A stretch of DNA of 64,000 nucleotides, from NCBI GenBank assembly GCA_003612585.1, contig RAZH01000012.1, positions 1-64,000 on the forward strand, given 5' to 3'. Below are positions 1 to 64,000 of the stretch, piece by piece. The notes below the pieces were generated by a model. The model saw nothing but the letters and a program-made list of their open reading frames with translations, ran no database searches and was not told where the DNA came from. The translations under genes were made by a program, and so were the position numbers. This DNA is from a bacterium 1XD42-54. GTDB taxonomy: Bacteria > Bacillota > Clostridia > Lachnospirales > Lachnospiraceae. Position 1 is the first letter of the stretch. Each line of letters opens with the position of its first letter.

Positions 1-43
1 GGATTTTATATTCCATGTCGTATTTCCGTTGTTTTTTTGCCAT
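1..43 (-). mobile_element. IS3-type transposase OrfA, 5' end only
   Basis: Read on the minus strand, an AAGGAGG ribosome binding site precedes an ATG that opens MAKKQRKYDMEYKI, where the window ends. This basic start resembles the helix-turn-helix OrfA subunit of IS3-family transposases. Only 14 residues are visible, so the family call rests on a short match. The flank around 95-120 could hold the element end, but I cannot place an inverted repeat. Confidence 0.5.
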
Positions 44-196
44 TGTAGTTGCCTCCTTATTTCTCTTTGATTATACATCAAATCCTTGAGTGTAAGGTGT
101 CAACTAAAATGATACAACATCAAAAAATAATAGTATATTGATTATATCAGTTGAAAAGATTTCAATCAATAATTAAAATAAATGTATAAAACAGCG

Positions 197-225
197 TTGC
201 TTTGTGCCTTGAGAATTGTTACAAT
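197..225 (+). promoter_or_regulatory. Candidate sigma-A promoter of the rhomboid gene
   Basis: TTGCTT (197-202) and TACAAT (220-225) are separated by 17 bases, about 65 bases before the rhomboid start. The -35 is imperfect, so this is a moderate call. Confidence 0.4.
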
Positions 226-289
226 AAGCAAAGAGAAGATTTCTGAATGAATACGCAAAGATGTAAAATAGTGTACAGAAAGGGAAACT

Positions 290-910
290 ATGCAGGAGTT
301 ACGTTCATTTATTTGCTCCAGGCAGATCGTAAATCTGACGATTGTGGGTGCGAATATTGTTCTTTTTATTGCACTGAGTTTTATTGGAGATACGGAAGAA
401 TTGCTTTTTATGATAAGACACGGAGCAAATTATACGTCTGCGGTTCTTGAAGGCGGGGAGTATTACAGACTGGTGACCAGTATGTTTCTGCATTTTGGCG
501 CAGAGCATCTTGTTTATAATATGCTGGTGCTGATTTTTATGGGAGATGTCTTAGAAAAAGTCGCAGGTAAAATGAACTATTTTTTGATTTATTTTATTGG
601 AGGAATTGCAGGAAACGTAATGTCACTGTGGTCTGACTGGAAGGTAGGTAAGGTTACAGTGTCAGCTGGTGCCTCTGGCGCAATTTTTGCAGTAGTAGGT
701 GCGCTTTTGTGGATCATGCTCCGTAATAAAGGCAGAGTTGAGGATTATTCTGGGAAAAGGTTGCTTTTGATGGCAGGATTGTCCGTGGCAGAGGGAATAA
801 CAACCAGCGGTGTGGACAACTGGGCGCATATAGGAGGTATGGTGGCCGGCTTTTTACTGGCTATCATTTTGTATCGAAAGAAACATGAAAGTTCTGTAAG
901 TATTGAATGA
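290..910 (+). CDS. Rhomboid family intramembrane serine protease
   Basis: This 206-residue polytopic membrane protein has the rhomboid catalytic dyad. The nucleophile is Ser129 in a GASGA motif at the start of a membrane helix, and the general base is His180 in a WAHIGG context of the last helix. About six hydrophobic segments are visible, the first around residues 14-32, matching the minimal six-helix bacterial rhomboid core. Such enzymes cleave transmembrane segments of client membrane proteins; no client can be deduced here. The chosen ATG follows an AAAGGGA-type ribosome binding site. It stands alone and converges on a histidine kinase gene. Confidence 0.9.
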   Translation: MQELRSFICSRQIVNLTIVGANIVLFIALSFIGDTEELLFMIRHGANYTSAVLEGGEYYRLVTSMFLHFGAEHLVYNMLVLIFMGDVLEKVAGKMNYFLIYFIGGIAGNVMSLWSDWKVGKVTVSAGASGAIFAVVGALLWIMLRNKGRVEDYSGKRLLLMAGLSVAEGITTSGVDNWAHIGGMVAGFLLAIILYRKKHESSVSIE

Positions 911-931
911 ATCATTGATTATAAAGATTTA

Positions 932-953
932 TCTGGAGATTAGCCACTCCAGA
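932..953 (+). terminator. Hairpin after the rhomboid gene
   Basis: A perfect 7-bp stem (TCTGGAG with CTCCAGA) with an 8-base loop lies 21 bases after the rhomboid stop. There is no clear U-run behind it, so termination is only suggested. Confidence 0.35.
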
Positions 954-1073
954 ACGCTTATTGCTTGTAAAAAAAGGGTTTTTGTGGTAGTATAAAACGA
1001 AAATATGGAATATTTTGGAAATAGTTATTTGGCGAATAGAACGTATTGAATTTAGGAGACGAACTGTAAAAAG

Positions 1074-1841
1074 CTATACTTGAATAAGCGGAAGTTGTAT
1101 ACGGAAATCCGTATAAGTATCGTTTCCACTGGAGGATGTCTGAACAGAGATAGAACCACTGTGCTGGTTTATGATATCTTTGACGATGAAAAGTCCGAGT
1201 CCGTTACCGTTTGCTTTATGGGTAACGAAAGGATCGAAGAGAGTCGGAAGGTATTCGTCAGGGATTCCAGGACCGTTATCTTTTACATGAATATTCAGGC
1301 AGGAGAGATTTTGACTGTCCAATCCGGCCAAAAGAGAAATGCAACGGTTTTTTGATAAAGAGTCTGGTGTATTTAGGCATAGTGCGTCCACAGCATTGAG
1401 AATCAGATTTGTAAGCACTTCTTTCAGTTTAGTTGCATCAGCAGAAATAAAAACAGATGAGAGGCAGTCATCAAATGCTGCATCAAAATAAATTCCTTTT
1501 TCATGCATCATAGATGAAAAGGAACGAGCTATATTTGTGAGAAATGATTTTATGTGAATCGGCTCCTGGTAAAGACTTTTGCTTGTGGCAAAAGAGCAGG
1601 CTGTTTTCAGAACACGAAACGTTTCATGAAGATCCTGACAGATTTGCTGCCACAGTGGCGATTCAGCTATTTCCGGATACTTTTTGGATAAGAGCTGCAT
1701 AGAACTGTCCATAAGAGTCAGCTGATTTTTGACTTCATGAGAAAGCGTGGAAATACAGTTTTGATAGTCAGTTTCAGAAAAAGACTCAGATATGCTGTTT
1801 TCTCTGGCAGTTTTTTCAAAGGATGAAACGGAGGTTTTCAT
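1074..1841 (-). CDS. Soluble sensor histidine kinase
   Basis: This 255-residue protein has a histidine-kinase core and no transmembrane segment. The phospho-acceptor is His35 in an SHEVKNQL H-box. The ATPase domain follows with an N-box (LNAVDAL), a G1 box (DNGPGIPDEYLP), an F-box (LFDPFVTHK) and a G2 box (GNGLGLFI). This NtrB/KinB-like arrangement, with almost no sensory region before the H-box, suggests regulation by a partner protein or as part of a phosphorelay. No response regulator is adjacent, so it is an orphan kinase within this window. The start is an ATG preceded by AAAAGGAG. Its target is unknown; sporulation input is one possibility in this group of organisms. Confidence 0.85.
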   Translation of the reverse strand: MKTSVSSFEKTARENSISESFSETDYQNCISTLSHEVKNQLTLMDSSMQLLSKKYPEIAESPLWQQICQDLHETFRVLKTACSFATSKSLYQEPIHIKSFLTNIARSFSSMMHEKGIYFDAAFDDCLSSVFISADATKLKEVLTNLILNAVDALCLNTPDSLSKNRCISLLAGLDSQNLSCLNIHVKDNGPGIPDEYLPTLFDPFVTHKANGNGLGLFIVKDIINQHSGSISVQTSSSGNDTYTDFRIQLPLIQV

Positions 1842-1963
1842 TTGATTGGCTCCTTTTGTGTTTTAATAAGCAGAATAGGTGGTGATGTTGCAGCTAATAA
1901 TGTCGTGTGAAAACAATGATACAAAGTGTAGCACTATATGAACAAAATAGCAACGATAATTTA

Positions 1964-1992
1964 TTGACAATTTCCGACATAGTTTTTATAGT
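1964..1992 (+). promoter_or_regulatory. Promoter of the HIT-sigma pair
   Basis: TTGACA (1964-1969), a 17-base spacer and TATAGT (1987-1992) form a near-consensus sigma-A promoter about 110 bases before the HIT gene. It is the only good promoter seen in the gap after the divergent histidine kinase start. Confidence 0.7.
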
Positions 1993-2102
1993 ATTAATTA
2001 TGAGATTTTGTTAGGTTATTGCTATATAATGGATGAATTGGGTGTATTAAGATTTCAATTTGAGCTACATAGATTTTATTAAAAAAAGAAGGGAGACTAT
2101 AT

Positions 2103-2510
2103 TTGGAAGAAAACTGTATTTTTTGCAAAATAGCCAATGGTGAAATTCCATCGGCGACTTTGTATGAGGATAAGAATTTCCGTGTAATTTTAGATCTTAG
2201 TCCGGCCTCGAAGGGGCATGCTCTTATACTTCCTAAAAAACATGCGGCAAATTTGTTTGAATTAACAGATGAAACAGCTTCAAAAGTAATGGTATTGGCA
2301 AAGCAGATTGCAGCAGTGCTGCAAGAAGGCTTGCATGCGGATGGTGTAAACCTTGTGCAGAATAATGGCGAAGCAGCAGGACAAACTATATTTCATTTTC
2401 ATATGCACATTATACCGCGATATCAGAATGATACAGTAAACGTAACCTGGAGACCGGGAGAACTGATTGAGAATGACAAAAAAGAAATTCTTAGTCTGTT
2501 TGAAAAATAG
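2103..2510 (+). CDS. HIT family hydrolase
   Basis: The 135-residue protein has a zinc-type CxxC pair near the N-terminus (CIFCKI) and the histidine triad at His98, His100 and His102 (HFHMHI). These are hallmarks of HIT/Hint-branch nucleotide hydrolases acting on purine nucleoside phosphoramidates or AMP esters. The start is a TTG preceded by GAAGGGAG; no ATG fits the N-terminal family sequence. The gene is followed after 31 bases by an ECF sigma factor gene, so the two are probably co-transcribed. The length matches the family. Confidence 0.93.
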   Translation: MEENCIFCKIANGEIPSATLYEDKNFRVILDLSPASKGHALILPKKHAANLFELTDETASKVMVLAKQIAAVLQEGLHADGVNLVQNNGEAAGQTIFHFHMHIIPRYQNDTVNVTWRPGELIENDKKEILSLFEK

Positions 2511-2541
2511 AGCATGAATGCTCATAAAAAAGGATTGAGAA

Positions 2542-3072
2542 ATGAAAAATAGGGATTTTGAGGAATATTATTTAAAGTACAGAAGCCTTGTGGTTAAAGT
2601 TGCTATGGATAGAATTGGAAATTATCAGGTAGCTCAGGAAATTTGCCAGAAGGTATTTATTGCATTTTATACGAATATGGAGCGTATCGAGCCAGCATTC
2701 GTAAAAGCATGGTTGATTCGTTGTACTAATAATGCCGTAATTGATTATATGAGAATGGCGCAGACAAAAAAGGAGGTTCTCTCAACCAATTCAGTTTCGG
2801 TGGATGGAAATAATCTCGTAGAAAAAAGTATGGAGTTATACCAGGAAAAGATGTACAGTCGTGATTTGGCGGGAAGAATTTTCCGGGAAGTCAGGGCAGT
2901 GAATGAACAATGGTATGAGGTGCTGATCCTTTGCTGTGTAGAGGGAATGAGTTATGCGGAGGCAGCAAAGAAACTTGATATTTCAGAAAGCGTTTTGAGA
3001 GCGAGATTATACAGGGCACGGGTGTATATCAAAGAGAAATTCGGAGACGAATACAAAGAATGTAAGCTCTAA
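2542..3072 (+). CDS. ECF-type RNA polymerase sigma factor
   Basis: The 176-residue protein has region 2 in its first ~75 residues, with a YxxLVxKVA...AQEICQKVFIAFY pattern. Region 4 lies in its last ~60 residues and has a helix-turn-helix (EGMSYAEAAKKLDISESVLRARLYRAR). This is the compact sigma-70 layout of extracytoplasmic function factors. It lies just after the HIT gene and is followed by a strong terminator. The expected anti-sigma partner is not directly downstream: murG lies between it and a DUF4367-type membrane protein starting at 4287. The target regulon cannot be inferred. Confidence 0.9.
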   Translation: MKNRDFEEYYLKYRSLVVKVAMDRIGNYQVAQEICQKVFIAFYTNMERIEPAFVKAWLIRCTNNAVIDYMRMAQTKKEVLSTNSVSVDGNNLVEKSMELYQEKMYSRDLAGRIFREVRAVNEQWYEVLILCCVEGMSYAEAAKKLDISESVLRARLYRARVYIKEKFGDEYKECKL

Positions 3073-3083
3073 AAACTAAGGGG

Positions 3084-3131
3084 ATCCCTTCTCTTTCTGA
3101 AACAATAAAACAGGAGGAGAAGGGATTTTTT
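3084..3131 (+). terminator. Rho-independent terminator between sigma gene and murG
   Basis: A perfect 10-bp stem, ATCCCTTCTC (3084-3093) with GAGAAGGGAT (3117-3126), is followed by a T-run. It can also end the convergent murG transcript, because an A-rich stretch precedes the left arm. Confidence 0.85.
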
Positions 3132-3136
3132 GATGA

Positions 3137-4204
3137 CTACTTATTTACAATGGTTTCTATGAGCGCGACAATAGTTTCGACTGCATTGCTGGCACTACTT
3201 TTGTCCATTGCGTTAATATACGTCTGACGGTTTTGATAGAGATTCAGAATGCTGTCAAGAAGCAGATCTGAGGTCAGGTCTTCTTCCTGAAGTACGACAC
3301 TGAATCCTTGTTTTTGGAAAGAAGCGGCATTTAGCAGCTGGTCGCCCCGACTGGCGGCAGCGGAAAGAGGAATCAAAAGATTTGGCTTACGAAGTTCCAA
3401 CAATTCACAGATTGCATTTGCCCCTGCGCGGGAAACTACGATATCAGCAAGAGCGAATAGATCGGCCAGTTCTTTTTTGATGTATTCATATTGTACGTAT
3501 CCGAACGTATCGTTTAGAGAATCGTCCAGATTGCCTTTTCCGCACAGATGGATCACCTGAAATGATTTCAGAAGCTCCGGTAGAATGCTGCGGACCGCTT
3601 GATTGACTGCTACAGAGCCGAGGCTTCCGCCAATAATCAAAAGTACTGGCTTATCAGCAGTAAATCCGCAGAATTGAAGAGCTGCCAGACGATTACCATG
3701 GCGTAATTCCTCGCGGATCGGTGATCCGGTAACGACAGCCTTTCCTTCCGGGAGGTGTGAAACAGTTTCAGGAAAATTACAGCATATTTTTGAGGCCGCA
3801 GGAAGCGCGAGACGGTTGGCCAGTCCAGGAGTCATGTCTGATTCGTGGAGAATAACCGGAATATGCTGTGCTTTTGCCGCCTGTACGACAGGCACTGTAA
3901 CAAATCCACCCTTTGAGAAAATAATGTCGGGTTTTAATTGTTTTAACAATTGTTTTGCCTGGAAAAAGCCTTTTGCCACGCGAAAGGGATCTGAGAAATT
4001 CTTGATATCGAAATAGCGGCGCAGTTTCCCGGAAGAAATTCCGTGATAGGATATGCCGAGCTCTTCGATCAACTTTTTCTCAATGCCGTCGTAGGAACCA
4101 ATGTATTGAATATCGTAGCCGAGTTTTTTCAGATGTGGCAAAAGCGCGATATTCGGAGTGACATGTCCGGCTGTACCGCCGCCGGTAAGTACGATTCGTT
4201 TCAT
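3137..4204 (-). CDS. murG: UDP-GlcNAc:lipid I N-acetylglucosaminyltransferase MurG
   Basis: This 355-residue GT28 enzyme adds GlcNAc to undecaprenyl-PP-MurNAc-pentapeptide (lipid I), forming lipid II on the inner face of the membrane. The N-terminal glycine-rich loop [12 protein letters not shown] (residues 7-18) and the C-terminal nucleotide-binding region ([11 protein letters not shown], later [22 protein letters not shown]) are clear. Length and motif order match MurG. It is a lone gene on the opposite strand, placed between an ECF sigma gene and a probable anti-sigma gene rather than in a division and cell wall (dcw) cluster. Confidence 0.96.
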
Positions 4205-4286
4205 AACGCCCTCCAGTTTCAGAATATTTTGTTATTTACAGTTTACCCGCTATTAGCAAAAAGTCAAGAAGGGACTTGCCTGTTCG

Positions 4287-5510
4287 ATGAAGGATGAAAA
4301 CAAAAAAACTGAACATGACAAAAAAATTGTAGAATTCGACATTGATGAGACAGTCTTGGGAGATTCAGATCTTGACCGATTTCTAAGAAAGAGCATGCAG
4401 GATGCAGCAGATGCATTGGAAGAGCGCTTAAACAATGATCCCCGGCTGCAAGGCATTGATGCCCCGGAAGGAATGTTCGACTCTATTGTAAACGAATTGA
4501 AAAGACAGGGACTTTGGCAGGAGGATATAAGTGATCATACGGGTAACGAGAACATTCATTCAGGTTTTGGTATAACTGGTAATTTCTTCTCGCGAGACGG
4601 AACAAATGAAATAGATGCAGGCTCAAAGCTAAAAGCTGCAAATGGGTCTGCTTATACGGAAACTGGAAAAGCAGGCGGGCGGATATATTTTGAGAATGCA
4701 AATATGCGTTCGCAAGCTGATACAATTACTGGAAATATTTATTCAGATGTTGGTACAATCAATACGCTGGCCAATGAGGAAAAGAGTACACTTGAACAGG
4801 ATGTCAGTGAAAAATATCAGGAAACGACCTGTGCGATGCTTGTTGAAAATGATAAGCATTCGTTGAAGCTAAGCAGGGGTGACGAGAATGATCTTGAAAC
4901 ATGCGAGATAAAACGGAAAAAGAGAAAAAGAGCAATTCGGTATAGTGGAGTGGCAGCAGCCATAATGGTAGTATTTATGGGCTTTGGTGTGACAGGCGAA
5001 GCCAATAAAAGAATGGTACTTAAAGTCTGGGATGACATTAATAATAGTGTTCTTCGTATAGCAGTGAATCCTGTAGACGGAGAAAATGACTTGTTAGATC
5101 AAACAAAAAAAGATATGGAGGCAATGGCAGAAATTAACAAGCAGTTGGGGTTTTCCATTATTGACTTTGGTTATTATCCAGAAGGAATGGAGTATCAGAA
5201 ATATAAGATCCTAAATGAATGTTCGGGAGCAATGGTATTTTATAATTATAAAAACAAAAGTATTATTTTAACGATGCAGAGTTCAAACGATGGAGCAGTA
5301 GGTTGTTATGCTATAGATAGTGGTTCAAAGTTGTGTGGTGAGGTAAAAAACGATCAAAATATTGTAATAGAAATATGGGAAGTAAATCCGCATTTACAAG
5401 ATGAGGCATACGCGGCAAAATTTGAATATAACAATTGTCAATATGTTTTGAATGGACAGATTTCATTTGTTGAAATGGAAAAAATAGCAAAAGGCATGAT
5501 TATTTTATAA
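4287..5510 (+). CDS. Membrane-anchored anti-sigma-like protein with C-terminal DUF4367-type domain
   Basis: The 407-residue protein has a charged cytoplasmic N-terminus and then a low-complexity polar region to about residue 205. A basic KRKKRKR stop-transfer stretch precedes a single transmembrane helix (about residues 218-236). The extracytoplasmic C-terminal domain (LGFSIIDFGYYPEGMEYQK) resembles DUF4367. In Clostridia such single-pass proteins often accompany ECF sigma factors, so it may sequester the sigma factor encoded at 2542, although murG lies between them. No zinc anti-sigma HxxxCxxC motif is seen. The ATG has only a distant AGAAGGG site. The gene is visibly AT-richer than its neighbours. 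Confidence 0.65.
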   Translation: MKDENKKTEHDKKIVEFDIDETVLGDSDLDRFLRKSMQDAADALEERLNNDPRLQGIDAPEGMFDSIVNELKRQGLWQEDISDHTGNENIHSGFGITGNFFSRDGTNEIDAGSKLKAANGSAYTETGKAGGRIYFENANMRSQADTITGNIYSDVGTINTLANEEKSTLEQDVSEKYQETTCAMLVENDKHSLKLSRGDENDLETCEIKRKKRKRAIRYSGVAAAIMVVFMGFGVTGEANKRMVLKVWDDINNSVLRIAVNPVDGENDLLDQTKKDMEAMAEINKQLGFSIIDFGYYPEGMEYQKYKILNECSGAMVFYNYKNKSIILTMQSSNDGAVGCYAIDSGSKLCGEVKNDQNIVIEIWEVNPHLQDEAYAAKFEYNNCQYVLNGQISFVEMEKIAKGMIIL

Positions 5511-5578
5511 GGTTACATAACTTTTCTTTTATTAATACGTTATTGTATTATGTAAATGAGTATAATAGGAGGAGCAGT

Positions 5579-6070
5579 ATGAAAAAAATGAAACAGTTAT
5601 TGTTAGTATTCTCATTGTTACTATGTTTTTTATTTGGAACAGTTCAAGTAACAGCTGCAAATGAATCACTTGGGAAGATAGTAGATGGATCTGTTCTGAC
5701 GGATAAAAGTGAGGTAGAAAGTACGGCGTATCCGTGGGCTAGAGGGGCGTACCTGAGTGGCGGTTCAGGTTATCTTGCGATTGTTGGTTCAGGGCAAGTG
5801 AAGATGAGCGGAAGCACAGTTGCTTATCAGACTGTTGATGAAATCAAGGTTACATTATATTTACAAAGGTTAAAGTCAGATGAAAGCGGATGGGTACATA
5901 TCGCAACGCTCGGTCCGAAAATAGCAAAAAATACAGACTATGTGTCGAATAGTCAGACATATTCGGTGACTCACGGTTATTACTTCCGAGTACACGGTGC
6001 ACATACAGCAATATTAAATGGTAAAGTGGAGTCAATGACAAGTAATAGTGATGGTATATGGGTGTCATAA
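5579..6070 (+). CDS. Small secreted protein, possibly DUF6147-like
   Basis: This 163-residue precursor has a typical signal peptide: MKKMKQ, a 15-residue hydrophobic core, and a likely cut after VTAA. The mature part is rich in Ser, Gly, Thr and Tyr (ARGAYLSGGSGYLAIVGSG, later GYYFRVHGAHTA), suggesting a small beta-rich exported domain. It reminds me of the DUF6147 proteins of Firmicutes, from memory only. The ATG at 5579 is chosen over an in-frame upstream start because AGGAGGAG lies just before it. It follows the anti-sigma-like gene by 68 bases on the same strand and may share its regulation. Function unknown. Confidence 0.7.
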   Translation: MKKMKQLLLVFSLLLCFLFGTVQVTAANESLGKIVDGSVLTDKSEVESTAYPWARGAYLSGGSGYLAIVGSGQVKMSGSTVAYQTVDEIKVTLYLQRLKSDESGWVHIATLGPKIAKNTDYVSNSQTYSVTHGYYFRVHGAHTAILNGKVESMTSNSDGIWVS

Positions 6071-6189
6071 GATATTAATACCGATTAATAAAACTTATAT
6101 TACATAATACAAAAGATAAACCAAAACATACTACAAATACATAATACAATAACATTCTATATTATTCGGATGCTGTTTGCATTTTGCGA

Positions 6190-6215
6190 TCTTCGGCGGG
6201 GAATCCCGCCGGAGG
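6190..6215 (+). other. GC-rich hairpin upstream of a hypothetical gene
   Basis: CGGCGGG and CCCGCCG flank a GAAT loop in otherwise AT-rich DNA, about 35 bases before the next start codon. There is no U-run, so it may be a leader hairpin or a remnant repeat. Confidence 0.4.
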
Positions 6216-6246
6216 GCAGTATCAAAAGGAGATGGGGGAGCCTGTG

Positions 6247-7185
6247 ATGAAGATGAAATATTTCCGGCTGTTATTCGGTGAAGCTGGTGGATACTATATG
6301 CATTTGGGGGAATTGAAAGATAGCGTAAGAGATGAACGTTTTACGTTTTTATATTTGAAAAAAGTTGGAGGGCATGTGGAGCAAATGAAAGCTGAGCACA
6401 CGCTTTTTTTGTGCCCAGAATGTATTGATTTACTTGTTCTGGATCAGGCTGAGATGTCTGGGGAACCGGGACTGGCGGTATTCCTGCAAGGCGCCCGGAT
6501 TAAAACTTTGGTGATACCGGAAGAAAATGGGAACGTATTTCATGCAGAGCAGGTGATTGGTCTGGGTTCACATACTCCGTACAGAGAGAAGAAATATTGT
6601 ATGGAGGCTGTGGGATGGCGTTTTTATATAGAAGATTACAGCGGCTCTGTCCTGTTCGCGCATGGACCCGCAAAGGACGGATATATATATGAAGACTGTG
6701 TGGTACATGTAAAAGAAATAAATAGAAGCAATCGGTGTTGTGTGGAACGGGATTTGGATGGATACGGCTGTACGTATGGCTGTACGTTGCACCGGGAGTA
6801 TGACGTGTGTCGATGCAAAGCAGACGGACAGAATATTTTGGAGCAGCTTTCGGTGATGCTGCTTCCGGATCATCTGGATGGTGGTGACTGTACAGAACCG
6901 GGGTCTGTTGTACAGGAGCAGTTCCGGGATATTCGGTTTTGGGGCCTTACAAAGGGAATTGGCAGATGGTACAGTCAGATAGAAGGTTTGGCAGCTGAGA
7001 AACGGGAAGTTACAGATTTTTATGACAGAGAAAACGAAAGAAGATATTTTATCGGATCAGGGGAAACACTGGATGATGCAACAATTGGGAAGTTGTGCAG
7101 AGACAGTATGAGGAACCGGGTGGTTGTTTTGCAGGAAGGCCGGGGACTGTGCTGTTCCGGATTTTTGAAATATACGGGAGAATAA
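6247..7185 (+). CDS. Hypothetical protein, cysteine-rich, next to a beta-CASP nuclease
   Basis: This 312-residue protein has no family I can name. It is hydrophilic, without signal peptide or membrane segment, and unusually rich in cysteine (about 15). The cysteines include a CPEC pair near residue 55 and a central cluster (NRCCVERDL, GCTYGCTLH, YDVCRCK), which could bind metal. The start at 6247 is preceded by GGGGGAG; an ATG at 6232 is possible. It lies 141 bases before a metallo-beta-lactamase-fold RNA-processing enzyme gene on the same strand, and its HGPAKDG and GLGSHTP stretches faintly recall that fold. A degenerate relative is possible but not shown. Confidence 0.55.
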   Translation: MKMKYFRLLFGEAGGYYMHLGELKDSVRDERFTFLYLKKVGGHVEQMKAEHTLFLCPECIDLLVLDQAEMSGEPGLAVFLQGARIKTLVIPEENGNVFHAEQVIGLGSHTPYREKKYCMEAVGWRFYIEDYSGSVLFAHGPAKDGYIYEDCVVHVKEINRSNRCCVERDLDGYGCTYGCTLHREYDVCRCKADGQNILEQLSVMLLPDHLDGGDCTEPGSVVQEQFRDIRFWGLTKGIGRWYSQIEGLAAEKREVTDFYDRENERRYFIGSGETLDDATIGKLCRDSMRNRVVVLQEGRGLCCSGFLKYTGE

Positions 7186-7326
7186 GGAGTAAAGGGGAAA
7201 GTAAAAAGAGGAAGGATAAGAATATGATTCAAACGGAGAAGCACCCGGCTCAAAAATTCTGTGGTGAAATTTCCGGTTCAGTGATAAAATAGATAGGACA
7301 GAATCCAATAGAAAAGGGGCGCGGAT

Positions 7327-8934
7327 ATGAAACTTATATTTTTGGGCGCAACACATGAGGTAACGGGTAGTTGTTTTTTGCTGGAGGCCTGTGGGAAGCG
7401 GGTTTTGATTGACTGCGGGATGGAGCAGGGACCAGACACGTATGAAAATATGCCGCTTCCGGTTAAGCCATCAGACATAGATATGGTGTTGTTGACGCAT
7501 GCGCATATGGATCATTCAGGAAAGCTTCCGCTTCTTTATAAAGAAGGGTTTCACGGACAGGTTTTTGCGACAGCTGCTACTGCAGATTTGTGTGAAATTA
7601 TGCTGCGGGACAGCGCGCACATTCAGATGTTTGAAGCAGAATGGAAAAACCGCAAAGGAAAAAGGGCTGGGCGGGAGGAGATAAAGCCGCTGTATGATAT
7701 GGATGATGCAGTTGGTGTGCTGTCCTGTTTTGTGCGGTGTGAATATCAAAGAGAAGTGATAATTGCAGAAGGGATGAGGGTCCGGTTTGTTGATGCGGGG
7801 CATTTGCTTGGGTCTGCATCCATTGAGGTTTGGCTTCGAGAGAAGGAAACAGAGAAAAAGCTGGTGTTCTCCGGCGATATCGGGAACACAGATCAGCCGT
7901 TGATTCGGGACCCGGAGTACCCTGGGGACGCAGATTATGTGATTATGGAATCAACGTATGGTGACAGAAGCCATGAGAAACCGGCGGATTATGCGCAGGC
8001 TTTGGCGAATGTCATTCAGCGGACCTTTGACCGGGGCGGAAATGTTGTGGTTCCGTCGTTTGCAGTGGGTCGTACGCAGGAGCTGCTGTATTTTATCCGC
8101 CATATTAAGGAGAAAAAGCTGGTTCAGAATCATGATGATTTTGAAGTATGGGTGGACAGTCCGCTTGCGAATGAAGCGACCGGGATTTTTCGGGAGCATA
8201 TGTGGAGTGATTTTGATGAGGAAGCCAGAGCGCTTTTGCAGCAGGGTATCAATCCGATTGGTTTTACAGGATTGAAAACCTCTGTCACAAGTGATGACTC
8301 CCGGCGTATTAATGAAGATTTTAAGCCGAAAGTGATTCTTTCAGCCAGCGGCATGTGTGATGCGGGCCGAATTAAGCATCATTTGAAGCACAATCTTTGG
8401 AGACCGGAGTCTACGATTCTTTTTGTCGGCTATCAGGCAGTCGGCACGCTGGGGCGTGCATTGCTGGAAGGTGCAAAAGAGGTTCGGCTATTTGGCGAAG
8501 AGATTGAGGTAAAGGCAGAGATCTGCCGCTTGCCTGGAATCAGTGGTCATGCAGACAATCAGGGGCTGATCAAGTGGATCTCTTCTTTTGAAAAAAAGCC
8601 GGCGAAGGTATTTGTTGTACACGGCGAAGATACGGTATGTGAGATTTTCAGGAACAGATTGCAGGATGAGCTGGGGCTCGACGCATATTGCCCTTATTCG
8701 GGAACAGAGTTTGATCTGGCGCTTGGCAGAATGATCAGAGAGCCGGAGCCGGTTCGTGTGAAAGCGAAGCCCGGGGTGACTGCGGCAGCGAAGGTGACAA
8801 AGACGTTTGCCAGATTGCTGGCTGCAGGACAGAGACTGATTGGTGTCATTCGGCAAAATGAAGGCGGGGCAAATCGCGATCTAGAAAAATTTACCAGGGA
8901 AATACACGATTTGTGTGATAAGTGGCAGCGGTGA
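7327..8934 (+). CDS. Beta-CASP metallo-beta-lactamase-fold RNA-processing hydrolase
   Basis: The 535-residue protein has the zinc motif His58-x-His60-x-Asp62-His63 (THAHMDHSG), then GHLLGSASI, SGDIGN and the beta-CASP insertion (MESTYGDRSH). Next come SASGMCDAGRIKHHL and the C-terminal RNA-specificity signature with PGISGHADNQ. This domain order is that of archaeal and bacterial CPSF73/YSH1-like endo- or exoribonucleases. It should act on RNA in the cytoplasm. An in-frame tail of about 70 residues after the core is basic and may help RNA binding. The lipoprotein gene follows closely. Confidence 0.9.
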   Translation: MKLIFLGATHEVTGSCFLLEACGKRVLIDCGMEQGPDTYENMPLPVKPSDIDMVLLTHAHMDHSGKLPLLYKEGFHGQVFATAATADLCEIMLRDSAHIQMFEAEWKNRKGKRAGREEIKPLYDMDDAVGVLSCFVRCEYQREVIIAEGMRVRFVDAGHLLGSASIEVWLREKETEKKLVFSGDIGNTDQPLIRDPEYPGDADYVIMESTYGDRSHEKPADYAQALANVIQRTFDRGGNVVVPSFAVGRTQELLYFIRHIKEKKLVQNHDDFEVWVDSPLANEATGIFREHMWSDFDEEARALLQQGINPIGFTGLKTSVTSDDSRRINEDFKPKVILSASGMCDAGRIKHHLKHNLWRPESTILFVGYQAVGTLGRALLEGAKEVRLFGEEIEVKAEICRLPGISGHADNQGLIKWISSFEKKPAKVFVVHGEDTVCEIFRNRLQDELGLDAYCPYSGTEFDLALGRMIREPEPVRVKAKPGVTAAAKVTKTFARLLAAGQRLIGVIRQNEGGANRDLEKFTREIHDLCDKWQR

Positions 8935-8964
8935 GTGTTGTACCAAGGAAAGGAAGCAGAAAGA

Positions 8965-10167
8965 ATGCAGGTCAGAAAAGGCAGGAATATCTGCCGTATT
9001 TTTATAGGGATTGCGGCTTTTGTGCTGATAGCAGTGGGGAGCCTTTCGCTTTCGGGCTGCGGTGTGGTGAAACGTGTGAAATATGAATTTTCCGGATCAG
9101 GTGAGGAAGGTTGGGATCATGCGGCGATCGAGAGCGGCATTGTAACCGGGGTGGAGGAATACTATTATGACCACCTTCCGGAGGAGCTGCATGAAGCGTA
9201 CCGGGAAATTTATGTGCATGTAATGAAGAACGAGGATTCCGGAGATTTTCTGTCAAAGATCGGAGTAGATGATTTCTGGAGGGTGTATTATGGGATGCTG
9301 GCAGACCACCCGGAGATTTTCTGGATTGGAAGCAGTGCGCAGGTGCAGCAGTCGGGCATTACCGGCGATGTGGTCTCCTACAAACTGGAGATTATTGTAC
9401 CGGTCGAGGCGCGCCAATCCATGCGCGAAAAGCTGGAAGCGGCTGCGGATGCGTGCATCAGTCAGATTCCTCCCGAGGCATCCACGTATGAAAAGATAAA
9501 ATATGTATATGAGTATCTGATTGATACGGTGGAATACAGTTCACAGAGTGCAGACTCTCAGAGTATTCAAAGCGCGCTTCTGTATTATACTTCTGTTTGT
9601 GCCGGGTACTCCAAAGCATTTCAGTACATATTGCATCGAATGGGGCTGTTTTGTACTTATGTTACGGGACGGACGAAAAACGGCGGGGACCATGGCTGGA
9701 ATATGGTACGAATTGACGATTTGTATTATTATGTTGATGTAACCTGGGGAGACCCGGTTTTTGCGAATCAGATGGATGGCCTGGACGCGGGACAGACGAA
9801 AAATTATAATTATCTGTGCTGTACGGAATATGATTTGTTTAAGACGCATGAGCCAGGAGATTCGATCGAGCTTCCGCCCTGCACTTCGGATGCGTATAAT
9901 TATTATAAACGCAATGGCAGGTATTATGAGAATTATGATTATAATACGGTGTATGATGCGTTGATGAATTCTGTCTGGAACGCAGAGAGCAGTATTGTTA
10001 TGAAATTTGGCAGCCAGGAGGCGTATGATTCGGCGCGGTATGAGTTGTTTGAAGGAAATCTGCTGGATGATCCGGGCCAGTACTTGATGGAAATAAACGG
10101 CGTAAATACCTGGAATTATCGTTACCATACAGATGATAATTTTTATCTGATAACAATTTACTGGTAG
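8965..10167 (+). CDS. Transglutaminase-like lipoprotein
   Basis: The 400-residue protein has a lipoprotein signal peptide with lipobox LSGC near residue 33, so it is anchored on the outer membrane face. The central transglutaminase-like domain shows the triad Cys212 (CAGYSKAF), His243 (HGWNMV) and Asp258 (YVDVTWGDP). Such surface proteins may be cysteine proteases or crosslinkers of envelope proteins; the substrate is unknown. The tail is very rich in Tyr and Asn. The ATG at 8965, with AAGGAAG before it, gives a proper signal peptide and is preferred to an upstream TTG. It is 30 bases from the nuclease gene and probably in its operon. Confidence 0.85.
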   Translation: MQVRKGRNICRIFIGIAAFVLIAVGSLSLSGCGVVKRVKYEFSGSGEEGWDHAAIESGIVTGVEEYYYDHLPEELHEAYREIYVHVMKNEDSGDFLSKIGVDDFWRVYYGMLADHPEIFWIGSSAQVQQSGITGDVVSYKLEIIVPVEARQSMREKLEAAADACISQIPPEASTYEKIKYVYEYLIDTVEYSSQSADSQSIQSALLYYTSVCAGYSKAFQYILHRMGLFCTYVTGRTKNGGDHGWNMVRIDDLYYYVDVTWGDPVFANQMDGLDAGQTKNYNYLCCTEYDLFKTHEPGDSIELPPCTSDAYNYYKRNGRYYENYDYNTVYDALMNSVWNAESSIVMKFGSQEAYDSARYELFEGNLLDDPGQYLMEINGVNTWNYRYHTDDNFYLITIYW

Positions 10168-10180
10168 GGCTGTTAAAAAA

Positions 10181-10268
10181 AGCTGCCGCACAGAAAAAAT
10201 ACTGGATATGGTGTTTCCAAAAAGAAACAGCATCCTTAGCGGTATTTTCCCGGTGCGGCAGCTTTATT
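10181..10268. terminator. Bidirectional terminator between lipoprotein and TSCPD genes
   Basis: An 11-bp outer stem (AGCTGCCGCAC, 10181-10191, with its complement at 10253-10263) is flanked by an A-run on the left and a T-rich run on the right. A smaller TGTTTC/GAAACA hairpin lies inside. It suits the two convergent genes. Confidence 0.75.
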
Positions 10269-10292
10269 TTATGAATCATGCAAAGAGCGATA

Positions 10293-10541
10293 TTATTTTT
10301 CTTCGAGAGCCTGCTTCAGAGCTTTTGCAAGCTGATCCGGGCACGATGTGGGGCGTACGCCGCAGCGTATTCCTTCGAGACGGGAGATGGCTTCCGGTAC
10401 GGTCATGCCTTCTGTAAGCCGGGCAACGCCCTGGGTATTGCCGGAGCATCCACCGATAAATTCTACGTGTTTGATTGTATCTCCATCCAGCTCAAAGTGG
10501 ATTTCCTGTGAGCAGACGCCGCGTGTTTTGTATACTGTCAT
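10293..10541 (-). CDS. TSCPD domain protein
   Basis: The 82-residue protein is a stand-alone TSCPD domain, named for the TSCPD motif seen near its end (RPTSCPDQLAKAL). Four conserved cysteines (GVCSQ, GGCSGN, GIRCGV, TSCPD) probably bind a metal. Related domains sit at the C-terminus of some ribonucleotide reductases; the single-domain form is common in Clostridia with no proven role. The ATG is preceded by AGGAGGATC on its strand. It is a monocistronic gene converging on the lipoprotein gene. Confidence 0.88.
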   Translation of the reverse strand: MTVYKTRGVCSQEIHFELDGDTIKHVEFIGGCSGNTQGVARLTEGMTVPEAISRLEGIRCGVRPTSCPDQLAKALKQALEEK

Positions 10542-10839
10542 GAAATGATCCTCCTGTGTTTATTAAAAATGCAGTAAATACGGAACAAGCTACGTTCCCT
10601 GTTTTCAGCAAGTATATCGTTTTTTCATAACAGAATCAATAGAAATTTCTTCTTATTTTATACAAATATAGAAATAAGTTTTTTGAAAAAGTTGTGAGGA
10701 CGAGACAGAGAAACCAAAGTTCGGTATGGAAACAGTTCGTGACAAATGAGCCGGAAACTGATACAGTACGAAGATGAGGAAATATTATAGCAAATGGCTA
10801 TAATCCGATATAATATATTATATAAGGAAGGTACAGGTG

Positions 10840-11541
10840 ATGCATATGAGAAAAACAGGAATTATCGGCGCAATGGAGATTGAGGTAGAGGGACTGAAAA
10901 AGAGTATGGAGATTCAGCGTGAGGTTCAAAAAGCAGGCATGGAGTTCTGCGAGGGCCTTTTGCATGGTTGTCCGGTGGTAGTGGTGCGAAGCGGCATTGG
11001 CAAAGTGAATGCGGCGATCTGTACACAGATTCTGATTGATGAATTTCAGGTGGAGGCGGTGATCAACACAGGGATTGCAGGATCGCTGGATGCGCGCATT
11101 GATATCGGGGATATCGTGATTTCCACGGATTTGGTACAGCATGATGTGGATGCGGTGAATTTTGGTTATGAACCGGGACAGATTCCGCAGATGGATGTGT
11201 TTTCTTTTGCAGCAGATGAAGCATTGTCGGCCCTGGCAGAAAAGGTGTGCCGTGAGGTGAACCCGGATATTTCGGTATTCTGCGGACGCGTGGTAAGTGG
11301 AGATCAGTTTGTGGCAGATAAGGCAGTTAAGGAACGCATCAGCGGATTGTTCCATGGGTTATGTACGGAGATGGAAGGTGCGGCCATTGCACAGGCGGCG
11401 TATCTGAATGAGATCCCTTTTGTGGTGATTCGCGCAATTTCGGATAAGGCCGATGAAAGTGCCTCGGAGGATTATCCGACATTTGAGCGAAAGGCGGCGC
11501 AGCATTGTATGCGGCTGGTGGAAGAACTGGTACAGAAATAA
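10840..11541 (+). CDS. mtnN: 5'-methylthioadenosine/S-adenosylhomocysteine nucleosidase
   Basis: The 233-residue enzyme splits MTA and SAH into adenine and the thio-ribose, clearing products of SAM-dependent reactions. The family start GIIGAMEIEVEGL, the central NTGIAGSLD, the VSGDQF stretch and the substrate-binding FHGLCTEMEGAAIAQ, with its Met-Glu pair, are all present. The end has the catalytic aspartate in RAISDKADES. Three in-frame starts lie close together: GTG 10837, ATG 10840 and ATG 10846. AAGGAAGG at 10824-10831 best serves 10840. Length matches the family. A strong terminator follows. Confidence 0.95.
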   Translation: MHMRKTGIIGAMEIEVEGLKKSMEIQREVQKAGMEFCEGLLHGCPVVVVRSGIGKVNAAICTQILIDEFQVEAVINTGIAGSLDARIDIGDIVISTDLVQHDVDAVNFGYEPGQIPQMDVFSFAADEALSALAEKVCREVNPDISVFCGRVVSGDQFVADKAVKERISGLFHGLCTEMEGAAIAQAAYLNEIPFVVIRAISDKADESASEDYPTFERKAAQHCMRLVEELVQK

Positions 11542-11555
11542 TCTTCATATAAGAG

Positions 11556-11587
11556 GAATGGAGTAGATGTACTTCATTCTTTTTTTT
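11556..11587 (+). terminator. Terminator of the MTA/SAH nucleosidase gene
   Basis: A 10-bp stem with one G-T pair (GAATGGAGTA with TACTTCATTC), a GATG loop and eight T residues follow the stop by 14 bases. Confidence 0.9.
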
Positions 11588-11658
11588 CTGTCCGGCGGAG
11601 ATTTATTTTCCCCTTGAGAATCGTCGGTTTTGGCGCGAATTTGTCGAACGATTTCGCT

Positions 11659-11686
11659 TTGCAAATGAATTTTTTCCGGCTATAAT
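11659..11686 (+). promoter_or_regulatory. Promoter of the membrane protein gene at 11804
   Basis: TTGCAA (11659-11664) and TATAAT (11681-11686) are 16 bases apart. The leader of about 110 bases that follows contains a CGGCG/CGCCG hairpin near 11706-11720. Confidence 0.6.
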
Positions 11687-11803
11687 GGCGATACTTGAGC
11701 GATTGCGGCGACAGGCGCCGTCGTGGACGCGAAATGTGTCCGTCCGAAATCAGAGAGATTTTGGGTTGCAGTGCTCAGAGATAATTAAAAAGGGGGATTC
11801 CAT

Positions 11804-12631
11804 ATGTTAAAGTTCATCATGGAACAAAATCTATTACTTTATGTACTAGGAGCAGCGTGTATTGTAGGCGTGGCAAGTCAAATGATTCTGAAACAGATTT
11901 ACGACAGAATGATCAGAGATACGAAGAATACTGGTGAAGCTAACGGAAGATTTTTACAGCAATTAAGACAACGGTTTCAATATTGTTCGCATTTGAATGA
12001 AAAAGTTGGTGATGTACAAGCACTGATTCAAAAAGCACTGATCGAGTATCGGTACTGGGGTATGAGCCTGCACCGCTGGAAACGGTTTGGAGCGTACTGT
12101 CTTGTTGTGAGTTTACTGTGCGCGGCATACGGCAGTGTCTATGTAGTGCGTGGCGGCGGCCAGCTTTTGAATGGCAACCTGTATTTCTGGATGGGTGCTC
12201 TGGCAGTGGGACTGACAGCTGCTGCATATGGAATTGCAGATACGGGATACCGGAAAGAATGTCTGGAAATCCGACTTACTGATTATCTGGAAAACAGCGG
12301 TGCAGTTCGTGATTACAGCGAGAATCCGGAAGAAGCAATGGAAACATTCGATGAAACAAAGATGTCAGGCGTGACTGTGACCCCGATTGTTCCGGTGGCA
12401 GCGGGACGCAAGGCTAAAAAACGTGCCCGTGCAGAGCGTGCTGCAGCAGCACAAACCAGGGCACAAAAGGAGAAGAGCGATTTGAAAGAGAACCTGGCCC
12501 GTTTAAAAGCAGGAATGCAAGAGACAGCGGCGGAACGGGACCGGGAAAAGAATTTGGAGCTGCTGCGGCAAATGGACCCGAAAGAACAGGAACGGATTTT
12601 ACGGGAGGTGCTGCAAGGGATTCTTTCTTAA
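11804..12631 (+). CDS. Conserved hypothetical membrane protein with coiled-coil tail
   Basis: The 275-residue protein has one N-terminal hydrophobic segment (about residues 8-28) and two more around residues 100-118 and 125-147. The C-terminal third is charged and Ala/Lys/Glu/Arg-rich (KKRARAERAAAAQTRAQK), likely a cytoplasmic coiled coil. I do not recognise a functional family, though similar proteins seem widespread in Lachnospiraceae. The ATG is preceded by AAAAAGGGGG. It is monocistronic with its own promoter, before pgi. Confidence 0.7.
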   Translation: MLKFIMEQNLLLYVLGAACIVGVASQMILKQIYDRMIRDTKNTGEANGRFLQQLRQRFQYCSHLNEKVGDVQALIQKALIEYRYWGMSLHRWKRFGAYCLVVSLLCAAYGSVYVVRGGGQLLNGNLYFWMGALAVGLTAAAYGIADTGYRKECLEIRLTDYLENSGAVRDYSENPEEAMETFDETKMSGVTVTPIVPVAAGRKAKKRARAERAAAAQTRAQKEKSDLKENLARLKAGMQETAAERDREKNLELLRQMDPKEQERILREVLQGILS

Positions 12632-12739
12632 ACGTATGGATTCCAGGAAGGTTAAAGTTTTCATTTTGGGGACAAACTGAGATGAAGCTTTTCAAGCGGA
12701 TTTTGAATCAGATCTTCTGGAATATCATGGAATTATGGC

Positions 12740-12768
12740 TTGCGCAAGACAGGCAGGTCTGCTAAAAT
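12740..12768 (+). promoter_or_regulatory. Promoter of pgi
   Basis: TTGCGC (12740-12745), a 17-base spacer and TAAAAT (12763-12768) lie about 70 bases before the start codon. Confidence 0.5.
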
Positions 12769-12783
12769 GAGAAAAGAATTTGG

Positions 12784-12802
12784 CCGGGCATCTGCTGCCC
12801 GG
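12784..12802 (+). other. Leader hairpin of pgi
   Basis: CCGGGCA (12784-12790) pairs perfectly with TGCCCGG (12796-12802) in the short leader between the proposed promoter and the ribosome binding site. There is no U-run. It may stabilise the mRNA 5' end. Confidence 0.45.
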
Positions 12803-12840
12803 GCTGAATTTACAAATAAATACGAATAGGAGATGTGGTT

Positions 12841-14190
12841 ATGGGCAATAAAGTGACATTTGATTATTCAAAAGCATCCTGCTTTATTTCAGAGGCAGAG
12901 GTTGCGTCGATGGCGAAGATCGCTTCCGACGCAAAAGAGGTGCTGGTGTCCAGATCGGGAGCAGGCAATGACTTTCTTGGATGGATTGACCTTCCGGTAG
13001 ATTATGACAAAGAGGAATTTGCCAGGATTAAAAAGGCGGCTGAGAAGATCAAAAGTGATAGTGAAGTGCTTTTGGTCATTGGTATCGGCGGTTCCTATCT
13101 GGGAGCAAGAGCTGCGATCGAGTTCCTGCGCCACAGCTTTTACAATATGGTGTCAAAGGAAATTCGCAAGACACCGGAAATCTATTTTGTTGGAAACAGC
13201 ATCAGCAGCACGTATGTGAAGCATCTGATGGATGTGATCGGGGAAAGAGATTTTTCTGTGAATATCATTTCAAAATCAGGTACCACGACAGAGCCTGCCA
13301 TTGCATTCCGTATTTTCAAGGAAATGCTGGAAAAGAAGTATGGAAAGGCAGAGGCTGCTAAGAGAATTTATGCGACAACTGACAAAGCAAGGGGAGCACT
13401 GAAAAACCTCGCAACAGAGGAGGGCTACGAAAGCTTTGTTGTTCCGGATGATGTTGGCGGACGTTTTTCTGTGCTTACAGCAGTAGGATTGCTTCCGATT
13501 GCAGTGTCCGGAGCGGATATTGACAAGCTGATGGAGGGCGCAGCGTCCGGAAGAAAGCGCGCACTGGAAGCTGATTTTGCAGAAAATGATGCTCTCAAAT
13601 ATGCAGCAGTCAGAAATATTCTGCTCAGAAAAGGCAAGGATATTGAGGTTCTGGCAAATTATGAGCCGAGCCTGCACTATGTTTCTGAATGGTGGAAGCA
13701 GTTATACGGCGAAAGTGAAGGAAAAGACCAGAGGGGAATTTTCCCGGCGTCTGTAGATTTGACTACAGATCTTCATTCTATGGGTCAGTTTATCCAGGAC
13801 GGCAGCCGTATCCTCTTCGAGACAGTTTTAAATGTGGAAGAAGCAAAGTGCGAGATCACGATCAACGAAGAGCCGGTTGACCTTGATGGCCTGAATTATC
13901 TGGCAGGTAAAACGATGGATTTCGTGAACAAAAATGCGATGAATGGAACCATTCTTGCGCATACGGACGGCAATGTTCCGAATCTGACGGTCAATATTCC
14001 GAAACAGGACGAGTTCTTCCTTGGGGAGCTGTTCTATTTCTTCGAGTTTGCATGCGGCGTGAGCGGTTATATTTTGGGCGTGAATCCGTTCAACCAGCCG
14101 GGCGTTGAGGGGTATAAAAAGAATATGTTTGCGCTTCTTGGAAAGCCGGGCTATGAGGCAGAAAGAGAAGCACTGTTGAAGAGACTGTAA
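12841..14190 (+). CDS. pgi: Glucose-6-phosphate isomerase
   Basis: The 449-residue enzyme interconverts glucose 6-phosphate and fructose 6-phosphate in glycolysis. The bacterial short-form pattern is clear: [15 protein letters not shown] near residue 80, a [14 protein letters not shown] sugar-phosphate loop, the active-site region with [13 protein letters not shown], and [12 protein letters not shown]. The ATG at 12841 sits 7 bases after AATAGGAGA; a GTG six bases upstream is in frame but too close to that site. It has its own promoter and terminator. Confidence 0.97.
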
Positions 14191-14196
14191 AACCGG

Positions 14197-14273
14197 ACCC
14201 GGATGACCGATACAAAATAAAAGGTGACTTTTTTGTAGAAGCCTTCACTTTGTATTGGTCCTCCGGGTTTGAT
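14197..14273 (+). terminator. Long terminator structure after pgi
   Basis: A stem of about 20 bp with two mismatches (14197-14216 with 14249-14268) encloses a smaller AAGGTGA/TTCACTT hairpin and is followed by a T-rich stretch. Confidence 0.75.
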
Positions 14274-14336
14274 TTATTCTTACTTTAAAGAATTTTGCGG
14301 TTGCCAAATAGAACAGAGGTCAGAAAGGAGATACAG

Positions 14337-15296
14337 ATGAGAATAGTTTTTCTTGAGGCAGAGACCCTTGGAGATGATATGCGTTTTGACCGCTTTTTTG
14401 AGCTGGGAGAGGTGGAAGTTTACGGCAAAACAGACGTGTCAATGGTAGCGGAACGTATTGCGCAGGCAGACGCAGTGATTGCGAATAAGCTGCCAATGAA
14501 TGAATCTACATTGAAAGACGCAAAGTTTTTAAAATACATTGGCGTAACAGCGACGGGTACTAACAATATAGATTTTGATTATGCACGGAAGCGCGGCATT
14601 ATGGTGACGAATGTGGCCGGATATTCGACCGATGTCGTGGCGCAGCATACGTTTGCGATGGTACTTTATCTCCTGGAGCATCTGCGCTATTATGATGATT
14701 ATGTAAAGTCTGGAGATTACTGTAAATGTAAGTCATTTTGCCATATGGACCGCCGGTTTAGTGAGCTGGCAGGAAAAACATGGGGAATCATCGGTCTTGG
14801 CGCAATCGGGAAGCGTGTGGCACAGATTGCGCAGGTCTTTGGCTGCCGCGTGATCTACTGTTCACCGTCCGGCAGAAATCAGAACACCGAATACAAACAG
14901 GTAGATTTTGACACGCTGCTGGAGACTTCAGACATTGTTTCAGTACATACGCCTCTGAGTGAAAAAACGCATCACATGATGGATTATGATGCATTTTGCA
15001 AGATGAAAGAAAGAGCCATTTTTATTAATGTGGCCCGCGGACCGATTGTGGACGAGAAAGATCTGGCAAAAGCAATTCACAAAGGAAAAATTGCAGCTGC
15101 GGGTCTTGATGTGCTTGAACAGGAGCCAATGGATAAGGATTGTCCGCTGCGTAAGCTGGAAGAGAGTGACCGGCTGCTGATTACACCTCATATCGCATGG
15201 GCAGCCGTGGAGGCAAGGACAAGACTGCTGGATGAGGTATGGCTGAACCTGAACGCATACATCCAAGGAGAAGAGAGAAACGTATGCCGAAAGTAA
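14337..15296 (+). CDS. D-2-hydroxyacid dehydrogenase (glycerate dehydrogenase-like)
   Basis: The 319-residue NAD-dependent enzyme has the split catalytic domain and a Rossmann domain with GLGAIGKRVAQIA around residue 155. The catalytic residues are the Arg in NVARGPIVD, the Glu in DVLEQEP and the His in ITPHIAWAA. It is closest in feel to hydroxypyruvate/glycerate dehydrogenases, which reduce 2-oxo acids to D-2-hydroxy acids. The substrate cannot be fixed from sequence. The ATG follows GAAAGGAG. Its end overlaps the next gene by 13 bases, so the two are translationally linked. Confidence 0.9.
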   Translation: MRIVFLEAETLGDDMRFDRFFELGEVEVYGKTDVSMVAERIAQADAVIANKLPMNESTLKDAKFLKYIGVTATGTNNIDFDYARKRGIMVTNVAGYSTDVVAQHTFAMVLYLLEHLRYYDDYVKSGDYCKCKSFCHMDRRFSELAGKTWGIIGLGAIGKRVAQIAQVFGCRVIYCSPSGRNQNTEYKQVDFDTLLETSDIVSVHTPLSEKTHHMMDYDAFCKMKERAIFINVARGPIVDEKDLAKAIHKGKIAAAGLDVLEQEPMDKDCPLRKLEESDRLLITPHIAWAAVEARTRLLDEVWLNLNAYIQGEERNVCRK

Positions 15297-17371
15297 AGAA
15301 AGACGCGCAGGGCGAGAATGGGCAGGATGCCAGGACAGAGGAAGCGCCGGCTAACGCAAAAACAGGCTGTACAGTTCAAAAAGCAGGCAGATTCTTGGGC
15401 GCAGGCGTCATTGTTTTTTTGCTGATCTGGTACTGCCTGCACCCGGATTATTATGGAGGCAAGGGTTTTGGCGCTCTGTTTACAAATGCCAGAACGTATG
15501 CCATGATTGTGGGAGCTTCTGTTTTGCTGGCAGTGGTTTTGATTCCAAACCGGCTTCCGGAAGAGATTAACCGAAGGGTCGGCTTTGCCTGGCTTTTTCT
15601 ATCGCCGTTTGTCATTTATTTTTCACTGCTGTATCTGAATGCAGTAAAATTCTCGATACATTTTACAAAACTGAATAAAATTGCGGTGCTTTTTACGTTT
15701 TGGTTTCTGTACCTCGTTGTGTTTTTCCTTGTTGTACTGACCGGGAGCGTCCGGGTGTCTGTGAGTGTGGTACAGACGGCAGTTGCGGTTCTGGGAATTG
15801 TGAACTGTTTTGTGATTGGCTTTCGCGGAATGGCGCTGTCTGCCGGAGATCTGTTTTCGCTCAAAACAGCGCTGACCGTGGCTTCGAGCTATGAATATGA
15901 GATTGACTGGTATGTGTTTGCAGAGGTTTGTCTGACCGTGGCTGTCTGTCTGCTTAGCTGCAAGCTTCGTAGTTTCCGTTTGTTTTCCTGGAAGATACGA
16001 ATGGCAGTATCTGGCGTGTGGCTGGTGCTGGCAGGGACATTTTATCATATATGCTGCCGCACGGATTTTCTGGAACAGCATGATATCCGCTCAGAGGGCT
16101 TCACACATCAGCTTCGGTATAAAGAATATGATATGCTGTTTACGACGCTGTGCACCGGTTTTTATCTCGCAGTCGATAAGCCCGAAGGATATTCGGTACA
16201 GAAAGTAAATGAGATTGCCAGGCCGTATCTTTCCGGGAGTGAGGAGAATTCCGACTATGAGACGCCAAATCTGATTGTGATTATGAATGAGTCATTTGTC
16301 GATTATACGCAGATCGGAAAGGGGCTTGAACTGTCAGACGATTGCATGCCGTTTATCCGCAGCCTGACAGAGAATACGATTAAGGGCAATGCGTACGCAT
16401 CCATTTTTGGGGGCAATACGCCAAATTCAGAGTATGAATTTCTGACCGGGAATACAATGGGATTTTTGCCTCCGTCTTCTGTCGGATTTCATCTCTTTGT
16501 GCGGGGCGAGATGCCGTCGCTGGTTTCGGAGTATAAAGCAGCAGGGTATCATACGCTGGCTATGCATCCGTACCGTGGGACAAATTATCGCAGAAATATC
16601 GTCTATCCGCAGCTTGGCTTTGACACGTATTATGCGCGGGTGGATTTTCCGCATCCGTACTATATCCGGAAATATATTTCAGATCAGACGCTTGTGGAAC
16701 GGATTATCGAGGAATATGAAAAGAACCGCGACACGGGCAAGCCGTTGCTTTCCTATAATGTGACAGTGCAGAACCACGGAGGTTACGTCAAATCAAACGT
16801 GAAGAATCTTGACACCTCCATTCAGGTTCTGACGCCAGGCGTGAACAAGACGCGTACACAGATTCATACCAACCTGATCAAAGCGTCCGACAAGGCGTTT
16901 CAGAATCTGGTAGAATACTTTTCAGGGCAGGAAGCGCCGACCGTGATTTTAATGTTCGGCGATCATCAGGCGAATCTGGGTGAAAACACGTATGAGTATT
17001 TGATTGGAAAGGAAGAGGAGCTGACGGCCGAAGAACAGATGGAGAAATATAAAGTTCCATTCGTCGCCTGGGCCAATTATGATATCCAGGAAGAGACAAT
17101 AGAGCGGACCAGTCTGAATTATCTGTACAGCATTCTGGCAGAGCGTTTGGATTTGCCGATGACAGGTTATCAGAAGTATCTGCTCGAACTGAGCAGTGAA
17201 ATTCCAGTGCTGACGGCAGGCGGGTACTGGACTGCGGACGGGGATTTTTATGCTCTGGATGATGAGACGTCTCCGTATTTTGAAAAGATAAATGAGTACC
17301 ATATACTCGAATACAATTATATTTTCGGGAAGGACAAGCGCTGCATGGAGCTTTTCTCGTTTTCACAGTAG
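15284..17371 (+). CDS. LTA-synthase-like sulfatase-fold membrane protein
   Basis: The 695-residue protein has a charged N-terminus and then about five to seven transmembrane segments up to residue ~270. A large extracellular sulfatase-type domain follows. It shows the metal-binding Glu (VIMNESFVD), the nucleophile Thr region (GGNTPNSEYEFLTG), NHGGY and the MFGDHQ metal site. This is the layout of lipoteichoic acid synthase and related phosphoglycerol transferases, which use phosphatidylglycerol on the outer membrane face. The ATG at 15284 lies within the previous gene's end and follows AAGGAGAAGAG. The preceding dehydrogenase is co-transcribed. The exact polymer is uncertain. Confidence 0.88.
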   Translation: MPKVKKDAQGENGQDARTEEAPANAKTGCTVQKAGRFLGAGVIVFLLIWYCLHPDYYGGKGFGALFTNARTYAMIVGASVLLAVVLIPNRLPEEINRRVGFAWLFLSPFVIYFSLLYLNAVKFSIHFTKLNKIAVLFTFWFLYLVVFFLVVLTGSVRVSVSVVQTAVAVLGIVNCFVIGFRGMALSAGDLFSLKTALTVASSYEYEIDWYVFAEVCLTVAVCLLSCKLRSFRLFSWKIRMAVSGVWLVLAGTFYHICCRTDFLEQHDIRSEGFTHQLRYKEYDMLFTTLCTGFYLAVDKPEGYSVQKVNEIARPYLSGSEENSDYETPNLIVIMNESFVDYTQIGKGLELSDDCMPFIRSLTENTIKGNAYASIFGGNTPNSEYEFLTGNTMGFLPPSSVGFHLFVRGEMPSLVSEYKAAGYHTLAMHPYRGTNYRRNIVYPQLGFDTYYARVDFPHPYYIRKYISDQTLVERIIEEYEKNRDTGKPLLSYNVTVQNHGGYVKSNVKNLDTSIQVLTPGVNKTRTQIHTNLIKASDKAFQNLVEYFSGQEAPTVILMFGDHQANLGENTYEYLIGKEEELTAEEQMEKYKVPFVAWANYDIQEETIERTSLNYLYSILAERLDLPMTGYQKYLLELSSEIPVLTAGGYWTADGDFYALDDETSPYFEKINEYHILEYNYIFGKDKRCMELFSFSQ

Positions 17372-17392
17372 CAGTGGCAGTTTTGCATATTA

Positions 17393-17429
17393 AAAAGGGG
17401 ACCGGGCGTCAGCGCTCGATCCCCTTTCT
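17393..17429 (-). terminator. Terminator of cobO, overlapping its stop codon
   Basis: AAGGGGA and CGGGCG on the left pair with CGCTCG and TCCCCTT on the right around a TCAG loop. On the minus strand a T-run follows. The left-hand part of the structure lies beyond the cobO stop and the right-hand part is inside the coding end. Confidence 0.75.
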
Positions 17430-17948
17430 TGCAGCCATTCCCTGATCAAAAGGATGCTTTTTTTTGCAGATTTCTGATACGTAATCAGCAGCGGCAATCA
17501 ATGCCTGATCCGGTCCCTGTCCGGTCAGGATAACTTCAAGATGCGGCGGCTTGTTTTTCAAAAAATCGAGAAGAAGCGTTTCATGAAAAAGTCCGGCGCG
17601 GATGGTATAAATGATTTCGTCGAGAAAAAGGACGTCAAAGCGCTCCTCTTTGGCTTTCTGTGTTACCATTTGAAACTGTTTCTCATAAAAAGCACGGTGC
17701 TGCTCTTTTTCTTCCGGCGACATCTGAAAACTGAATTTTTCCTGTGTAAGACCGTCGACAAAGGTAATATTTTCTGAAAGCTCCAGCAGATGACGTTCGC
17801 TGGTGGAATTATCCTTCATGAACTGATAGATCAGAACACGGTACCCGTATCCGGCAGCCCGGGCGCACAGTCCCATTCCTGTAGTGGTTTTGCCTTTCCC
17901 GTCACCGCAGTAAATATGAATCAGACCAGTCTGTTTTTTTCCTTCCAT
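17409..17948 (-). CDS. cobO: Cob(I)yrinic acid a,c-diamide adenosyltransferase
   Basis: The 179-residue P-loop enzyme transfers the adenosyl group of ATP to cobalt, making adenosylcobalamin precursors. The Walker A loop GDGKGKTTT (residues 15-23), GLCARAAGYGYRV, the FLDEII Walker B and the VILTGQGPDQALIAAADYVSE stretch fit the CobA/CobO/BtuR family (not the PduO type). The ATG at 17948 follows GGGG by 8 bases; an in-frame GTG nine bases upstream is possible. No other cobamide genes and no cobalamin riboswitch are seen nearby, suggesting a role in salvage. Confidence 0.92.
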   Translation of the reverse strand: MEGKKQTGLIHIYCGDGKGKTTTGMGLCARAAGYGYRVLIYQFMKDNSTSERHLLELSENITFVDGLTQEKFSFQMSPEEKEQHRAFYEKQFQMVTQKAKEERFDVLFLDEIIYTIRAGLFHETLLLDFLKNKPPHLEVILTGQGPDQALIAAADYVSEICKKKHPFDQGMAARKGIER

Positions 17949-18130
17949 TTGTTTCACCCCGTTTTATATATGCTGTTTTTATTATGCAGGATAAAAAGAA
18001 ACACTGTCAACCGTCAGAGTGCAAAAATGGAGGAAAAAGGGAGAAGAAAACAGAAAAAAGAGATGTGAAACAAAAGGTTTTATGGTATTATGGTGGGGAC
18101 ATATGATTTGAAGGATTGTGGGGATACTAT

Positions 18131-19405
18131 ATGAAAGATACGTGGAATAGATTAAAAGAAAATTATGGTAAAAATCTGCCGGAGATCGCGCTTATGTGTG
18201 TATTCGTCTGCGCTTCTCTGGCGCTCAATGCATCTGAAATAGCAGACAGTTCAAAGGCGGTGTTTGGCCGGAACGTAAACAGGCCGGAGGGGGAAAGACA
18301 AGCCGGGGAATCCGGGACAGAGTGTTTGCGTGCGGAAGGACTTGAAACGGAGAGCCTGTCCGTGGAAGCAACTGGACGGAAGGACTCATCTGGCGAAGAA
18401 ACGGAAATGAACGGTTTGCCTGCCGGAGAAATGATAGAAGAACCGGATCGTGGCAGACAGAACGATTCAGAATTTGAAGAAGAGGCAGAAGGGAAGCTGG
18501 AGGAAACGACGTCGATCAGCCGTTTGTACGATCTTGTGGATTTTAATGTACTGGAGCAATGTCCGCCTGTTTATCCGCCCAGGTATTACAATCTGCTTCA
18601 GCCGCAGACGATACAGAAAATACCGGGACCGGATGGACTTGTGGAATATTATGGGGATAAGAATCCGGCAAGAAATTTTTCACTGCTTCAGAAGATGCTG
18701 GAAAACAGAATTGCAGAATTTGACGGGGATTGGTCAGTCTATGTAAAAAATCTGAGCACACAGGAAAGTCTTACGGTGAATGACCGCCCGATGAAGTCTG
18801 CCAGTGTGATGAAACTGTTCATCATGGGGGCTGTATACCGCGCGATGGAAGCAGGTGAACTGGAACGAACGGACGAGGTGATAGCGCTTCTGGACAATAT
18901 GGTCAGAGTCAGCGATAATGATTCTTCTAACCAGCTCTTATATATGCTTGGAAATTCCAGCTATGAAGCCGGGATTCAGGAAGTGAATGATTTTATCGCA
19001 GAATACGGATTCAGCGATCTGACGATTGAGTATAATGGTTTTAACAGCGAAGAGACGCTGTTGGAGGAGAAGAAATTCAATCAGGTGACTGCGGAGGATT
19101 GCGGAAAGCTTTTGGAGGATATTTATCATCGGAACTGGGTAAATCGCAAGGTCAGCAGCGAGATTGAAAATATGCTTCTGGGACAGACAACCCGGTATAA
19201 AATTCCCGCCGGACTGCCGGAGGGTGTGCTCTGCGGAAACAAGACAGGAGAGATGGACACAACGGAAAATGATGCGGCGATTGTCTATGCTGAGCATTGT
19301 GATTACATACTGGTTGTTCTCTCAAGCGACTGGTCAGACGGGAATGCCGCCATTTCCGAAATTGTTTCAATATCAGAGCTGGTTTATGAGTTTTTAAACG
19401 AATGA
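18131..19405 (+). CDS. Membrane-anchored class-A beta-lactamase-type serine hydrolase
   Basis: This 424-residue protein has one N-terminal transmembrane segment (about residues 17-36). A long acidic, Glu/Gly-rich linker runs to about residue 115, and the catalytic domain follows. The domain has S225-V-M-K228 (SxxK), S261-D-N263 (SxN) and K371-T-G373, the motif triad of penicillin-interacting serine hydrolases. The domain should sit on the outer face, spaced by the linker. It could be a D,D-peptidase-type wall enzyme or a beta-lactamase; the sequence does not decide. The ATG at 18131 follows GTGGGG. A small conserved gene follows 61 bases later. Confidence 0.85.
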   Translation: MKDTWNRLKENYGKNLPEIALMCVFVCASLALNASEIADSSKAVFGRNVNRPEGERQAGESGTECLRAEGLETESLSVEATGRKDSSGEETEMNGLPAGEMIEEPDRGRQNDSEFEEEAEGKLEETTSISRLYDLVDFNVLEQCPPVYPPRYYNLLQPQTIQKIPGPDGLVEYYGDKNPARNFSLLQKMLENRIAEFDGDWSVYVKNLSTQESLTVNDRPMKSASVMKLFIMGAVYRAMEAGELERTDEVIALLDNMVRVSDNDSSNQLLYMLGNSSYEAGIQEVNDFIAEYGFSDLTIEYNGFNSEETLLEEKKFNQVTAEDCGKLLEDIYHRNWVNRKVSSEIENMLLGQTTRYKIPAGLPEGVLCGNKTGEMDTTENDAAIVYAEHCDYILVVLSSDWSDGNAAISEIVSISELVYEFLNE

Positions 19406-19466
19406 TCGTGTGACCATAAAAAGGACAGATAAAAGGTGTGATGATGAAAAGATAAGGAGGAGAGCC

Positions 19467-19733
19467 ATGTTTCGTTTGTGGGGAAAAATCTGGAAGGACA
19501 GCCGTCTGGAGCGTGATACCGTGTACGAAGAGGAGAGCGATGATACGCGCACGCACAAAATTTTTCGCGGGCTTGAGGAAATTTGCCGGGAGTTTGACCT
19601 GGGAAAGCCAATCTGGCTGGATTTGACGGTGACAGAATTTCAAAGACACAGCAAGGCCAGATTTTACCAGGACAGTTTTATTGAAGAGATTGGATTTGAT
19701 TATCTGGAAATACAGGTGCTCGAAGAGGGCTGA
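19467..19733 (+). CDS. Small conserved hypothetical protein
   Basis: The 88-residue cytoplasmic protein starts MFRLWGKIWKDSRL and has no signal peptide or membrane segment. It contains a THKIFRGLEEICREFDLGKP block and ends in FIEEIGFDYLEIQVLEE. I recall near-identical small proteins as widespread but uncharacterised in Lachnospiraceae. AAGGAGGAGAG before the ATG at 19467 makes the start firm. It may be co-transcribed with the serine hydrolase gene. Function unknown. Confidence 0.75.
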   Translation: MFRLWGKIWKDSRLERDTVYEEESDDTRTHKIFRGLEEICREFDLGKPIWLDLTVTEFQRHSKARFYQDSFIEEIGFDYLEIQVLEEG

Positions 19734-20094
19734 TCCATAAAAAGGGGGCATTCGGGTGCAAAAAAAGCCGTTTGTCCCTAACATGAGGAGTGCCCCCGGC
19801 GTCTGGTACACCGGAGGCTATTATGAAAAAATTTATCAAGTTGGATTTGAGAATATCTCTCAAAAACTGATTATACTATAACAGTCATTTGTGAACAAAG
19901 TATGAACGAATGATAAATAATTAGTGAAAATAGTACAAAAGAAAATAGGAAATACTAAGAAGATTGTCGTATATGCACATATAAAATGCGGCACTACCGA
20001 AAATGATATTGACAGATAAGTCAAGAAATTGGCGGTTTCAGAGAGAAAATTAGTTTTTTATAATAATAACCATATAAAACAGGAGGAGCATAGA
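19734..20094 (+). other. 361-bp intergenic region before deoD
   Basis: It starts with a hairpin, GGGGGCA (19744-19750) with TGCCCCC (19791-19797), likely ending the upstream transcript though no U-run follows. The rest is AT-rich, with TTGACA near 20009 but no well-spaced -10. I see no purine riboswitch core and no open frame of note. It ends in AGGAGGAG before deoD. Confidence 0.5.
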
Positions 20095-20808
20095 ATGAGT
20101 CATATACCAACACCACATATAGAGGCAAAGGCAGGAGATTTTGCAAAGACGGTTTTGATGCCGGGGGACCCGCTCCGGTCGAAGCATATTGCGGAGACAT
20201 TTTTGGAGGATGCAGTTCTGGTAAATAATGTCCGCGGCGTAAACGGATACACTGGTACGTGGAAAGGCAAACGGGTTTCTGTTATGGCAAGCGGTATGGG
20301 AATGCCGGCGATCGGCATTTATTCCTATGAGCTGTTTCATTTTTATGATGTCGAAAATATTATCCGGATCGGTACGGCAGGAGCAATGAGCCAGGAACTG
20401 AAGATTCGGGATATTGTTTTGGGTATGGGCGCCTGCACGGATTCTGACTATGCAAAACAGTTTCAGCTCCCGGGCACGTTTGCGCCGATTGCATCGTATG
20501 AGCTGCTCGAAAAGGCAGTGAATGCGCTGAAAGCTAAGGGTAATGTGAATTATAAGGTCGGAAATCTCTACTCTTCCGATGTATTTTACAATGACAATGC
20601 GCGGACCACGGAACTGTGGCAGAAGATGGGCGTTCTGGCTGTTGAGATGGAGGCGGCGGCTCTCTATATGAATGCTGCGCGTTGCGGGAAAAACGCGCTG
20701 GCGATCTGTACAGTTTCCGACAATCTGGTGACTGGTGAGAAGACGACCTCGGCAGAACGTCAGTCGAGTTTCAGCGATATGGTCCGGATTGCACTGGAAA
20801 TTGCTTAG
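20095..20808 (+). CDS. deoD: Purine-nucleoside phosphorylase, DeoD type
   Basis: The 237-residue enzyme splits purine (deoxy)nucleosides with phosphate into base and (deoxy)ribose 1-phosphate. It shows the hexameric-type signatures: HIEAKAGDFAKTVLMPGDPLR at the start, SGMGMPAIGIYSYEL, IRIGTAGAM, VEMEAAALY and the catalytic Asp in TVSDNLVTGE. AGGAGGAGC fixes the ATG at 20095. It opens a salvage run with cdd and the pyrimidine phosphorylase at 15- and 56-base spacings, so the three should act together in nucleoside breakdown. Confidence 0.97.
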   Translation: MSHIPTPHIEAKAGDFAKTVLMPGDPLRSKHIAETFLEDAVLVNNVRGVNGYTGTWKGKRVSVMASGMGMPAIGIYSYELFHFYDVENIIRIGTAGAMSQELKIRDIVLGMGACTDSDYAKQFQLPGTFAPIASYELLEKAVNALKAKGNVNYKVGNLYSSDVFYNDNARTTELWQKMGVLAVEMEAAALYMNAARCGKNALAICTVSDNLVTGEKTTSAERQSSFSDMVRIALEIA

Positions 20809-20823
20809 ATCGGAGGACGGAGC

Positions 20824-21246
20824 ATGGAAAGGACGGCAGGAGAGCTGGTGAGACTGGCCTATGAAGCGCAGAAGCGTTCGTATTCTCCTTACTCGGGGTT
20901 TGCAACAGGCGCGGCGCTGGAAACGGCAGATGGTCAGATCTTCCTTGGGTGTAATGTCGAGAATGCGGCGTATTCTCCGACAAATTGTGCGGAACGGACC
21001 GCTTTTTTCAAGGCAGTATCCGAGGGAGCCCGCAGCTTTATGCGGATTGCGATTGTCGGGAACCGGGCAAACGAGGCGGGGAATTATTGTCCGCCCTGCG
21101 GCGTGTGCAGACAGGTGATGCGTGAATTTTGCGATCCGGAGCATTTTGAGGTTCTTTTGGCGAAGAGCCCGCAGGATTACCGGATAGTTCTGCTGAAAGA
21201 TTTGCTGCCGGAAAGCTTTGGACCGGAACATCTGGAAGAAGTCTGA
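20824..21246 (+). CDS. cdd: Cytidine deaminase
   Basis: The 140-residue zinc enzyme deaminates cytidine and deoxycytidine to uridine and deoxyuridine. The catalytic Glu and first zinc Cys are in NCAERTAFF, and the other two zinc cysteines in CPPCGVCRQ. YSPYSGFATGAAL and CNVENAAYSPTNC are typical of the homotetrameric class. It lies 15 bases after deoD, with GGAGGA before the ATG, and its product uridine feeds the next gene's phosphorylase. Confidence 0.97.
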   Translation: MERTAGELVRLAYEAQKRSYSPYSGFATGAALETADGQIFLGCNVENAAYSPTNCAERTAFFKAVSEGARSFMRIAIVGNRANEAGNYCPPCGVCRQVMREFCDPEHFEVLLAKSPQDYRIVLLKDLLPESFGPEHLEEV

Positions 21247-21302
21247 TTTTGTAAAACGTTATGTGTTTTTTGCCGGGACAGACCGGGAAAAGGAGGATGG
21301 CT

Positions 21303-22625
21303 ATGCGGATGTATGATTTGATTATGAAAAAGCGAAACGGCGGCGTGCTTTCGGAGGAAGAAATCCGAACATTGATTGACCGCTATACAAAAGGGGAGAT
21401 TCCGGATTACCAGATGTCGGCTTTTTGTATGGCAGTATATTTTCAGGGAATGACGGACGAGGAGACCGCTGTTTTAACAGATGCGATGGCATGTTCTGGA
21501 GACCGGATGGATTTGTCCGAAATCCCGGGTGTGAAGGCAGATAAGCATTCGACTGGTGGTGTGGGCGATAAGACGACATTGATTGTGGCGCCGATTGTGG
21601 CGGCGTGCGGCTGTCATGTGGCAAAGATGTCTGGACGCGGACTGGGGCATACGGGCGGAACGATTGATAAGATGGAGTCGATTCCGGGTATACAGACGTC
21701 GCTGACAAGAGAGGCATTTATTCGAGTGGTAAAAGAGGCCGGCCTAGCCGTTACAGGGCAGTCCGGCAATATGACGCCTGCGGATAAAAAGCTGTACGCG
21801 CTGCGCGACGTTACCGCTACGGTGGAGAGTATTCCGCTGATTGCATCTTCGGTGATGAGTAAGAAGCTGGCAGCAGGCAGCGACTGTATTTTGTTGGATG
21901 TAAAGACGGGCAGCGGCGCTTTTATGAAAACCGTGGAGGAATCCGCGGCGCTTGCAGAAAAGATGGTGGCGATCGGAACACACAACGGCCGCAGGACGGC
22001 AGCTCTGATTACAAATATGGATGTTCCGCTTGGAAATCAGATTGGTAATTCGCTCGAGGTGGAGGAAGCCGTACAGGTACTTTCTCAGAAGGGGCCGCAG
22101 GATTTGACAGAGGTCTGTCTTGCGCTTGCAGCGGAAATGCTGTTTCTGGCAGGAAAAGGGGGACGGGAAGAATGTCTCGTACTTGCCCGAAATGCAATCA
22201 CATCCGGGGAAGCGCTGGAACGTCTGGCGGCAATGGTGCGCTGTCAGGGCGGGGATGAGACGTATATCCGGCATCCGGAAAAGTTCGGAAGAGCGCCGTT
22301 TTTCATGGAAGTGAGGGCCGCATCAGCGGGGTATATTACAGGAATGAATACGGAGGGCATTGGCATTTCCGCTATGATGCTGGGCGCAGGACGCGAAACA
22401 AAGGAGAGCCCGATTGATTATCAGGCGGGAATGATTCTGAAGAAAAAGACGGGAGACAGGGTTGCAGCTGGAGAGGTCATCGGTGAATTGTTTACCTCGC
22501 AGGAGGAGCGGCTGGAGAAAGCAGGAAGGCATTTTCTGGAATCTGTGACAATTGCTTCAGCCATGCCGGAAAAGGAAAAGCTGATTTATGCGCGTGTGAC
22601 AGAAGCAGGAATTGAGTATCTATGA
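21303..22625 (+). CDS. pdp: Pyrimidine-nucleoside phosphorylase
   Basis: The 440-residue enzyme phosphorolyses uridine, deoxyuridine and thymidine. MRMYDLIMKKRNGG, KADKHSTGGVGDKTTL, the family signature SGRGLGHTGGTIDKMES and DVKTGSGAFMK are all present. The wording of these motifs favours the broad-specificity Bacillus-type Pdp over the E. coli-type thymidine phosphorylase DeoA, though that line is soft. Three ATGs are close together; the one at 21303 has the right spacing from AAAGGAGG. It is the third gene of the salvage operon. Confidence 0.93.
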   Translation: MRMYDLIMKKRNGGVLSEEEIRTLIDRYTKGEIPDYQMSAFCMAVYFQGMTDEETAVLTDAMACSGDRMDLSEIPGVKADKHSTGGVGDKTTLIVAPIVAACGCHVAKMSGRGLGHTGGTIDKMESIPGIQTSLTREAFIRVVKEAGLAVTGQSGNMTPADKKLYALRDVTATVESIPLIASSVMSKKLAAGSDCILLDVKTGSGAFMKTVEESAALAEKMVAIGTHNGRRTAALITNMDVPLGNQIGNSLEVEEAVQVLSQKGPQDLTEVCLALAAEMLFLAGKGGREECLVLARNAITSGEALERLAAMVRCQGGDETYIRHPEKFGRAPFFMEVRAASAGYITGMNTEGIGISAMMLGAGRETKESPIDYQAGMILKKKTGDRVAAGEVIGELFTSQEERLEKAGRHFLESVTIASAMPEKEKLIYARVTEAGIEYL

Positions 22626-22667
22626 CGTACTGTGCGCTGTATTTTGGTTACAGGAAAGGTAGGGAGT

Positions 22668-24383
22668 ATGGAGGCCAGAGAAAAACTGATTGAGATAGAA
22701 GCGAAAAAGGATGACGCAGGGCTGCCGGGGCCTGAGCATAAGCGTACGGTCTATGTGGTCGGGCACAAGAATCCGGATACAGATTCCATCTGTTCGGCGA
22801 TCTCTTATGCGTACCTGAAGAATCAGACGTGCAGCGTGAATTCTTACGTTCCGGCCAGAGCCGGGCAGGTGAGCGCGGAGACACAGTATGTTCTGGAACG
22901 ATTTCAGGTGGAAACACCGGCGTTTCTGGAAAATATCGGAACACGGGTAAAGGATATGGATATCCGAAAGGTGCCGGGGGTCAGCAGTGATATTTCTCTG
23001 AAAAATGCATGGGCGCTGATGACGACTCAGAATGTTTATACGCTGCCGATTACGAATGAGGAAAATCAGCTTCGTGGCCTTATCACGATCAATGATATTG
23101 CCAGATCCTACATGGAAGAATATGACAGTGCGATCGTGTCCGTGGCCAGGACACCGTACAAGAACATTCTGGAAACGCTGGATGCGGAGATGATTGTGGG
23201 TGATGAAACGGGATATTTTGAGAAAGGCAAGGTTGTGATTGCCGCGGCGAATCCGGATGTCATGGAAAACTATATTGAAGAGCATGATATGGTGGTTCTG
23301 GGGAATCGCTATGAGTCGCAGCTGTGCGCGATTGAAATGCAGGCAGGGTGTATCGTGGTCTGCCTTGGTTCTCCGGTATCACGGACGATCAGGCGGCTTG
23401 CGCAGGAGCGCAACTGTACGATCATTGTGACGCCGCTTGACACGTATGCCGTGGCACGATTGATTAATCAGAGTATGCCGGTTGAGTTTTTTATGCGAAA
23501 GGATAATCTCATGACGTTCTGGCTGTCGGACTATACGGAGTCCATCCGGGATATCATGTCGAAAAAGCGTTACCGTGATTTCCCGATTCAGGACCGGGCC
23601 GGAAAATACGTCGGCATGATCTCACGTCGGAACTTGCTGGGCGTGCACAAGCGAGGACTGATTCTGGTCGATCACAACGAGGTTTCTCAGGCAGTTGACA
23701 ACGTACTGGATGCGGAGATTCTGGAAATTATTGATCACCACCGTCTTGGTTCTCTGGAAACCATGGCGCCGGTTTATTTCCGTAATCAGCCGGTAGGCTG
23801 TACGGCAACGATTGTCTATCAGATGTTCCGGGAGCAGAACGTGGAGATTCCGCCGCAGATAGCGGGACTTCTGTGCAGCGCGATCATTTCTGACACGCTG
23901 GTGTTCCGTTCTCCGACCTGCACGTCCATGGATGTGAATGCAGCCAGAGATCTGGAAAAGATTGCAGGAATTGTGTGTGAGTCTTATGCAGAGAAAATGT
24001 TTGCGGCGGGCAGTGATTTAAAATCAAAGACTAATCGGGAAATACTTTATCAGGATTTTAAGACGTTTGAATTTGGGGACTTGAATATCGGCATTGGCCA
24101 GATTACCTCCATGAACCAGGACGAGCTTGCGCATATCCGGGAGCGATTGATTCCGTATATTCGGGAGGTGTATGAAAAAGGAACGATGGACATGCTGTTT
24201 TTTATGCTGACCAATGTGATAAAAGAATCCTCTGAGCTGATCTGCTGTGGAAAAGATTCGAATGAGCTGGTTCAGGTGGCGTTTCGTCAGACCGTTACGG
24301 ATGGATGCGTGCAGCTTCCTGGCGTGGTTTCGCGTAAAAAGCAGCTGGTTCCTGGGTTTATGATGGCAATCAGCCAGTTATAA
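22668..24383 (+). CDS. ppaC: Manganese-dependent inorganic pyrophosphatase with CBS and DRTGG domains
   Basis: The 571-residue protein is a class II (DHH) pyrophosphatase. The N-terminal DHH part has VGHKNPDTDSICSAISYAYL. The inserted regulatory module has a CBS motif, a DRTGG-like domain and a second CBS motif (residues ~70-310). The DHH part then resumes with EIIDHHRLG and the DHHA2 domain with a C-terminal SRKKQLVP active-site loop. In this architecture the CBS/DRTGG module lets adenine nucleotides or diadenosine polyphosphates set activity. It hydrolyses PPi in the cytoplasm. The ATG at 22668 follows GGTAGGGAG, 42 bases after pdp. Confidence 0.93.
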   Translation: MEAREKLIEIEAKKDDAGLPGPEHKRTVYVVGHKNPDTDSICSAISYAYLKNQTCSVNSYVPARAGQVSAETQYVLERFQVETPAFLENIGTRVKDMDIRKVPGVSSDISLKNAWALMTTQNVYTLPITNEENQLRGLITINDIARSYMEEYDSAIVSVARTPYKNILETLDAEMIVGDETGYFEKGKVVIAAANPDVMENYIEEHDMVVLGNRYESQLCAIEMQAGCIVVCLGSPVSRTIRRLAQERNCTIIVTPLDTYAVARLINQSMPVEFFMRKDNLMTFWLSDYTESIRDIMSKKRYRDFPIQDRAGKYVGMISRRNLLGVHKRGLILVDHNEVSQAVDNVLDAEILEIIDHHRLGSLETMAPVYFRNQPVGCTATIVYQMFREQNVEIPPQIAGLLCSAIISDTLVFRSPTCTSMDVNAARDLEKIAGIVCESYAEKMFAAGSDLKSKTNREILYQDFKTFEFGDLNIGIGQITSMNQDELAHIRERLIPYIREVYEKGTMDMLFFMLTNVIKESSELICCGKDSNELVQVAFRQTVTDGCVQLPGVVSRKKQLVPGFMMAISQL

Positions 24384-24400
24384 AGGATGAGGAGGTATGT

Positions 24401-24967
24401 ATGAGCAGAGAAGTCTGGAAGGCAGGGAACATGCTTTACCCGCTTCCGGCCGTGATGGTAAGCTGCCAGAGGCCGGAGGAAAAACCCAATATTATCACCG
24501 TGGCCTGGACCGGAACGATTTGCAGTTCCCCGGCAATGGTGTCTATTTCCGTGAGGCCGGAGCGGTATTCTTATGATATCATCCGTGAAACCGGAGAATT
24601 TGTGATTAACCTTACCACAGAAAAGCTGGCGCGTGCGACAGATTTCTGCGGGGTACGTTCCGGGCGGGATGTGGACAAGTTTGCACAGATGCATCTGACA
24701 GCGGGAAAATCAGCGTATGTAACGGCGCCTCTGATTGAGGAAAGTCCGGTTAACATTGAATGCCGCGTGGATAAGGTGCTGGAGCTTGGCTCGCATCATA
24801 TGTTTGTGGCAGAGGTGCTGGGGGTCGACGTGGATGAGGCATTTTTGGATGAAAAGGGGAAATTTCAGCTGAATAAAGCGGGACTTATGGTATATTCACA
24901 TGGAGAATATTTTGGTCTCGGCAAAAAGATTGGCAAATTCGGTTACAGTGTCCGAAAGAAAAAGTAA
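24401..24967 (+). CDS. Flavin reductase-like FMN-binding protein
   Basis: The 188-residue protein has the flavin reductase-like split-barrel fold. It starts with GNMLYPLPAVMVSC, then NIITVAWTGTICSSPAMVSISVRPERYS, with GEFVINLTTEKLARATDFCG in the middle. Members bind FMN and may pass electrons from NAD(P)H or serve as redox sensors; the partner is unknown. It follows the pyrophosphatase by 17 bases with AGGAGG before its ATG, suggesting co-transcription. Confidence 0.9.
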   Translation: MSREVWKAGNMLYPLPAVMVSCQRPEEKPNIITVAWTGTICSSPAMVSISVRPERYSYDIIRETGEFVINLTTEKLARATDFCGVRSGRDVDKFAQMHLTAGKSAYVTAPLIEESPVNIECRVDKVLELGSHHMFVAEVLGVDVDEAFLDEKGKFQLNKAGLMVYSHGEYFGLGKKIGKFGYSVRKKK

Positions 24968-25021
24968 ATGTAATCGGAGTTGGCAAAAGTGACGAAAACG
25001 TGACCAAATCGTTAATTTTTA

Positions 25022-25049
25022 TTTACAAACAGGAAGTTTGTGGTATACT
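25022..25049 (+). promoter_or_regulatory. Promoter of murA
   Basis: TTTACA (25022-25027) and TATACT (25044-25049), spaced by 16 bases, lead into a leader of about 165 bases before murA. The leader has local dyads such as GCAGAGCTGC and no recognised riboswitch. Confidence 0.6.
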
Positions 25050-25223
25050 AAACCTGATTCACTTTTTTATTTTTATAGGAAGACTGCGGTTTTTGGATGA
25101 AAAGAGTTATGGTTTTCATGCGAGAGCAGATCTGTGGTGAGGGGAATAAAGCAGAGCTGCGATGCAAAAAAGTGGATTGTTTTTCGCAGGGTATGGGTAT
25201 AAATAAACTTACAGAGGTGTCCT

Positions 25224-26516
25224 ATGGAACAGTATATTATCAGGGGTGGCAATCCGCTGGTTGGTGAAGTGGAAATTGGCGGAGCAAAGAATGCGGCGCT
25301 CGGTATTCTTGCAGCTGCTATTATGACGGATGATACGGTACTGATTGAAAATCTTCCCGATGTTCGTGACATCAACGTCCTTCTTGAAGCGATGGAGAGT
25401 ATCGGTGTGAAGGTGGACCGCATTTCGAGGCATGCAGCTTTGCTGAACAGCCAGCATGTCGGAGAAGTCAGCGTTGAATATGAATATATCAAAAAAATCC
25501 GCGCGTCCTATTATCTGATTGGCGCGCTGCTCGGCAAATACAAAAAGGCGGAGGTTCCTCTTCCGGGAGGATGTAACATTGGCAGCAGACCGATCGACCT
25601 TCACCTGAAAGGCTTTAAGGCGCTTGGCGCCAAGGTTTCTATCCGGAACGGATTTATTATTGCACAGGCAGATCATCTGCACGGCAGTCATATTTTCCTT
25701 GACACCGTTTCTGTGGGGGCGACGATCAATATCATGATGGCGGCTTCTATGGCGGATGGATATACGATTATTGAGAACTGCGCGAGGGAGCCGCATGTCG
25801 TAGACGTTGCGAATTTCCTGAACAGTATGGGAGCCAATATCAAAGGTGCAGGTACGGATGTTATTCGTATCCGCGGTGTGCAGAAGCTTCACAAGACAGA
25901 GTACTCGATTATTCCGGATCAGATTGAGGCGGGGACCTTTATGTTTGCAGCCGCTGCGACAAAGGGTGATGTCATGGTAAAAAATGTCATTCCCAAGCAT
26001 CTGGAGGCCACGACAGCAAAGCTCCTTGAGATTGGTTGCGAGGTGGAGGAGTTTGACAGTGCAGTTCGCGTTGTTGCATCCAAGAGACTGCACAGCACGA
26101 ATGTCAAGACATTGCCGTACCCGGGCTATCCGACGGATATGCAGCCGCAGATTGGCGTGACGCTTGCACTTGCACAGGGCACGAGTATTGTGACGGAGAG
26201 TATTTTTGAAAATCGTTTTAAATATATGGATGAGCTGGCACGTATGGGAGCTGTTGTCCGTGTAGAAGGGAATACAGCGATCATCACCGGTGTGGAAAAG
26301 CTTTCCGCTGCCCGTGTCTGTGCTCCGGATCTCAGAGCAGGAGCGGCGCTTGTGATTGCAGCGCTTGCGGCAGAGGGTGTTTCGACGGTTGACGATATTA
26401 TCTATATCCAGCGCGGTTATGAATGTTTCGAGGAAAAGCTCCGCGGTCTGGGAGCAGAGATCGAAAGGATAAATAGTGAAAAGGAAGCTCAGAAGTTTCT
26501 TCTGAGAATTGTGTAG
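25224..26516 (+). CDS. murA: UDP-N-acetylglucosamine 1-carboxyvinyltransferase
   Basis: The 430-residue enzyme transfers enolpyruvate from PEP to UDP-GlcNAc, the first committed step of peptidoglycan synthesis. GGAKNAALGILAAA near the start gives the Lys-Asn pair. Cys117 sits in PGGCNIGSRPIDLH, the loop attacked by fosfomycin, so no natural Cys-to-Asp resistance change is seen. GYPTDMQPQ further along is typical. The ATG follows AGAGGTG. It has a leader and promoter of its own. Confidence 0.96.
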   Translation: MEQYIIRGGNPLVGEVEIGGAKNAALGILAAAIMTDDTVLIENLPDVRDINVLLEAMESIGVKVDRISRHAALLNSQHVGEVSVEYEYIKKIRASYYLIGALLGKYKKAEVPLPGGCNIGSRPIDLHLKGFKALGAKVSIRNGFIIAQADHLHGSHIFLDTVSVGATINIMMAASMADGYTIIENCAREPHVVDVANFLNSMGANIKGAGTDVIRIRGVQKLHKTEYSIIPDQIEAGTFMFAAAATKGDVMVKNVIPKHLEATTAKLLEIGCEVEEFDSAVRVVASKRLHSTNVKTLPYPGYPTDMQPQIGVTLALAQGTSIVTESIFENRFKYMDELARMGAVVRVEGNTAIITGVEKLSAARVCAPDLRAGAALVIAALAAEGVSTVDDIIYIQRGYECFEEKLRGLGAEIERINSEKEAQKFLLRIV

Positions 26517-26523
26517 CAGGTCA

Positions 26524-26584
26524 AAGGGGATATCGCAAAATGCGTGGGAAGCAGATACTTCGATGCATTTTCCGACGTCCCCTT
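26524..26584 (+). other. Long hairpin after murA
   Basis: AAGGGGA (26524-26530) pairs with TCCCCTT (26578-26584), and inside it AAAATGC (26537-26543) pairs with GCATTTT (26565-26571). No U-run follows, so it may be a weak terminator or a 3' stabiliser. Confidence 0.5.
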
Positions 26585-26670
26585 ACGTGTAAAAAGGCAG
26601 AATCTGTCTGCTGGGCAATGCCTGCGCGGCAGTACTGTTTTCATTAGTGAAATAAGCAGGAGGAAATGAA

Positions 26671-28971
26671 ATGATCAAGTTGTATGAAAATGGAGTGTAT
26701 CTTTTGCATGGTGCGGAGATTCTGGAAGACGGACCGGATGCATCGGCAGTTTTAAAAAGCAAGATGGGAGATCACGTGCCGGCAAAACAGGAAGCGGCAA
26801 AGCAGACGATCGCCTGGTCTATTTTAAATGAACATAATACCTCAGGCAACATGGAAAAACTGAGGATTAAATTTGACAAACTGACATCGCATGATATTAC
26901 ATTTGTCGGCATTATTCAGACAGCGCGCGCATCAGGGCTGGAAAAGTTCCCAGTGCCGTATGTGCTGACAAACTGTCACAATTCTCTTTGTGCGGTCGGA
27001 GGTACGATTAACGAGGATGACCACATGTTTGGTCTCTCCTGTGCAAAGAAATATGGCGGTGTCTATGTGCCGCCGCATCAGGCCGTTATTCATCAGTATG
27101 CCCGCGAGATGCTTGCAGGCGGCGGAAGTATGATTCTTGGTTCAGATTCTCATACGCGGTACGGTGCACTGGGCACCATGGCCATGGGTGAGGGAGGCCC
27201 GGAGCTTGTTAAACAGCTGCTTGGCCAGACGTACGATATCAATATGCCGGGAGTAATCGGCATTTATCTGACCGGGAAACCGGTTCCAGGCGTGGGCCCG
27301 CAGGATGTGGCGCTTGCGATTATCGGCGCGGTATTTGCAAACGGTTATGTAAACAATAAGATTATGGAATTTGTGGGACCGGGCGTTGCAAACTTAAGCG
27401 CAGACTTCCGAATCGGCGTGGATGTTATGACCACAGAGACTACGTGTCTGTCCTCTATCTGGAAGACGGATGATAAGATTCAGGAATTCTATGAGATTCA
27501 CGGCAGAAAAGAAGCGTACAAGGAGCTGAATCCAGGCGAGGTGGCATATTATGATGGTATGGTGGAGGTAGATCTGAGCAAGATCCGACCGATGATCGCA
27601 ATGCCGTTCCATCCGAGCAACACCTACACCATCGAAGAGCTGAATGCAAATCTCATGGACATTCTCGATGATGTTGAGAAACGCGCGGCAGTCAGCTTGG
27701 ACGGCGCGGTTGATTTTACACTCAAAAACAAGGTGAGAAACGGGCGTCTGTATGTTGATCAGGGAATCATTGCAGGCTGTGCAGGCGGCGGTTTTGAAAA
27801 TATCTGTGACGCAGCGGATATTCTGAAAGGAAAATTCATCGGCTGTGATGAGTTTACCTTAAGCGTATACCCGGCAAGTACGCCGATTTATATGGAGTTG
27901 GCCAAAAATGGACGGCTGGCTGACCTGATTCAGAGCGGAGCTGTCGTGAAGACGGCATTCTGTGGTCCGTGTTTCGGAGCCGGTGATACGCCTGCAAATA
28001 ACGCGTTCAGTATTCGTCACTCTACGAGAAACTTCCCGAACCGTGAGGGCTCGAAGCTGCAGAGCGGACAGATCGCTTCCGTTGCTCTGATGGATGCGCG
28101 TTCCATTGCAGCTACGGCAGCAAACGGCGGTTATCTGACAGCAGCTACGGATATTGATGTGACATATGGAAAGCCAAAGTACTTCTTTGACAGCAGCATT
28201 TACGAAAACCGTGTGTTTGACAGCAAGGGCACAGCAGATCCTTCCGTGGAGATCAAATTCGGTCCGAATATCAAGGACTGGCCGGTAATGTGCGAGCTTC
28301 CTGAGAATCTGGTTCTGAAAGTGGTTTCTGAGATTCATGATCCGGTGACGACAACGGATGAATTGATTCCGTCCGGAGAAACTTCATCGTACCGTTCGAA
28401 TCCGCTTGGCCTGGCAGAGTTTACCCTTTCGAGAAAGGACCCGGCATACGTTGGTCTGGCAAAGGAAGTGCAGAAGGCAGAGAAAGCACGTGAAGCGGGC
28501 GAGTGCATGGGAAAAGCTCTTCCGGAGCTTTGTGACATTATGAAAACGATCAAGAAGGTACCGGAATTTGCAAAGACTTGCGGCAAAAATACCGGTATCG
28601 GAAGTACAATCTTCGCAGTCAAACCAGGTGATGGTTCTGCAAGAGAGCAGGCAGCTTCCTGCCAGAAAGTGCTTGGCGGATGGGCGAATATCGCCAACAG
28701 CTACGCAACGAAGCGTTACCGTTCCAACCTGATCAATTGGGGTATGTTGCCGTTTTTGATTGAAGAAGGCGCGCTGCCGTTTAAGAATAAAGACTATTTG
28801 TTTATTCCGAATATTCGGAGTGCAATTATGGACAAGGCGACCACGATTCCGGCTTTTGTGGTAATGGAGGATGGCCTGAAGGAGTTTACACTTCAGCTTG
28901 GAGAAATGACGGACGATGAGCGTCAGATTATCCTGGATGGATGCCTGATTAATTTTAATAAAGTGAAATAA
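26671..28971 (+). CDS. Aconitase-family hydratase, YbhJ-like
   Basis: The 766-residue protein belongs to the aconitase superfamily. The iron-sulfur ligands appear as Cys in [10 protein letters not shown] and the pair in [11 protein letters not shown]. Substrate-loop features include [19 protein letters not shown] and a swivelling C-terminal domain with [13 protein letters not shown]. It resembles the uncharacterised hydratase branch (E. coli YbhJ-like) more than the citrate-cycle enzymes, so citrate/isocitrate activity should not be assumed. AGGAGGAAATGAA precedes the ATG. A terminator follows. Confidence 0.85.
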
Positions 28972-29010
28972 AAAAGGAGGACGGGTGACCGTCCTCTTTA
29001 TAATTATTTT
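28971..29010. terminator. Terminator between hydratase and sulfotransferase genes
   Basis: An 8-bp stem, GAGGACGG (28977-28984) with CCGTCCTC (28989-28996), has a GTGA loop. The A-run on its left gives a T-run for the minus strand, and the right side is T-rich, so it can serve both convergent genes. Confidence 0.85.
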
Positions 29011-30182
29011 TTGAATAAATGCCGCAGTTTTCTCTTCAACCGGAACCACAGAGCGTCATTTTGCAATTCCCGGATTTTTGCCTCAAGTCTTTTGTTCTGC
29101 TGTTCCAACTGTTGAATTGCATTACCATATATGAGTATGACATCGCGCAGCAGGTCTTCGGTAGGTACTTCATGTACTGGAAGATCTTCGATTTGAGGAA
29201 AAAACAGACCATCGGAATCCTGGCAGTTTTTTGCTGTAGCGGTTTGGGAATCTGGCGTATTTTCATCAGGATTTGCAGCGTGGTATTTCTGGGCTGCCTG
29301 CCTGTTGGACAGTGCAAACTGATCCAGAAATTCAGCCTGTTTCCCCTCCTGGAAGAGCGTATTCTTATCAGGTTCTGTCGTATAAGGATTGCTACGAAGG
29401 ATCTCACCGATGCTTTTTCGAAGAATCCCGTTTTTTATGGGGGACACGGGGAGTGCGTTTAAAATTCGGCGCAGCTCAAGATACGTGCCATTCAGGCTTG
29501 GATTATAGACACTCTTACTGTTTTTAAAACCATCCTCAAGGGAAAGCCCGAAAATATCGAGAAAATCAGAAATCAATGTATGCTCTTTTCCGCGGTATTG
29601 GTTGTTTCCGTATATTCGTACGATGAGATTGTCTTTTCCGAAAACATCCGAGAGTGTATTCAGATAAGAAAGAAAGTCCAGCGGATAATTGATTTTCTGC
29701 AATTCCCTCAGATAGTCAGCGAAAGGCAGGCAGGTGGAGGAGGACTTTACTTTCTGGCGGTACAGAGACTGTACAAATTCGTCCTGACGGCGCAGATAAA
29801 CAATGATGCGCAGCTCCATATTTCTTTTGGAAAAGTCTTCGCGAATCCTTGTCCAGAAATTGGGGCGGCTCTGGCTGGCACGCCAAATGGCTTCATCGGT
29901 AAGGATAATTTTTTCATAACTGGAGCCAAGCAGGGCGATTTTATCCAAAGTGGCATTATACTCCGTACAGGGGCGGGTTCTGTCCTTTTTCCCGTTTTTA
30001 TTTTTATAAGCCCGGATAAGGAAATGAGCGTTTCTGCGCCAGCCGATACCAGAATAACGCAGTCCGAGATCAGGGAAACAGATGCCGTGACTTTTCAGGA
30101 CAGCATCATTGGCGGTAAGGAAGTTCTGAATAGCGGTAGTTCCTGTTTTTGGAAGCCCGATGTGTAAATATACGGTGGTCAT
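29004..30182 (-). CDS. PAPS-dependent sulfotransferase
   Basis: The 392-residue protein starts with the 5'-phosphosulfate-binding loop of sulfotransferases (HIGLPKTGTTAIQNFL, residues 7-22). A 3'-phosphate-binding-like segment follows (IIVYLRRQDEFVQSLYRQ). The C-terminus has a coiled-coil heptad region (QQLEQQNKRLEAKIREL) ending in basic residues. No signal peptide is present, so it acts in the cytoplasm or at the inner membrane face. It should move sulfate from PAPS to a sugar or lipid hydroxyl. The acceptor is unknown, but neighbouring glycopolymer genes make an envelope sugar likely. It follows cysNC by 75 bases on the same strand. Confidence 0.85.
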   Translation of the reverse strand: MTTVYLHIGLPKTGTTAIQNFLTANDAVLKSHGICFPDLGLRYSGIGWRRNAHFLIRAYKNKNGKKDRTRPCTEYNATLDKIALLGSSYEKIILTDEAIWRASQSRPNFWTRIREDFSKRNMELRIIVYLRRQDEFVQSLYRQKVKSSSTCLPFADYLRELQKINYPLDFLSYLNTLSDVFGKDNLIVRIYGNNQYRGKEHTLISDFLDIFGLSLEDGFKNSKSVYNPSLNGTYLELRRILNALPVSPIKNGILRKSIGEILRSNPYTTEPDKNTLFQEGKQAEFLDQFALSNRQAAQKYHAANPDENTPDSQTATAKNCQDSDGLFFPQIEDLPVHEVPTEDLLRDVILIYGNAIQQLEQQNKRLEAKIRELQNDALWFRLKRKLRHLFKK

Positions 30183-30257
30183 AGATTTTCTCCTGAGTCT
30201 TAATAAGACTGAATTTGTTTGGGATGCATGTAACTGAATTTAAATATGCGTCCAGTT

Positions 30258-32141
30258 TCAAAGAAGCAGATTTGAGTTGGACTGTTGCGAAACTGAAGCA
30301 ACGCGTGCGGGCAGCAGTTCCCGTTCTTCAAGCGCTTGCAGAATCTGGTCGACGCATTCCTGTATCTTCCGGTCCGATGTATCGATGAGGGCATCCGGAC
30401 AGTCAGGCGCTTCGTAAGGACTTGAGATACCTGTAAAATCAGGGAGATCACCGCTGCGCGCTTTTTTGTACAGTCCTTTTACGTCACGCCGCTCACATTC
30501 TTCCAGAGGTGTGTTGACGTAAATTTCAAAGAAGCTGTCCTTTCCGATGATTTCACGGGCGTTCAGACGATCCTGTGCATAAGGAGAAATAAAAGCAGTG
30601 ATCACAATCAGCCCGGCATCGTTCATCAGCCTTGCGACCTCGGCAATCCGGCGGATGTTTTCGATCCGATCCGCTTCCTTGAAGCCGAGATTGCGATTCA
30701 ATCCCATGCGGATATTGTCGCCGTCGAGAAGCATCGTATGAAGGCCGAGTGAAACAAGCCTTTTTTCCAGTGCATTTGCCACAGTTGATTTTCCGGAACC
30801 GGACAGACCGGTCATCCAGATGGTCACAGGAATCTGTTCTTTTTGCTGTGCGCGGAACTCTCTGGTAACTTCAAGCTTCTGCCAGGTAAGATTATCGGAG
30901 CGTTTGATGTTTTTTAAAACGACGCCACAGGCAGAAGTCATATTGGTAATGCGGTCGATCAGGATCAGAGAACCAAGAGCCGGACTGTTTTGAAACCGGT
31001 CAAAAACAATTTTATCGGACACAGAAATATCACATTCGGCAATTTCATTTTTAAAGGTGGTATCTGCCGGTACTTCGTTGCCGGTATTTACATCAATTTT
31101 ATGATTGATATGCAGGACAACGGCTGGAATCAGTTTAGTGCCAAGCTTCAGATAATAATTTTTTCCGGCAACTAGCGGAGCATCGTCCATCCAGAGGAGA
31201 CGTACTGTAAAAAGGGAACCAACGCAAAGACTGGCATCTTTTACAAGGACACATCCGCGGGAGACATCTACTTCACGGTCAAGGGTGATTGTCACAGCAT
31301 GTCCGCATCCGGCAGAATCAGCAGCTTTTCCGGCATCAAGAATCTGACTGACAACAGCTTTTTCCCCGGAGGGAAGCGTTGTGATCGTGTCACCTGTTTT
31401 GATCATCCCGGCTTCAATCTGTCCCTGAAATCCCCGGAAGGAAGAATCCGGCCTGCATACGCGCTGTACGGGCATAAGAAAACTGGTGCTGTCGTCTTCC
31501 TGCCCTGTTCGGATGTTTTCAAGATAAGTAAGCAGGGAGGTGCCTCTGTACCATAACATTTGCTTTGAGCGTGTGGTAATATTATCGCCTTCTGTTGCGG
31601 ATACTGGAAAAATTTTCAGGGAAGTGAATTCATATTCTGCCATCATCCGACGGATATCAGCGGTGATTTTTTCAAAACGAGTTTCATCGTATCGGATCAG
31701 GTCCATTTTATTTACGGCAAACACAAAATGACGAATGCCCATCATGGAACAAATGCGGGTGTGACGTCTTGTCTGTGTGAGAACGCCGTGCGTGGCATCT
31801 ACAAGAATAACGGCAAGTTCAGCAAAGGAAGCGCCGACTGCCATGTTCCGGGTGTATTCCTCATGGCCGGGAGTATCTGCAACAATGAAAGAGCGTTTTT
31901 CTGTCGTAAAATATCGGTAGGCCACATCAATTGTAATGCCCTGCTCCCGCTCTGCCATAAGTCCGTCGAGCAGGAGCGAATAGTCGATCGCGCCTCCTCG
32001 TGAGCCCATCTGGCTGTCGAGCAGAAGCGCCTGCTCCTGATCGGCAAAAAGCAGTTTCGCGTCGTATAACATGTGGCCGATCAGAGTGGATTTTCCGTCA
32101 TCCACACTTCCACAGGTGATAAATTTTAAAAGAGTATTCAT
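30258..32141 (-). CDS. cysNC: Bifunctional sulfate adenylyltransferase subunit 1 / APS kinase
   Basis: The 627-residue fusion has a GTPase-type CysN half (GSVDDGKSTLIGHML near residue 11, then DTPGHEEYTRN and VNKMD) with beta-barrel domains to about 430. A CysC half follows (GLSGSGKSTVANAL, Lys451, later GDNIRMGLNRNLGF). CysN with CysD makes APS from sulfate and ATP; CysC phosphorylates it to PAPS. The gene starts 2 bases after the cysD stop. No APS/PAPS reductase or sulfite reductase is adjacent, so PAPS is probably made for the sulfotransferase downstream. Confidence 0.95.
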   Translation of the reverse strand: MNTLLKFITCGSVDDGKSTLIGHMLYDAKLLFADQEQALLLDSQMGSRGGAIDYSLLLDGLMAEREQGITIDVAYRYFTTEKRSFIVADTPGHEEYTRNMAVGASFAELAVILVDATHGVLTQTRRHTRICSMMGIRHFVFAVNKMDLIRYDETRFEKITADIRRMMAEYEFTSLKIFPVSATEGDNITTRSKQMLWYRGTSLLTYLENIRTGQEDDSTSFLMPVQRVCRPDSSFRGFQGQIEAGMIKTGDTITTLPSGEKAVVSQILDAGKAADSAGCGHAVTITLDREVDVSRGCVLVKDASLCVGSLFTVRLLWMDDAPLVAGKNYYLKLGTKLIPAVVLHINHKIDVNTGNEVPADTTFKNEIAECDISVSDKIVFDRFQNSPALGSLILIDRITNMTSACGVVLKNIKRSDNLTWQKLEVTREFRAQQKEQIPVTIWMTGLSGSGKSTVANALEKRLVSLGLHTMLLDGDNIRMGLNRNLGFKEADRIENIRRIAEVARLMNDAGLIVITAFISPYAQDRLNAREIIGKDSFFEIYVNTPLEECERRDVKGLYKKARSGDLPDFTGISSPYEAPDCPDALIDTSDRKIQECVDQILQALEERELLPARVASVSQQSNSNLLL

Positions 32142-32143
32142 AG

Positions 32144-33046
32144 TTAAAAATATCCCTCCCGCTTGCGCTTTTCCATACTGGCACTGCCGCCATCGCTGTC
32201 GATGACACGGCTGGTTCGTTCTGAGGAGACGGCGCTTAACGTTTCTGCAATAATGGCCTCCAGTGTATCTGCCTGACTTTTGACGCCGCCAGTCAGAGGA
32301 TAGCAGCCAAGTGTGCGGAACCGGATGTGATCGTACTGTACCGTCTCACCGTCTCTGAGCTTCAGACGGTCGTCATCCAGCATAATGATATTTCCGTCCC
32401 TCTGAACAAAAGGACGTTCCTTTGCAAAATATAAGGGAACAATCTCAATATTTTCCCGACGGATATACTGCCAGATGTCCGCCTCTGTCCAGTTTGAAAT
32501 CGGAAAAATCCGGATTTCTTCACCGGGACGGATTCTGGTATTGTATAACTTCCACATTTCTGGCCTCTGATTTTTCGGGTCCCAGGCATGCTGTTCATTG
32601 CGGAAAGAAAAAATCCGTTCTTTTGCGCGTGATTTTTCTTCATCACGCCGTCCGCCTCCGAAAGCAGCCGTAAAACCATAGTGATCCAGGGCCTGCTTGA
32701 GCGCCTGCGTTTTCATAATATCTGTGTAGGCTGCGCCGTGGTCAAACGGGTTGATACCCTGGGCAAGGCCGTCTTTGTTGATATATTCCAGCATTTCGAG
32801 CCCGTATTTTTTTGCAGTCCGGTCACGAAATGCGATCATTTCCCTGAATTTCCAGGTTGTATTTACATGCAGAAATGGAAAAGGCGGCTTTTCCGGATAA
32901 AATGCTTTGAGAGCCAGGTGCAGCATGACGGAAGAATCCTTGCCGATTGAGTACAGCATGACAGGTTTTTCACATTCAGATGCAACCTCCCGCATAATAT
33001 AGATAGCTTCTGCCTCCAGTTTGTCGAGATGGGTCATATCGCTCAT
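32144..33046 (-). CDS. cysD: Sulfate adenylyltransferase subunit 2
   Basis: The 300-residue PP-loop ATP pyrophosphatase family protein carries [19 protein letters not shown], the PP-loop, then [12 protein letters not shown] and [14 protein letters not shown]. The C-terminal part has [12 protein letters not shown]. It pairs with CysN to activate sulfate. An AAGGAG site precedes its ATG on the minus strand. It opens the three-gene sulfation unit that reads away from the noncoding RNA candidate; no confident promoter was found in the AT-rich DNA upstream. Confidence 0.96.
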
Positions 33047-33348
33047 GAAATTAACTCCTTGTTTTGGTTAGTCTGAAGCAGGATACAAATCGTAAATTTA
33101 ATCTTCATTCAAACGCATTTATAATAGGGAAAGATTGTGATAGAAATATGTTAAGATTACGTAAAAATGAATATTATTACAGAAATATTACTGCTGATTA
33201 TTGGCAGATGAATGCAAAACAGAATCATGTGTAAAATGACTTTTTTGTTATAAAAATCAGAAAAATATAAAAAATATATATTATTAAGAGAAAATATAAA
33301 ATAAAAATACATATATAAAAAATAATAAAGAAAAATACAAATTAAATA
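33047..33348. other. AT-rich divergent region upstream of cysD and the ncRNA promoter
   Basis: About 300 bp without a gene. The stretch 33240-33348 is almost pure A/T with A-tracts and could act as an UP element for the promoter at 33349. On the minus strand a TATAAA-like -10 lies near 33120-33130, without a good -35. Confidence 0.5.
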
Positions 33349-33377
33349 TTGACAAATAAAAGGAGATTTGTTAAGAT
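33349..33377 (+). promoter_or_regulatory. Consensus promoter of the noncoding RNA candidate
   Basis: TTGACA (33349-33354), exactly 17 bases, then TAAGAT (33372-33377), preceded by A/T tracts. The start point would be near 33384, immediately before a 7-bp hairpin. Confidence 0.75.
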
Positions 33378-33383
33378 ACAGAC

Positions 33384-34041
33384 ATCAACAAAACATTTGT
33401 TGTTCCTATAGAAGAGTACCTATAGACAATGAAGGTTTCGGAAGGATTGGAGGTCGATACCAGTGGATAGCGTTTCGCATCATTTAGCTGATACATGTGG
33501 CAGGATAAATGTTTCCTGTGAAAAAGACCTCTGTCAGAAGTGATTCAAGAGTATCGAAAAAGAAACGGTAATTGGAGAGAGAAGGAATCCGTTGACAGAG
33601 TACATTTATCCAGGTAGTGTAGAAAAACGAACGCGCAGGTTCAATTGTTTTTAGAACAGACAGATCAGGAAAGAAGCGGCTGGAGACGAGTGAAAGAGCA
33701 AAGAAAAGAACATCGAAAGGAAAGATGTAAAAGCGGTAAGAGTTCCAGCGCCTGACAGAGAAAAGCCACATGGTTTATAAAAGGACAATATGTGTAAAGA
33801 AACAGACGATACTTTTATAAATAAAACAGGAAAGATACCTCTCCAATTGAGCAGATAAAGAGAAAGACAAGTAAAACTGAATAAAAAGGCACAAAAATAA
33901 CACGTAACTGAAACACAGATTAAAAAACACAAATTAAAAAATACAAATTAAAATCTGAAACAGAATAAAAACAAAAAACTCTGAACTAAAAATTAAATCA
34001 AAAAAGCAGGAGATGCTGTAAATGCAGTACCTCCTGTTTTT
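33384..34041 (+). ncRNA. Candidate large structured noncoding RNA, about 660 nt
   Basis: A consensus promoter and a strong terminator bracket about 660 bases with no credible reading frame and a purine-rich plus strand. The 5' end has hairpins CAACAAA/TTTGTTG (33386-33402) and CTATAG/CTATAG (33406-33425). A long-range stem CATGTGGC (33494-33501) with GCCACATG (33765-33772) encloses CTCTGTCAG (33529-33537) with CTGACAGAG (33752-33760). Inside that are GATTC/GAATC and GCTGGA/TCCAGC. A 10-bp hairpin TTTATAAAAG/CTTTTATAAA (33774-33821) abuts the outer stem. AATTGGAGAG (33560-33569) can pair with CTCTCCAATT (33839-33848), crossing the stems as a pseudoknot. An A-rich tail follows. Size and style recall the ROOL or GOLLD classes, but I could not test this. 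Confidence 0.65.
34007..34041 (+). terminator. Terminator of the noncoding RNA candidate
   Basis: CAGGAG (34007-34012) pairs with CTCCTG (34031-34036), with a further GCTG/CAG pairing inside, then TTTTTG. A-residues precede the left arm. Confidence 0.85.
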
Positions 34042-34080
34042 GCGTGAAGACGGAAGGAAAATTCTACAAATTTGATGTCG

Positions 34081-34109
34081 TTGACTGAAATCTGTTTTTG
34101 AAGTAAGAT
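34081..34109 (+). promoter_or_regulatory. Promoter of the first CDP-glycerol transferase gene
   Basis: TTGACT (34081-34086), 17 bases, TAAGAT (34104-34109). The -10 is identical to the one before the noncoding RNA. It lies 36 bases before the chosen start codon. Confidence 0.7.
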
Positions 34110-34144
34110 AGGTGTAATTAATTACGTTTATGGAGAATATTACG

Positions 34145-35692
34145 ATGTATGAAGAAAAGATAAAAGTATTTTTAGAGAGCTTTGGTGAGCGTTTGACAGA
34201 GAACCATGCACAGCGGATCGATAAATTCCGGAATGACCTCTGTCAAGAATATTCATTTGATGATACGCAGGTTTTGGATACAATGGAGTTGTTGTATCTT
34301 GTTTTTCATGAGGAGAATACACCAGAAAATGCAGAGGTGGCAGTGAATCTGTTGGATCGGATTCTGAAGATGGAAAGCAAGGACGGAAAAGAGGAGAATC
34401 TTCGGCTTGACCGTTTCTGTATTAAGCATTTGCTTCCGGTTATTTATGATTTAGGAGCATATCAACCGGTTACGAATATGCTTCTGTTTATGCAGCCACG
34501 ACGGGGGTTAAATGAAAGTTTCCGTTATCTTTATAAGAAATTGAAAAAGGAGTATACGTATCCACTTGCACTGTATGAGCTTCATCGGGGAGAGGTTACT
34601 AGGCTGGAGTATTATATGAATGCAGCGTGGTTTATTCGTGATATGGCGACAGCCCGGGCTGTGTTTGTGCATGAATCAAACAACCTTATGGGGTATCTGG
34701 AGATTCGGCCGGAGACAAAAATCGTCCAGCTTTGGCACGGCTGCGGAGTTTTTAAACACATTGGTTTGAGCACAATTGGGAAAAAGGGTTTCAAAAGCAT
34801 GGCTCGCTATGAAGAATTTCCAGAATATAACAAATATTCTGTTGTTACAATTGCCAGTCCGGAACTGCCCTGGGTTTTTGAAGAGTTTATGGGTATTTCA
34901 AAAGACAGCGGGGTGATTCAGCCGATTGGCGTTTGTCGTACGGATGAAATATTTGACAATGGTTATGTAGAGAAGTGTTATCAGAAGCTTTATAAAGCGA
35001 TTCCTGCGGCTCAAGATAAAAAGATTATTTTATATGCGCCGACGTATCGGGGCGTTGATCCTCACCGGGTTTCTCCGGATGCCCTGGATATTGCGGCATT
35101 TGCAAAGGAGTTGGGCGACGATTATATTCTTATCATAAAGCATCATCAGACAGTACAAAATGTGTCTGAGATTCCGGAACCCTACAGGGATACATTTGCT
35201 TATGATATGACACGTGGCAGAGGTATGAATATCAATGAACTTATGACAATTGCGGATATTTGCATTACAGATTATTCTTCTGTAGCGTTTGAATTTTCCG
35301 TATTTGAACGGCCGCTTCTGTTTTTTGTATATGATTTAGATGAGTATATTGATAATCGTGGACTTTATTATGATTTTAATGAAATAACGCCGGGACCGCT
35401 CTGCCGTACGAATGAGGAGATGATTCGTTACATTAAGGATCTAAAGCAGGGATTTGATAAAACGGTAATTACAAATTTTAAAAATCGTTTCATGTGCAGT
35501 TGTGATGGACATGCATGCGAGCGGCTGCTTGAATTACTCGGACTTGTAGATAAAAAACCTTTGAAACCTAAGGGGAAGGAAAGCGCTGATCAGAAAAATT
35601 CTATTCTGGCACGATGTAAACGCTATTGTCGGTATATGATAAACTACTGTAAACGGATTTTACGGGTAGTGCGCAGATGGGTAAAACGTTAA
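34145..35692 (+). CDS. CDP-glycerol glycerophosphotransferase family protein
   Basis: The 515-residue protein has a helical N-terminus of about 150 residues and then the TagB/TagF-type GT-B transferase fold. Its motifs are VQLWHGCGVFKHIG, the IILYAPTYRG stretch, IIKHHQ and ITDYSSVAFEF. Such enzymes add glycerol phosphate (or a related polyol phosphate) from the CDP form to a lipid-linked teichoic acid chain, on the inner membrane face. No membrane helix is seen; a basic C-terminus may attach it. ATG 34145 has GGAG 9 bases upstream; ATG 34130 is an alternative. It leads an operon with tagD and a second transferase. Confidence 0.88.
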   Translation: MYEEKIKVFLESFGERLTENHAQRIDKFRNDLCQEYSFDDTQVLDTMELLYLVFHEENTPENAEVAVNLLDRILKMESKDGKEENLRLDRFCIKHLLPVIYDLGAYQPVTNMLLFMQPRRGLNESFRYLYKKLKKEYTYPLALYELHRGEVTRLEYYMNAAWFIRDMATARAVFVHESNNLMGYLEIRPETKIVQLWHGCGVFKHIGLSTIGKKGFKSMARYEEFPEYNKYSVVTIASPELPWVFEEFMGISKDSGVIQPIGVCRTDEIFDNGYVEKCYQKLYKAIPAAQDKKIILYAPTYRGVDPHRVSPDALDIAAFAKELGDDYILIIKHHQTVQNVSEIPEPYRDTFAYDMTRGRGMNINELMTIADICITDYSSVAFEFSVFERPLLFFVYDLDEYIDNRGLYYDFNEITPGPLCRTNEEMIRYIKDLKQGFDKTVITNFKNRFMCSCDGHACERLLELLGLVDKKPLKPKGKESADQKNSILARCKRYCRYMINYCKRILRVVRRWVKR

Positions 35693-35719
35693 AATCTGTT
35701 TGAAATAAGGAGATGGAAA

Positions 35720-36139
35720 ATGAAAAAGGTGATAACGTATGGAACGTTTGACTTGCTTCACTATGGGCATATTAATTTGCTGCGGCGTGCAAAGGAACTG
35801 GGAGATTACCTGATCGTAGCTTTGTCGACGGATGAATTTAACTGGAACAGCAAATCCAAAAAATGTTATTTCAGCTATGAAAAGCGCAAACAGCTTCTGG
35901 AAGCAATCCGATATGTGGATCTGGTGATTCCGGAGGAGTCCTGGGAACAGAAATTATCCGATGTGAAGGAATTTCGTGTGGATACTTTTGTGATGGGGGA
36001 TGACTGGGAGGGAAAATTCGACTTTTTGAAGGAACACTGCGAAGTGATATACCTGTCGCGAACGCCGGATATTTCCACGACCCAGATTAAAACAAATCTG
36101 AGCGCGAAGAAAGAGAAAGGTTTGAACTGCAATGAATAG
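35720..36139 (+). CDS. tagD: Glycerol-3-phosphate cytidylyltransferase
   Basis: The 139-residue nucleotidyltransferase makes CDP-glycerol from CTP and sn-glycerol 3-phosphate. [19 protein letters not shown] holds the HxGH motif, [11 protein letters not shown] is in the middle, and [11 protein letters not shown] is the C-terminal signature. Length fits the family. AAGGAGATGG precedes the ATG. Its product is the donor for the flanking glycerophosphotransferases, and its stop overlaps the next start by 8 bases, indicating coupling. Confidence 0.97.
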
Positions 36140-38753
36140 TTACGACATTACAGTATTATATGCATATCATGCAGAGAAGGAGCGACCTGTACAGGATTTT
36201 CCTCGTCAGACACTGCCAGCAGAGAAAATACAGATAATTCCGGTATGGGAACCTGATATTTACAGGCCGCATAAGAATTGTCTGGATAAGGTTTCTTTGG
36301 CAGAGGGGACTTTTACAATTCTCTTAGATGAGGGAGATTCCTTTTCTGAAAGATTTCTGGAGCGAATGTTGCAGGCAGCTTTGCATCCGGAAATGGCGTT
36401 TGCAATGCCTGCGTTGCAGAGCCAGAAGCCTCTGCGCAGAGGCGAGTATTTTCTGCTCCGGGACGTAGAAGATCTGGAAGTGCATATTCAAGAGGAACCG
36501 GCGGTATTTCCGGCAAATCTTTATGGACTGCTGATTCGTACATCGCTTCTGAAAGAGGCTCTTTTAAGTACAGCCTTTCCGTGTGAGGCGGAGAAGCAGG
36601 CTTTGCTTTATATTTTGGGAAGGATTCCCAGGTTCCGTTATCTGGGAACGGAGATTCTTTCTTATGCCACGTCACTGGAATGCGATCATGAGTATGATAT
36701 CAGATGTCATACACTGGAATGGTATTATGAGCCATTTCAGAAATTCCTTCTGCCGTATCTGGAACAGAATGGCACAACCAAGGATACAGATTTATTGACG
36801 CAGCTGTATGTGATATATATGATTAAAACGCGTATTGGGGCGAATGAAGATAATCGGAACAAGCATGTTATTTCGAGAGAAGAGGCAGAGAATTACTGCC
36901 AGCTGTTTTCAAAGGCGTTACAGTATGTGTCAATGTCCACGTTGCTGTGTATCCAGAAAGTTTCACACCCGGCCAGACTTCACACACGTCGTCTGCTGCT
37001 GTTTTTGCGGTTAAAAAAACAGGATTTTTCTTATTATCCGAAAATTCGGTGCACTAAAGAGCAGATGCAGCTGATCAGTGATGGAGAGGTATTTTGCGAG
37101 CTGGAGCAGATCCCGTTGCGGATTATTAAGATTGATTATATAGACGAAAAACTGGAAATAGACGGAACGTATAACGACTTTTTTTCGCAGCAGGATGCAG
37201 AGGTTTTTGCCAGATTCGGGAAGCGGGAGTATCCTCTGGTTTATAATGGCAGATATGCGCGGACAAAATGTTTCGGCGTGACTTACGCGCGCATGAAAAC
37301 GTTTCACGTTTCAATTCCCGTGGAACCGTCCAAAGAGGAGCGGATTTTAAATTTTATATTTAAGGTACAGGGAAATGAGTACATAATGGACTATTCATTT
37401 CCGGCACATACGAGCCGTTTTGCAAAAGATTTTGGGTATATATACTGGCGTATCGGGACGTATCTTTCCTTCTGGAGCAGAAAAGGGATTCATGTGGTGC
37501 AGTCCAGTAAATGGAAAATCCTGAAAAAGGAGGTTGCACTATGGCTTCAGATGTGGAAAAAGAAGGATGGTTTTTATCGGGAGCAGCTTCCGCTTAAGAT
37601 TTTGAATTTCCTTTTGCAGCCGTATTTTACACGGCAGAAGATCTGGCTGTTTATGGACAAGATCTATAAAGGAGGAGATTCCTCTGAGTACATGTACCGT
37701 TATGCAATCAGGCAGAAGGACGGCATTAAAAAATATTATCTGCTGGACAAAACTTCAGCGGACTACGCGCGAATGAAAGCAGAGGGCTTCCAGCCGCTTG
37801 TACGCAACAGTCTGAAACACCGGCTCGTATTTTTGAATGCGGATATGGTGATTGCTTCTAATTCTACTGTATTTTCGTTTAACGGTTATACGTTTGCGCG
37901 CAGCCTTCCGATTCGCGGAAATGTTCATTTTGATGTGGCATGTGTTCAGCACGGAATGTCCGTGCAGAAAATTGCGATCGCGCAGCAGAGGCTGCGGGAC
38001 AACACGAATCTTTATTTTTGTGCTTCAAAATATGAGATTCAGAATCTTTCCAAGCCGGAATATGATTATATGGGATATGATGCGCTGAAGCTGACGGGAG
38101 TTCCGAGATATGATGGTCTGAAAAACCGTGCGCAGAAAATTCTGGTCATTTCGCCTACCTGGCGCATGCAGTCTGCATTGCCGCCGACTGGCGGGACGGA
38201 AAGCGTTTCCAGAACTTACAATCCCAATTTTAAAGAGACGAGTTATTATAAGGTGTACAACAGTCTGATTAATGATCCGCGTCTGCTCGGGGAGGCACGC
38301 AAATATGGATATCGGATTCAGTATGTTCTGCACCCGATTGTAAGTCCGCAGAAGGATGATTTTGTACAAAATGACCTGGTTGAGATTATTCCGTCGATCG
38401 GAGAAATGAGCTATGAGAAAATATTCTGTGAGGGAGCCTTGATGGTGACAGATTTTTCAGGGGTTCAGTTTGATTTTGCCTATATGAGAAAGCCTGTGAT
38501 TTATCTGCATCATCATGATATTCCGCAGCATTATGAGGAAGGCGCATTTTTCTATGACACAATGGGATTTGGAGAGATTTGCCATACGAATGACGAATTG
38601 ATTGATGTTTTGTGCAGATATATGAAAAATGACTGCCAGATGCCGGATCTTTATCGGAGCCGGGCAGATGATTTTTTTGCGTTTTCCGATCATCACAACT
38701 GCGAACGGATTTATCCGGTTATGCTGGAACATGAAAAGAAACGTACTAGGTAG
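36132..38753 (+). CDS. Large CDP-glycerol glycerophosphotransferase with N-terminal GT-A-like region
   Basis: The 873-residue protein has an N-terminal region (1-~270) that looks like a degenerate GT2 fold ([29 protein letters not shown] in the DxD position). A beta-rich middle (~320-420) follows, and then the CDP-glycerol transferase domain (~430-870). The last part has [53 protein letters not shown] and a [14 protein letters not shown] end. The middle and C-terminal parts closely parallel the 583-residue protein at 48611. It is translationally coupled to tagD. Whether the N-terminal region is active is unclear. Confidence 0.85.
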
Positions 38754-38815
38754 TGTCAAAGTGCTGTCTTTGTATGCAAAACGTGACAAAATCCATATTT
38801 TTACGACAGTTGGTT

Positions 38816-38844
38816 TTGACAAGGAAATACAGGTATGGTACACT
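38816..38844 (+). promoter_or_regulatory. Promoter of the TPR/AAA protein gene
   Basis: TTGACA (38816-38821), 17 bases, TACACT (38839-38844). The leader to the start codon is about 190 bases and holds no reading frame of note. Confidence 0.6.
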
Positions 38845-39039
38845 AAAACCAAATATGATTACATAAAGTTTAAGCTTTATGTAATTTTCATGTACAGATG
38901 TGTGCTTAGAGGGAATGAAGCCGCAAGGATGTGCGCAGGAGGCAGATGAAGGATATTGCTGCTGCGGGATATTTGCGGTACAGAGTTCGGAGTTACAGGA
39001 TTTATTGATGAGTGAATATTAATAACGGGGTGAATAAAG

Positions 39040-41910
39040 TTGGATAAGTATGAGTACAATCTCAAGCTGGAGGAAATAGACAAACTGGTAGATCAGGAAG
39101 ATTATCAGGAAGCCGCGAATCTGGCAGATACGATAGACTGGCGGAGAGTTCGAAATATCAGAACACTTTGCCTGATCAGTGAGATCTATGAGGCAGCGGG
39201 AAGGCTGGAGGAGAGCAAGACGCTGCTGCTTCGCGCCTACCGCAGATCACCGGTGGGCCGGACGGTTCTGTACCGTCTGGTAGAGGTGACGACCGCGCTG
39301 GGACAATTTGATGAGGCGCTGGAGTATTATACGGAGTATGTGCAGGCAGCGCCGCATGACAACAACCGATATATTTTAAAATACAAAATTTACAAAGGCA
39401 GAGGGAGCCAGACACAGGAGCTGATTGCGATTCTGGAGGAATATCTGGGACAGGAGTACACGGAGCGCTGGGCGTATGAGCTGGCCACGTTGTATCAGCA
39501 GTCCGGACAGATGCAGAAGTGTCTGGCAGCCTGTGATGATCTGGTGCTTTGGTTTCACAGCGGCAAATATGTGGCGAAGGCACTGGAACTGAAAAAAAGG
39601 TACGCAGCGCTGACACCAAAGCAGAAGCAGATTTATGACGAATGTCTGCAAAAGAAAATGGCCGATCCTGTGGAGGAAACAGAGGAGAAGGAAACCGTTG
39701 TACAGAATGTCGAGCCGGATACCGGAGCAGCCGGAGGGGAGTTTATGGCTGAAAGTATCATGGCGCAGACCGAGCGGGAAATTGCCAATCAGGTGGCGGC
39801 ACATAAGGCAGAAAAGGACAAGAAAGAAGAACAGCTCGCCGCTGAGGAAGAACCAGGCGAACAGCTGGCATCCACGCGTATTATGCCGGGCAAAACAGAT
39901 ACACAGGTATGGCGGGGTGTAAAGCCTGGGCCGGGCAGTCTGCAGACGAAGCAGCCGGAGGAAAAATCCGTGCAGGAACAGACGGTTCAGCCTCAGGAGG
40001 AAGAGGAAGATATACCTCTGGAGCCGGGAGATTTGCAGGTGGAACTTGCAAAGAGCATGAGGAAAATCCTCTCAGGTGTCGTAAAAAATGTAGAACAGCC
40101 TGAGGATGATATTCCTGCGTCTGTGGATGCGAGAGTACAGAGTGTTCCTCCGCTTCAAATACCGGAGGCGCCGGAGCAGTCGGCAGGACAGCTCTCTATT
40201 GACGATGTGCTTCTTTCTATGAGCGATAAAGGAAAAAGAATAACGGACGCCGTACTGGGCGAAATGGACAGTGAGGAGCCGGAGGCACAGAAAGACAGTC
40301 ATAGGACAGACGACGGTCAGGAAAACAGAGCGTCCTATGAAATGGATGCGAGATCTGATGCAGACGACATAAGTGGAGGCCAGGAAAACTCTGAGGCGGA
40401 TGAAGCGAAGGAAAGCCAGGAAAAATCTGTGATGGGTGGAGCAGAGGGAAATCAAGTAGTCACCTTGGCAGACGAGACACCCGTAAGGCGGGAGAGATTG
40501 GTGAAGAAATCCCGGGTAAAGAGCAGATCAGAGGACAAAGAGCGTGCTGACAGTCAGGAAGAACCGGCGATAAAAGAAAAGTCAGAAAAGATGTCAGAAG
40601 AAAAATATGAAAGAATCGCCAGAGAAATCTCAGAGGATGATTCAGAAAGAAGTACAGATAGCAGTGCAGAAAGCAGAAACAAAAAAGCCGGGGCACTGAG
40701 ATTTCCAGATACGGCAAAAACCATGGTGGATGCTGCTGCGGATGAACTGACCGATATTCAGCGCGAAGCGCTTCAGTATACGAACCACCCGGAAAAGCTG
40801 CTCAGAAACGCAAGATCTCTTCCTACATATATGGAAGAAGATGACGAGCTTGGAAAGACGCGCAGGATTGCAAGCCGTGAGGAGCTGATAGAGGCCGCAA
40901 AGAAGGAGATTCTTCAGGAGAAGACGATTCGGATTCCGACCGATCAGATTGCACAAAAGCTCGAAGAGCCGGCAGGAAAAACACGAACAGAAGAGCAGGG
41001 CGAAAACCGTTCAGCTGAACAGGCCTATTCCGAAGCCGATGAACGTATCTTTGATGAAATGGAATATTCAGAAGATCGTTCCGAGGAGCTGCCATATGCA
41101 GAAAATGCAGAAGACTATTATGATGATGAAGCAGAACAGGCATATGAAGAGGAAGAATATCTGATGATTCCGCAGCATCTCAGAGGCCTTTTCAGCGGTT
41201 TCACAGAGGTGGAAGGTCTGGAGGAGCAGATTGCCAATGCAATCATCCAGGCAGAAGCTAAAGGAGATGACCGTACTTCACGCAGTGGCAATATTCTGGT
41301 TTTTGGTGCGCATGGTTCCGGAAAGACAACTCTGGCTATGAATATTGCAAAAGCGATTGCTCACGACAAGGGCAACCAGACGATGAAGATTGCAAAGATT
41401 TACGCGGCAGATTTGAACCGTAAGGATATCGCGGCAACAGTTGCGAAAATCGCCGGCGGTACGCTGATCGTGGAGGAAGCAGGAGATCTGGAGCCGGGCA
41501 CCGTGGAGCAGCTTACAACAGCCATGGAGTTCCGGACTGACGGTCTGGTGGTGATTCTGGAGGATGAACAGCAGTATATTCATGAACTTTTGATGCGTCA
41601 TCCGCGTTTTACGATGAAATTTACTGCTCAGATCTATATTCCGGAATATACGGTAGAGGAACTGGCAGGGTTTGGACAGATCTATGCGAATGCGCAGGAT
41701 TATATGATCGGTGAGGAGGCGCAGGAGGTTCTTTGCCAGAAGCTTGTGGAAGCTATGGAAGGAGAAAATCCAGTAACGCTTGCAGATGTGATTGATCTGA
41801 CCGGAAAAGCGATTGCGCGTTCGAATAAGTTTTTCCGTAAATTGTCAATGGGAAAGAAGCGGTACGATGAGAATGATTATATTGTGCTGTTCCCGAAGGA
41901 TTTTAAATAA
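39040..41910 (+). CDS. TPR protein with long disordered linker and C-terminal AAA-type ATPase
   Basis: The 956-residue protein opens with TPR-like helices (~1-190; LEESKTLLLRAYRRSP, FDEALEYYTEYVQA). It continues with an acidic, Glu/Gln-rich disordered stretch (~200-720) and ends in a P-loop ATPase (~730-956). The ATPase has Walker A GAHGSGKTT (Lys762) and Walker B TLIVEEAGDLE. No membrane segment is seen. The start is a TTG preceded by ACGGGGTG. It lies between teichoic-acid-type genes and a LUD gene under its own promoter. I recall similar proteins in Lachnospiraceae without known function; the build suggests a scaffold or assembly motor. Confidence 0.75.
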   Translation: MDKYEYNLKLEEIDKLVDQEDYQEAANLADTIDWRRVRNIRTLCLISEIYEAAGRLEESKTLLLRAYRRSPVGRTVLYRLVEVTTALGQFDEALEYYTEYVQAAPHDNNRYILKYKIYKGRGSQTQELIAILEEYLGQEYTERWAYELATLYQQSGQMQKCLAACDDLVLWFHSGKYVAKALELKKRYAALTPKQKQIYDECLQKKMADPVEETEEKETVVQNVEPDTGAAGGEFMAESIMAQTEREIANQVAAHKAEKDKKEEQLAAEEEPGEQLASTRIMPGKTDTQVWRGVKPGPGSLQTKQPEEKSVQEQTVQPQEEEEDIPLEPGDLQVELAKSMRKILSGVVKNVEQPEDDIPASVDARVQSVPPLQIPEAPEQSAGQLSIDDVLLSMSDKGKRITDAVLGEMDSEEPEAQKDSHRTDDGQENRASYEMDARSDADDISGGQENSEADEAKESQEKSVMGGAEGNQVVTLADETPVRRERLVKKSRVKSRSEDKERADSQEEPAIKEKSEKMSEEKYERIAREISEDDSERSTDSSAESRNKKAGALRFPDTAKTMVDAAADELTDIQREALQYTNHPEKLLRNARSLPTYMEEDDELGKTRRIASREELIEAAKKEILQEKTIRIPTDQIAQKLEEPAGKTRTEEQGENRSAEQAYSEADERIFDEMEYSEDRSEELPYAENAEDYYDDEAEQAYEEEEYLMIPQHLRGLFSGFTEVEGLEEQIANAIIQAEAKGDDRTSRSGNILVFGAHGSGKTTLAMNIAKAIAHDKGNQTMKIAKIYAADLNRKDIAATVAKIAGGTLIVEEAGDLEPGTVEQLTTAMEFRTDGLVVILEDEQQYIHELLMRHPRFTMKFTAQIYIPEYTVEELAGFGQIYANAQDYMIGEEAQEVLCQKLVEAMEGENPVTLADVIDLTGKAIARSNKFFRKLSMGKKRYDENDYIVLFPKDFK

Positions 41911-41957
41911 AGAGGTTTTACTGGAAGGAATTTGCAATTGGTTAAGTAAATAGAGAG

Positions 41958-42003
41958 GTGTGCGGTTTCGGTAAGAAAATGGAAACTGCACACTTTATTA
42001 TTT
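41958..42003. terminator. Terminator between the AAA gene and the LUD gene
   Basis: A 12-bp stem with one non-Watson-Crick pair (41958-41969 with 41982-41993) is followed by TTTATTATTTT. Confidence 0.85.
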
Positions 42004-42054
42004 TAGAGAAACACAGATTAAAGCGTTTCTTCAGATTTAGAAGGGCTATGTATT

Positions 42055-42690
42055 TTAGAAGCCCAAAATTTCTCCGATGAGCAGGACTTTGATTCGTCCT
42101 TTGTTGCGGTTAAAGCGGGTGATGACGGTGTGGGCACAGATGCAGTCGGGGGACAGGCAGTCTTTGCAGATGCCGGTCTGGCTGCAGGGAGTGTGGAGGC
42201 CGAGGCGCATTGTGTTTGGCGGAGCAGCGCTTGTATGTACTCGTTGGATTGCTGCGTCTGTATCAGCAGCGACTTTATTCATACCTGCAAGGATGATGAC
42301 ATGCTCCGGACCGCAAATCAATGCAGCGACGCGGTTGCCGTTTCCATCAATATTGACGAGTTCTCCATCAGCAGTAATGGCGTTTGTGCTCATAAAGTAA
42401 TAGTCTGCACAAAATGCTCTCTGCTGGGCCACCTTCTTTTCTTCCAAAGAAGTAGCAAGTGACCGGTCGATCAGTTCCAAATCTTTTTCTTTCAGTGCAT
42501 CGATCAGACCTGTCTGTTCCAGTGTGATACTTCCGCCCCAGGAAACAGAGGCTTTGGATGGCAGCATGGAAAGGACATGTGCAACTGCTTCTTTTGAGGT
42601 TTTAAAATAGGCCCCCTCCATTCCGCGTTTCTCCAGCCCTTTGATAATAGAATTTGCCAGAATTTCATAGTATTGTTCTGTTGGTGACAT
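42055..42690 (-). CDS. LUD domain protein (lactate-utilisation LutC-like)
   Basis: The 211-residue protein has the LUD (DUF162) pattern: an N-terminal helix region, SVSWGGSITLEQTGLIDALKEKDLELID, DYYFMSTNAITADGELVNIDGNGNRVAAL, and a VIILAGMNKV stretch. A cysteine group (CSQTGICKDC, SPDCICAHT) near the C-terminus could bind a cluster or metal. Such proteins relate to LutC, part of lactate oxidation, but stand-alone copies like this have no settled function. AGGAGG lies before the ATG on the minus strand. Confidence 0.85.
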   Translation of the reverse strand: MSPTEQYYEILANSIIKGLEKRGMEGAYFKTSKEAVAHVLSMLPSKASVSWGGSITLEQTGLIDALKEKDLELIDRSLATSLEEKKVAQQRAFCADYYFMSTNAITADGELVNIDGNGNRVAALICGPEHVIILAGMNKVAADTDAAIQRVHTSAAPPNTMRLGLHTPCSQTGICKDCLSPDCICAHTVITRFNRNKGRIKVLLIGEILGF

Positions 42691-42822
42691 AAAATCCTCC
42701 TTTTTGTATCAGAGATCAGTCGGCGCCCGCTTTCCATAACATTCCGCTCAGACCTATTATATGCAAGTACCTTCTAAAGATTGTAACATATGATAATAAA
42801 AATGAAAACCTCCATTTATTTT

Positions 42823-42851
42823 TGGACAATTTATGGAATTCATGCTATAAT
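42823..42851 (+). promoter_or_regulatory. Promoter of the cytidylate-kinase-like gene
   Basis: TGGACA (42823-42828), 17 bases, TATAAT (42846-42851), about 105 bases before the start codon. Confidence 0.65.
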
Positions 42852-42956
42852 ATTTTTATAATCTGCTGCGGACAGATCATTTACAGCAGAAGAGCTGCTG
42901 CAAAGAACAGAATTTGCAGTGGACGGACCATTTTATTGGGGCAGGAGGTATTGTGT

Positions 42957-43568
42957 ATGGATAAAAAAGTGATTATTACGATTGGAAGACAGTTTGGGAG
43001 CGGCGGACACGAAATAGGTGAAAAGCTGGCAAAAAAGCTGGGCATTAAATTTTATGATAAAGAACTGCTGAAGTTGATTGCAAAAGAAAGTGGTCTGTGC
43101 GAGAAGGTTCTTGAAAGTTATGATGAGAAACCGACAAACAGCCTTCTGTATTCCATTGTGATGGATGTATATCCTTCTGCATTGTATTCAGGACCGACGA
43201 TCGACCAGCAGATTTATCAGGCTACGTATGATTCGATTCGCAGACTTTCCGGCGAGTCATGTGTCATTGTCGGACGATGTGCAGACTATATTCTCCGGGA
43301 TTGCCCGGGACTGGTCAGTATTTTTGTACACGCAGGTTCAGATTTCCGTGCCGCACGTGTCATGGATGAATACCATCTTTCAGATGCAAAGGCACGGGAT
43401 ATGATGGTGAAAACGGATAAAAAGCGTGCAAGTTATTATAATTTCCAGTCAGAAAAGAAATGGGGTATGGCAGCAAGCTACAATCTCTGCATTGAGAGCA
43501 GCGAGCTTGGAATAGATGGTTCGGTTGACTTTATCATGGACTATATCAAATATAAAAATCAGAAATAA
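42957..43568 (+). CDS. Cytidylate kinase-like family protein
   Basis: The 203-residue protein has the P-loop form of the cytidylate-kinase-like family (IITIGRQFGSGGHEIGEKLAK), then FYDKELLKLIAKESG and CVIVGRCADYIL. It is shorter and more divergent than Cmk, so the true phosphate acceptor is not known. A lineage-specific nucleoside or nucleotide kinase is a fair reading. GCAGGAGG precedes the ATG at 42957; an upstream in-frame extension has no ribosome binding site. A clear terminator follows. Confidence 0.85.
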   Translation: MDKKVIITIGRQFGSGGHEIGEKLAKKLGIKFYDKELLKLIAKESGLCEKVLESYDEKPTNSLLYSIVMDVYPSALYSGPTIDQQIYQATYDSIRRLSGESCVIVGRCADYILRDCPGLVSIFVHAGSDFRAARVMDEYHLSDAKARDMMVKTDKKRASYYNFQSEKKWGMAASYNLCIESSELGIDGSVDFIMDYIKYKNQK

Positions 43569-43601
43569 TAGACTATTTTGTAGCAGATAAGAAAGAGAGC
43601 G

Positions 43602-43636
43602 CCTCTTGAGTCGGATGACTTGAGAGGTTCTTTTTT
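43602..43636 (+). terminator. Terminator of the cytidylate-kinase-like gene
   Basis: An 11-bp stem allowing G-T pairs (CCTCTTGAGTC with GACTTGAGAGG), loop GGAT, then TTCTTTTTT. Confidence 0.9.
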
Positions 43637-43753
43637 GTTTAATTTGTTGATTTTTTGAAGCTTTGATCTAGCAAAATAACTCATGGAATATCGAATTAAG
43701 AAAAAAGAAAATTGTAAATTTTTAATAAAAAAATGGAAAATAATGACTGTAAA

Positions 43754-43796
43754 TGTGACATGTGTTACATATAAAGGGGGGCGAAGCTTTTATAAT
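43754..43796 (+). promoter_or_regulatory. Candidate CRP/FNR-type class II promoter of the nucleoside hydrolase gene
   Basis: TGTGACATGTGTTACA (43754-43769) matches the CRP/FNR-family half-site layout TGTGA-N6-TTACA. A consensus TATAAT lies at 43791-43796 with no -35. With a start near 43803 the site is centred at about -41.5, the class II activator position. Confidence 0.5.
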
Positions 43797-43874
43797 CAAA
43801 AGTACAATCGATTGTAGCTGCAACGTCGTTGAATAGAAAACTGAATTGAAAATAGAAAACAGAGGTGGGAGAAG

Positions 43875-45332
43875 ATGAAAAGAAGAATGAATTTAGTAGC
43901 GCTGGCACTGGGCCTGACGAGTGTATTAGGAGCTACGGCATGTGTGCAGAACGTGAATGCGGCAGAAGAAGGCCCTGTTTATGTACAGTATGAAGGGGCT
44001 TGGCCCGCCCCGGAGGGAGTTGCAAATATTATTTATGATACAGATATCGCAGATGACGTTGACGATGCCGGCGGGTTAGCAATGCTGCATTCTTATGTGA
44101 GTGAAGGAAGGGCAAATCTTCTGGCAGTGGTCTGCAACAGTGCATGTCTGTATGCAGCGCCTTGTGCAGAAGCAATTAATACCTATTATGGCCGTCCGGA
44201 AATCCCGATCGGAACATATAAGGGGCCTTCAGAGGTTACTCCTGAAAGCTATACCTATTGCAAGCCAGTAACTATGAAATACGAAAACACAATGGTAGAC
44301 GGAAGAGATGCCCGGGATGCGGTTGACGTATACCGTGAGGTTCTGGCAAGCCAGCCGGACCACAGCGTAACGATTGCATCGGTAGGCTTTCTGACGAATC
44401 TGACTGAACTCCTGAATTCTGAACCGGATGAATACAGTGATTTAAATGGCGTTGATCTCGTTGCGCAGAAAGTAAAACTTGTGTGCTGTATGGGAGGTAA
44501 TTTCGAGGATTTTGAAAGTGCAGAATATAATTTTATGTGCGATCCGGCCGCAGCACAGCTTGTTGTGGAAAAGTGTCCGGCGCCTATTATGTTCAGTGGC
44601 TTTGAAATTGGTATTAATGTTGACACCGGCGAGCGTCGTTATGAGATGGAGGAGGATAATCCGGTTCGTTTAAGCTATGATCTTTATCTGACGGATGATA
44701 CTGGTCTGGCGACACGTTGGAGCTGGGATTTGACAGCAGTCATGTATGCGGTTGAGGGTCTGGAAGATTACTGGACCATGGAGCGCGGCGATATCTCTGT
44801 GCTTGACGATGGAAGAGTTACATTTGAGAAGAATGAAGAGACCGGATCGAGAGCATTCCTCGTGGCAAAAGCTGATGTAAAAGATGTAGAAGCCAGATTG
44901 AATGAAGTGCTGATTCAGGCTAAAAAAGATAATTCCGATGAACGGAAGTTTATTTGTATTGAAGATAAGAACGGCCGTATCGATCGCCGTGGAGCAAATG
45001 GCGAGACGTGGGGAATCTGGAGCAGCGATAATCTGGTAAGCTATAGCAATTCTGTAGGCGCTTATATGTCTCTTGATTTTAACGGATGTGGTATTGATGT
45101 TTACGGCGGTCTTGACAGCGATCAGGGAATGTTCCAGGTACTGCTTGACGGAGAAGAGGTTGCAGTAATTGACACATATGCAGAGAAGCGGGTAGGAAGC
45201 CAGGGCCTGTATTCCGTACACGATCTGGAACCAGGCGACCACACGATCAAGCTGGTTCTTCTGGAAGAAAAGAATGAAGCAAGTTCGGATTGTATTATAC
45301 GAATTGACGCATTCAGAATTATGGAAAACTAA
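43875..45332 (+). CDS. Secreted nucleoside hydrolase-like protein with C-terminal accessory domain
   Basis: The 485-residue precursor has a signal peptide (MKRRMNLVALALGL) with a cut likely after NVNA. A weak lipobox at ATAC could instead anchor it. The main domain is inosine-uridine nucleoside hydrolase-like, with the Asp cluster IIYDTDIADDVDDAGGLAML, IASVGFLTNLTELL, and MCDPAAAQLVV. A C-terminal beta-rich domain (~375-485; YMSLDFNGCGIDVYGGL) looks like a sugar-binding or jelly-roll module. It would act outside the cell on nucleosides or a related N-glycoside. GGTGGGAG precedes the ATG. Confidence 0.82.
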   Translation: MKRRMNLVALALGLTSVLGATACVQNVNAAEEGPVYVQYEGAWPAPEGVANIIYDTDIADDVDDAGGLAMLHSYVSEGRANLLAVVCNSACLYAAPCAEAINTYYGRPEIPIGTYKGPSEVTPESYTYCKPVTMKYENTMVDGRDARDAVDVYREVLASQPDHSVTIASVGFLTNLTELLNSEPDEYSDLNGVDLVAQKVKLVCCMGGNFEDFESAEYNFMCDPAAAQLVVEKCPAPIMFSGFEIGINVDTGERRYEMEEDNPVRLSYDLYLTDDTGLATRWSWDLTAVMYAVEGLEDYWTMERGDISVLDDGRVTFEKNEETGSRAFLVAKADVKDVEARLNEVLIQAKKDNSDERKFICIEDKNGRIDRRGANGETWGIWSSDNLVSYSNSVGAYMSLDFNGCGIDVYGGLDSDQGMFQVLLDGEEVAVIDTYAEKRVGSQGLYSVHDLEPGDHTIKLVLLEEKNEASSDCIIRIDAFRIMEN

Positions 45333-45412
45333 GAATTATAAACCAAAACAACAAACATTGAAAAAATAAATATTTTTTACCTGATATCATAAGATTTTTT
45401 CTCTAAATACCC

Positions 45413-45473
45413 AGAGGATATTTCTGAGCGCATAAGATGCCCAGGAGTATCCTCTTTTCTTTATTTTTTTAAA
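45413..45473 (+). terminator. Terminator of the nucleoside hydrolase gene
   Basis: AGAGGATA (45413-45420) pairs with TATCCTCT (45448-45455), followed by TTTCTTTATTTTTTT. Confidence 0.8.
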
Positions 45474-45515
45474 AATATACCGGAAATCCTGCACCGTAGC
45501 GGAAAAACCAGAACA

Positions 45516-45664
45516 GCCTGCGAGACTGGCCATATCCCATAGCAAACCCTGTGAGGCCGCCGGCACTTGGTGCGTTTTAGCGAAGCGCGAAACGCGCCTA
45601 GTACCGCTGCGTGCCGAACGGAGCGGAAGCGAGTTTGCGGAGGGATATGGCCAGTCTCGCAGGC
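45516..45664. repeat. 149-bp palindromic intergenic element with perfect 23-bp arms
   Basis: The arms 45516-45538 and 45642-45664 are perfect 23-base reverse complements. Inside, GCAAAC pairs with GTTTGC and GGCAC with GTGCC, so the whole unit can fold into one long branched hairpin. The core is GC-rich with several GCG/CGC dyads, unlike its AT-rich surroundings. There is no coding capacity. It resembles a MITE- or REP-type dispersed element; copy number is unknown. Confidence 0.75.
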
Positions 45665-45704
45665 GTCCTCTATTCACATGTACCCGACACCTGGCATTCG
45701 AAGG

Positions 45705-45733
45705 TTGAAATGAAAACACGGATATGATAAGAT
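45705..45733 (+). promoter_or_regulatory. Promoter of the ABC permease gene
   Basis: TTGAAA (45705-45710), 17 bases, TAAGAT (45728-45733). This is the third promoter in the polymer region with a TAAGAT -10. Confidence 0.65.
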
Positions 45734-45770
45734 AAAATGATGCAATATAAAGAAAATACGGAGGAAACTT

Positions 45771-46559
45771 ATGAAACTTTTTAAATACCGTATCAAGACA
45801 CTTTTTAAGTACCAGGATTTGATTCGGGATCTGGTAGCCCGTGATTTGAAGCTGAAGTATCGGAGGAGTTTTCTTGGTTATGTGTGGAGTGTTCTGAATC
45901 CGCTTTTGATCATGATTGTTCTGACTCTTGTATTTTCCAATCTTTTGGGCAAGGGAATTGAAAATTATCCGGTATATCTCCTGACTGGACGGCTGCTGTT
46001 CGACTTCATGAAGAGTAGTACCAATAATGCGATGAAGTCAGTGACCGGGAATGCGGCTCTTTTGCGGAAGGTCTATGTGCCCAAGTATATTTTTACACTG
46101 GCCAAGGTGACAAGCTGTATGCTGGATCTCGTCTTTTCAATTGGAGCATTGCTGATTGTTATGGTTGTGACCCGGTCTCCGTTCCACTGGCATATGCTGC
46201 TTACGCCGCTGGTGATTCTGCAGCTTTATATTTTCTGCTGCGGGCTTGGGTTTTTCCTTGCACAGTTTAATGTTTTCTTCCGTGATATGGAACATATTTA
46301 CGGTGCAGTGACGACCGCATGGCAGTATCTTACACCGATTATTTATGAGATCAGTCGTTTGCCGGACAAGATCCAGATTCTGATCAAAGCGTTCAATCCA
46401 ATGTATTATTATGTGGCGCAGTTTCGTGACCTGGTGTATTATGGACGCCTGCCCGGGCCAAGAGTTTTCTGGGGCGGCTGGCTGATTGCTTTTTTCATGC
46501 TGTTTATCGGTGTGTGGTCTTTCCAGCGAAGTAAGGATAAATTTATCCTCTATATTTAA
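45771..46559 (+). CDS. Teichoic acid/polysaccharide ABC transporter permease
   Basis: The 262-residue ABC-2 type permease has about six membrane helices and the family start LVARDLKLKYRRSFLGYVWSVLNPLL, typical of TagG/Wzm/RfbA proteins. A late FNPMYYYVAQFRDLVYYGRLP loop also fits. With the ATPase of the next gene it should move a lipid-linked polymer from the inner to the outer face of the membrane. GGAGGAAACTT precedes the ATG. The ATPase gene follows after 112 bases. Confidence 0.93.
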   Translation: MKLFKYRIKTLFKYQDLIRDLVARDLKLKYRRSFLGYVWSVLNPLLIMIVLTLVFSNLLGKGIENYPVYLLTGRLLFDFMKSSTNNAMKSVTGNAALLRKVYVPKYIFTLAKVTSCMLDLVFSIGALLIVMVVTRSPFHWHMLLTPLVILQLYIFCCGLGFFLAQFNVFFRDMEHIYGAVTTAWQYLTPIIYEISRLPDKIQILIKAFNPMYYYVAQFRDLVYYGRLPGPRVFWGGWLIAFFMLFIGVWSFQRSKDKFILYI

Positions 46560-46671
46560 CTTTTATTTGATTTTATACATTCGAGGAAAAGGCAATAAGA
46601 ACGAATGACGGGTGAGAGCCTGCTGTGCAGCTTTTTGTAAGCTATATTATCGTAGTAAATGGAGAACTGAG

Positions 46672-48585
46672 ATGAGCAAATATGCGATAGAAGTAAAAGA
46701 TCTGAAAATCCGTTTTAATCTTGCTTCTGAAAATGTAGATAACCTGAAGGAATATGCAATTAAGCTTATGAAGCGGGAGCTGATGTTCCAGGAGTTTCTT
46801 GCCCTCCAGGATATCAATCTGAAGATAAAGCCGGGTGAATCCTGGGGGCTTGTGGGAGCAAACGGTTCCGGAAAGTCAACGCTGCTGAAGGCAATCAGCG
46901 GTATTTTGAAGCCATATGAAGGAAGTGTGAAAGTGCGGGGCAATATTGCGCCGCTCATTGAGCTTGGCGCAGGGTTTGACGGGAGGCTTACCGCGCGTGA
47001 AAATATATATCTGAACGGGCTTGTTCTGGGACATTCCAGAGAGTTTATGAAAGAGCATTTCGATGAGATTGTCGAGTTCGCCAATCTGAAGAAGTTTCTG
47101 GATTCTCCGGTGAAGAATTTTTCTTCCGGTATGAAGGCCAGGCTGGGCTTTTCTGTAGCAACGATCGTGAATCCGGAAATTCTGATTGTGGACGAGGTTC
47201 TGGAAGTAGGAGATATGCGTTTTCGCAGGAAGTGCAATGAGCGTATGCGGCAGATGCTCTCCGGAGGGACCACACTTCTGTTTGTTTCACACAATATTGA
47301 ATCCGTGAAGTCGCTCTGTGAAAATGCGGTGTGGCTTGACGGCGGCCGTGTTCGTATGATCGGCAGTTCGCAAGAGGTCTGCGATGCTTATAAGGAGGAA
47401 CAGAATCGTTTGGTGCGTGAGCGGAAGGAGCGGAGGCGGGAGCAGCTTCGTCTGGAGCGCAAAAAATACGATTATCTGATTGTCGGTGCAGGACTGTACG
47501 GAGCAGTATGCGCATGCGAACTCACGAGAGCAGGCAAGCGCTGTCTGGTCATTGACAAAAGGGATCACATTGGCGGAAATATTTATACAGAGGACGTTGA
47601 TGGCATTCAGGTGCACAAATACGGTGCACATATTTTTCATACCAGCAATGATGCAGTATGGAAATACGTGAATAAGCGTGCAAAATTTAATCATTATATT
47701 AACTCTCCTGTGGCGGTTTATAAGGATGAGCTGTATAATCTGCCGTTTAATATGAACACATTTAGCAAGCTGTGGGGCCTTCGAAAGCCGCAGGAAGTAA
47801 AAGAGCGGATTGCGGAGCAGATTGCGGATCTTCATATTACTGAGCCGCAAAATCTGGAAGAGCAGGCGCTTTCACTGGTCGGAACGGATGTGTATGAGAA
47901 ACTGATTAAGGGCTATACAGAAAAGCAGTGGGGAAGAGACTGTAAAGACTTGCCGGCTTTTATCATCAAACGGCTTCCACTTCGATTTACGTATAACAAC
48001 AATTATTTTAACGACAGCCATCAGGGAATTCCGATCGGCGGCTACACCGGAATTGTGGAAAAACTGCTCGAAAATGTGGATGTTATGCTTGAGACAGATT
48101 ATTTCCAATATAGCAAAGAGAATCCGGATATGTTTGAAAAGGTGATTTACACAGGAATGATTGACGAGTATTTTGATTTCTGTTATGGACATCTGGAGTA
48201 CCGGACCGTTCGCTTTGAGACAGAGCGTCTGGAAGAGGAAAATTATCAGGGAAATGCAGTGGTAAATTATACGGATCGCGAGGTGCCGTATACGAGAATC
48301 ATTGAGCATAAGCATTTTGAACCGGAGGCTGAGCTTGAGCAGCCGAAGGATTATACGATTATTTCACGGGAATATTCGACGGAATGGAAACCGGGAAGCG
48401 AGCCGTATTATCCGGTGAACGACGAGAAAAACAGTAAATTGTATGAAAAATACCGTGCACTTGCCGAGAAGGAAACGCATGTAATATTTGGCGGACGTCT
48501 TGGTCAGTATAAGTATTATGATATGGATAAGGTGATTGAGGCGGCCCTTGCAGATGTAAAAAAAGAGCTGGAAATAAAGATGTAA
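46672..48585 (+). CDS. Fusion of TagH-like ABC ATPase and UDP-galactopyranose mutase
   Basis: The 637-residue protein joins two enzymes. Residues ~1-245 are a TagH/Wzt-type ATPase: Walker A GANGSGKST (Lys68), signature FSSGMKARLGF, Walker B LIVDEVLEVGD, and a late switch SHNIES. A charged helix (RERKERRREQLRLERKK) links to residues ~266-637. These form UDP-galactopyranose mutase, with FAD loop YLIVGAGLYGAV, HIGGNIYTE, YGAHIFHT and a C-terminal GRLGQYKYYDMDKVI. The mutase makes UDP-galactofuranose. The fusion ties Galf supply to polymer export and replaces the usual Wzt carbohydrate-binding tail. The ATG at 46672 follows ATGGAGA. Confidence 0.93.
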   Translation: MSKYAIEVKDLKIRFNLASENVDNLKEYAIKLMKRELMFQEFLALQDINLKIKPGESWGLVGANGSGKSTLLKAISGILKPYEGSVKVRGNIAPLIELGAGFDGRLTARENIYLNGLVLGHSREFMKEHFDEIVEFANLKKFLDSPVKNFSSGMKARLGFSVATIVNPEILIVDEVLEVGDMRFRRKCNERMRQMLSGGTTLLFVSHNIESVKSLCENAVWLDGGRVRMIGSSQEVCDAYKEEQNRLVRERKERRREQLRLERKKYDYLIVGAGLYGAVCACELTRAGKRCLVIDKRDHIGGNIYTEDVDGIQVHKYGAHIFHTSNDAVWKYVNKRAKFNHYINSPVAVYKDELYNLPFNMNTFSKLWGLRKPQEVKERIAEQIADLHITEPQNLEEQALSLVGTDVYEKLIKGYTEKQWGRDCKDLPAFIIKRLPLRFTYNNNYFNDSHQGIPIGGYTGIVEKLLENVDVMLETDYFQYSKENPDMFEKVIYTGMIDEYFDFCYGHLEYRTVRFETERLEEENYQGNAVVNYTDREVPYTRIIEHKHFEPEAELEQPKDYTIISREYSTEWKPGSEPYYPVNDEKNSKLYEKYRALAEKETHVIFGGRLGQYKYYDMDKVIEAALADVKKELEIKM

Positions 48586-48610
48586 GCAGGCAGGGCGCGT
48601 GAGGGTATCA

Positions 48611-50362
48611 ATGAGCAATCAGACAGGGGAAAAGCAGGAAAAAGCAGGTCGGGAAGCAAAAAATCAGAAGGAATCTGCGGCATGGGTTTTGCTGGAGCTT
48701 TTGGAACGCGAGGGAAGCATCCTTCGCCTGGATGGTTCCATTCCGCCTGATATGGCGGCGGATTCGTTTGCTCTGAAACTAAATGGCGAAACTCTTCCGG
48801 TATATTTTACGGAGAGATTTTCACAGCCGGAAGTGGATGAAAAGGTTTTTTGCGGATGCAGGGCCTTTTTTGCAGAGGTATCTCCAGAAAGGCTTCAGCG
48901 GGATAATATTCTGACATTCATCTGGACGGATGAGGAAGGAAAAGAAGAAGTTTTGCCTGTGGTCAGTACGTGTTATCAGGCAAGGCTTCACACTGGGCTG
49001 CGGCACGGATGGTGGCTTTTTGAGGATTATATGATCACACTGGCAGGCGCTGACCCTGGGGCTTGCCGGGCCGCAGGAATTAGGATTTGTCGGACGGGAA
49101 AACCCGAGCGGGTGAGGCAGGAGTTTCGTTTTCTGAAAGAAATTTTGCGTGCATCCTACGGATCGCGCAAAATGTTTCTGATGCGCCTGGCATACTGGCT
49201 TTCCTATCCGTTCTATTGCCGGAAAAATATCTGGCTTACGTTTGACAAGCTGTATAAAGGCGGCGATTGCGGTGAATATTTTTATAAATATGTTACGGGC
49301 AGGAAAGAGGACGGGATATCCCCGGTTTATGTAATAAAAAAGGATGTTCCTGATTATGAAAGGCTGTGCCGCGAAGGTTATCGGCCAGCTGTATACCGGA
49401 GTTGGAAGCAGAGAATGTGTTATTTATATGCGTCAATGGTGTTCGGAACACACAGTGGCGTGCCTTCGTTTTGTGGTTTTAATCAGTGGGAGATCCGGTT
49501 TGTACAGGACCGCCTTCGCTCTGTCAATGCGTGTATTCAGCACGGACTTTCGGTACAGGATCTTCGCGCCGATTCGAATCGGGTCGTGAATAACAACAAA
49601 CGGTATTACTGTGCGTCGCGCTATGAGGTAGATAATTTATCCAAACCTGCGTATGATTACTGTCCGGAAACTTTGCGGCTTACCGGTATTCCAAGGTATG
49701 ACGGGCTGATGCCACAGGATGGCAGGCAGATTTTGATCGCGCCCACATGGCGCTCTTATCTGGCCATGCATTCCGTAATGGGACAGACACGGCCGTACAA
49801 TCCGGAATTTAAAAATACGGAATATTATCGGATTTATCAGGCGTTTGTAGAGCATGAAAAGCTTGGCGAGACGGCCCGACAGATGGGTTATCAGATTGTG
49901 TATCTTCTGCATCCGGTAATCAGCGCGCAGAAAAAAGATTTTCGTCCTGCTCAGGGAGTGGAAATTTTATCTGCGCTTGAAGCAGATTATGAGGAGCTGC
50001 TGACGCAGTCGAGCCTGATGGTGACGGATTATTCCGGCGTTCAGTTTGATTTTGCCTATATGAGAAAGCCGGTGGTCTATTTTCATCCGCCTGCACTGCC
50101 TCCGCATTATGAGGAGGGCGGGTTTTTCTATGAGACGCAGGGCTTTGGCGAGATTTGTACCGGCATAGACGAACTGGCAGAGACGCTTTGCAACTATATG
50201 AGAGACGGATGTCGTCTGAAGGACTTTTACCGGAGACGGCAGGATGATTTTTTTGCATATCAGGATTTTGAGAGCTGCAAGAGAATTTATGAGGATGCCC
50301 GAAGTTACCAGGAGCGTCTGAAGCAATCCGGAAAAGCCGCAGGAAGGCAGAGAAAAAAGTAA
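48611..50362 (+). CDS. CDP-glycerol glycerophosphotransferase
   Basis: The 583-residue protein has a beta-rich N-terminal accessory region (~15-140) and then the GT-B transferase domain. That domain shows IWLTFDKLYKGGDCGEYFYKY, NACIQHGLSVQDLR, LIAPTWRSYL, LLHPVIS and [22 protein letters not shown]. It is a close paralogue of the C-terminal two-thirds of the 873-residue protein at 36132, lacking its GT-A-like part. It likely extends a glycerol-phosphate polymer at the inner membrane face. The ATG at 48611 follows GAGGG. It comes 25 bases after the ATPase-mutase fusion. Confidence 0.9.
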   Translation: MSNQTGEKQEKAGREAKNQKESAAWVLLELLEREGSILRLDGSIPPDMAADSFALKLNGETLPVYFTERFSQPEVDEKVFCGCRAFFAEVSPERLQRDNILTFIWTDEEGKEEVLPVVSTCYQARLHTGLRHGWWLFEDYMITLAGADPGACRAAGIRICRTGKPERVRQEFRFLKEILRASYGSRKMFLMRLAYWLSYPFYCRKNIWLTFDKLYKGGDCGEYFYKYVTGRKEDGISPVYVIKKDVPDYERLCREGYRPAVYRSWKQRMCYLYASMVFGTHSGVPSFCGFNQWEIRFVQDRLRSVNACIQHGLSVQDLRADSNRVVNNNKRYYCASRYEVDNLSKPAYDYCPETLRLTGIPRYDGLMPQDGRQILIAPTWRSYLAMHSVMGQTRPYNPEFKNTEYYRIYQAFVEHEKLGETARQMGYQIVYLLHPVISAQKKDFRPAQGVEILSALEADYEELLTQSSLMVTDYSGVQFDFAYMRKPVVYFHPPALPPHYEEGGFFYETQGFGEICTGIDELAETLCNYMRDGCRLKDFYRRRQDDFFAYQDFESCKRIYEDARSYQERLKQSGKAAGRQRKK

Positions 50363-50450
50363 CAGGTCAAAGGCAGACATGAAGATACAGAGATATTACA
50401 GACTGTCCGGCAGATGAGATTGAGGTACAGTGAGAGAAAAGGAGGCAGCC

Positions 50451-51599
50451 GTGTTTCGGATCAGGCAATATTTAAAGATGTTTTTGCAGAATGTGCTGCT
50501 TCCGGTGATTTACGGATGGTTCAGCCGGGCCCCAGTGCAAAAAGGACTGGTGCTTTTTGCGGATGCCCATCATGAGGAGCTGCCATTTTCCATGCGGCGG
50601 ATGTATGAGGCAGTGTCAGAGCTTGAAACGGCGGGACAGTGCCGTACGGAGTTATTTATCAGTGATTTTGGCCGAATGCCGTTTGGAGAAATGCTCCGCG
50701 CGCTGCTGTGTTTTATGAAGCGATATGCAGTGGCGGAGTATGTGTTTATCTGCGATTATTATCTTCCGGTGGCCTCATGTCGGAAAAGGCCGGAGACGAC
50801 GGTGGTTCAGCTCTGGCATTCCTGCGGATTGATGAAAAAAATAGCATATGACACGGGCGAGGATATCCCGAAGAATTACAGGGGAAATATGTTCGGAAAT
50901 TATACGTATCTGACGCTCAGCGCCGAGATTTGCGTGCCGGTGCACGCGCAGGCGCTTCGGCTGTCAGAATCACATATTCGTGCAACCGGAGTCAGCCGGA
51001 CAGACTATTATTTCGATCAGACATGGAATGATACATGCAGGAAACATTTTTTTGAACAGTATCCGGAGGCAAGAGGAAAAAGAATTGCGCTGTGGGCGCC
51101 CACCTTTCGGGGAAATGCGGCCGCGCCGCGTCTGGAAGGACAAAAACAGATTCTTGAAGCAGCAAAGGAGCTGTCGCCGGATTGGTATATCATTATCAAA
51201 GCCCATCCGCATGTGGATGCGCATGGAAGGGTGTCAAACTGTACGATTCCGACAGAGGAGCTGCTTGCCGTGACGGATGTGTTAATCACGGATTACTCTT
51301 CGGTGCTGTTTGACTATCTGCTGTATGAAAAACCGGCTGTGTTGTTTGCACCGGATTTACAGGAATATGAAGATGGTCGCGGTTTTTATCTGAATTATCT
51401 GAGTATTCCGTTCCAGCTGGCAGATACGCGGCAGGAGCTTACAGAAGCGATCAGAAGCAGCAGCGTCTGGAACGCAGAGCATAAAAAGGAAATACAGGAA
51501 TTTCGGGAACAATATGTGGGCGCCTGCGACGGGCGGGCCACGCAGCGGATTCTCGGTCTGGCCGGACTTGGAGAAGAAACGACACAGAGCAAAAACTAA
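50451..51599 (+). CDS. Short CDP-glycerol/CDP-ribitol phosphotransferase family protein
   Basis: The 382-residue protein contains the core TagB/TagF-type fold only. It shows VVQLWHSCGLMKKIAYDTGED, ATGVSRTDYYF, IALWAPTFRGNA, IIKAHPHVD and VLITDYSSVLFDYLLYEKPAVLF. Short members of this family act as primer transferases adding the first polyol phosphate, or as CDP-ribitol enzymes. TarI-like cytidylyltransferase just downstream makes the latter a real option. The GTG at 50451 has AAAGGAGG right before it and is preferred to a GTG 21 bases upstream. Confidence 0.87.
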   Translation: MFRIRQYLKMFLQNVLLPVIYGWFSRAPVQKGLVLFADAHHEELPFSMRRMYEAVSELETAGQCRTELFISDFGRMPFGEMLRALLCFMKRYAVAEYVFICDYYLPVASCRKRPETTVVQLWHSCGLMKKIAYDTGEDIPKNYRGNMFGNYTYLTLSAEICVPVHAQALRLSESHIRATGVSRTDYYFDQTWNDTCRKHFFEQYPEARGKRIALWAPTFRGNAAAPRLEGQKQILEAAKELSPDWYIIIKAHPHVDAHGRVSNCTIPTEELLAVTDVLITDYSSVLFDYLLYEKPAVLFAPDLQEYEDGRGFYLNYLSIPFQLADTRQELTEAIRSSSVWNAEHKKEIQEFREQYVGACDGRATQRILGLAGLGEETTQSKN

Positions 51600-51655
51600 A
51601 GTGGATGTCAGAATGCACGGGTCAGTGCTTTGAGCGAAGCGAAAGGAATGGTATT

Positions 51656-52429
51656 ATGAATATAGCGATTATATTTGCCGGCGGAAGCGGCGTGCGCATG
51701 GGCGCAGGAGTACCAAAACAGTTTCTGGAGATAAACGGAAAACCGATTTTGATTCATACGCTTCAGCTGTTTCAGGAGCATGAGGAGATTGATAAAATTT
51801 ATCTGGCAATGAGCGAGGATTATATCCGTTATACGCAGCAACTCGTACTGGATTACAGAATTGACAAGATCGCAGCGATTGTGCCGGGTGGTGAGACGGC
51901 CCAGGATTCCATTTTTCATGCGCTCCAAAAAGCGCAGGAGGAGAATCCGGAGGACAGCGTGGTTCTGATTCACGACGGCGTGCGGCCGTTTGTGGAATAT
52001 GGCGTGATCAGTGACAATGTTGCGGCAGTGAAAGCGTATGGAAGCGCAATCACTTGTACTCTGTGTTACGAGACTGTGCTGATCAGCAAAGACGGAGGCA
52101 CGGTTGAAGAGCTTCCGCTTCGCAAAGAGAGCTATACGGCACAGGCGCCGCAGAGTTTTTATTTGAAGGATATTATAAAAGCGCATGAGGCGATTCGGGC
52201 GCTGCCTGCCAGGTATGAAAATATGGTAGATGCCTGCACGATTTATCGGTCGCTTGGGAAGCAGCCGCATATGGTAATGGGGAATCGGGGTAATATTAAA
52301 GTAACGACTCCGGAGGATGTGTATATGTTCCGGGCTTTGCTTCAGTATAAAGAGAACGAGCAGGCATTTGGGTTTGGGTTGACGAATCGGTTGGCAGCGA
52401 AGATGAACCGGTATAAGGATAAAAAGTGA
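51656..52429 (+). CDS. TarI-like ribitol-5-phosphate cytidylyltransferase
   Basis: The 257-residue nucleotidyltransferase belongs to the IspD/TarI family. It shows IIFAGGSGVRMG, VPKQFLEINGKPILIHTL, VPGGETAQDSIFHAL, VLIHDGVRPFV and a late IKVTTPEDVYMF. Its place in a glycopolymer operon, and family habit, favour TarI (CTP plus ribitol 5-phosphate to CDP-ribitol) over the isoprenoid enzyme IspD. The usual partner TarJ (a zinc alcohol dehydrogenase) is absent; an SDR-type gene follows instead. So the alcohol activated may not be ribitol. The ATG at 51656 follows AAAGGAATGG. Confidence 0.82.
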   Translation: MNIAIIFAGGSGVRMGAGVPKQFLEINGKPILIHTLQLFQEHEEIDKIYLAMSEDYIRYTQQLVLDYRIDKIAAIVPGGETAQDSIFHALQKAQEENPEDSVVLIHDGVRPFVEYGVISDNVAAVKAYGSAITCTLCYETVLISKDGGTVEELPLRKESYTAQAPQSFYLKDIIKAHEAIRALPARYENMVDACTIYRSLGKQPHMVMGNRGNIKVTTPEDVYMFRALLQYKENEQAFGFGLTNRLAAKMNRYKDKK

Positions 52430-52461
52430 CGGGTTTCGCAGCAGGGAAAAGGAGTATATGG

Positions 52462-53529
52462 ATGGCTAAACGGATTTGGGAAGCGGATGTGGTTTTGCAG
52501 GAGGATTTGGAAGGGATTGCGGCCTCGGAGCAGATTGACTGGGAAGCGTTGCGGGGAAAGCATATTCTGATTACCGGGGCGACGGGGTTGATTGGAGGAT
52601 TGCTTACAAAGGCGCTTGTCTGTGCCGGAGAGAGCCGGGGGCTTGGTCTGAAGGTTCTGGGTGTGGTGAGGAACCGGGAGAAGGCAGAGCGGCTTTTGGG
52701 AAATTATCTGGGGCATGGTTTGGAGCTGATTGAAGGGGATGTGACAGAGCCGATTTTGTATGATGGAGCGGTTGATTATGTGTTTCATACGGCCAGCATG
52801 ACGGCTTCTAAAGATTTTGTTGAGCGCCCGGTGGAGACGATTTTGACGGCTCTGAGAGGTACGAGAAATCTGCTTGAGCTTGCAAGAGAAAAGCAGGTGC
52901 GCAGCATGGTATATCTTTCTTCGATGGAAGCGTATGGCGTGGTTGACCCGGAGCATTACAATGTGAGGGAGACGGATTATGGCTATATTGATCCGCTTGA
53001 AGTGCGCAGCAGTTATTCTGAAAGTAAGCGTATGGCGGAGGGGCTGTGCGGGGCCTATGCGCATGAATACAATGTCCCGGTAAAAACGGCTCGGCTTGCG
53101 CAGACGTTTGGGGCCGGGATTGCGAAAAATGAAAACCGTGTATTTGCACAGTTTGCACGGAGCATTATGCAGGGCGAGGATATTGTTCTGCATACCGATG
53201 GAAGTAAGGCGCACTGTTACTGTTATACGTCTGACGCAGTGCTGGGGCTATTGACGGTACTTCTGCGGGGGCAGTCAGGGGAAGCCTACAATATTTCAAA
53301 TGAAGAAACCTTCGGGACAATCCGCGAAATGGCGGAAATGTTGATTCGGGAATATCCGAAGAGCGGTTCCGGTCTTGTATTCGATATTCCGGAAGATGCA
53401 AACAAATTCGGCTATGCGCCGACCTCGCGGATGCTGATTAATTCGGAAAAATTGCGTGCACTTGGCTGGAGGGCGCAGACCTCACTTCCCCAGATGTTCA
53501 ACCGCTTGATGGAAAGCATGCGCGCTTAG
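52462..53529 (+). CDS. NAD-dependent epimerase/dehydratase
   Basis: The 355-residue extended-SDR protein has an intact cofactor loop (ILITGATGLIGGLL near residue 33). It also has VDYVFHTASMT, YLSSMEAYG and the catalytic SYSESKRMAE (Tyr-x3-Lys). Substrates are normally nucleotide sugars or related polyols. It is next to the TarI-like gene (32 bases) and could supply or modify the alcohol to be activated. AAAAGGAG precedes the ATG at 52462. It is the only one of the three consecutive epimerase-like units here with full catalytic motifs. Confidence 0.88.
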   Translation: MAKRIWEADVVLQEDLEGIAASEQIDWEALRGKHILITGATGLIGGLLTKALVCAGESRGLGLKVLGVVRNREKAERLLGNYLGHGLELIEGDVTEPILYDGAVDYVFHTASMTASKDFVERPVETILTALRGTRNLLELAREKQVRSMVYLSSMEAYGVVDPEHYNVRETDYGYIDPLEVRSSYSESKRMAEGLCGAYAHEYNVPVKTARLAQTFGAGIAKNENRVFAQFARSIMQGEDIVLHTDGSKAHCYCYTSDAVLGLLTVLLRGQSGEAYNISNEETFGTIREMAEMLIREYPKSGSGLVFDIPEDANKFGYAPTSRMLINSEKLRALGWRAQTSLPQMFNRLMESMRA

Positions 53530-53545
53530 CAGAATGGAGCATAAC

Positions 53546-54274
53546 ATGAGACAGTCGAAGGATGGGCAGAACATTTTGCAAAAAACGATATGGGATCGTT
53601 TGGCAGGCAGAAGAATTGTTCTGGCAGGAATACAGGGAGAATGTTATACACGGTTTTTGGAAAATCTGGAGAACCTTGCGGGCCAGCCGGGTTTTTCTTT
53701 TGAAGTGACAGAAGGGTTGGAACAGGTCGCGGCCGGAGATTTTGTGCTTTTGTTTGCGGAGCTGTCAGGTCAGGAAAATTGCTGGCCACAGGAGTTGGAG
53801 CTGTTCGATTCATTTCAGATGCTTTTAAAAAAGGACCCGGCATCCGTACTTCTGGTGAGCAGCAGCGCAATTTATGGAAAGCAGTATGGAGGTGCGCGGT
53901 TTCTTCACGAGGATGAGATCGGTTATGTCTGTCATACGAAGCAGGCAGAGCTTGCATTACAGTGCATGAGGACTTCTGAACATTTCGCGTGCCGATTTTA
54001 CAGAGAAAATGGGATGCCGGTAAAAATAGTGCGTTTGGGGACCTGGCCAGGGAACGGTGATTTTGTGGCGGAGCTTCTGGATAAAGCGATGCGTGTACTG
54101 GTGAACGGAGCATCCGGGGAAGCGTACAACCTTCCAGAGGGATGTACGGATGATTCTGCGGTCACGACTCATTGTTCAGGGAGCGAAACAGAAGAAAAGA
54201 AGGCTCGGTATTCGCCTTTGCAGGCAGTACCAACTTACATGGACGCAGAAAAAGCGGGGAAGCTTGGAAAGTAA
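53546..54274 (+). CDS. Degenerate epimerase-like protein
   Basis: The 242-residue protein is shorter than an extended SDR and keeps only traces of the fold: IVLAGIQGECY in place of the glycine motif, VLLVSSSAIYGKQYGG, and GEAYNLPEG near the end. The Tyr-x3-Lys pair is not intact (YVCHTK has the wrong spacing). It may be a non-catalytic partner of the neighbouring epimerases, or a gene in decay. The ATG at 53546 follows TGGAGC, 16 bases after the previous stop. The next gene begins 7 bases after its stop. Confidence 0.7.
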   Translation: MRQSKDGQNILQKTIWDRLAGRRIVLAGIQGECYTRFLENLENLAGQPGFSFEVTEGLEQVAAGDFVLLFAELSGQENCWPQELELFDSFQMLLKKDPASVLLVSSSAIYGKQYGGARFLHEDEIGYVCHTKQAELALQCMRTSEHFACRFYRENGMPVKIVRLGTWPGNGDFVAELLDKAMRVLVNGASGEAYNLPEGCTDDSAVTTHCSGSETEEKKARYSPLQAVPTYMDAEKAGKLGK

Positions 54275-54281
54275 GGGAACT

Positions 54282-56183
54282 ATGTTGCTGCGAGATTATT
54301 TGAATGAATTTGAACTGGATTGGGCGCAGGCTCCGGTACGTTCGGAGCTGATTCCCAAAGCGGCGCTCAAAGGTGCAAAAATATTGCTGATCGGAGAACA
54401 GGCGGAGCTGCAAAAAGCGATTGCGTGGTCATTTTTCGCGTGGAATGACAGTGATAGATCAGGCGTACGTGTGCAGAGCGCGTCACTGGAAAATGGAGTG
54501 CTTAAAACGGAGATTGCGGGAGCAGAACACGAAATGTTTCGTCCTGAAGAGGCAGATTACGTGATTCTGACCGGTTTTTGCTGTCGGGAGGCAAACCTTG
54601 ATGCAGCGGAGGCAATTTCCTATTTGAAACATTTCAGGCAATTGCTGGAAACGGTGTCGGCACTGCAATGCCGCCGGGTGCTGTTGTTGTCTGACGGGCG
54701 CGTTTACGGAAAGCTGGGGCCAGGCTTTGCTGCGTCGGAATACGAAGCAGGGAAAACGGACCCGTGTGGGCCGGGCTATGAGGCACAGTATTTTTTGCAG
54801 GCAGTGGAAAGCATGCTGGCAGCTTTTGCCAGGGAAAAAGGATTTGCGTTTCAGATTCTTCGGACTGGTATGATGTACGGCGCCTGTATTCCTGTGATGG
54901 AGCATATGGCAGCGCAGCTTGCCAGAAAGACAGCATTTGGAGAGCCATTTCAGTTAACGCTTTCGCAGGAGAAAACTTCCTATATCAGCATCCACGACGT
55001 CCTGACAGCGATTCAGTTTGTATTGACAAAATGCCCGGAGAATAAGATTTTTAACGTTTCAGGACTGGCTTCAAATGCGTCGGCAGGAGAACTTGCCATT
55101 TTGCTTTATCAGAATTTTCCAGAACAATGTCGGGTGACGATGCATAGTGAGGCGGCAGAAAAATCTGATACCGAAAGACCATCCGAAAACAAACAGATGG
55201 CAATACCTTCGGAAGGAAGCGGAATCTGGCTGAATACGCAGCTTTTGGAGCACTATGGTTTTGTTCCTCAGGTGTCTTTGGAGGACGGACTGATAATTTT
55301 GGTGAAGAGCCTGCAAGATACCGGCGAGGTGTTTTTGTTTGACAATACGTATCTGGGGAAACTTGAAAAAGTGCAGAAAATCCTTCTGGGTTATCTTCTG
55401 GAGATTGACCGCATCTGTAAAAAGCATGATATCAAATATTTTCTCGCGGGCGGTACGCTGCTCGGGGCAATCCGGCACCATGGATTTATCCCGTGGGACG
55501 ACGATGCAGATGTGATGATGCTGCGGGAGGATTATGATAAATTTCAGCAGGTGGTACAGCAGGAACTTCCCAGAAATATTTTTATGCAGATTCCGGAGAC
55601 CGAGAAAGGGAATTACAATCCGTTCACAAAGCTGCGCATCAATAATACCATGTTTGCAACGGAGTTTACGGGGCATTTTATGGAGATGCATAATGGGATT
55701 TTCTTTGATGTACTTTCGCATGACCGAACAGGCCGGCACAAGTGGTCGCAGAAACTGCATCTGATGGCGACCATGTTGACACGTTCAGTGGTTTTTAACA
55801 AGTGGGGGAACACGGATATTAAAGGCGGCGGCGCGCATCCGGTGATCTGCAAAATTGTCGATCATGTGAAATATCTTATTCCGATGCGTCTGGCGCTGTG
55901 GGCGCAGAATCATGCTCTTACTTTTTTTAAGAACAAAGATACCGGGTATCTGTATGACGGCATGGGGCGGAATCTGAAACGGGGCGCTTTTCCGGCCAAT
56001 TGGCTTTCGGAGGCGGTTTATGTGGATTTCGAGGGATATCAGTTTCCTGTCCCAAAGGAATATGATAAATATCTCACTTATCTGTACGGAGATTACATGC
56101 AGATGATTCCGGTGAGCCAGCGCAGGACGAGTCACAGCATTGTGTTGATGGATCTGGGCGAGTACTCGGATTATCGGATTTGA
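54282..56183 (+). CDS. Epimerase-like domain fused to LicD phosphotransferase domain
   Basis: The 633-residue protein has an N-terminal extended-SDR-like half (~1-335). Its cofactor loop is altered (ILLIGEQAELQ) and the Tyr-x3-Lys pair is missing. The C-terminal LicD domain (~370-630) has the signature YFLAGGTLLGAIRHHGFIPW followed by DDDADVM. LicD proteins move phosphocholine or other phosphodiester-linked groups from a CDP donor to cell-surface sugars. Here the donor could be the product of the TarI-like enzyme. The ATG at 54282 follows AAGGGAAC. The GT2 gene lies 66 bases downstream. Confidence 0.85.
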   Translation: MLLRDYLNEFELDWAQAPVRSELIPKAALKGAKILLIGEQAELQKAIAWSFFAWNDSDRSGVRVQSASLENGVLKTEIAGAEHEMFRPEEADYVILTGFCCREANLDAAEAISYLKHFRQLLETVSALQCRRVLLLSDGRVYGKLGPGFAASEYEAGKTDPCGPGYEAQYFLQAVESMLAAFAREKGFAFQILRTGMMYGACIPVMEHMAAQLARKTAFGEPFQLTLSQEKTSYISIHDVLTAIQFVLTKCPENKIFNVSGLASNASAGELAILLYQNFPEQCRVTMHSEAAEKSDTERPSENKQMAIPSEGSGIWLNTQLLEHYGFVPQVSLEDGLIILVKSLQDTGEVFLFDNTYLGKLEKVQKILLGYLLEIDRICKKHDIKYFLAGGTLLGAIRHHGFIPWDDDADVMMLREDYDKFQQVVQQELPRNIFMQIPETEKGNYNPFTKLRINNTMFATEFTGHFMEMHNGIFFDVLSHDRTGRHKWSQKLHLMATMLTRSVVFNKWGNTDIKGGGAHPVICKIVDHVKYLIPMRLALWAQNHALTFFKNKDTGYLYDGMGRNLKRGAFPANWLSEAVYVDFEGYQFPVPKEYDKYLTYLYGDYMQMIPVSQRRTSHSIVLMDLGEYSDYRI

Positions 56184-56249
56184 CTGACCGGGATTGCTTA
56201 CGAATAAACGGGTGCCTGCAGGGAACAGGACGGACAGGAGAAATGAAAT

Positions 56250-57209
56250 ATGCTTTCAGTGATTTTACCGGCATATAATGAGGAAAAAATGGTGCCGAAG
56301 GCGGCGGAAACAATCGGACGGCTTTTAACAGAAGCGCAGATTGCATATGAAATTGTTTTTGTAAACGATGGATCAAAGGATGGAACGTGGGAGGCAATCG
56401 AAGAGACGGCAATAAGGGATTCTCATATTGTTGGAGTAAAGTTTTCAAGAAATTTCGGGAAAGAGTCTGCGATGCTGGCAGGGCTGGCAAATGCGTCCGG
56501 GGATTGTTGTGTGGTGATGGACTGTGATTTGCAGCATCCGCCGGAAACTGTGATCGAGATGTATCGTCTCTGGGAACAGGGATATGAGGTTGTCGAAGGT
56601 GTAAAACGAAGCCGTGGGAAGGAGAGCGCCATGCACAGGGCGAGTGCGGGGATGTTTTATAAGATCATATCGAGAGCAGTGCGGATTGATATGTCGCGGG
56701 CATCTGACTTTAAACTGCTTGACCGGCGGGCTGTGGACGCGCTTCTGGCCATGCCGGAGCGGAATACCTTCTTTCGCGCGCTTTCCTCTTGGATTGGATT
56801 TCGGTCGGCTTCCGTTGAGTTTGACGTTCAGGAGCGCACGGAAGGAGAATCAAAATGGTCATCCTGGTCGCTCGTTCAGTATGCGATTAAAAATATTGTG
56901 GCGTTTTCTACGGTCCCGATGCAGTGTGTGACCGTAGCGGGAGTGCTTGTGTTTCTGATGGCTGTTCTGCTCGGGATTCAGTCGCTGGTGAAATATTTCA
57001 GCGGTCATGCGGTGGAAGGTTTTACAACCGTAATTCTGCTGATTTTGATGATTGGCAGTATCATTATGATAAGCCTTGGGATTATCGGGTACTATATTGC
57101 AAAAATTTATGAGGAAGTGAAGGGGCGTCCGCGCTATCTGATTGCAAAGCGGATTGGAGGCAAAGAAAAAGCAGATCAGGAAAAGAAAAATCCGGAAAGC
57201 AAAATATGA
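56250..57209 (+). CDS. GT2 family polyprenyl-phosphate glycosyltransferase
   Basis: The 319-residue protein has the DPM1/GtrB-type build. A GT-A catalytic domain (SVILPAYNEEKMVPKAAE, VFVNDGSKDGTWE, VVMDCDLQHPPE with the metal-binding Asp pair) is followed by two membrane helices (~225-250 and ~262-288). Such enzymes load a sugar onto undecaprenyl phosphate for use outside the membrane. It closes the polymer gene run. GACAGGAG precedes the ATG. Identity of the sugar is not deducible. Confidence 0.9.
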   Translation: MLSVILPAYNEEKMVPKAAETIGRLLTEAQIAYEIVFVNDGSKDGTWEAIEETAIRDSHIVGVKFSRNFGKESAMLAGLANASGDCCVVMDCDLQHPPETVIEMYRLWEQGYEVVEGVKRSRGKESAMHRASAGMFYKIISRAVRIDMSRASDFKLLDRRAVDALLAMPERNTFFRALSSWIGFRSASVEFDVQERTEGESKWSSWSLVQYAIKNIVAFSTVPMQCVTVAGVLVFLMAVLLGIQSLVKYFSGHAVEGFTTVILLILMIGSIIMISLGIIGYYIAKIYEEVKGRPRYLIAKRIGGKEKADQEKKNPESKI

Positions 57210-57255
57210 AAATATGAAACAATGAAAAGCGGAAAACGGAAATACGTGGAACAAA

Positions 57256-57319
57256 AACGGCTGTCACAGTCGTGTGGGGGATTCAGGAAGGATCTACATC
57301 ACACTCTGTGACAGCCGTT
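57256..57319 (-). terminator. Terminator of the metallophosphoesterase gene, overlapping its 3' end
   Basis: A perfect 14-bp stem (57256-57269 with 57306-57319) is followed by a T-run on the minus strand. The right arm lies inside the coding sequence, so the last codons double as terminator stem. Confidence 0.8.
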
Positions 57320-57951
57320 GCATTTGGTATGCCGTAGCGAAGCGTGCTCGGCTGCTCTGCTTCGTAATCAAAAACAAAACGTTCATAGGCATTGATGACA
57401 TGGGTATCGAAATATTTGTCGTAGCGTTTATACGTCCGGCCGTAGGAAAGGTGCACATGTCCGTGCAGAAAATATTTTGGTTTATATTTTTCCATGAGCT
57501 GGATAAAAGTTTTGAAACCCTGGTGCGGCAGATCGCGGCCGTCATTTAACTGATAAGCCGGGGCATGCGTGACCAGAATATCAAATCCGCGGTGCCGCAG
57601 GAGTTGAAACCACAGCTTTGCGGCCCTTCGTTTCATTTCCTTCTCCGTATACTGGCAGCTTCCGGCATGGTAACGCATGGAACCTCCCAGCCCCAGAATG
57701 CGGATGCCATTGTGCACATAAATTTTATCATCAATGCAGATGCAGCCATCCGGCGGAATCTGCTGATATTTATCGTCATGGTTGCCGTGCACATAAAGTA
57801 CGGGGACATTGGAAAAGGTAGCCAGAAAGGAGAGATAGTGCGGATGCAGATCTCCGCAGGAAATGATCAGATCAATTCCTGCAAGTTTACTCTTATGGTA
57901 ATGATCCCACAGATACGCAGATTCTTCGTCTGCAATTGCAAGTATCCGCAT
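57283..57951 (-). CDS. Calcineurin-like metallophosphoesterase
   Basis: The 222-residue cytoplasmic protein has the phosphoesterase motifs in order: IADEES at the N-terminus (the usual Asp-x-His is replaced), SCGDLH, VHGNHDDKY, VTHAPAYQLNDG and FLHGHVHLSYG. The family covers nucleotide, phospho-protein and phosphodiester substrates; none can be chosen here. The ATG at 57951 follows AAGGAG by ten bases; a longer reading frame upstream overlaps the neighbour and lacks a site. It follows the ParB/BMP gene by 19 bases and is probably co-transcribed. Confidence 0.88.
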   Translation of the reverse strand: MRILAIADEESAYLWDHYHKSKLAGIDLIISCGDLHPHYLSFLATFSNVPVLYVHGNHDDKYQQIPPDGCICIDDKIYVHNGIRILGLGGSMRYHAGSCQYTEKEMKRRAAKLWFQLLRHRGFDILVTHAPAYQLNDGRDLPHQGFKTFIQLMEKYKPKYFLHGHVHLSYGRTYKRYDKYFDTHVINAYERFVFDYEAEQPSTLRYGIPNATAVTECDVDPS

Positions 57952-57970
57952 AGTTCGCTGTTCTCCTTCC

Positions 57971-59890
57971 TCATTCCGCTGTAATTTCATCCTGTACGCG
58001 CGGTACTCCCTGTTGTGAGAGCACGGGTTTTGCTTTTTCTGTAAGCTGACGCGCCTGTGGAATGGAACCGATAATATTTTCTGCAAGCCAGTCCATTGTC
58101 ATGATTTCCTCGGGCGAGAGTGTATGGTTCGGGTCTTTGTTTGCCGTTGAGGTCTGTGTGTGGAGAACGCCTGAAAACGGGTTAAATTCTCCGGCACGGA
58201 TTGTATGCCTCAACAAATCAACCAGGCGTTTGGTGCCCACAGGAAGATTTTTGGAACAAATAACGTCGACTACGCCAGAGGACATGCCCCACCAGTAATT
58301 GATGGCTTTGCCGGAGTGGTCGTCTGACTTCCAGGTACCATTCATGATGGTACGAATCAGTTTTTCATAAAATTTACCCCAGTGGCACAGTGGCATTGCC
58401 AGGTTGTGCGGATACCCGTCAGCCATATGATAAATTCCGAAATAACGGGAATTTTCCTCCGGAATTACCATGTCTCTCCCAGAGATACAGGCCGGGTTTA
58501 CTTCCCGGATGCGCTCGGAAATATCAACATCCTTTTTTGAGGACCATTCCAGATAAACCTGCGCGCGCGGATTCACCATTCTTGCACCCAGTGCAAAGGC
58601 ATTGATATTGGCAATTACACCAAACAGCGGGTAGTCTTCAATGTACAGCAGCCGGTTGTTTTCCGCCATAGCCCCGGCGATCGCGCCCATCAGAAATTTA
58701 GCTTCGTGCATTCTCGCATAATACGTCCGGATATAACGGTGGGATGTATTCAGAGAACAGTTCAGAATGCGGATATTTGGATGCGCAATCGCTGCCTTTA
58801 CGCTTGCAGGAGCGAAGGCTGGGGTGGTCGTAAAGATCAGGTTACAGCCATCGGAAATTGCTTTTTGCAGGTACTCTTCAATCGTATCAACCGTAACGCC
58901 GTCATAATACAGTGTAGTCACTTCGTCCGGGAAGGTCTGCGCAAGGTGCAGGCGGCCCAACTCATGTGCGTAGGACCATGCGGAAGATGCGGCTGTTTTT
59001 TCATAAATAAATGCAATCTTCAGCCTGGCCGGACCGGTCGGCAAAATCCAGCTGAGCAGGGGCTTTTTCTCTGTCGTGGGGTTCATTTTCAAATCAATTT
59101 CATCATCCTGCTCCAGAAGGCGAAATTCTTCCCAGCTTTTTACAATTAAATTTTTCAGAGCAGTGGTGGTGGTATCAGCAAGCGTTTTATACCCATAGAG
59201 CATGATAAAAGATAAAAACGCGTCTCCTGGTGTGATTTTCAGTTTATTGCCGCCGTTTGTCCGATAGACAGCAGTAAAACGCGAATATGCGGAGCTAAAA
59301 TCAATCTGTTCATCCTCTGACCAGCTTTCCTCGGCAAATTTTCCCACTGCTTTTTGCAGTTTGGCAAAGCTCCCTTCCCTGGAAAACCAGATATAATTGA
59401 TTTTTGACAGTTTGTAAAAATCGAGAAACTCGTAGTAAATTTTATTTTCTTTTTCTTCTGTACGTTTCGGAATAATACGCGTGACCGTGCCGGGAATGGA
59501 AATTGCCTCAAAATACTTCATGACGCTGACACGCTTGTTTCCTTCCACTATGTAAAATTTGTTCATGTATTCACATGCCTTGATCGGGTCGCGGATTCCC
59601 TCTTCTTCGTGAGAGCTGCTAAGGGCGGCCCATTTTCGGGCAAATTCTGTGTCTTCGTTTAAAATCGGCATAAAATTGCCGGAAAAAGCATTGCTCCGGC
59701 CTTCATATCTTGTACCGACAATCTGATCAATCGGGATCTGCACAAGGCCCAAAGATACCATAGAGTAGGAGTCGTTTGGCGGAAGAATGCTGTCGAGAAC
59801 CTGAAGCGTAGGCCGTTCGCCGCGCAGCAGTCTGTTCTGGTAATCTTTTTTTCCAGCTTTACAGGCTTTATTGTAATCATCCATTGACAT
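57971..59890 (-). CDS. Cytoplasmic fusion of ParB-like domain and BMP-type ligand-binding protein
   Basis: The 639-residue protein has no signal peptide or membrane segment. The N-terminal part (~40-135) contains a ParB/sulfiredoxin-like pattern (IPIDQIVGTRYEGR, then YIVEGNKRVSVMKYF). After a helical middle, residues ~295-600 match the basic membrane protein (BMP/PnrA) binding fold (LKIAFIYEKTAASSAWSYAHELGR, CNLIFTTTPAFAPA, AEAKFLMGAIAGAMA-like). BMP proteins usually bind nucleosides outside the cell; this one should act inside, perhaps as a ligand sensor. AAAGGG precedes the ATG. It starts the minus-strand pair with the phosphoesterase. Confidence 0.8.
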   Translation of the reverse strand: MSMDDYNKACKAGKKDYQNRLLRGERPTLQVLDSILPPNDSYSMVSLGLVQIPIDQIVGTRYEGRSNAFSGNFMPILNEDTEFARKWAALSSSHEEEGIRDPIKACEYMNKFYIVEGNKRVSVMKYFEAISIPGTVTRIIPKRTEEKENKIYYEFLDFYKLSKINYIWFSREGSFAKLQKAVGKFAEESWSEDEQIDFSSAYSRFTAVYRTNGGNKLKITPGDAFLSFIMLYGYKTLADTTTTALKNLIVKSWEEFRLLEQDDEIDLKMNPTTEKKPLLSWILPTGPARLKIAFIYEKTAASSAWSYAHELGRLHLAQTFPDEVTTLYYDGVTVDTIEEYLQKAISDGCNLIFTTTPAFAPASVKAAIAHPNIRILNCSLNTSHRYIRTYYARMHEAKFLMGAIAGAMAENNRLLYIEDYPLFGVIANINAFALGARMVNPRAQVYLEWSSKKDVDISERIREVNPACISGRDMVIPEENSRYFGIYHMADGYPHNLAMPLCHWGKFYEKLIRTIMNGTWKSDDHSGKAINYWWGMSSGVVDVICSKNLPVGTKRLVDLLRHTIRAGEFNPFSGVLHTQTSTANKDPNHTLSPEEIMTMDWLAENIIGSIPQARQLTEKAKPVLSQQGVPRVQDEITAE

Positions 59891-60169
59891 AGCAGGTACC
59901 CTTTCTTGTATGATAAATTGGACGGAGGCCGTTTTTTCGTATTCCGCAATGCAAGTATTTCGCTCAGGTCCGTCAGTCTGAGGGTATTATAAACTTCATG
60001 TTTGTGGAAATCAAGCTTTGGCGCCTGTAGCATGGGATTTTCTGCGTTTGGCCGGAATTTGAACAATGGTACGGCGGATTCTTCGTTAAAATTTTAAGGA
60101 ATATATTTTATGGCTCACATGATTGGGAGTATTGAGGAATAGAATAGTAAAAAAATTCCGGAGAGCAAT

Positions 60170-60835
60170 ATGAACTATATCTGGGGAATTATGATACTGA
60201 TAGGCGTAGTATGGGGCGCTCTGACCGGGCGCGTGGATGCCGTTTCCGATGCGGTGCTGTCCTCGGCAAAGGAAGCAGTTACTCTGTGCATTACCATGCT
60301 GGGTGTGATGGGGCTTTGGATGGGACTGATGGAGGTGGCAAAGGAGGCTGGATTGGTGCGGCTGATTTCGCGGAAGATTCAGCCATTTATTCATTTCCTG
60401 TTTCCGCATATTCCGCAGGATCATCCGGCGAACGAGCATATTACAATGAACTGTGTGGCGAATATTCTCGGCCTTGGATGGGCTGCAACACCTGCCGGAT
60501 TAAAGGCAATGGAGGAGCTTGCCAATCTTGAGGAAGAGCGGCGGCAGGCAGAGTTGCCAGAGCAGACGGGAGATACGGCAGAGGGAAGAAAGAAAAAGAG
60601 AAAAGGAATTTCGCGGGCCATGCCGCGCGGCACAGCCAGCAACGAGATGTGTACGTTTTTGATTTTGAATATATCCTCGTTGCAGCTGATTCCGGTCAGC
60701 GTAATTGCCTATCGGAGCCAGTACGGGAGCGTCAATCCGGCAGCGATTGTAGGGCCGGGAATTATAGCTACTGCGGTGAGTACGGTGGCGGCGGTGGTGT
60801 ATTGTAAGATAACAGATGGGAAGCGGAGAGGGTAG
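60170..60835 (+). CDS. spmA: Spore maturation protein A
   Basis: The 221-residue membrane protein has the Gate/nucleoside-recognition domain and SpmA features: MNYIWGIMILIGVVWGALTGR, VTLCITMLGVMGLWMGLMEVA, NCVANILGLGWAATPAGLKAM and SNEMCTFLILNISSLQLIP. It works in spore core dehydration in Bacillus together with SpmB. No spmB follows here, which is unusual. A charged loop (EEERRQAELPEQTGD) sits in the middle. Its presence supports a spore-forming host. Confidence 0.92.
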   Translation: MNYIWGIMILIGVVWGALTGRVDAVSDAVLSSAKEAVTLCITMLGVMGLWMGLMEVAKEAGLVRLISRKIQPFIHFLFPHIPQDHPANEHITMNCVANILGLGWAATPAGLKAMEELANLEEERRQAELPEQTGDTAEGRKKKRKGISRAMPRGTASNEMCTFLILNISSLQLIPVSVIAYRSQYGSVNPAAIVGPGIIATAVSTVAAVVYCKITDGKRRG

Positions 60836-60989
60836 GCTCTTCGCTTTTTTATTTAGAAATAGTGCCTGATATTACGGCTAAGAGGATCGGTGAAAAAATC
60901 AGGTTTAGTACCCTAAAATCCCCGCGAACTGCCGAAAAAAATCTGCATATCATAAATAGAGAGATCAGACTATAAAGGTATGCAATCAT

Positions 60990-61919
60990 ATGAGAGAATA
61001 TGTTATTTTATCAATAGAAACACACCTGTTCTTCGCCAGGATCATGAAAGAACATTCTTTGTTTTTGCTGGCATCGCTTCCGGAAAAGGAGACGGACTTA
61101 AAAAGGCGTGCGGAATGCTTCAGGAAAGGATTTGAAGGAGGCCTGAAAAAGACCGTACGACTTGCCGATGGAATGGTGGGGAATGCCATTTTGGATTCCG
61201 GAGAAATTGTGACGGAATTTACGCAGAAGGCAGAATGTCAGACGAGCAGGCTGACAGGTATTTCTGTGGATACAGAGATTACGGAGGCTGAGAAATGTCT
61301 TCAGAGCGGATGCCCCTCCGGAGTAAGCCGGGAAACGGTTTATCAGGTCAGAATGCTGAACCGGGAAATGCTTGAGTGCTTGAACGGGCTGATTGCCTAT
61401 AAAGAAGAAATTTTGCAGAAGGTGCTGAGCTGTAAACTTTATACCACGAATTATCCGCTTTTGATTGAACACATTTTAAGGGAGGCAAGATTATACCGTC
61501 AGTTTATCATGCAGCTTGAAAGAAATGGCTGTATCGCGATGACAGATCTGAGAAATACAGAGGCATTCTGGAATCAGATTATGATGGAACATGCTGAATT
61601 TATACGCGGCCTTCTGGACCCGACAGAGTGTGAACTGATACAATCAGCCAATGGATTTGCGATGGATTACTGTGAGCTTTTGGAGGCCATGAAAGAACAG
61701 GAAGCCAGGAACGGCAATGCCTGCCATGCAAAAAGTGTCCAGTTGACAGAAGAGTTCCAGAAGTTTAAAAGTGCAGGGACGCAAGGAATTACAGATTGTG
61801 ACATACGCTCTGTGATCCTTCCACTTTTGGCAGACCATGTGCTCAGGGAAGCAAATCATTATCTGCGCTTACTGGAACAGGCAAACAATGGAAGCAATCG
61901 CTGTGGAATGTGTAAATGA
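60990..61919 (+). CDS. DUF2935 protein
   Basis: The 309-residue helical protein has two similar halves (~1-135 and ~160-300). Each has a metal-ligand-like pattern: LSIETHLFFARIMKEHSLFL and IEHILREARLYRQFI, then MEHAEFIRGLLDPTE and DHVLREANHYLRLLE. These His/Glu patterns suit a di-iron or other metal-binding four-helix bundle, as reported for DUF2935. Function is unknown. It is monocistronic, with a terminator before the cas3 promoter. Confidence 0.88.
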   Translation: MREYVILSIETHLFFARIMKEHSLFLLASLPEKETDLKRRAECFRKGFEGGLKKTVRLADGMVGNAILDSGEIVTEFTQKAECQTSRLTGISVDTEITEAEKCLQSGCPSGVSRETVYQVRMLNREMLECLNGLIAYKEEILQKVLSCKLYTTNYPLLIEHILREARLYRQFIMQLERNGCIAMTDLRNTEAFWNQIMMEHAEFIRGLLDPTECELIQSANGFAMDYCELLEAMKEQEARNGNACHAKSVQLTEEFQKFKSAGTQGITDCDIRSVILPLLADHVLREANHYLRLLEQANNGSNRCGMCK

Positions 61920-61959
61920 GAAATGTATTTTGCACTGCAATAAGATGACAGATAAAAAG

Positions 61960-61987
61960 CAGAAGGCTTTGGGCTTTCTGTTTTTTA
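61960..61987 (+). terminator. Terminator of the DUF2935 gene
   Basis: CAGAAGGC (61960-61967) pairs with GCTTTCTG (61973-61980), allowing one G-T pair, and is followed by TTTTTTATT. Confidence 0.8.
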
Positions 61988-62029
61988 TTGCGGAATAAAG
62001 AAGCGGCAAATATTAATATTTACCAAATA

Positions 62030-62058
62030 TTGACAAAAAGAAACAGACAAAATACAAT
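62030..62058 (+). promoter_or_regulatory. Promoter of the cas locus
   Basis: TTGACA (62030-62035), exactly 17 bases, TACAAT (62053-62058). The start codon follows about 25 bases later, leaving a very short leader. Confidence 0.7.
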
Positions 62059-62083
62059 TAAAGAAACGAACAGAAAGAAGCTG

Positions 62084-64000
62084 ATGTACTTGATCGCACA
62101 TATTTCAGATGATGGATACAACAGGGAAGAAACCGTAGCAGAACACACGCAAAAGACGGTGTTTTTATGCAAAGAAAAAGGAAAGCGATGCGGGCTTTCC
62201 GAGCTTATGTCATTGTGCGGTATTTTTCATGATATGGGTAAGAACAAGCAAAAGTTCGATGATTACCTGCATGCTGACGAAAAGAGAAGGAGAACCCTGA
62301 GAGGAACCATTGCGCATGCATCGACCGGGGCAAGATATGTTTACGATGCATACCATGACAACCCCGGCAATACAAAAGTGATGGCGGAGATGATCTCTTA
62401 TGCGATTGCAGCGCACCACGGCCTGTTTGACTGTGTGGATAAAGAACACGCAGATTTGCTTTCTGCAAGACTCCATAAGGTAGATGATTATGAAGAAGCA
62501 TGTGAGAATGCAAAAAGGGATTATCTGGGAGAATATAAACTGGATGAAATTTTTCAGCATGCAGCCGGAGAGTTTCAGTCCGTATGGAAGAAAATAAGAG
62601 AACCATATTCAAGAATAGCAATTCTACTGGGATCTAGGTTTAAGGACGATGTCAGGGGAATGTTATTTGATTGTAAATTTTTTCTACTTGCAAGTCTGCA
62701 ACGCCTACTATTATCGATGTTAATCGATTCAGACTGGGAGGCAACTTCGGATTTTATGGCTCATGTCGATACACTTTCCAAGCAATCTGAATGTTATCCA
62801 GAAGCGATATTTATAAAAGCAAAAGAAAACTTTCATACGTATATGAACAGAAAACGGCAGTCTGTGAATAGTTCCGGATTGACGGAGAAAGAGAGAACAA
62901 TATTTGAAGCGAGGAATTCTTTACAGGAAGCGTGTGTCCAATTTGCGAAAAATCCTGCCGGCATCTACTGTCTCCCCATTCCGACCGGTGGCGGAAAAAC
63001 GCTCAGCGCGCTGGCCTATGCACTGGAATACTGTAGCTTGCATCCGCAGACAGAACGTATTATTTACGTATCCCCGTTTATCAGTATCACAGAACAAAAC
63101 GCACAGGTATTTCGGGACGCGATTGGCAATGACAAGTGGATTTTGGAACACCATTCGTCTATGGTGAGGACTGAGGGGAATGGAAGCGGGGAAGAGCGGG
63201 CGGATAAATGCACAAGGTATGATATGAACTGGGAAGAGCCGTTCATTTGTACCACGTTTGTTCAGTTTATGAATACACTTTTTTCTGATAAGAGCGAGTC
63301 GATACGAAGAATGCACAGGCTTGTCAATTCAGTTGTAATTATCGATGAGGTTCAATCAATGCCTTTGAAGTGTGTGCACACGTTTAATTATATGATAAAT
63401 TTTTTGAATGCAGTGTGTAACACGAACATTATTTTATGTACTGCAACACAGCCTGATCTGGAGGCAGCCGAGTGCCCGATCTGTTACAGTGAGCCAAAAT
63501 ATATGATAGAAGGGATTACGGGCTGGTTTGAAACATTTGATCGGGTAAAAATTTGTACTCCGAGTAGGGGAGAGAACTATACATTAGAGACACTCGGGCA
63601 AGAGATTGCCAATCAAATCGAAAACTATCGATCTATACTTGTGGTATTGAATACAAAGGCGGCCGTGAGAGCGTTGTATGATGTATTAAAATCACAAAAT
63701 ATCAACACAGAGTATCTTACAACAAACTTATGCGCGGAGCATAGGAGCGATAAAGTCAAAGCAATCAAAGCCATTCTTGAGAAAAAAGAGGAACCCATCG
63801 TTGTTGTCAGCACCAACTTGATTGAAGCAGGCGTAGATTTGTCATTTGCATGTGTGTACCGCTCTATGACAGGGCTGGACAGCGTGGCGCAGACGGCGGG
63901 CCGCTGCAACAGAAACGGTGAGCTGGAATACGGAACCGTTCATTTGATCAAGCTCGATGGCGAAGATACTGGTAATATGCACGAATTGCAGGAAAAGAAA
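62084..64000 (+). CDS. cas3: CRISPR-associated Cas3 helicase-nuclease with HD domain, C-terminus cut off by the window
   Basis: Translation stays open for 639 residues to the window end. The N-terminal HD nuclease shows CGIFHDMGKNK and a later AIAAHHG. The SF2 helicase follows, with Walker A PTGGGKT (about residue 304), DEVQ (VVIIDEVQSMP), TATQ, STNLIEAGVDLSF and QTAGRCNRNGE. The single-chain HD-helicase order is standard for type I systems and resembles I-C, but the rest of the locus is outside the window. The protein unwinds and degrades target DNA recruited by Cascade. The ribosome binding site AGAAAGAAG is weak. It is the first gene after a consensus promoter. Confidence 0.92.
   Translation, partial: MYLIAHISDDGYNREETVAEHTQKTVFLCKEKGKRCGLSELMSLCGIFHDMGKNKQKFDDYLHADEKRRRTLRGTIAHASTGARYVYDAYHDNPGNTKVMAEMISYAIAAHHGLFDCVDKEHADLLSARLHKVDDYEEACENAKRDYLGEYKLDEIFQHAAGEFQSVWKKIREPYSRIAILLGSRFKDDVRGMLFDCKFFLLASLQRLLLSMLIDSDWEATSDFMAHVDTLSKQSECYPEAIFIKAKENFHTYMNRKRQSVNSSGLTEKERTIFEARNSLQEACVQFAKNPAGIYCLPIPTGGGKTLSALAYALEYCSLHPQTERIIYVSPFISITEQNAQVFRDAIGNDKWILEHHSSMVRTEGNGSGEERADKCTRYDMNWEEPFICTTFVQFMNTLFSDKSESIRRMHRLVNSVVIIDEVQSMPLKCVHTFNYMINFLNAVCNTNIILCTATQPDLEAAECPICYSEPKYMIEGITGWFETFDRVKICTPSRGENYTLETLGQEIANQIENYRSILVVLNTKAAVRALYDVLKSQNINTEYLTTNLCAEHRSDKVKAIKAILEKKEEPIVVVSTNLIEAGVDLSFACVYRSMTGLDSVAQTAGRCNRNGELEYGTVHLIKLDGEDTGNMHELQEKK

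Follow-up and report, generated by a model that had tools for sequence, protein, structure and literature searches.

A candidate class of large structured RNA in Lachnospiraceae whose covarying helices overlap a short open reading frame

What is made from a locus of about 660 nt that lies between a promoter and a terminator and seems to encode no protein? We addressed this question at positions 33349–34041 of a 64,000-nucleotide stretch of DNA (hereafter, the window) from a Lachnospiraceae bacterium whose genus looks like Parablautia; the parts of the RNA and the TPR-AAA+ gene given below lie on the + strand. The original prediction was a large structured noncoding RNA, either a member of a class such as ROOL or GOLLD or a new class. 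Few bacterial RNAs of such size and complexity have been described, and the class examined here was detected in 66/280 sampled Lachnospiraceae genera. We examined whether the transcription unit, the fold and the gene context recur in relatives, and whether the locus is free of translated sequence.

Predicted transcription unit and distribution of the RNA

The predicted promoter TTGACA-N17-TAAGAT was present at 33349–33377, with a TG ahead of the −10 element, and was also returned by the promoter scan. The strong terminator was likewise borne out at 34006–34041 as an intrinsic terminator with a stem and a T run, where the minimum-energy fold ended in a hairpin. The promoter scan gave 10 promoter-like sites in 2.5 kb compared with 7.2 in shuffles, and the terminator was absent from the output of the terminator scan, which was limited to loops of 3–8. 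As both signals are weak by themselves, the weight rests on their recurrence in relatives. An exact TTGACA with a fitting −10 element was found upstream of the short open reading frame (ORF) described below in 74/80 testable distant members of the RNA, compared with 3/152 control windows; a terminator was found in 57/80 distant members by a simple script that was run without a control. The distance from promoter to first terminator was 308 to 1193 nt (median 715, n = 54). That is, the promoter-to-terminator unit recurs across relatives. From these signals we infer that the locus is transcribed, probably into a stand-alone RNA of about 660 nt.

The 5'-end hairpins that had been predicted were seen in the sequence, namely CAACAA/TTGTTG at 33386–33402, in a segment aligned in 30 Parablautia loci, and CTATAG..CTATAG at 33406–33425, which was also covered by the Parablautia alignment. 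The predicted transcript (33384–34041) folded at −133.1 kcal/mol compared with −111.5 (sd 5.3) in 20 dinucleotide shuffles, giving a z of −4.1 with 0/20 shuffles as low. This result, together with a match to the RNA in 43/47 genomes of Parablautia (the genome of the window counted), agrees with the claim of pairing beyond chance. Within the genus, the first 260 nt and the region around query positions 380–466 were the best conserved, and the middle varied in length.

Next to the genus-level comparison, a pattern scan of named genomes yielded 36 stretches, 35 of which were labelled Lachnospiraceae, Clostridiales, Oscillospiraceae or Parablautia; an exact pattern match in an alphaproteobacterium (L037) was set aside as probable chance. 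With model R1, built from 30 Parablautia loci, the RNA was detected in 10 genomes belonging to eight further genera of Lachnospiraceae. Model R2, built from the R1 set and the newly found loci, matched 80/397 Lachnospiraceae genomes in 67/334 genera (E up to 0.01), and model R3 matched 73/298 genomes in 66/280 genera (E up to 0.001), a count that includes at least one genome (G207) whose match reads as chance. The R2 and R3 tallies are not independent because the models contain sequences found in the same sample. Across the class Clostridia, R2 matched 8/341 genomes, two in Lachnospiraceae and six at E 0.003–0.006, and R3 matched 17/293, three in Lachnospiraceae and 14 at E 7e-5 to 0.0096, a number above the roughly three to be expected at the E limit. 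The best R3 match outside the family (G782), the sole one read, sits inside an apparent coding gene, which we take to be that of glycyl-tRNA synthetase, and was rejected. On these sequence matches, the RNA looks confined to Lachnospiraceae, where it is patchy, with weak matches only in other Clostridia. Since about three quarters of the sampled Lachnospiraceae genomes have no detectable copy, the RNA is dispensable.

Two sets of members were used for the comparisons below. The Parablautia set consisted of 40 loci, 36 of which had a readable 3' part; L166, L170 and L171 were left out as they had no 5' anchor. The distant set consisted of 86 members, 72 from R2 and 14 of 17 later stretches; L230 (G207) and L232 (G782) were left out as chance matches, and L233 because genome G159 was already represented by another fragment.

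Local and long-range helices

Covariation was assessed with permutation tests, which ignore relatedness among the members, and the zero counts given below are not probabilities. Among the local helices, helix f joins GGATAAATGT at 33503–33512 to ACATTTATCC at 33602–33611. It showed two-sided change in 3/9 pairs of the Parablautia alignment, and its equivalent in 64 distant members was matched by 0/3000 permutations, with pairings such as TTACAGAT/ATCTGTAA and ATCAGC/GCTGAT. Helix h joins CTCTGTCAG at 33529–33537 to TTGACAGAG at 33592–33600 and showed two-sided change in 6/8 pairs of the Parablautia alignment, with one pair unpaired in 10/30 sequences of that alignment (A1). The original prediction had paired CTCTGTCAG with a distal segment at 33752–33760, but a distal partner like it was found in just 4/35 Parablautia members (L001, L002, L004 and L005), whereas a local partner with at least 8/9 positions pairing was found in 32/35. 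The supported partner of CTCTGTCAG is thus the local segment, and this local helix covaries. Helix i joins GATTC at 33542–33546 to GAATC at 33585–33589; three of its five pairs were invariant in the Parablautia alignment and one showed two-sided change. Helices f, h and i and a small hairpin together had 11 pairs with two-sided change in Parablautia compared with 4.6 in shuffled alignments (0/500), and most of the pairing was lost on a slide by one column; further pair types in these helices were not above shuffles (216/500, alignment A1).

In the 3' part, the 10-bp hairpin TTTATAAAAG/CTTTTATAAA was seen in the sequence as predicted (33774–33821). Its loop, GTGTAAAGAAAC at 33792–33803, contains a recurrent word, GUGURAAGAAA, which was found in 50/82 distant and 25/39 Parablautia members and in 0/85 shuffled controls. 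A second hairpin loop word, GACGAGAAA, was found in 41/84 distant members and 0/85 shuffles, and the flanking arms formed at least four pairs at 37/41 of these sites. Hairpin-like words of the form GTTATAGAANGAATAAC also recur in the 3' variable part (L093, L105 and L116; read, uncounted).

Two long-range complements of the original prediction were recovered. The first, helix c, pairs CATGTGGC at 33494–33501 with GCCACATG at 33765–33772 and covaries in Parablautia, where 18 distinct pairs from 36 members gave 0/2000 permutations. The second, the pseudoknot helix k, pairs AATTGGAGAG at 33570–33579 with CTCTCCAATT at 33839–33848; it covaries both in Parablautia (22 distinct cases, 0/5000, with the partner picked anew in every permutation) and in 34 distant members (0/3000). 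Two more helices covary in the distant set. Helix a pairs GAGGTC at 33450–33455 with GACCTC at 33526–33531 (54 members, 0/3000), and helix d pairs TTTCCTGT at 33512–33519 with ACAGGAAA at 33826–33833 (56 members, 0/3000); inside Parablautia, helix d was uninformative (1133/2000). In other genera, a 9-bp pairing of CAATAT codons with a 3' site (helix b) was found, for example CAATATGAG/CTCATATTG, CAATATAAC/GTTATATTG and CAATACATC/GATGTATTG. Its 36 distinct pairs were 92% paired compared with 81% when permuted (0/2000), a count that retains several mispicked 3' partners (for example L129, L142, L219 and L229). Helix b was not seen in the window, where helix c is longer. Because the strands follow one another in the order b, c, b', c', helices b and c form a pseudoknot. 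Not all pairs form at once, since 33529–33531 is common to helices a and h and 33512 is common to helices d and f.

The locus thus shows the covarying multi-helix fold with pseudoknots that characterizes large structured bacterial RNAs, and the conservation and covariation of local and long-range helices uphold this central part of the original prediction.

The embedded short ORF and a proposed order of events

The absence of a plausible protein had been part of the prediction; however, we found a Shine-Dalgarno sequence GGAGG at 33449–33453, 9 nt before a GTG start codon, and an ORF of 26 codons at 33463–33543 that ends in TGA at 33541–33543 (VDSVSHHLADTCGRINVSCEKDLCQK). GGAGG was invariant in the 30 Parablautia sequences of alignment A1 and was present, with changes, in most distant members inspected. 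The ORF was open in 30/30 Parablautia loci, with a length of 25–27 codons in all 30. A start codon was found in 85/86 distant members (ATG 40, TTG 36, GTG 7 and CTG 2). The start codon lies within a conserved near-palindrome, CC-N-NTGG (33460–33466 and relatives), which could serve RNA–RNA contacts between copies.

The distance from the start codon to the CARTRY motif (Gln-Tyr) was a multiple of three in 74/81 distant members (21 to 36 nt). The seven exceptions were L100, a regex artefact whose ORF is in frame, four mini-ORFs, and L133 and L148, which are out of frame. The distant members had 53 long ORFs, including three of only 18–21 codons, 14 short ORFs that stop just past QYxSGxA or its equivalent, and 13 mini-ORFs with only one to three codons between the start codon and the stop. 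In three members (L132, L133 and L148), no ORF reaches the QY position. Among the 67 long and short ORFs, the spacers measured 24, 27, 30, 33 or 36 nt and contained no stop; the one deviation, L225 with 21 nt, is a loose match. Beyond the QY position, the distance from GTGG to TTCC kept one phase in 42/46 measured long ORFs compared with 3/11 measured short ORFs (Fisher 4e-5, with relatedness ignored and the short ones partly related). Read in this way, the lapse of the frame rule past the stop of the short ORFs would serve as an internal control for translation.

These observations bear on whether the ORF arose by accident within a noncoding RNA that is itself conserved, its Shine-Dalgarno sequence and start codon being merely helix sequence. 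GGAGG does lie within helix a, CC-N-NTGG is nearly palindromic, and 16/85 members have no ORF through to the QY position (the 13 mini-ORFs and L132, L133 and L148). An accident does not, however, account for spacers of 24–36 nt that are all multiples of three and stop-free in the 67 long and short ORFs (L225 apart), for a start position that is C in only 2/85, or for a frame rule that lapses past the stop, and we consider it highly improbable. The start codon and frame look constrained, and the embedded ORF is probably translated. Start, frame and stop are kept as in dual-function RNAs, the exceptions being the 13 mini-ORFs and the three members that do not read through; the label 'noncoding' is probably wrong in the strict sense, since most members retain the frame of the short ORF.

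Constraint on the peptide was a different matter. In Parablautia, codons 2–6 had a crude pN/pS of 0.45 and third positions were more variable; a third-position excess was absent from the spacer codons outside Parablautia. Four peptides, one of them padded, had no match in Pfam, which is a weak test for queries so short. The peptide thus appears to be mildly constrained or not at all, drifting while start and frame are largely kept.

Peptides made under an RNA translational lock have precedents in hok mRNA and RNAIII, and here, too, the peptide may be functional, with the large RNA acting as a lock that is released by 3' processing or by a partner. Such an account would fit the ORF that is in frame in most members, the third-position variability and pN/pS of codons 2–6 in Parablautia, and the 3' segments that pair with the ORF. 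However, the N-terminal codons show no third-position excess outside Parablautia, helices b and c account for a large share of the conservation of QYxSG, the 14 short ORFs lack the C-terminus and the 13 mini-ORFs lack nearly everything, and the Pfam search was blank for three peptides and a padded one, weak as that test is. We regard a functional peptide under such a lock as rather unlikely.

The ORF and the helices physically overlap. The Shine-Dalgarno sequence and much of the ORF are helix strands (helix a for the former; b, c, d and f for the latter); therefore, translation and the full fold should exclude each other. The same strand appears to be both translated and tied into a knot. Since it is the start site and the frame that are kept, and not the peptide, the ORF is likely to serve the act of translation itself, by which the strand may be held open or the RNA protected.

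Protection alone would assign the ribosome a simpler role. Ribosome-protected 5' ends are known in Bacillus, and a ribosome parked near the 5' end by the Shine-Dalgarno sequence and start codon could shield a long-lived structural RNA from 5' exonuclease, the peptide and the length of the ORF being irrelevant. A start site that is kept while the ORF ranges from 2 to 36 codons would be expected under such shielding, as would the 13 mini-ORFs and the weak constraint on the peptide. Shielding accounts neither for a Shine-Dalgarno sequence that lies in a covarying helix nor for the pairing of much of the ORF strand; we judge it unlikely as the main explanation, though it deserves to be kept in mind.

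We tentatively propose that the locus represents a new class of large structured RNA in Lachnospiraceae, in which translation gates the fold and the RNA acts in trans. Near its 5' end, the RNA would have a site of its own for loading ribosomes, with a short ORF, and the nascent RNA would be translated first. Ribosomes would hold the ORF strand open during transcription of the 3' partner strands, which lie about 80 to 320 nt beyond the ORF strand in the window and farther in some relatives. Once translation is over, the ORF strand would pair with these partners to form helices c, d and f (in other genera also b), and helix a would tie the Shine-Dalgarno sequence to the end of the ORF, closing the ribosome site. 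The end product would be a compact RNA with pseudoknots, active in trans in a structural or regulatory role, and the act of translation would count more than the peptide. Transcription, translation, the alternation of two states, the folded RNA as the end product, the order of events and their purpose are what we infer from the conserved signals.

Within this proposal, a narrower idea is possible but doubtful: the ribosome may be a built-in folding chaperone, in that a throw-away ORF keeps the 5' strand open until the 3' partners are made and the fold then seals the site. If this is true, translation would count as a step in the maturation of an RNA that is no messenger, with the ORFs of two to four codons in some genera as its minimal form. 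The 13 mini-ORFs, together with L132, L133 and L148, could just as well reflect an ongoing loss of translation. In either case, the coordination of translation and RNA folding on one strand becomes testable by point mutations.

Neighbouring genes and relation to known RNAs

A gene for a TPR-AAA+ protein lies at 39040–41910, about 5 kb downstream of the RNA, and is a near neighbour in many relatives. It was found within 2 kb downstream on the same strand in 34/72 distant loci, some of which are cut by contig ends, and likewise in 4 of the 17 later stretches. The AAA+ part of the protein is SpoVK/CbbX-like by a sub-cutoff match. In the window, three other genes separate the RNA from this gene; the interval 34130–38753 encodes two Glyphos_transf proteins and a cytidylyltransferase, of teichoic-acid type. 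As the RNA and the TPR-AAA+ gene lie near each other in many relatives, this arrangement suggests an insertion or rearrangement in the lineage of the window. A PseudoU_synth_2 gene was located downstream of the RNA on the same strand in 8/42 listed loci (L131, L134, L141, L147, L149, L153, L107 and L223; picked by eye and confirmed with Pfam), and its product is a possible RNA-modifying partner.

The recurrent position of the TPR-AAA+ gene downstream on the same strand, also seen in the window at 39040, would be expected if the RNA controlled this gene in cis. However, the RNA has its own terminator, and a promoter-like TTGACA..TACACT, read by eye and unscored, lies ahead of the TPR gene. About 5 kb of other genes intervene in the window, and neighbours differ elsewhere, including the pseudouridine synthase genes at eight of the listed loci. 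In addition, the TPR part of the protein was found in 118/120 sampled Lachnospiraceae genomes, whereas the RNA is patchy. We also considered an overlooked copy of the RNA ahead of the TPR gene in genomes without an R3 match and rejected it, as the motif set was found in 0/20 fetched loci, with single words only. No constant downstream gene without an intervening terminator was found, as a cis-regulatory leader or an upstream ORF would have. We consider control of the TPR-AAA+ gene in cis improbable; because terminators lie between the RNA and the neighbouring genes, a role in trans is likelier.

The suggested membership in ROOL or GOLLD was not supported. At gathering level, no Rfam 15 family matched the 64-kb window, and cmscan of 33200–34200 at E up to 10 returned only SNORD37, Enterococcus-1 and mir-1889, all sub-threshold; 20 loci of relatives also had no Rfam match. 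Membership in ROOL, GOLLD or OLE was rejected for lack of a match to their Rfam covariance models. Phage and plasmid records gave no match to the RNA and viral contigs no exact motif match, and a mobile-element origin was rejected on these grounds. Nothing on this RNA was found in the portions of open-licence full text covered, including PMC11109978, PMC8040213, PMC8632094 and PMC12286853, and the same portions gave no description of such an RNA with an ORF that keeps its frame inside a pseudoknotted core. Lacking both an Rfam match and a record in this literature, the RNA qualifies as a new class of large structured RNA, a variant with an embedded ORF. The alternative suggestion of a new class is thus supported as far as Rfam 15 and this literature go.

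ROOL and GOLLD are described as RNAs of phages and prophages that often lie close to tRNA islands, and what ROOL, GOLLD and OLE do is called poorly understood (PMC12286853). The Lachnospiraceae RNA resembles ROOL, GOLLD and OLE in a complex pseudoknotted fold and a poorly understood function (PMC12286853), and in a size of about 0.6–0.9 kb. Unlike these three, it has a short ORF that keeps its frame, and unlike ROOL and GOLLD, it has no tRNA in the 64-kb window and no phage or plasmid match; recurrent chromosomal neighbours take the place of a ROOL-type setting in phages or prophages near tRNAs. The raiA motif, or ModT RNA, is a further structured noncoding RNA of Bacillota, whereas the Lachnospiraceae RNA matches no Rfam family at all.

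RNAIII, SgrS and SR1 are dual-function RNAs, that is, regulatory RNAs that also hold a small ORF. In contrast to these three, the ORF here lies inside a covarying core and the peptide is weakly conserved. In hok mRNA and icaR mRNA, the translation region at the 5' end pairs with 3' sequences, which locks a ribosome site. Unlike hok and icaR mRNA, the Lachnospiraceae RNA does not encode a long protein, its peptide matches no known family, and several covarying helices lock its ORF.
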